Positions 1 to 18,196 of a DNA stretch of 18,196 nt are shown one piece after another (the stretch's first letter is position 1; the number at the start of each line of letters is the position of its first letter). The notes under the pieces are model-generated. The model saw only the letters and a list, made by a program, of their open reading frames with translations, was not told where the DNA came from and searched no databases. This stretch comes from an uncultured Prevotella sp. GTDB taxonomy: Bacteria; Bacteroidota; Bacteroidia; Bacteroidales; Bacteroidaceae. The translations under genes and the position numbers were made by a program. The stretch covers positions 1 to 18,196 of the forward strand of contig CAMOTK010000013.1 in NCBI GenBank assembly GCA_946625715.1, given 5' to 3'.

Positions 1-256
1 CGACGAGCCTCACAGCCAAGCTGCCACAGAGGGCACAGCCGCGTTCGCGTGCCGTGCGGCGCATCCATGCAAGGGCGAGCGAGCGGTCTTCGTCTTCGGC
101 CTTGTCTTGTTCGGTGGTCACGAAGCCCGTGGCCCACATCTCGGGCAGCACGTAGAGGTCGGCGTGGGGTTGCTGGTCGATGAGACGCTCGGCCCTCAGG
201 ATGTTCTCTGCGGGCTGTCCCCACGCAATGTCGAGTTGTATCAGTGAAACTTTCAT
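1..256 (-). CDS. Nitrilase-family amidohydrolase (omega-amidase YafV-like), 3' end outside window
   Basis: Only the first 85 codons are present; the gene runs off the left edge. The N-terminus has the nitrilase/CN-hydrolase pattern: a beta strand ending in IQLDIAWG, then VLPEMWATGF, in which Glu39 matches the general-base Glu of the Glu-Lys-Cys triad. The LPEM-x-x-TGF form is typical of YafV/omega-amidase proteins, which hydrolyse alpha-ketoglutaramate-type amides in the methionine-salvage or glutamine-transaminase cycle. The Lys and Cys of the triad lie outside the window, so activity cannot be judged. The start ATG (256-254) overlaps the stop of the upstream methyltransferase gene in an ATGA junction, which indicates translational coupling as the last visible gene of the recN operon. 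The subfamily is inferred from about 85 residues and could be another carbon-nitrogen hydrolase. Confidence 0.85.
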   Translation of the reverse strand, partial: MKVSLIQLDIAWGQPAENILRAERLIDQQPHADLYVLPEMWATGFVTTEQDKAEDEDRSLALAWMRRTARERGCALCGSLAVRLV

Positions 257-942
257 AAGTAGAAATCGTTGGTAAGCTGTTGGTACCATTCCGAGCGCAT
301 GCCCGGCGCGTCTTCGATGATGCCCACCGTTTGCTCCAGCACGGCCCCATGCTTGCGGAAGGCCAGCAGTGCGCGCTTCGGGGCTTTCCTTGGGGTGGTC
401 TTCACCAGGCACTCGCGCACTTTGAACAAACCAGCTAGCGCGGCTTCACATTCTATGCGTCTCTGGGCGTCGGCTGGGACCACTACCGAGAATTCACCCT
501 CGTCGGCAAGCAAGCGGCATGCAGCCGCTATCAGCTGTCGGTAGCTGAGTGCTGTGGTGTGGCGAGCCAGCGTGCGCTGACTATCGGGCGACGTAAGCGA
601 GCGCTCGAAGTACGGCGGATTGGCCACGATGGCGTCGAAGGGTGCCGCCTCAAAGTTATTGATGTCGGCCAGCTCAATGCTGATGCGCTCAAGGAACGGA
701 CTTGCCGTCACATTCTCCTGCGCCTGACTGACTGCCGCTGCATCGATGTCGACGCCTACCACCTGCGCCTCGACAAACCGCTGTGCCATCATCAGAGCCA
801 CAAGCCCCGTGCCAGTACCGATGTCGAGTATGCGCTGACCGCCCCTGGCCCACGCCCCAAGCAGTGTTCCGTCGGTGCCCACCTTCATGGCGCATCCAGC
901 CTGCCGCACCGTAAACTGTTTGAATTGAAAATAGTCGTGCAT
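253..942 (-). CDS. trmN6: tRNA1(Val) (adenine(37)-N6)-methyltransferase
   Basis: A 229-residue class I SAM-dependent methyltransferase of the YfiC/TrmN6 family, which methylates N6 of A37 in tRNA1(Val). The N-terminus has the family pattern F-x-F-K-Q-F-x-V, followed by the conserved MKVGTDGTLLGAW (about 19-31). Motif I for SAM binding is ILDIGTGTG (38-46), an acidic residue in VVGVDID (61-67) should contact the SAM ribose, and the catalytic NPPY motif is at 108-111, as in N6-adenine methylases acting on nucleic acid. The length fits the family. The gene starts 11 bases after the upstream TPR gene ends, and its TGA overlaps the ATG of the nitrilase-family gene, so it sits inside the recN-led operon. 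Family assignment is strong; the exact tRNA target is inferred from the family. Confidence 0.93.
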   Translation of the reverse strand: MHDYFQFKQFTVRQAGCAMKVGTDGTLLGAWARGGQRILDIGTGTGLVALMMAQRFVEAQVVGVDIDAAAVSQAQENVTASPFLERISIELADINNFEAAPFDAIVANPPYFERSLTSPDSQRTLARHTTALSYRQLIAAACRLLADEGEFSVVVPADAQRRIECEAALAGLFKVRECLVKTTPRKAPKRALLAFRKHGAVLEQTVGIIEDAPGMRSEWYQQLTNDFYL

Positions 943-953
943 CGCTATTACGA

Positions 954-2636
954 TTACGGATGCGCTGCAGCACTCCCATAAGTTTTCACCATATCGGCAG
1001 CCTGTGGATGGCCCAGACGCTCGGCTTCCTTGAGTTGTGCCATACCCTCGGTTTTCTGACCGGTCTGACAGAGGGCAATGCCGAGCATGAGGTGCGCATC
1101 GGGCGCATCGGGCTTAAGCCGCAAATAGGCACGAGCCGTCTCGGCAGCCTCAGCAAAGAGCCGCACGCGCAGTTGTAGCGAGGCCTTTTCGGCCAGATAG
1201 CCCGTTTCTTCGGGATTGAGCGCTATGGCGCGGTCGAGGTCGGCCAAGGCCAAGGGAAACATTCTTCCGGCTATTTCGGCCTGCGAGCGCACCTCATAGA
1301 AAGCAGCGGTAAGACCAGTAGGCATTAGCGCCTCGTATTCGTTCAGGTCGCCTACAGCCTCACGATAGCGCTGATGGTCGATGAGCGCCTGTGCACGTGC
1401 CAGCAGATAGGGTGCCACCTCTTTCAGATAGGGTTTCTGATACTGCGCCACACACGAGTCAAGCAGCGCCATATAGGCCGTGGAGTCGCCCATTTGCAAC
1501 TGACAGTTGGCGGCCTCGTAGAACACTTCTGCCGAGCGGAGCGTCGTTTGGTTGGTGGCCATGAAAAGTTCGTAGGCATCGGCATACTGGTGCTGAGCGT
1601 AGCGCACCAAGCCTTCGTGGTGCTGATACAGGGGCAGTGGGTTTGCCTGGCGGGCGGCCTGCACCTCGCTGAGGGCACGGTCGAGCGTCCAGTCGGCAAA
1701 AGCCTCAGCATCGTAGACACACTTCAGATAGACCAGGCGCGAATATTGGTAGTGGGTTTCGTCTTGCTTGGCAGGTATCTTCAGCGCGGCCTGCAAGTCG
1801 CGGTCGGCTTCGGCATAGCGGTGGGCAGCTGCATGACGCTGGGCTCGAGTGACGTAACCATCGGGCTCGTCGGGAAACTTTGCGATAAAGTCGTCGAGCA
1901 GTTGCATATAGCGTGCCTCGTCCATCTGCGGCGAAGCCAGATAGAGCATCACCGAAGCTTGTCGGACATCATCAGGCAGGTCGCTCTTGATGCCAATGGC
2001 CTTCAGAGCCGGATCATTCAAGCTGAAGCTCGTGATGTGCAGGCTCTGCGCATAAGCAGCCCCCACGGCATAGCAGAGTGTGTCGACTTCTGAGAGAGGG
2101 CGCTGCACGATGCCCACAACCTCGCCCTCGTCGTTAAGCAGCGGCGTGCCAGTCTTGCTCACATCAGTGCGCATGGCAAGAGTATAGTATTGATAGTTGT
2201 CCTTCACGGTTTCCACCTTACGCACAGGACCTTCCACCACGTTACGCACGTCGCGATAGCCCATCGTCCACAGGCGCGTGCCTACGGTCTGTGGGGCGCC
2301 CACCACAAGGGCAGCAAACTTCTTGCCCTCGACGCGGAATTTAGCCACATCGTAGGTGTCGTCGGCACCAAGCATCGACACCACAGCATGTTCCTTGCCC
2401 TGAGCGTCAATCACGATGGCCCGCTGGGCACCGCGGAAGGGTTGCCAGGCACTCACGGCCACACCGTCGTCGCCAATGAAGAAGCCCGAAGAGCTGCCTA
2501 TCAGCTGGCCTTTGTCGTCAAAAGTCTTTAGGGTAAACACGGCCTTCGTGGCCTTCTTCACCCACGAGGGCTGGGCGTGCAAGCCTGCGGCTACGAGCAC
2601 CGCCCCTATCAATATCAGTAGTCTGTTTCTCATCAT
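954..2636 (-). CDS. Exported protein: degenerate trypsin-like domain plus TPR repeats
   Basis: 560 residues. A signal peptide covers about residues 1-21, with a hydrophobic core and probable cleavage after LHA. Residues about 25-190 follow the DegP/HtrA-like trypsin fold: SSSGFFIGDDG, then the segment that should hold the catalytic His, Asp96 in the DDTYDVAKF segment, and TGTPLLNDEGEVVGI where GNSGGP-L normally lies. The His position reads Gln65 and the Ser position reads Thr162, so the domain looks proteolytically dead. Residues about 220-555 are helical repeats with TPR character, for example AEADRDLQAAL, ALADLDRAIALNPE and DAHLMLGIALCQTGQ. The likely role is periplasmic or envelope protein-protein binding; this is inference. 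The ATG overlaps the recN stop (AAATGATG). A second ATG directly follows, so the start could be one codon later. Confidence 0.88.
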   Translation of the reverse strand: MMRNRLLILIGAVLVAAGLHAQPSWVKKATKAVFTLKTFDDKGQLIGSSSGFFIGDDGVAVSAWQPFRGAQRAIVIDAQGKEHAVVSMLGADDTYDVAKFRVEGKKFAALVVGAPQTVGTRLWTMGYRDVRNVVEGPVRKVETVKDNYQYYTLAMRTDVSKTGTPLLNDEGEVVGIVQRPLSEVDTLCYAVGAAYAQSLHITSFSLNDPALKAIGIKSDLPDDVRQASVMLYLASPQMDEARYMQLLDDFIAKFPDEPDGYVTRAQRHAAAHRYAEADRDLQAALKIPAKQDETHYQYSRLVYLKCVYDAEAFADWTLDRALSEVQAARQANPLPLYQHHEGLVRYAQHQYADAYELFMATNQTTLRSAEVFYEAANCQLQMGDSTAYMALLDSCVAQYQKPYLKEVAPYLLARAQALIDHQRYREAVGDLNEYEALMPTGLTAAFYEVRSQAEIAGRMFPLALADLDRAIALNPEETGYLAEKASLQLRVRLFAEAAETARAYLRLKPDAPDAHLMLGIALCQTGQKTEGMAQLKEAERLGHPQAADMVKTYGSAAAHP

Positions 2637-4294
2637 TTCTTTTTTAATAACTCTTTGGCATTCTCGATGGCGGCGGCAGAAACGCTGCTGCCACTGAGCA
2701 TCTGCGCTATCTCGCCCACCCGCTCCTCGTCGGAGAGCAGCAGCATGCGCGTGGCCGTGCCCTGGGCGGTTTCTTCCTTATATACTTTATAATGCGTGGT
2801 GCCGCGGGCAGCAATCTGAGGCAGGTGGGTGATGCTGATGACCTGACGGTCTTGAGCGCCCATCTCGGCCATCATGGCGGCCATCTGCTCGGCAATCTTG
2901 CCGCTCACGCCGGTGTCTATTTCGTCGAAGATGATGGTGGGCAACTTCACCGCACCACTAATCATGGCCTTCAGCGAGAGCATCACGCGGGCAATCTCGC
3001 CGCCGCTGGCTACTTCGGACACGGGCTGCAGGGCTGTCGACGTGTTGGCGCTGAAGAGAAACGACACGCTGTCTTGACCTTCGGCACTCAGCTGGCGCGA
3101 CTCTATCTTGATTTCAAACCGCACCTTCGGCATGCCTAAGGGCACAAGGCGCTCGCGCAGAGCCTGCTCAATGGTTTTGGCTGCCTTCTGGCGCAGGCGC
3201 GTCAGCACGTCAGCTTTCTTGCCGCAGGTCTGCCTGAGCTGTTCGCACAGGGTCGTCTGAGCCTGCAGCGCTTCGTCGCCGTTCTCCACTTTGGCCAGCT
3301 CCTCGCCCAGTCGTTCGCGCTCGGCAATAAGAGCATCCACCGTCTCTACGCGATACTTCTTCTCAAGTTCATACAGGCGGTCGAGGCGCTGTTCAATGCG
3401 GTCGAGCTCGGCGGGGTCGAAGTCTACGTCGCCGACCATCGTCGACACTTCGCCTGCTATGTCTTTCAGTTCTATGTGGCAGCTCTCCATGCGCGCAGCC
3501 AACTCTTCGGCGGCAGGCAGCACGCGCTCGATACCACGCAAGGCCGTTGCTGCCTGGCGCAGGCGCCCCACGATGCCGCCCTGTTCGTCGGAGAGGGCGC
3601 TGTCGGCGGTGTAGAGGGCACTTTTGATATCCTCGGCGTGGTTCATCTTGTCGCGCTGCTGCTCCAGTTCTTCCTGTTCACCGGCCTGCAGGTTGGCGGC
3701 TGCGAGTTCATCGTACTGGAACTGCATAAAGTCTACGTTCTTTCGGGCGTCGTCTATCTCATTCCTGAGCGACTCCAAACGTGCGTTAGCCTCGCGATAA
3801 GCAGCAAAGGCCTCGCGGTAGTCGGCCAATTGAGCCTCGTCGTGGGCAATGATGTCGACCACGCTCAGCTGGAAGTCGTGCTTGCTGAGCAATAGGTTCT
3901 GGTGCTGACTGTGTACGTCGACCAGCCGTTCGCCCAGTTCCTTCAGTAATGCCAGCGACACGGGCGTGTCGTTGATGAAAGCACGGCTCTTGCCGGCAGC
4001 CGTCAGTTCGCGGCGCACGATGGTGTCCTGAGCGTCGTAATCGATATCGTTCTGCGCAAAAAAGTCGTGCATATCATAGCGCGAAAGGTCGAAGTGGGCC
4101 TCTATCACGCAGCGGTCGGCGCCCTGTTTCAGCGTTTTTAGGTCGGCACGCTGTCCTAAGAGCAGGCCGATGGCGCCCAGGACGATGCTCTTGCCCGCAC
4201 CCGTTTCACCGGTAATCACGGAGAAGCCCGGGTGGAACTGCATGTTGAGCTCGTCGATGAGCGTAAAGTTCCTAATATACAGTTGTCGTAGCAT
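2633..4294 (-). CDS. recN: DNA repair protein RecN
   Basis: A 553-residue SMC-like ATPase that acts early in recombinational repair of DNA double-strand breaks. Walker A GETGAGKS is at 29-36 after an N-terminal LYIRNFTLIDEL segment. A long heptad-rich coiled-coil region covers about 160-360. The ABC signature ASGGE is at about 429-433, Walker B IIFDEID at about 454-460 is followed by TGVSG, and the H-loop THLPQIAA comes after it. Length and domain order match RecN. It is the first gene of a minus-strand operon with its own promoter. Its TGA overlaps the ATG of the downstream trypsin-like/TPR gene, so both proteins should be made together, although their functions are not obviously linked. Confidence 0.97.
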   Translation of the reverse strand: MLRQLYIRNFTLIDELNMQFHPGFSVITGETGAGKSIVLGAIGLLLGQRADLKTLKQGADRCVIEAHFDLSRYDMHDFFAQNDIDYDAQDTIVRRELTAAGKSRAFINDTPVSLALLKELGERLVDVHSQHQNLLLSKHDFQLSVVDIIAHDEAQLADYREAFAAYREANARLESLRNEIDDARKNVDFMQFQYDELAAANLQAGEQEELEQQRDKMNHAEDIKSALYTADSALSDEQGGIVGRLRQAATALRGIERVLPAAEELAARMESCHIELKDIAGEVSTMVGDVDFDPAELDRIEQRLDRLYELEKKYRVETVDALIAERERLGEELAKVENGDEALQAQTTLCEQLRQTCGKKADVLTRLRQKAAKTIEQALRERLVPLGMPKVRFEIKIESRQLSAEGQDSVSFLFSANTSTALQPVSEVASGGEIARVMLSLKAMISGAVKLPTIIFDEIDTGVSGKIAEQMAAMMAEMGAQDRQVISITHLPQIAARGTTHYKVYKEETAQGTATRMLLLSDEERVGEIAQMLSGSSVSAAAIENAKELLKKK

Positions 4295-4315
4295 ATCGGT
4301 TGTCTTGGTTCAAAA

Positions 4316-4329
4316 AACTTTGCAAAGTT
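4316..4329. repeat. Perfect 14-bp palindrome over recN -7 box
   Basis: AACTTTGCAAAGTT is identical to its reverse complement. Its left half lies just downstream of the recN -7 box, and its right half contains seven of the eight bases of that box. It could be an operator; its place on the promoter of a gene that is damage-inducible in many bacteria is suggestive but not proof. Confidence 0.6.
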
Positions 4330-4330
4330 A
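4323..4330 (-). promoter_or_regulatory. Promoter -7 box for recN operon
   Basis: TAACTTTG on the minus strand fits the Bacteroidetes -7 consensus TAnnTTTG. It ends about 28 bases before the recN ATG, leaving a leader of roughly 25 bases. I see no clear -33 TTTG at the usual 19-21 base spacing. The box overlaps a perfect 14-bp palindrome at 4316-4329. Confidence 0.7.
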
Positions 4331-4381
4331 GTCATTTCCCACGACTTTGACGCGCTTTTAGAGAACATTAACGCGGCAACG

Positions 4382-4413
4382 TTTGGAAAAGCCCCACAAA
4401 AGCAGTACCTTTG
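4382..4413 (+). promoter_or_regulatory. Promoter for nucleotidase-nudC operon
   Basis: TTTG (4382-4385) and TACCTTTG (4406-4413) are separated by 20 bases, which matches the Bacteroidetes -33/-7 arrangement. The ATG follows 25 bases after the -7 box. The region 4295-4438 holds this promoter and the divergent recN promoter and no gene. Confidence 0.82.
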
Positions 4414-4438
4414 CAGAAAGAATAAAAACACAATCGGC

Positions 4439-6175
4439 ATGAAACGACTATTGGCCATACTGGCACTCGGATGTCTTGGCCACATGACAATGAACGCTAA
4501 AAACAAAACCATAGAGCTGAAGGTCGTAGAAACGAGCGACGTGCACGGATGCTTTTTCCCTTACGACTTCATGGAGCGTAAACCCCTGAAAGGCACGCTC
4601 ACACGCGTGAGCTCCTACGTCAACCGACTGCGACAAACTCATGGCAACCGCGTGCTGCTCGTTGACAACGGCGACATACTGCAAGGACAGCCCATCTGCT
4701 ACTTCTCCAACTTTATCGACCGCGAAAGCCCCAACGTGGCCGCCGAGGTTACCAACTACATGAAATACGACGCACAGACGCTCGGTAACCACGACATAGA
4801 AACAGGACACGCCGTCTACGACAAGTGGATTGGTGAGGTCGACTGCCCCATGCTCGGTGCCAATATCATCGACACGAAGACAGGCAAACCTTACGTGAAG
4901 CCCTACACCATCCTGGAGCGCGACGGTGTGCGCATAGCCATTCTCGGTATGCTCACGCCCGCCATTCCCTGTTGGCTAAGCGAGAGCCTGTGGCAGGGTC
5001 TGGCCTTTGGCGAGATGGTGAACTCTGCACGCTATTGGATGAACTACCTGCAGGAGCACGAGCACCCGCACTTGGTCTTCGGCCTCTTACACAGCGGATG
5101 GGACGGTGGCATCAAGACGCCTGAATACGACGAGGATGCCGCCCAACGGGTGGCCCGCGAGGTGCCGGGCTTCGATGTGGTCTTCTTCGGTCACGACCAT
5201 AAGGTTCGCCAGGAGTGGGTGGTCAACACGGCCGGCCAGCGTGTGCTCTGTCTCGATCCTTCGTGCAATGCCATCAATGTGGCACAGGCCAACATCACCG
5301 TCGAACTCGACCAGCGCGGACAACTGGTGAAGAAGATTGTCGACGGCGAAATCTACAATGTCTGCAACGAGCCCGTCGACGAGCAGATGCTCAGCCACTT
5401 TGAGCCTACGCTGAAGAAGGTGAGGGAGTTTGTGGAACGTAAGGTGGGCGTCTTCGAGAAGACCATCTCCACACGCGACTGCTTCTTCGGCCCGTCGGCC
5501 TTTACCGACTTCATCCTCGACCTGCAACTGCAAATCACCGGAGCCGACATCTCGTTCAACGCACCGCTCAACTTCGATATGACCATCGAGAAAGGGCCCG
5601 TCTACATGAGCGACATGTTCAAGCTCTACCGCTACGAGAACCAAATCTACGTCATGATGCTCTCGGGCGAGGAGATTCGCAAGCACCTCGAGATGAGCTA
5701 CGACCTCTGGGTGAACACCATGCGGTCGCCCGACGACCATATCATGCTGCTCAACGACGACGCCAACACCGACATGCAGCGCTACGGCTTCAAGAACCTA
5801 ACGTTCAACTTCGACTCGGCAGCGGGCATTGACTATGAGGTCGACGTCACAAAACCCGACGGACAGAAGGTGCGCATACTCCAGATGAGCAACGGACAAC
5901 CCTTCGACGAGAAGAAAATGTATCGCGTGGCCGTCAATAGCTACCGCGGCAATGGTGGCGGCGAACTGCTCACACGCGGTGCCGGCATCCCGAAAGAGGA
6001 ACTGCAAAAGCGCATAGTCTATCAGAGCGAGCTCGACCAGCGCTACTACCTCATGAAGGAGATTGAACGCCTGGGCACCGTCTGTCCGAAAGCCCACAAC
6101 AATTGGCGGTTCGTGCCCGAAGCGTGGACACGCGAAGCGCTCAAACGCGACCGTAAACTCATTTTCAAAGAATAA
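4439..6175 (+). CDS. Exported bifunctional metallophosphatase/5'-nucleotidase (UshA/CpdB-like)
   Basis: 578 residues. The N-terminus is a signal peptide (hydrophobic core LLAILALGCLG, probable cleavage near NA-K at about residue 20), so it acts in the periplasm or envelope. The calcineurin-like metallophosphatase domain (about 25-270) shows all di-metal motifs: DVH at 34-36, NGD at 77-79, GNHD at 116-119, HSG at 218-220 and GHDH at 251-254. The C-terminal 5'-nucleotidase substrate domain covers about 320-540, with SAFTDFILDLQLQITGADIS and a later YRVAVNSYRGNGGGEL segment. The family removes phosphate from 5'-nucleotides or opens 2',3'-cyclic nucleotides; sequence alone does not decide which, though MLTPAIPCWL resembles CpdB-type enzymes. 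It is followed 12 bases later by nudC, so the operon may serve scavenging and turnover of nucleotides. No catalytic residue appears lost. Confidence 0.93.
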   Translation: MKRLLAILALGCLGHMTMNAKNKTIELKVVETSDVHGCFFPYDFMERKPLKGTLTRVSSYVNRLRQTHGNRVLLVDNGDILQGQPICYFSNFIDRESPNVAAEVTNYMKYDAQTLGNHDIETGHAVYDKWIGEVDCPMLGANIIDTKTGKPYVKPYTILERDGVRIAILGMLTPAIPCWLSESLWQGLAFGEMVNSARYWMNYLQEHEHPHLVFGLLHSGWDGGIKTPEYDEDAAQRVAREVPGFDVVFFGHDHKVRQEWVVNTAGQRVLCLDPSCNAINVAQANITVELDQRGQLVKKIVDGEIYNVCNEPVDEQMLSHFEPTLKKVREFVERKVGVFEKTISTRDCFFGPSAFTDFILDLQLQITGADISFNAPLNFDMTIEKGPVYMSDMFKLYRYENQIYVMMLSGEEIRKHLEMSYDLWVNTMRSPDDHIMLLNDDANTDMQRYGFKNLTFNFDSAAGIDYEVDVTKPDGQKVRILQMSNGQPFDEKKMYRVAVNSYRGNGGGELLTRGAGIPKEELQKRIVYQSELDQRYYLMKEIERLGTVCPKAHNNWRFVPEAWTREALKRDRKLIFKE

Positions 6176-6187
6176 TAATACAAGGAA

Positions 6188-6961
6188 ATGCAAACTTACT
6201 ACTTCGTCTTCTGCAAGGACGACATCATGCTCGAACGGATGCCCGACGGCTCCTACACCATACCTTTTCAAGAGACACCACCCACGGAACTGAAACCCTG
6301 GACTACGCTACTCAACATTGCACCGCTCGGCGGCCACGAAGTGAAGACCTACCGCATAGACGCACCCATCGTAGGCCACGAACGCTACGAGATGTGCCCG
6401 TTGCGGCAGAGCTACTATAAGCTCACTGCCCCACTCTATCTGAAGGCCGGTAAATGTGCCGAACTGCTCTACTGGGACCAGAACACAAAGTTCTGTGGCG
6501 TGTGTGGCGGTCCGATGAAACTACACACCGACATTTCCAAGCGTTGCGAGCACTGCGGCAAAGAGGTGTGGCCGCTATTGGCCACAGCCATCATCGTGCT
6601 CATTCATCGCAACGACGAGGTGTTGCTCGTCAGAGCCAAGAACTTTCGAACCGACTTCTACGGTCTTGTGGCAGGTTTTGTCGAAACGGGCGAAACGCTC
6701 GAAGAGGCAGTCTGTCGCGAAGCCCTCGAAGAGACGGGCATCCGTATCAAGAACGTGCGCTATTTCGCCAGTCAACCCTGGCCCTATCCGTGCGGATTGA
6801 TGGTAGGCTTCAATGCCGACTACGACGGCGGCGAGATTCATCTGCAGAAAGAGGAGATAGCCAAAGGTGGTTGGTTTAGAAAGGACAACCTGCCGCGAAT
6901 ACCCGAAAAACTCTCGATTGCACGCATGTTGCTCGATGCGTGGCTCGAAGAAGAAAGGTAA
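6188..6961 (+). CDS. nudC: NAD(H) pyrophosphatase NudC
   Basis: 257 residues, the same length as E. coli NudC. The enzyme hydrolyses NADH/NAD+ to NMN(H) and AMP and in E. coli also removes NAD caps from RNA 5' ends. The zinc ribbon is formed by Cys103, Cys106, Cys120 and Cys123. The Nudix box starts at Gly163 and runs to Ile185 with the complete G-x5-E-x7-RE-x2-EE-x-G pattern. SQPWPYP at 195-201 is the NADH-specific signature, which lies just after the Nudix box. The E. coli form is SQPWPFP, a conservative Phe to Tyr change. It lies 12 bases after the nucleotidase gene, so it is almost certainly co-transcribed; both enzymes release nucleotide monophosphates or nucleosides. The 3' end faces the lipoprotein gene with only 8 bases between them. 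Confidence 0.96.
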   Translation: MQTYYFVFCKDDIMLERMPDGSYTIPFQETPPTELKPWTTLLNIAPLGGHEVKTYRIDAPIVGHERYEMCPLRQSYYKLTAPLYLKAGKCAELLYWDQNTKFCGVCGGPMKLHTDISKRCEHCGKEVWPLLATAIIVLIHRNDEVLLVRAKNFRTDFYGLVAGFVETGETLEEAVCREALEETGIRIKNVRYFASQPWPYPCGLMVGFNADYDGGEIHLQKEEIAKGGWFRKDNLPRIPEKLSIARMLLDAWLEEER

Positions 6962-6969
6962 AAAGCTGA

Positions 6970-7770
6970 TTACTTCACCACCGACATCGACAATTCGCCG
7001 CCAATCGTGATATCGTTTGACACCATATAGCAACTGGCACCATCGGGTATGCACAACGTGGCATAGAAATGGAAGCCCTTTGCATCGACATTCACATACT
7101 GCATATTGCCTAAGATGGCCTGTTCCAAAAACGCCTCAGGAACCATCTGTGCAAACATCTTCTTGGTAAAGTCTTTCGAGAACAACTGACGGTTGCCCTG
7201 AAACAGGCTGATGTGGATGATATTGTCGTAATACACATTCTCCACACCTACGCCTTCATCGTTATAGGCAGTCTTCGACACTTTGTACTTCGTGGGATTC
7301 ACAGCAATATACCAATGATAGCGCTCACCATCATAGTACACCACCGAGTCGCGCTTCACCACCTCGGTCACACTCAGCACCTGAGGCACATCGTGGGTGA
7401 AGACCATTGCGTCTTCAGGATTATCGCTCTTCACTAGCTTCACCACATCGCCCATCTGATTCTTAAACACGAAGAGATGGGCGGTTTGCTGTTCTATATG
7501 GTAGTGCTGCCGACCGAGAATCAGCGTGTCGTCTACAATCTTGAAGTAAGCAGGCACACTCGTAGAATCGGGATAGAAGATGGTGTCGCCCTCAGCACGG
7601 AAGGTCACTTCCTCGTACTCAGACTCCAGCCACACGCCTTGCAGCATTGCTTTGGCCTCGCGGTTCTCTGGGCGCTCCTCAATGGGCGCCACCACCGTCT
7701 TCTGACTGCAAGAGCTAAATGCCAACAGCCAAACGCCAAATGCCAAATGCCAAAAGCCGATTTTCTTCAT
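6970..7770 (-). CDS. Putative lipoprotein of unknown function
   Basis: 266 residues. The N-terminus is a lipoprotein signal: MKK, a hydrophobic core, and AFSSC with Cys21 as the probable lipidated residue. The lipobox is weak at -3, where Phe replaces the usual Leu. The rest is a beta-rich soluble domain with no motif I can tie to an enzyme; a Bacteroidetes-specific lipoprotein family of unknown function (DUF4738-like) is possible, but I cannot confirm it. The signal peptide is encoded by a run of imperfect 7-base repeats (7712-7760), which is unusual. It begins 23 bases after rfbC ends and has no promoter box of its own, so it is probably the second gene of the rfbC transcript. An AAGG sequence a few bases before the ATG may act as a ribosome binding site. 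Confidence 0.85.
   Translation of the reverse strand: MKKIGFWHLAFGVWLLAFSSCSQKTVVAPIEERPENREAKAMLQGVWLESEYEEVTFRAEGDTIFYPDSTSVPAYFKIVDDTLILGRQHYHIEQQTAHLFVFKNQMGDVVKLVKSDNPEDAMVFTHDVPQVLSVTEVVKRDSVVYYDGERYHWYIAVNPTKYKVSKTAYNDEGVGVENVYYDNIIHISLFQGNRQLFSKDFTKKMFAQMVPEAFLEQAILGNMQYVNVDAKGFHFYATLCIPDGASCYMVSNDITIGGELSMSVVK
7712..7760 (-). repeat. Imperfect heptanucleotide tandem repeat in lipoprotein signal peptide
   Basis: On the coding strand there are five consecutive TTGGCNN units: TTGGCAT, TTGGCAT, TTGGCGT, TTGGCTG, TTGGCAT (7753 down to 7719). One degenerate unit flanks each side (TCGGCTT and TTAGCTC). Because the unit is 7 bases, reading it in frame gives the mixed residues WHLAFGVWLLAF, which happen to be hydrophobic and serve as the signal-peptide core. 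Confidence 0.85.
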
Positions 7771-7793
7771 GTACCTTAATTTAAATAAAGCGT

Positions 7794-8342
7794 CTATTCG
7801 AAAAGCTCTGCATCGCGCAGCAGCGGCTGTTTCAGGTCTTTCTCGCTCGTGAGCACCTGCTGCGGGTCAATGGGCCAGTCGATACCTATCTCGGGATCGT
7901 TCCAGCGAATGCCGGCTTCGCTCTGAGGGGCATAGGGCCGGTCAACCTTATACGTGAAGATGGCCTCGTCGCTCAGCACTAAGAAACCGTGGGCAAAGCC
8001 GCGAGGGATGAAGAACTGGCGCTTGTTCTCGTCGCTCAGCTCTACCATCACGTGCTGACCAAAAGTCGGCGACGAACGACGGATGTCGACGGCCACATCA
8101 AGCACCTTTCCCTTTATCACGCGCACGAGCTTGGCTTGCGAGCTGTCGCCCTTCTGGTAGTGAAGTCCGCGAAGCACACCATAAGACGACTTCGACTCGT
8201 TATCTTGTATAAAGTCTACTTTTCCGATATGTGCCTCAAAATCAGACTTTTTCCAAGCTTCAAAAAAGTAACCGCGAGCATCGTTAAAGACACGGGGCTC
8301 GATAATATAAACGCCTTTTATGGCTGTTTCAGTAAATTCCAT
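7794..8342 (-). CDS. rfbC: dTDP-4-dehydrorhamnose 3,5-epimerase
   Basis: 182 residues from the ATG at 8342. RmlC/RfbC converts dTDP-4-keto-6-deoxyglucose to dTDP-4-keto-L-rhamnose, the third step of dTDP-L-rhamnose synthesis for O-antigen or capsule. It is a cupin with the family order GVYIIEPRVFNDARGYF (11-27), LRGLHYQ with catalytic His61, AKLVRVIKG with Lys71, VDIRRSSPTFG, IPRGFAHGF and FTYKVDRPYAP with catalytic Tyr131. All key residues are present. A GTG two codons upstream (8348) is also open, but the ATG gives the usual N-terminus MEFTETAIKG. The other rhamnose genes (rfbA, rfbB, rfbD) are not in the window. A promoter box lies 27 bases upstream, and the lipoprotein gene follows after 23 bases. 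Confidence 0.97.
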   Translation of the reverse strand: MEFTETAIKGVYIIEPRVFNDARGYFFEAWKKSDFEAHIGKVDFIQDNESKSSYGVLRGLHYQKGDSSQAKLVRVIKGKVLDVAVDIRRSSPTFGQHVMVELSDENKRQFFIPRGFAHGFLVLSDEAIFTYKVDRPYAPQSEAGIRWNDPEIGIDWPIDPQQVLTSEKDLKQPLLRDAELFE

Positions 8343-8368
8343 TGACACTTCGTTTTTTTATTTTTCGG

Positions 8369-8376
8369 CAAAGATA
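8369..8376 (-). promoter_or_regulatory. Promoter -7 box for rfbC
   Basis: TATCTTTG on the minus strand matches TAnnTTTG. It ends 26 bases before the rfbC ATG. No strong -33 TTTG is visible; the expected -33 region lies in a short inverted repeat (8391-8405). Confidence 0.75.
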
Positions 8377-8390
8377 CGAAAAAAAAATCG

Positions 8391-8405
8391 ATTAGTTTCA
8401 CTAAT
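8391..8405. repeat. 15-base inverted repeat between rfbC and HU/SPOR gene
   Basis: ATTAGT-TTC-ACTAAT has perfect 6-base arms around a 3-base spacer. It lies 15-29 bases upstream of the rfbC -7 box, so it covers the expected -33 region. It is a possible operator site. The surrounding DNA is very A/T rich, which raises the chance of coincidence. Confidence 0.45.
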
Positions 8406-8470
8406 TTTACTTTTTTCGCAATGATAACATTTTTTTTGTATATGTGCTTGCAGATTTGAAAAAAATGGCT

Positions 8471-8478
8471 TACCTTTG
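8471..8478 (+). promoter_or_regulatory. Promoter -7 box for HU/SPOR gene, predicting a leaderless mRNA
   Basis: TACCTTTG is a perfect -7 box, and only 5 bases separate it from the ATG at 8484. A CTTG at 8447-8450 lies 20 bases upstream and could serve as -33. With this spacing transcription should begin at or within a few bases of the start codon. Confidence 0.78.
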
Positions 8479-8483
8479 CAACG

Positions 8484-9527
8484 ATGATTGAACTTGACAG
8501 ACATATCGAAATCTTGCTGCTCGACAACGACTGTGTTATCGTGCCGGGCCTTGGTGGATTTATGGCCCATCATGTCGATGCACGATACGATCAGGAAGAA
8601 AAGCTCTTCTTGCCGCCCATCCGCACGTTGGGGTTCAATCCGCAGCTCACCATGAACGACTCGCTGCTGGCTCAGTCATACATCGAAGCCTACGACATCA
8701 GCTATCCTGAGGCGCTCAGGCGCATTGAAGACGAGGTCGACGAGTTACGCCAGCACATCAGCAACGAAGGTGTCTATGAGCTCAACGATATCGGTACGCT
8801 CACCGTCAACGACGAAGGCAAGATGATGTTCGAGCCCTGTGAGTCGGGCATCCTTACGCCCCTACTCTACGGACTCAGTTCCTACGAAATGAAGCAGCTC
8901 AACGCGGAAAGCGATGCTGTTTCCAACGAGCTGACACAATCCGATAGCAAAGGCCAAAAGGCAATCGTCATCAAGGCTTCATGGCTCCGCAATGCGGTTG
9001 CCGTTGCTGCCGCCATCATCTGCTTCTTCTTCATCTCTACGCCGATTTCCAACAGCATCGACTCGAACGAGAAGGTGCAGAACAGCGCCATCTTCTATTC
9101 ACAGCCGACCAAAACGGTAGCGAAAGCGAAACCCGTAGTTAAGGCAGAACCTGCTCCTGTAACGAAGGAAGAATCTGCTACTAAGGCTGAATCTGCAACG
9201 AAGGCTGAACCTGAAACTAAAGCTGAGTCTGCAGCGAAGGCTGCCCCTGCAGCTAAAGCAGAGCAGAAGCCCGAAGTAAAACCTGCGCCCAAGCCCTCAC
9301 GTAAGTATGCTGTGGTGCTGGCCAGTCAGGTGAAGCGCTCCAACGCCGAGTATTTTGTTGAACAACTCCACAAGAAAGGATACCCCGAAGCCCAAATCTT
9401 CGTCAACAACAACATTTTGCGCGTCATCTGCGGTGAATATGTCAGCGAGGCCGAAGCCTACGCCAAAGCCACCCTTATGCGCGACAAGGAAGACATCGAA
9501 GATGCCTGGGTGCTGAAGGTCAACTAA
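8484..9527 (+). CDS. HU/CCDC81-type DNA-binding-like and SPOR domain membrane protein
   Basis: 347 residues in four parts. Residues 1-135 match the Bacteroidetes HU-CCDC81 tandem: LDRHIEILLLDNDCVIVPGLGGF followed by FNPQLTMNDSLLAQSY and NDIGTLTV. A single transmembrane helix is at about 169-186 (AVAVAAAIICFFFIS). A Lys/Ala/Glu/Pro-rich linker (about 210-270) contains five six-residue repeats. Residues about 274-347 form a SPOR domain, which in other proteins binds denuded septal peptidoglycan. The expected topology is N-terminus in the cytoplasm and SPOR in the periplasm, so the protein could link an HU-like domain to the division-site wall; that link is inference. The start is fixed by the conserved N-terminal motif directly after Met-Ile-Glu. 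The FHA gene follows after 21 bases. Confidence 0.93.
   Translation: MIELDRHIEILLLDNDCVIVPGLGGFMAHHVDARYDQEEKLFLPPIRTLGFNPQLTMNDSLLAQSYIEAYDISYPEALRRIEDEVDELRQHISNEGVYELNDIGTLTVNDEGKMMFEPCESGILTPLLYGLSSYEMKQLNAESDAVSNELTQSDSKGQKAIVIKASWLRNAVAVAAAIICFFFISTPISNSIDSNEKVQNSAIFYSQPTKTVAKAKPVVKAEPAPVTKEESATKAESATKAEPETKAESAAKAAPAAKAEQKPEVKPAPKPSRKYAVVLASQVKRSNAEYFVEQLHKKGYPEAQIFVNNNILRVICGEYVSEAEAYAKATLMRDKEDIEDAWVLKVN
9171..9260 (+). repeat. Five 18-bp in-frame repeats encoding ESATKA-type hexapeptides
   Basis: Residues 230-259 of the HU/SPOR protein are ESATKA, ESATKA, EPETKA, ESAAKA and APAAKA. The DNA units differ mainly at synonymous sites (GCT/GCA, ACT/ACG, AAG/AAA), so the array is not a fresh duplication. 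The unit is a multiple of three, so changes in copy number would only alter the length of the periplasmic linker. Confidence 0.85.
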
Positions 9528-9548
9528 ATCACGATAACTGTTTATTTC

Positions 9549-10103
9549 ATGAAAAGAGTACGTTGTCCTAAATGTGACCAATACATCACATTCGACGAAA
9601 CGAAATATGCGGCTGGACAGTCGCTCGTTTTCCAATGTCCCGAGTGCGGTAAGCAGTTCGGCATCCGCATGGGTGTCTCTAAGCTCAGGGAAACGCAGAA
9701 GGTGGAAAACCAGCAGTTGGCCGCCGACGAGAAGCCTGCCGACGAAGAGACTAACGTGGGGTCCATTGTGGTCATCGAGAACGTCTTCCACTACAAGCAG
9801 GTGCTTCCGCTCCACATGGGCGACAACGTGATTGGCCGCTACCAAAAGGGCAACCCCATCAATACCCCCATCGAGACCGTTGACCCCAGTGTCGACCTCA
9901 CCCACTGTCTCATCAACGTCTCTCGCGACAAGCACGGACGCCTCAAGTATATCCTTCAGGATAAGAACAGCAACACGGGCACGTTTGTCGACAACATAGA
10001 GATTCCACCACGCGAACGCCGCGTGATAGAAGACGGTTGTCTCTTCACCATCGGTGCCACCAGCATCATTTTGCATACTGCTGATAGCACCGAGGAAGAT
10101 TAA
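9549..10103 (+). CDS. Zinc-ribbon and FHA domain protein
   Basis: 184 residues. The N-terminal zinc ribbon has Cys6, Cys9, Cys30 and Cys33 in the CPKC...CPEC pattern. An acidic, flexible linker (about 45-70) leads to an FHA fold at about 74-177: VIGR (94-97), SVDLTHCLINV, ILQDKNSNTGTFVDN and EDGCLFTIGATSIIL. FHA domains read phosphothreonine in signalling complexes. Two usual pocket residues are changed here: the Ser three residues before the conserved His is Asp116, and the Asn of the S-N-G-T motif is Thr143. Phosphate binding may therefore be weak or altered. It lies 21 bases after the HU/SPOR gene on the same strand and is presumably co-transcribed with it. The partner is unknown. It converges on pyk with 4 bases between the stop codons. 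Confidence 0.88.
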   Translation: MKRVRCPKCDQYITFDETKYAAGQSLVFQCPECGKQFGIRMGVSKLRETQKVENQQLAADEKPADEETNVGSIVVIENVFHYKQVLPLHMGDNVIGRYQKGNPINTPIETVDPSVDLTHCLINVSRDKHGRLKYILQDKNSNTGTFVDNIEIPPRERRVIEDGCLFTIGATSIILHTADSTEED

Positions 10104-10107
10104 ACGT

Positions 10108-11544
10108 TTATACTTTTGGTAAATGGAACTGGAAGTTCTGTTCGAACACTTCCCGTACCGTATTGATTTCCAAGAACTTCGTACTGCCACCAGCACCTAC
10201 GTTGCCGCTCAGATAGGCAATCTTGTCGTCAAGTGCAATATAGCCCTTTTGGCGCAACATGCGCACAGCCGCTAAGAAGAGCCGTTCGCTGCCAATCTGT
10301 TCTTTCTGATAAACGGGCAACACACCGTAGCTCAGCGCCAACAGACGTTGCAGTTTGTCGTCGTAGCAGATAGCCAACACAGGATGTGGACCGCGAAAAG
10401 CGGAAAGCATGCGGGCTGTGACACCGGTCTTCGAGTCTGTGATGATGCCCTTCACGTTGAGTCGTTCTGTAGCCAAGATAGCACTGTGGGCCATAAACTC
10501 GCGGATATCGCAATCGGCCGACATCGGTATCTCCACGCTGCCCAACACGTTGTCGCGCTCGGCTTGCTCGGCAATAGCAGCCATCGTGCGCACAGCCTCA
10601 ACGGGATATTTACCGCTGGCCGTCTCGCCCGAGAGCATCAGGGCGTCGGTGTGCGAATAGATGGCGTTGGCAATATCAGTCACTTCGGCACGTGTAGGAC
10701 GCGGATTGTGAATCATCGTGTGCAACATCTGCGTGGCCACAATCACGGGTTTCTTGGCTTCCATACACTTGCGGATAATCTTCCGCTGAATACCAGGGAT
10801 ACGCTCTATGGGCACCTCAATGCCTAAGTCGCCTCGGGCTATCATGATACCGTAACTGGCGGCGATAATCTCGTCGATATTGTCCACACCTTCCTGGTTC
10901 TCTATCTTCGAGATAATCTTGATGTCGGAATGGTGAGCATCGAGCAGTTCCTGCACGACGTGCACATCGGCAGCAGAGCGCACAAATGAGTGGGCTATGA
11001 AATCGATGTTCTGCTCTATGGCCAACAGTATATTCTTGCGGTCGCGCTCGGTCAGTGCGGGCAGGTCGATATGTACGCCCGGCACGTTGACGCTCTTATG
11101 CGAACCCAGCACACCGTCGTTCATCACCTTTGCCACCACCTGCGGCCCGTTGATGCCCATAATCTCCATATCAAGGGCACCATCGTCGAAGAGCACGTGG
11201 TCGCCCTCATGCACATCGGCGGCAAAGTCATTATACGACAGGTTGATGATGTCGTGAGAGGTGTCCATCTCTGGACGCCCGAAGATTTTCACCACATCGC
11301 CCGTCTTGTATTCTATGGGGGCGTCGCAACTGGTAGTGCGCACCTCAGGTCCTTTGGTATCTATTAGTATGCCGATATGGTTCGACACACTTCTCACGTT
11401 CTTGATAATCTGCCGAATACCGTCCTCAGAAGCATGAGCGGTATTCATGCGCACAACATTCATGCCAGCATCAAACAGCTGGTGAATGAAATCAACATCG
11501 CAACGACGGTCGCTGATGCTGGCCACAATTTTCGTTTGTTTCAT
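10108..11544 (-). CDS. pyk: Pyruvate kinase
   Basis: 478 residues, full length for the family. It converts phosphoenolpyruvate and ADP to pyruvate and ATP, the last step of glycolysis. Visible residues: Arg32 and Asn34 in VVRMNTAHAS, Asp62-Thr63 in IDTKGPEVRT, catalytic Lys213 and metal ligand Glu215 in SKIENQEG, metal ligand Asp239 in ARGDLG, and Thr271 in ATQMLHTMI followed by PRPTRAEVTDIANA. The B domain occupies about 70-160 and the C-terminal allosteric domain about 340-478. The usual Ser of N-x-S-H, a potassium ligand in studied enzymes, is Ala36. The gene starts 10 bases after dapA ends, and I see no promoter between them, so the pair is read from the dapA promoter. Confidence 0.97.
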   Translation of the reverse strand: MKQTKIVASISDRRCDVDFIHQLFDAGMNVVRMNTAHASEDGIRQIIKNVRSVSNHIGILIDTKGPEVRTTSCDAPIEYKTGDVVKIFGRPEMDTSHDIINLSYNDFAADVHEGDHVLFDDGALDMEIMGINGPQVVAKVMNDGVLGSHKSVNVPGVHIDLPALTERDRKNILLAIEQNIDFIAHSFVRSAADVHVVQELLDAHHSDIKIISKIENQEGVDNIDEIIAASYGIMIARGDLGIEVPIERIPGIQRKIIRKCMEAKKPVIVATQMLHTMIHNPRPTRAEVTDIANAIYSHTDALMLSGETASGKYPVEAVRTMAAIAEQAERDNVLGSVEIPMSADCDIREFMAHSAILATERLNVKGIITDSKTGVTARMLSAFRGPHPVLAICYDDKLQRLLALSYGVLPVYQKEQIGSERLFLAAVRMLRQKGYIALDDKIAYLSGNVGAGGSTKFLEINTVREVFEQNFQFHLPKV

Positions 11545-11554
11545 CTGTGTATTG

Positions 11555-12442
11555 CTAAATCTTCAGCTCCTTCATAATCTCACTCATGCGCTGAAGCGTC
11601 GAGATGCGCGTGGGTACCAACGGCAGGCGCAGCACATTCTCAATCATACCCATCTCGTGGAGCATCGCCTTCACGCCGGCAGGGTTGCCGTCGACGAAGA
11701 GCAGCGAGAAGAGGTCGGTAAAGCGGTGATGTATCTTTCGCGCAGGGTCGTACTCGCCGCGCATCTGTAGGCGAATCATCTTCGAGAACTCCTTGGGCAG
11801 GGCGTTACCGATGACGGAGATGACACCTACAGCACCGCAACTGACCATCGGGAACGTAAGCGAGTCGTCACCGGAAATCACATCGAAGTCCTTCGGTTTG
11901 TTCTTGATAATCTCGTCTACCTGCTCCAGATTGCCCGAAGCTTCCTTGATGGCCACAATGTTCTTACAGTCGCGAGCCAGCCGCACGGTAGTAGCAGCCT
12001 GCAGGTTCACGCCCGTTCGTCCAGGCACATTATAGAGCACCACAGGCAATTCGGTAGCTGCGGCAATGGCCTTGAAGTGCTGGTAGAGTCCTTCCTGCGA
12101 AGGTTTGTTATAGTAAGGACAAACGCTCAAGACACCATCAATCCCCTTAAAGTCGCCATTCTTCAGCTCGTCGACTACCGCTGCCGTATTGTTGCCGCCA
12201 CACCCCATTAGGATGGGAATGCGCCCTTGCACCTTATCGACCACGAGATTCTTGATTTTCAGTTTCTCATCAGCCGTAAGCGTTGGCGTTTCACCGGTGG
12301 TGGCGAGAATACAAAGGAAGTCGGCACCATTCTTTAGCTGATAGTCGAGCAAGCGCAAAAGTGCATCGTAGTCGACGGAGAAGTCTTCTTTAAACGGGGT
12401 TACGAGGGCTATACCCAGCCCTCTGAAAATGTTGTATACCAT
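11555..12442 (-). CDS. dapA: 4-hydroxy-tetrahydrodipicolinate synthase
   Basis: 295 residues, normal for DapA. It condenses pyruvate with aspartate-semialdehyde, the first committed step to diaminopimelate and lysine. Key residues: Thr48-Thr49 in ATTGETPTL, Tyr111 in CPYYNKP, Tyr137 in LYNVPGRTGVN with Arg142, and the Schiff-base Lys166 in VAIKEASGN. The frame stays open further upstream to 12517, but the promoter box at 12465-12472 lies inside that extension and the family begins with VYNIFRGLGIALVTPF, so the ATG at 12442 is the start. The downstream pyk gene, whose product is the pyruvate used here, follows after 10 bases. Confidence 0.97.
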   Translation of the reverse strand: MVYNIFRGLGIALVTPFKEDFSVDYDALLRLLDYQLKNGADFLCILATTGETPTLTADEKLKIKNLVVDKVQGRIPILMGCGGNNTAAVVDELKNGDFKGIDGVLSVCPYYNKPSQEGLYQHFKAIAAATELPVVLYNVPGRTGVNLQAATTVRLARDCKNIVAIKEASGNLEQVDEIIKNKPKDFDVISGDDSLTFPMVSCGAVGVISVIGNALPKEFSKMIRLQMRGEYDPARKIHHRFTDLFSLLFVDGNPAGVKAMLHEMGMIENVLRLPLVPTRISTLQRMSEIMKELKI

Positions 12443-12464
12443 AAACGTTTGTCTAATTCGGATG

Positions 12465-12496
12465 CAAAGATACGAAAAAAAACTGCAACGACCAAC
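12465..12496 (-). promoter_or_regulatory. Promoter for dapA-pyk
   Basis: TATCTTTG (12472 to 12465 on the minus strand) matches the -7 consensus, and GTTG (12496-12493) lies 20 bases upstream as a three-of-four match to the -33 TTTG. The box ends 22 bases before the dapA ATG. Confidence 0.78.
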
Positions 12497-12516
12497 AACA
12501 ACCCCGAAAAAAAACA

Positions 12517-13458
12517 CTACTCGGCCTTAAACAGGTCCTTGATGCCTCCGATGCTGCCCAACAGATTGGTGGCTTCGTAAGGCAGATAGACGGTCTTGGT
12601 CTTGTCGCCCTGGGCCAGTTCCTGCATCATTTGGATATACTTCTGTGCTAACAGGTAGTTGGCCGGATTGGTCGACTTACCCACAGCCTCAGTGATGAGC
12701 TCAATGGCTTTGGCTTCGGCTTCGGCCTTACGGATGCGGGCCTGTGCCTCACCTTCTGCCTCAAGGATGTTCTGCTGTTTACGGGCTTCGGCCTTGTTGA
12801 TAAGGGCGGTCTTCTCACCTTCCGAAGCTAAGATCTCGGCAGCTTTTTCACCTTCAGAAGTCAGAATCTGTGCACGCTTGTTACGTTCGGCCTGCATCTG
12901 TTTCTCCATTGCGTTGAGCACCGAAGACGGCGGAGTGATGTCCTGCAGCTCCACGCGGTTCACCTTCACGCCCCACTTGTCGGTAGCATCGTCGAGCACG
13001 GCGCGCAGCTTGGTGTTGATAGTGTCGCGCGAGGTCAACGTCTCGTCCAGTTCCAGTTCTCCGATAATGTTACGCAACGTGGTTTGTGTCAGCTTCTCAA
13101 TAGCGTTGGGCAGGTTGTTAATCTCATAGGTAGCCTTGAAGGGGTCCATAATCTGGAAGTAGAGCAGTGCGTTGATTTCCATCTGGATATTATCCTTCGT
13201 AATCACGTTCTGCTTGGGAAAGTCGTACACTTGCTCGCGCAAGTCGATATTGCTCGAGTAGATATAGCGTCCATGCGACAGCACCACGATGTTCTTGGGT
13301 TTGTCAATGAACGGAATAATCATGTTGATACCAGGCTTGAGCGTGGCATGATAGCGGCCGAGACGCTCAATAATTTTTGTTTCCGACTGAGAGATGATGA
13401 CCAACGCCATCTTGGCAAACACCAGCAATGCCACAACAATAACAAGGAGTACGTACAT
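12517..13458 (-). CDS. SPFH/band 7 (stomatin, QmcA-like) membrane protein
   Basis: 313 residues. One N-terminal membrane segment (about 1-20) is followed by the SPFH/PHB domain (about 20-180: IIERLGRYHATLKPGINMIIPF, VITKDNIQMEINALLYFQI, and LTQTTLRNIIGELELDETLTSRDTIN in consecutive parts). A charged coiled coil (about 185-275) is rich in Ala, Glu, Lys and Arg and contains the repeated segment ILxSEGEKAAxI. Stomatin-like proteins form large ring or cage assemblies in membrane microdomains and often partner with NfeD proteins or membrane proteases. Here the nfeD gene lies directly upstream with a 30-base gap, the classic pairing. Its substrate or client is not visible in the sequence. Confidence 0.94.
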   Translation of the reverse strand: MYVLLVIVVALLVFAKMALVIISQSETKIIERLGRYHATLKPGINMIIPFIDKPKNIVVLSHGRYIYSSNIDLREQVYDFPKQNVITKDNIQMEINALLYFQIMDPFKATYEINNLPNAIEKLTQTTLRNIIGELELDETLTSRDTINTKLRAVLDDATDKWGVKVNRVELQDITPPSSVLNAMEKQMQAERNKRAQILTSEGEKAAEILASEGEKTALINKAEARKQQNILEAEGEAQARIRKAEAEAKAIELITEAVGKSTNPANYLLAQKYIQMMQELAQGDKTKTVYLPYEATNLLGSIGGIKDLFKAE

Positions 13459-13488
13459 AATAATTAGGATTTTAAGTGAATTTTATTC

Positions 13489-13935
13489 TTACAATTTTTC
13501 CACAGTCAGCACGACGCTGTCGAGCGCCACAGCCTTCACCGCTGTGCCCACGGGCAAATCTTCTGCCGAAGTGCTCTTCGCTTTCCAGTCGTCGCCAGCC
13601 AAAGCCACACGCCCATAGCCGCCGGCCTTGATGGTTTCCGTCACGTGACCTTCCTTGCCCACTACCGCATCACCGTTGCTCGCGCGGTTTTCTTCGTTGC
13701 GATGCAGATAGCGCAGCGCAAAGGGACGCACCAACACCAAGCTCAAGGCCGTCACCACCGCGAAGGCCACCAACTGCACATAAATGTTAGCAAAAGGCGA
13801 AACCACAGCAGCGCCTATGGCACCAATGGCGAAACACATGATAAAGAAGTCACCGGAAGAAAGTTCCAGAATCAGGCAGAGTACAGCAACAACAGCCCAC
13901 GCCTGCCACATGTTCGTTGAGAAATATTCTATCAT
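13489..13935 (-). CDS. NfeD-family membrane protein (short form)
   Basis: 148 residues. Three hydrophobic segments (about 11-28, 31-46 and 50-70) include the family motif LELSSGDFFIMCFAIGAIGAA. They are followed by a soluble OB-fold-like C-terminal domain (about 85-148: DAVVGKEGHVTETIKAGGYGRVALAGDDWKA in outline, ending VVLTVEKL). It lacks the N-terminal ClpP-like protease domain of long NfeD proteins, so it belongs to the short class that works with stomatin-type partners. It is the first gene of the pair with the QmcA-like protein. Its promoter diverges from that of rpoD. Confidence 0.92.
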   Translation of the reverse strand: MIEYFSTNMWQAWAVVAVLCLILELSSGDFFIMCFAIGAIGAAVVSPFANIYVQLVAFAVVTALSLVLVRPFALRYLHRNEENRASNGDAVVGKEGHVTETIKAGGYGRVALAGDDWKAKSTSAEDLPVGTAVKAVALDSVVLTVEKL

Positions 13936-13964
13936 AACACAGTCAGATTTTAATATTCTTCTTG

Positions 13965-13972
13965 CAAAATTA
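13965..13972 (-). promoter_or_regulatory. Promoter -7 box for nfeD-qmcA pair
   Basis: TAATTTTG on the minus strand fits TAnnTTTG and ends 29 bases before the nfeD ATG. A TTGG at 13994-13991 is 18 bases upstream and might act as -33, with shorter spacing than usual. Confidence 0.7.
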
Positions 13973-14012
13973 TGAAAAAAAATGAAAACCCCAAGCGTTT
14001 TTCAAAAAAAAC

Positions 14013-14044
14013 TTTGGCAGTCTCAATCTTTTATGCTAATTTTG
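14013..14044 (+). promoter_or_regulatory. Promoter for rpoD operon
   Basis: TTTG (14013-14016) and TAATTTTG (14037-14044) are separated by exactly 20 bases. Both match the Bacteroidetes consensus fully. The -7 box ends 27 bases before the rpoD ATG. The 13936-14071 region holds this and the divergent nfeD promoter and no gene. Confidence 0.85.
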
Positions 14045-14071
14045 CACGTAACTTTATAAAACAATACCACC

Positions 14072-14935
14072 ATGAGGCAACTGAAAATCACCAAATCGAT
14101 TACTAACCGAGAGAGTGCCGCTCTCGATAAGTATCTTCAGGAGATTGGCAAAGAAGAGCTAATCAGTGTGGAGGAAGAGGTTGAACTGGCACAGCGCATT
14201 CGCAAGGGCGACCAGAAGGCGCTCGAAAGGCTGACGAAAGCCAACCTCAGATTTGTGGTTTCTGTGGCCAAGCAGTACCAGAACCAGGGACTCACCCTCC
14301 CCGACCTCATCAACGAGGGTAATCTGGGACTGATGAAGGCTGCAGAGAAGTTCGACGAGACGCGAGGCTTCAAGTTCATCAGCTATGCCGTGTGGTGGAT
14401 TCGCCAAAGCATCCTGCAGGCAATCGCCGAACAGAGCCGTATTGTGCGCCTGCCCCTCAACCAGGTGGGCTCGGTCAACAAAATCAACCGGGTGCTCAAC
14501 AAGTTCGAGCAGGAGAATGAGCGCCGGCCGTCAGTGGGCGAAATCAGCGAACAGCTCGACTTGCCCGAGGAAAAGGTCGATGAGGCGATGAGCGTCAACA
14601 CGCGCCACGTGTCGGTCGATGCACCGTTTGCCGAAGGCGACGACAACTCGCTGCTCGACATCATGGTCAACAACGATGCCCCGATGGCCGACAAGCAGCT
14701 CGTCTTAGAGTCGCTTCGCTCCGAAATCAACACGGCATTGCAGATGCTCAACGAGCGCGAGCGCAATGTGGTCGAGGCATTCTTCGGCATCAACCAGCCG
14801 GAGATGACGCTCGAAGAGATTGGCAACAAATACGGACTCACCCGTGAGCGTGTACGGCAGATTAAGGAAAAGGCCATCCGACGCTTGCGCGAGTCGACAA
14901 AAAACAAAATGCTCAAGACATATTTAGGACAATGA
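14072..14935 (+). CDS. rpoD: Primary sigma factor RpoD (Bacteroidetes short sigma-70)
   Basis: 287 residues. Region 1.2 is at about 14-47 ([18 protein letters not shown]), region 2 at about 50-125 ([49 protein letters not shown]), region 3 at about 130-205 and region 4 at about 218-275 with the helix-turn-helix [18 protein letters not shown]. Region 1.1 and the non-conserved insert of proteobacterial RpoD are absent, as is normal for the Bacteroidetes housekeeping sigma, which recognises TTTG/TAnnTTTG promoters. Its own promoter fits that consensus exactly, so autoregulation is likely. The TGA overlaps the next gene's ATG by four bases, which couples translation to the secreted protein downstream. 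Confidence 0.96.
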
Positions 14936-15444
14936 ATTATAAGAACATTTTACTGGCAACGCTTCTTTGCTTCTGTTGCCACCTCACTGCACCGGCTAAG
15001 ATTATCCAGGTGCCTCGTATCTATGCGTTTGGCTTTGCCGCATCCTTCAACGACACCATCGTGCATTTCACCGATGTACACGAGATTGACAATGCGTGGA
15101 TTGACAACAAGACCAATTTCCTTTTAGGTCGCGAGAACTACTCAGCACAGCTGCGTAACTACCTATCGACCAGCGGCATGCCGCATCGCACCTGCATTAT
15201 TGTTTCAAGTCAGAGCAGGGCCGACGTCGAGAAGCAGTACTTGAAGTTCAAGCGCAAATACACGACGTCGAAAGACGGTCTCATCCATTTCGATGTCCGC
15301 TACCTCACACCTGCCGAATTTCGGTTCACCGCAGTCGACATGAGCAGCATGCTCGAACAAGAGGAAGCGCAGGCAGAGAAGCCGAAGAAACCATCAAAGA
15401 AGCCAACAAATCAGGGACAGAAGGGAGCGCCGAGTGGAAAGTAA
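14932..15444 (+). CDS. Secreted protein of unknown function, coupled to rpoD
   Basis: 170 residues. A signal peptide covers about 1-22 (hydrophobic core [11 protein letters not shown], likely cleavage after APA). The mature part (about 23-140) looks like a small alpha/beta domain, with [21 protein letters not shown], a Tyr/Arg-rich segment and [13 protein letters not shown]. The tail from about 150 is Lys, Pro and Gln rich and probably disordered. I do not recognise the family. The ATG overlaps the rpoD stop (ATGA), and the 3' end overlaps the HprK-like gene by 11 bases, so it is locked into this operon. It is too large and too ordinary to be an obvious RiPP precursor, but it is the only secreted product next to the kinase/protease/PqqD block. 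Confidence 0.85.
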
Positions 15445-16312
15445 CTATTTCAACATTGCCGGACTCAACGTCTGCATCAACTTCGAGCCGTCGGAAGTCA
15501 ACAACATGGGCTTGCTCCCATCCTTCCGCGTCTTCACTTGCGACGCCAAACCCGAAACGTTATTCTTCACCCTGACGGTCGACGACAGTTTGCGGCCCCG
15601 CAAAGACCGCAAGCTCGTCCGCAAGTTCGACACCGGCAATGGCGACACGCTGGTCTATCAGCTCGCCGACGGTGGTTACCAATACATCATTCGCGACATC
15701 CACGACCGCGACTGTTGTCTGCTGCAGACCAATCAGGATTTCTCTGACTGTCGCTGTGCACTCAACGGCGACTGGGTGATGCGCTCGTTTGGACTCAACG
15801 ATGCACTGATGCTCATCTATGCCTTTGCTGGCAGTTTCCGTCAGACAATGCTCATCCACGCCTCCTGTATTCGCTACAACGGCTTCGGCTATCCCTTCAT
15901 CGCCAAGAGCGGCACGGGCAAGAGCACCCACTCTTCCCTGTGGCTGAAGCATATCGAAGGGGCCGAGCTCATGAACGACGACAACCCTGTGGTGCGCATC
16001 ATCGATGGCGAAGCCTTCATCTATGGTTCACCCTGGAGTGGCAAGACGCCTTGCTATCGGAACATCAGTGCCCGCTTAGGCGCTGTGACTCGCATCGACC
16101 GGGCGCCAGCCAACAGCATCGAGCGCCTCGCGCCCGTTCAGGCTTTCGCATCCTTGTTGCCCGCCTGTTCCTCAATGAAGTGGGACTCCGTTATCTACAA
16201 CAACCTGTGCGACGCCATCACGCGCCTCATCGAGACCGTTCCCGTCTATACCTTACATTGTTTACCCGACGAAGAAGCCGCCCTGCTATGCCACAAGACC
16301 ATATCCAGATAA
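15434..16312 (+). CDS. HprK-like (PEPCK-fold) P-loop kinase
   Basis: 292 residues from a GTG start. The N-terminal half (about 1-120) is beta-rich and of unknown role. The C-terminal half is the HPr-kinase/PEP-carboxykinase-like domain: His142 in the LIHASCIRYNG strand, a P-loop AKSGTGKST at 157-165 (Ala replaces the first Gly), the Asp pair 182-183 in LMNDDNPVV, and FIYGSPWSGKT (195-205), similar to the loop seen in peptide-kinase relatives. True HprK phosphorylates Ser46 of HPr; relatives in lasso-peptide clusters phosphorylate a peptide serine. No HPr gene is nearby. The GTG is preferred over the Met at residue 25 because the residues between, [16 protein letters not shown], look like the conserved family N-terminus. 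It overlaps the previous gene by 11 bases. Confidence 0.85.
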   Translation: MESNYFNIAGLNVCINFEPSEVNNMGLLPSFRVFTCDAKPETLFFTLTVDDSLRPRKDRKLVRKFDTGNGDTLVYQLADGGYQYIIRDIHDRDCCLLQTNQDFSDCRCALNGDWVMRSFGLNDALMLIYAFAGSFRQTMLIHASCIRYNGFGYPFIAKSGTGKSTHSSLWLKHIEGAELMNDDNPVVRIIDGEAFIYGSPWSGKTPCYRNISARLGAVTRIDRAPANSIERLAPVQAFASLLPACSSMKWDSVIYNNLCDAITRLIETVPVYTLHCLPDEEAALLCHKTISR

Positions 16313-16317
16313 AGACG

Positions 16318-16788
16318 ATGCAGATGGCCAACGCCCTGCTGTTGCCAGAAGTGGTGCGCATGCTCAACGAGGGCCATACCGTCACGCTCCCATTGCGGGG
16401 CTACAGCATGCGACCGTTTCTTGAGAACGGACGCGACAAGGCACTGCTCAAAGCCATCGGTCAGCCACAGGTGGGCGATGCCGTACTCGCAGAGATTACC
16501 GAAGGCCATTTCGTGCTCCACCGCATCATCCGCATCGAAGGCGAACACGTCACCCTTCGTGGCGATGGAAACTTAGGCGAAGAACACTGTCGGATTGCTG
16601 ACGTGAAGGCCAAAGCCATCGGCTTCTATCGCAAGGGCCGCAACAAGCTCGACGCCACCGACGGTCGTAAGTGGAAGGTCTATTCCTGGTGGTGGACGCG
16701 CCTCTACCCCATTCGCCGCTACCTGCTGTTCCTGTTGCATCCGCACATTCCCCGCAGGTTCCGACCCCAACAATCATCAAGCAACTAA
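16318..16788 (+). CDS. S24/S26 signal-peptidase-like protease, Ser/His type
   Basis: 156 residues from the ATG at 16318 (a second ATG two codons later is possible; the frame is open far upstream but that overlaps the kinase gene). The catalytic Ser box is RGYSMRPFLENGRD with Ser30. The second box is FVLHRII with His68, where bacterial signal peptidase I has Lys. The third is TLRGDGN with Asp83, matching the T-K-G-D-x-N of archaeal, SipW and ER-type signal peptidases. There is no N-terminal membrane anchor, and only a short hydrophobic YLLFLLH near the basic C-terminus. It is therefore probably a soluble or peripheral processing protease and not the general signal peptidase. It lies 5 bases after the HprK-like gene and 13 before the PqqD-like gene. 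Confidence 0.85.
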   Translation: MQMANALLLPEVVRMLNEGHTVTLPLRGYSMRPFLENGRDKALLKAIGQPQVGDAVLAEITEGHFVLHRIIRIEGEHVTLRGDGNLGEEHCRIADVKAKAIGFYRKGRNKLDATDGRKWKVYSWWWTRLYPIRRYLLFLLHPHIPRRFRPQQSSSN

Positions 16789-16801
16789 AAAAACATAAGA
16801 T

Positions 16802-17071
16802 ATGAAAACAAAGAAAGGATTCCGTCTTCGCACCGTTTGTGGCGAAAACATCATTGTTGCCGAAGGCATTGAGAACATCGATTTCTCTAAGATTATCAGT
16901 ATGAACGAGTCGTCGGCCTATCTGTGGAGCAAGGTTCAGGACCAATCGTTCACCATCGAACAGCTTGTGGCCCTGCTTCGCGAAGAGTATGAGGTCGATG
17001 AAGCCACCGCCACTGCCGATGTGAAGGCATTGGTCGCCAAGTGGCAGGAAGCCGGCATCATTGAGGAATAA
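16802..17071 (+). CDS. PqqD-family protein (RRE-like peptide-binding fold)
   Basis: 89 residues, the usual PqqD size. The pattern of the family is clear: a beta hairpin (FRLRTVCGENIIVAEG), then ISMNESSAYLWSKVQD followed by FTIEQLVALLREEYEVD, and a last helix ADVKALVAKWQEAGII. In PQQ and RiPP pathways PqqD domains bind the leader peptide of a precursor and present it to modifying enzymes. No precursor, radical-SAM PqqE partner or PQQ gene is visible. It ends the operon that begins with rpoD, 13 bases after the S26-like gene, and faces ispE with 10 bases between. An A-rich sequence precedes the ATG, as is usual for Bacteroidetes start sites. Confidence 0.92.
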   Translation: MKTKKGFRLRTVCGENIIVAEGIENIDFSKIISMNESSAYLWSKVQDQSFTIEQLVALLREEYEVDEATATADVKALVAKWQEAGIIEE

Positions 17072-17081
17072 GCCTGCTCCT

Positions 17082-17912
17082 CTACAAAGGCATCATGGCC
17101 GTAAACATCCCCTTGAAGGTTTCTTCAAGGGCGATTTCTTTTTGGAAGAGGCCGAACAGCGCACTGCCGCTACCGCTCATAGCCGCATAGTCAGCACCCA
17201 ACGCATACAGTTGGTCTTTAATCTGACCAATCTCGGGATGCAAGGCAAACACGCTCTGCTCGAAATCGTTGGTCAACCGCTCGCGCCACGTTCCTACCGG
17301 CTGTGCCACAACATCCCGACAGTTCTCCGTCGGCCGCATAGGTTTCACCAGCGAGAAGGCCTCTTTCGTAGAGACGGGGATGTCCGGACGCACCACCCCA
17401 AGATAATAGCCGCTCAAATTCAAGTCTATCGGCACTAACTTTTCACCGATTCCCTCAGCGTATGCCGGCTTGCCAATAATGAAGAAAGCGCAGTCGGCGC
17501 CTAACTTGGCCGCATAGTCTATCATCTGTTGCTCGCTGAGTTTCAGACCAAACAGGTCGTTCAGCAAGAGAATCATCGCAGCACAGTCACTCGAGCCGCC
17601 GCCCATTCCCGCCTGCGTGGGAATTGCTTTATAAAGATGTGCATGCACACGCCCCATCTGTGGAAAGTCGCGCTTCAGCAGGTTATAGGCCCTCACCACT
17701 AAGTTTTTCTGCTCGTCGCCCTCAATGTTGAGGTTCGTCACCTTCAGGTCACAGTCGTAAGCCGACGGAAACAGCTCGTCCATCACCTGCACTTCCAGCG
17801 CATCCTTGATGGGCACGGGGTAGAACACCGTCTCCAGGTCGTGATACCCGTCGGGCCTTCGAGCCACCACATTGAGGCCCAGATTAATCTTTGCTATCGG
17901 AAATCTTATCAT
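17082..17912 (-). CDS. ispE: 4-diphosphocytidyl-2-C-methyl-D-erythritol kinase
   Basis: 276 residues, a GHMP kinase of the non-mevalonate (MEP) isoprenoid pathway. It phosphorylates the 2-hydroxyl of 4-diphosphocytidyl-2-C-methyl-D-erythritol using ATP. Visible motifs: AKINLGLNVVARRPDGYHDLE (catalytic Lys8), the ATP-binding glycine-rich loop PTQAGMGGGSSD at 98-109, Asp140 in LGADCAFFI, and a C-terminal MSGSGSALFGLF. All key residues are present. It is a single gene with its own promoter, and its last codons hold the hairpin described as a terminator for the opposing operon. Confidence 0.97.
   Translation of the reverse strand: MIRFPIAKINLGLNVVARRPDGYHDLETVFYPVPIKDALEVQVMDELFPSAYDCDLKVTNLNIEGDEQKNLVVRAYNLLKRDFPQMGRVHAHLYKAIPTQAGMGGGSSDCAAMILLLNDLFGLKLSEQQMIDYAAKLGADCAFFIIGKPAYAEGIGEKLVPIDLNLSGYYLGVVRPDIPVSTKEAFSLVKPMRPTENCRDVVAQPVGTWRERLTNDFEQSVFALHPEIGQIKDQLYALGADYAAMSGSGSALFGLFQKEIALEETFKGMFTAMMPL
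17110..17143 (+). terminator. Candidate intrinsic terminator of the PqqD operon, inside ispE
   Basis: CCCTTGAAG (17110-17118), loop GTTT and CTTCAAGGG (17123-17131) form a perfect 9-bp hairpin. The T-rich stretch ATTTCTTTTT follows 3 bases later on the plus strand. It lies 39 bases after the PqqD stop and within the 3' coding part of ispE, so the plus-strand transcript would end antisense to ispE. Confidence 0.6.
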
Positions 17913-17935
17913 CGTTCTAATAGTTTCTTTGAGCG

Positions 17936-17943
17936 CAAAGTTA
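17936..17943 (-). promoter_or_regulatory. Promoter -7 box for ispE
   Basis: TAACTTTG on the minus strand matches TAnnTTTG and ends 23 bases before the ispE ATG. A TTTG at 17970-17967 is 23 bases upstream, slightly farther than the usual -33 spacing. Confidence 0.75.
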
Positions 17944-18036
17944 CGAAAAATATCCTATTTCCACACCAAAAGCAGGAAAGAAAAGCCGCTCGGCTGTTAA
18001 TTTATATTAAAGAAAGGATGAAAAGAAGGACCTAAG

Positions 18037-18068
18037 TTTCCTTATTTCACCGAAAAGCAGTACCTTTG
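18037..18068 (+). promoter_or_regulatory. Promoter for rplU
   Basis: TACCTTTG (18061-18068) is a perfect -7 box, and TTTC (18037-18040) lies 20 bases upstream as a three-of-four match to TTTG. The -7 box is 88 bases before the rplU ATG, a much longer leader than any other in this window. Between this promoter and the divergent ispE promoter (17944-18036) I see only A/T-rich DNA and no gene. Confidence 0.8.
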
Positions 18069-18075
18069 CACCTCG

Positions 18076-18156
18076 AATTATGTCCGCATGGGCAGAGTGA
18101 AGTGCCGCAGAAGGCGGCCGCCTGACGGATAAAACCCCTTTATACAAACAAATTAA
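18076..18156 (+). promoter_or_regulatory. Candidate structured 5' leader of rplU
   Basis: A possible closing stem pairs 18081-18086 (TGTCCG) with 18126-18131 (CGGATA), six pairs including one G-U. Inside it GCCGC (18104-18108) pairs with GCGGC (18114-18118), or alternatively AGGCGGCCGCCT (18112-18123) folds on itself. Ribosomal-protein genes often have leaders bound by their own product; whether this is one is inference. Confidence 0.45.
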
Positions 18157-18196
18157 ATGTACGCAATTGTAGAAATTCAGGGTCAGCAGTTCAAGG
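18157..18196 (+). CDS. rplU: 50S ribosomal protein L21, 5' end only
   Basis: Thirteen codons, MYAIVEIQGQQFK, are present before the window ends. This is the highly conserved start of ribosomal protein L21 (YAIVEIxGxQF), a component of the large subunit that binds 23S rRNA. Bacterial rplU is usually followed by rpmA (L27), which would lie outside the window. The ATG follows an A-rich stretch without a Shine-Dalgarno sequence, and a promoter and possibly folded leader lie upstream. Confidence 0.93.
   Translation, partial: MYAIVEIQGQQFK

Follow-up and report, generated by a model that had tools for sequence, protein, structure and literature searches.

What do a kinase, a peptidase and a PqqD-like protein do together behind an rpoD-type sigma factor gene in an uncultured Prevotella sp., and on what substrate would they act? 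The window analysed here, a stretch of 18,196 nucleotides, is contig C13 of a 65%-complete, 1.87-Mb assembly, and its nearest named relatives are Prevotella and Prevotellaceae records. An earlier note on this DNA had described the three genes as tightly packed, and an ORF check reproduced the positions that it gave: the GTG start of the kinase gene overlaps the end of a 170-aa ORF by 11 bases, and gaps of 5 and 13 bases separate the kinase gene from the peptidase gene and the peptidase gene from the PqqD gene, respectively (Table 1). Downstream of the PqqD gene, ispE lies on the - strand. Reading of the window ORFs agreed with the note that the window holds no cyclase, radical-SAM enzyme or transporter beside the trio and no short precursor, that is, no small YxxP ORF in cis. 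At gathering scores, Rfam matched no RNA element in the window. A place for the trio in a defence system was considered and rejected, as PADLOC matched none of the three proteins at E ≤ 0.01.

Table 1. Features of the rpoD-linked trio and its surroundings (positions within the window)
Feature	Position	Strand	Basis
rpoD-type sigma factor gene	14072..14935	+	family scans; context
170-aa ORF, hydrophobic stretch at N terminus	14932..15444	+	context; judged to lie outside the module
HprK/PEPCK-fold kinase, 292 aa, LppK-like, GTG start	15434..16312	+	ORF, fold, conserved residues
Kinase P-loop AKSGTGKST	15902-15928	+	P-loop and NDD residues conserved
S24/S26-type serine peptidase, 156 aa, LppS-like, ATG start	16318..16788	+	families, fold, conserved residues
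Peptidase putative catalytic S30; H68; D83	16405-16407; 16519-16521; 16564-16566	+	conservation, LppS parallel
PqqD-like RiPP recognition element, 89 aa, LppB-like, ATG start	16802..17071	+	PF05402, profile
PqqD/RRE N35; D73	16904-16906; 17018-17020	+	predicted contacts to YxxP leader

Pfam and NCBIfam scans in the window covered rpoD, the 170-aa ORF and the trio. The kinase scored weakly against HprK_rel_A (3.8e-3, far below the cut-off). When its predicted structure (pLDDT 97) was searched with Foldseek, the top matches were PEP carboxykinase (2e-7) and HPr kinase (3e-5), confirming by fold that the modeled protein is of the PEPCK/HPr-kinase type, and across 62 aligned sequences the P-loop and NDD residues vary little or not at all. 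HPr-rel-A and SynChlorMet cassettes also combine an HprK-related kinase with a PqqD-like protein. Their kinase/ScmC models were touched far below the cut-offs (TIGR04352, HprK-related kinase A, 16.4 of 200 bits; TIGR04249, 11.9 of 125 bits), and the ScmD model was touched at 0.07. The peptidase gave weak scores below cut-off against Peptidase_S24 (9e-4) and signal peptidase I (2.5e-3). The fold matches of its model (pLDDT 88.5) were likewise weak, with a LexA-type protein first (9e-4) and signal peptidases lower down (SpsB, 1e-2), and all of the 55 aligned sequences keep S30, H68 and D83. The third protein matched PqqD (PF05402) at E = 2.3e-17, above the Pfam cut-off. These results bear out the kinds of protein that had been assigned to the three genes.

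The closest counterpart that we found is the family of linear polyphosphorylated peptides (LPP), encoded by lppA/K/B/S/D/N of Paenibacillus alginolyticus (Popov et al., Nat Commun, May 2026; PMC13381572). In the available parts of that paper, LPP is an experimentally proven RiPP family, called Bacillota-restricted and patchy by its authors, with an HprK-like kinase (LppK), an RRE (LppB), a signal-peptidase-like enzyme (LppS), an NTP transferase (LppN) and an MsbA-like transporter (LppD). According to the same parts, each cluster has one to three precursors with the leader YxxPxVLxHQxIxFETxxS; LppK phosphorylates core Ser3, 18 residues past the leader Tyr at -16; LppS cleaves after residue -1 and loses this activity on substitution of any of S29, H68 and D93; and LppB is needed for cleavage in vitro. 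The term "bacteroid" is absent from the main text of that paper, and the available passages of three others (PMC12710340, PMC10352776 and PMC7470986), drawn from a literature coverage without preprints and with few subscription journals, make no mention of such a trio.

Judged by sequence, the trio matches the LppK/LppS/LppB enzyme core part for part. An HprK-like kinase, a discrete RRE and a signal-peptidase-like protein with Ser, His and Asp adjoin in the window, the fold matches of the peptidase being weak, and no cyclase is seen in either system as far as LPP is described in the available text. The invariant peptidase residues S30, H68 and D83 parallel LppS S29, H68 and D93 as given there (PMC13381572). 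By the same source, the trio is unlike LPP in its host, Bacteroidales and not Bacillota, and in its wide presence within one family as against a patchy distribution. The window also differs from an LPP cluster, as described there, in having neither a precursor in cis nor an MsbA-like transporter, and its ORFs include no NTP transferase adjoining the trio.

The PqqD-like protein was compared with solved RRE sequences by means of a profile of 57 relatives, which at E ≤ 0.1 matched only four of them: TfuB1 (6jx3, 1.3e-8), TbiB1 (5v1u, 1.2e-4), PbaB1 (9x90, 3e-4) and LppB (9x8z, 5e-3). The profile thus favors TfuB1, an actinobacterial lasso RRE, over LppB. In a residue test, N35 and D73, each conserved in at least 90% of the 57 sequences, lined up with N33 and D70 of LppB, the residues that secure the leader Pro and Tyr of YxxP, respectively, in the available account of LPP (PMC13381572); they are the predicted contacts of the RRE to a YxxP leader. 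PbaB1, which binds WxxP according to that account, has Gln in our alignment at the position of the conserved Asp, unlike the trio RREs, in which Asp would accompany Tyr leaders. Phosphorylated lasso peptides of the paeninodin type share with the trio an HprK-like kinase and a discrete B1 RRE, but neither their cyclase (asparagine-synthetase-like) nor their B2 peptidase (transglutaminase-type) was seen by reading among the window ORFs.

The kinase was found in 97 of the 121 sampled genomes of the family (three of them by weak matches only) and in 43 of 295 genomes of the order sample, many of these weak. Among the best 80 of 589 confirmed kinase loci, a selection biased toward close relatives, the peptidase was present in 80, PqqD in 75 and the trio close together in 74, so the expectation of the earlier note that the three genes travel together held. 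In a second set of 70 family loci, hand-picked from kinase matches mostly away from contig ends, the peptidase was present at 60, PqqD at 65 and the trio at 55. This conservation bears on two other explanations of the locus. The kinase could be a metabolic or regulatory HPr-type enzyme with unrelated neighbors, as its fold is common to HPr kinase and PEPCK; the kept neighborhood and the parallel to the experimentally tested LPP set, as the available text describes it (PMC13381572), leave this with a very slight probability, the lowest of the readings considered here. Alternatively, the B1-like protein, kinase and protease could be the remnant of a lasso-peptide tailoring system that lost its cyclase. 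The nearest NCBIfam models of the PqqD protein are indeed lasso chaperones (1e-6 and 2e-5, both below cut-offs), and its nearest solved chain is TfuB1; against this, most of the relatives examined keep the three genes adjacent and their active sites conserved, a reading of the window ORFs showed neither a B2-type peptidase nor a cyclase, and the candidate precursors described below are numerous and scattered. We consider such a remnant very unlikely.

The note had also held that the block is tied to the housekeeping sigma factor. This linkage is real: of the best 80 among the 589 loci, 53 have an rpoD-type gene no more than 4.5 kb upstream. It is not general, however, as rpoD lay within 4.5 kb at 24 of the 70 family loci, and other kinase loci adjoin an ABC exporter, capsule-type genes or a radical-SAM enzyme. 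Among the same 70 loci, an ABC gene was found at 20 and an NTP transferase at 17; the trio occurred with an ABC gene at 14 (of 55 trios), rpoD and an ABC gene occurred together at none, and an ABC gene lay within 4.5 kb of 0 of the 24 rpoD-linked kinases. Four layouts can be distinguished. In the first, as in the window, the trio is linked to rpoD without a transporter. In the second, it accompanies an ABC exporter, sometimes with an NTP transferase (PF00664/PF00005 and PF14907, from one representative each). In the third, capsule-type genes lie beside PqqD, NTP transferase and kinase genes, with the peptidase not adjoining, and the fourth combines a radical-SAM enzyme with repeated precursors (L096). 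The relatives that have genes for an NTP transferase and an ABC exporter close by, and those beside capsule-type genes, are LPP-like in this respect, as far as the available text of PMC13381572 describes that system.

The 170-aa ORF, present at 65 of the best 80 of 589 loci, was considered as a fourth component and rejected: it was found in 24 of 24 genomes tested, including 13 without a strong kinase match, and is therefore not part of the module. Four loci from genomes without a strong kinase match were read: L382 and L385 have rpoD next to this ORF, and in L383 and L384 no rpoD was seen. In two relatives of the same genus (G071 and G103), rpoD and the 170-aa ORF are present with no trio adjoining them (L375 and L376), and the kinase is located elsewhere. 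Elsewhere in the genomes, the PF14907 NTP transferase scored over its cut-off in 11 of 11 kinase-positive versus 1 of 13 kinase-negative genomes, and the 12 loci read around PF14907 genes contained no kinase, PqqD or peptidase of the trio family.

Small YxxP ORFs do occur close to kinases in the other layouts. They were found within the same 20-kb locus as a full trio in seven cases (L049, L082, L089, L090, L096, L097 and L099), and with the kinase and PqqD only or the kinase and peptidase only in a further nine (L077, L080, L084, L085, L086, L093, L095, L098 and L101). The candidate substrates suggested by their sequences are unannotated peptides of 40-80 aa that begin MKKxYxxP and usually have a Ser or Thr 18-20 residues past the Tyr and an end that is acidic and contains Trp.

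When whole genomes were searched with the DNA pattern ATG-AAR-AAN-NNN-TAY-NNN-NNN-CC, which encodes MK[K/N]xYxxP, 404 matches were obtained in the 121 genomes, compared with 126 for a control with Pro one residue closer and 82 for a reversed control. With three weak-kinase-match genomes set aside, 338 matches fell in 94 kinase-positive genomes (mean 3.60) and 60 in 24 kinase-negative genomes (mean 2.50; p = 0.068). Raw counts thus separate the two groups poorly, and they were not accepted alone as proof because the kinase-negative matches that were translated, 29 of the 60, were mostly starts of transposases or longer genes or random short frames. Ten of the 29 were in the size range, and the only ones that looked like precursors were five from a single genome (G063); this translation skipped repeated identical transposase matches of G008, G033 and one of G003. 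From the kinase-positive genomes, 62 of the 338 matches were translated (one per genome for returned loci, 40 chosen by hand and 3 from the Prevotella sp. source genome), and 56 proved to be ORFs of 35-75 aa, nearly all with one leader type.

Removal of six sequences out of the size range and one duplicate leader left 55 distinct peptides. In these, the residues at Y+15, Y+16 and Y+17 are mostly hydrophobic (73%, 91% and 82%), Ser occurs at Y+18 to Y+20 in 42, and Ser or Thr in 49; with shuffled tails, Ser was found there in a mean of 14.6 and a maximum of 26 peptides in 1000 shuffles. Trp is present within the last 22 residues of 43 of the 55. A profile-found set of 44 automatic picks from 57 loci gave a similar result (Ser at Y+18 to Y+20 in 31 of 44; shuffles, mean 11.4, maximum 20), though this set is not independent, because the profile behind it was built from the first set and the two have some members in common; it also retains about 11 spurious-looking picks and includes some from kinase-negative genomes, among them G040, G063 and G107. 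In the available description of LPP (PMC13381572), the YxxP leader is shared with these Bacteroidales candidates and the Ser lies at +18, compared with mostly 18-20 here; the middle stretch VLxHQxIxFET is absent from the candidate leaders, and in place of one to three cluster precursors with the full leader we found scattered peptides, often many, that share YxxP and the rough Ser distance. For the comparisons below, five of the 55 (L135, L202 and L213, which have an antisense-frame look, and L155 and L161), all included in the Ser-position count, were dropped to give 50 for the test of neighboring genes, and six near-duplicates or siblings were then dropped to give 44 for the precursor profile. 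The source genome itself contains two candidates, MKKQYVNPSMVVAQVNTELPLATS... at C33:3745 and MKKIYSTPTTSVFKIETVSMIAATT... at C127:5395; a third match, on C109 (E = 0.011), yielded no convincing ORF and was rejected. As the source assembly is 65% complete, further precursors may be absent from it.

Matches to the precursor profile tracked the kinase. At E ≤ 0.1 it matched 9 of 9 kinase-positive versus 5 of 24 kinase-negative genomes of the family, where two of the nine (G000 and G078) had given rows to the profile and the other seven, of the same genus, had given none. Each kinase-positive genome had from 1 to 48 matches (48 in G088, 18 in G078). The five kinase-negative genomes with matches (G040, G063, G075, G096 and G107) belong to genera in which other sampled genomes have the kinase, and one of them, G040, has a PqqD match; in the three genera of which no sampled genome has a kinase match (g3, g4 and g8), 0 of 11 genomes matched. 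A kinase-profile search of the 24 negative genomes returned short partial matches only, in three. Outside the family, where kinase-positive was defined as a kinase E ≤ 1e-30 and no such genome had given profile rows, 9 of 17 kinase-positive versus 0 of 18 kinase-negative genomes matched at E ≤ 0.1 (Fisher p = 3e-4), and 6 of 17 kinase-positive genomes did so at E ≤ 0.01 (p = 0.008). The genomes are related, so these p-values are indicative only and overstate independence; eight of the 17 had no match, and three of the nine matching were weak (best E > 0.04). In three genomes (G135, G276 and G320), the profile match lay no more than 11 kb from the kinase.

These data can be set against the possibility that in each genome the trio has a single dedicated peptide or protein to mature, encoded at a distance, and that the scattered YxxP peptides are unrelated to it. 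Precursors are in fact rare near rpoD-type trios: the best 80 of 589 loci held 14 filter candidates in 10 loci, and by eye only L290 and L293 look real. In addition, G063 has nine precursor matches with no full kinase or PqqD found, in an assembly that is 94% complete. On the other hand, precursors and kinase co-occur both inside and outside the family, the leader bears the motif that such RREs bind in the available account of LPP (PMC13381572), a Ser or Thr lies near the LPP distance, and the same class of peptide is found in cis at some trios. A single dedicated substrate is therefore unlikely in our view. Given that the matching precursors are dispersed through the genome and found together with the kinase, a single enzyme set probably acts on many of them in trans.

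Most of the precursors examined pair in an operon-like manner with a secreted-type or lipoprotein-like gene, which is unlike LPP in its available description (PMC13381572). At 33 of the 50, the gene directly ahead of the precursor gene encodes a product with a shared C-terminal tail (consensus YDLxGRRV...KGxYIxNGKKVxxK), and the precursor gene starts -4 to 152 bases after it; among 848 ORFs of 200 aa or more in comparison loci, the tail was found in 6. Another 10 lie directly before a lipoprotein-like gene, as judged by a rough text pattern, and seven have neither neighbor. The source-genome precursor on C33 overlaps its upstream gene by ATGA. In G088, all 17 loci read contain a YxxP ORF, and a lipoprotein-like gene of ~520-580 aa directly follows in 12 of the 14 loci with flanks; at L362 this gene is cut by the locus end, and at L355 an LRR-type gene precedes. 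Apart from this LRR match, the genes beside the precursors gave no named family. The shared tail was considered as a known domain and rejected, with no Pfam or NCBIfam match worth naming, but a tail profile matched the ends of 4kca, 7jvi and, weakly, 8bbl, a sequence similarity to the termini of solved enzymes of the secreted type.

Based on LPP biochemistry as given in the available text (PMC13381572) and on the conserved residues, the trio would act in three steps. The PqqD protein would bind YxxP at the N terminus of a small precursor, the HprK-fold kinase would phosphorylate a Ser or Thr ~19 residues past the Tyr, and the Ser-His-Asp peptidase would cut just before the phosphorylated residue, releasing an acidic, often Trp-containing peptide of ~20-45 residues. 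For this Prevotella sp. we infer the joint function of the trio, and we consider it quite probable that the trio is a peptide-maturation machine working like the LPP core of Bacillota, probably on many unlinked precursors in trans. The proposal of a conserved peptide-maturation module with a substrate perhaps encoded elsewhere is thus supported by the conservation of the trio, its match to the LPP core and the co-occurring candidates in trans.

LPP is called Bacillota-restricted and patchy in the available text (PMC13381572), whereas the kinase of a matching trio occurs here in most sampled genomes of a Bacteroidales family, and in part of these genomes it occupies a fixed position downstream of rpoD. 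Should a single trio act on many unlinked precursors, the rule that RiPP precursors lie beside their enzymes fails here, and cis-only genome mining would miss such precursors, because the best Pfam or NCBIfam match among the 44 scanned was at E = 0.027 (a few single members fell at E 0.027-0.09, none convincing). A broader proposal, to which we give about an even chance, is that Prevotella-type bacteria run a general peptide phosphorylation and trimming system in trans on a multigene, unannotated precursor family with up to dozens of members per genome, many co-encoded with their own secreted-type protein or lipoprotein; the RiPP-type machine would then work as a common line on which protein/phosphopeptide pairs mature, rather than as a natural-product cluster. 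The pairing with secreted-type genes suggests an extracellular or surface role for these peptides in rumen and gut bacteria, the habitats named in the titles of the matched sequence records.

The family to which the window kinase belongs may now have a Pfam model of its own. Close relatives of this kinase carry the label PF27840.1, which was not reported for the window kinase itself by the Pfam copy used for the family scan. In many relatives, a clostripain-family protease gene separates the 170-aa ORF from the kinase. A nucleotidyltransferase of family PF14907 was present in all kinase-positive genomes tested (11/11), and in the window's own genome (G000) this gene is solitary.

Locations of features in the window, its genome, and fetched loci (L)
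Feature	Location	Strand	Family or extent
Window kinase	15434-16312		
Clostripain-family protease (cluster c9)	e.g. L038:8277-9533		PF03415; 13 loci
Solitary nucleotidyltransferase	G000:C75:5089-5847 (L386)		PF14907
L096 small ORF	start 11194	+	
L096 small ORF	start 12871	-	
L096 small ORF	start 16491	+	
L096 small ORF	start 18535	-	

Many secreted-type proteins of these genomes share a C-terminal tail, YDLxGRRV...KGxYIxNGKKVxxK, that is without a named family. This tail was seen in proteins beside precursor genes (e.g. at loci L138, L204, and L223). A profile of the tail matches both 4kca and 7jvi at their ends.

At loci L077, L080, L084, L086, and L093-L095, a layout of PqqD, NTP transferase, and kinase, with a YxxP peptide in most loci, adjoins sugar-transferase and Poly_export genes (assigned from cluster representatives; a Wzc-like gene was assigned by reading only). 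With these neighbors, the layout resembles the capsule-linked clusters for linear polyphosphorylated peptides (LPP) of Bacillota.

Locus L096, with L097-L099, has the gene layout PqqD-kinase-peptidase plus four copies of a 130-150-aa precursor (sequence MVMKNTYVKPEMQVEEFLAN...). The same loci also hold radical-SAM genes, and the L098 member was assigned to PF04055. This layout looks like an LPP-type set joined with radical-SAM chemistry.
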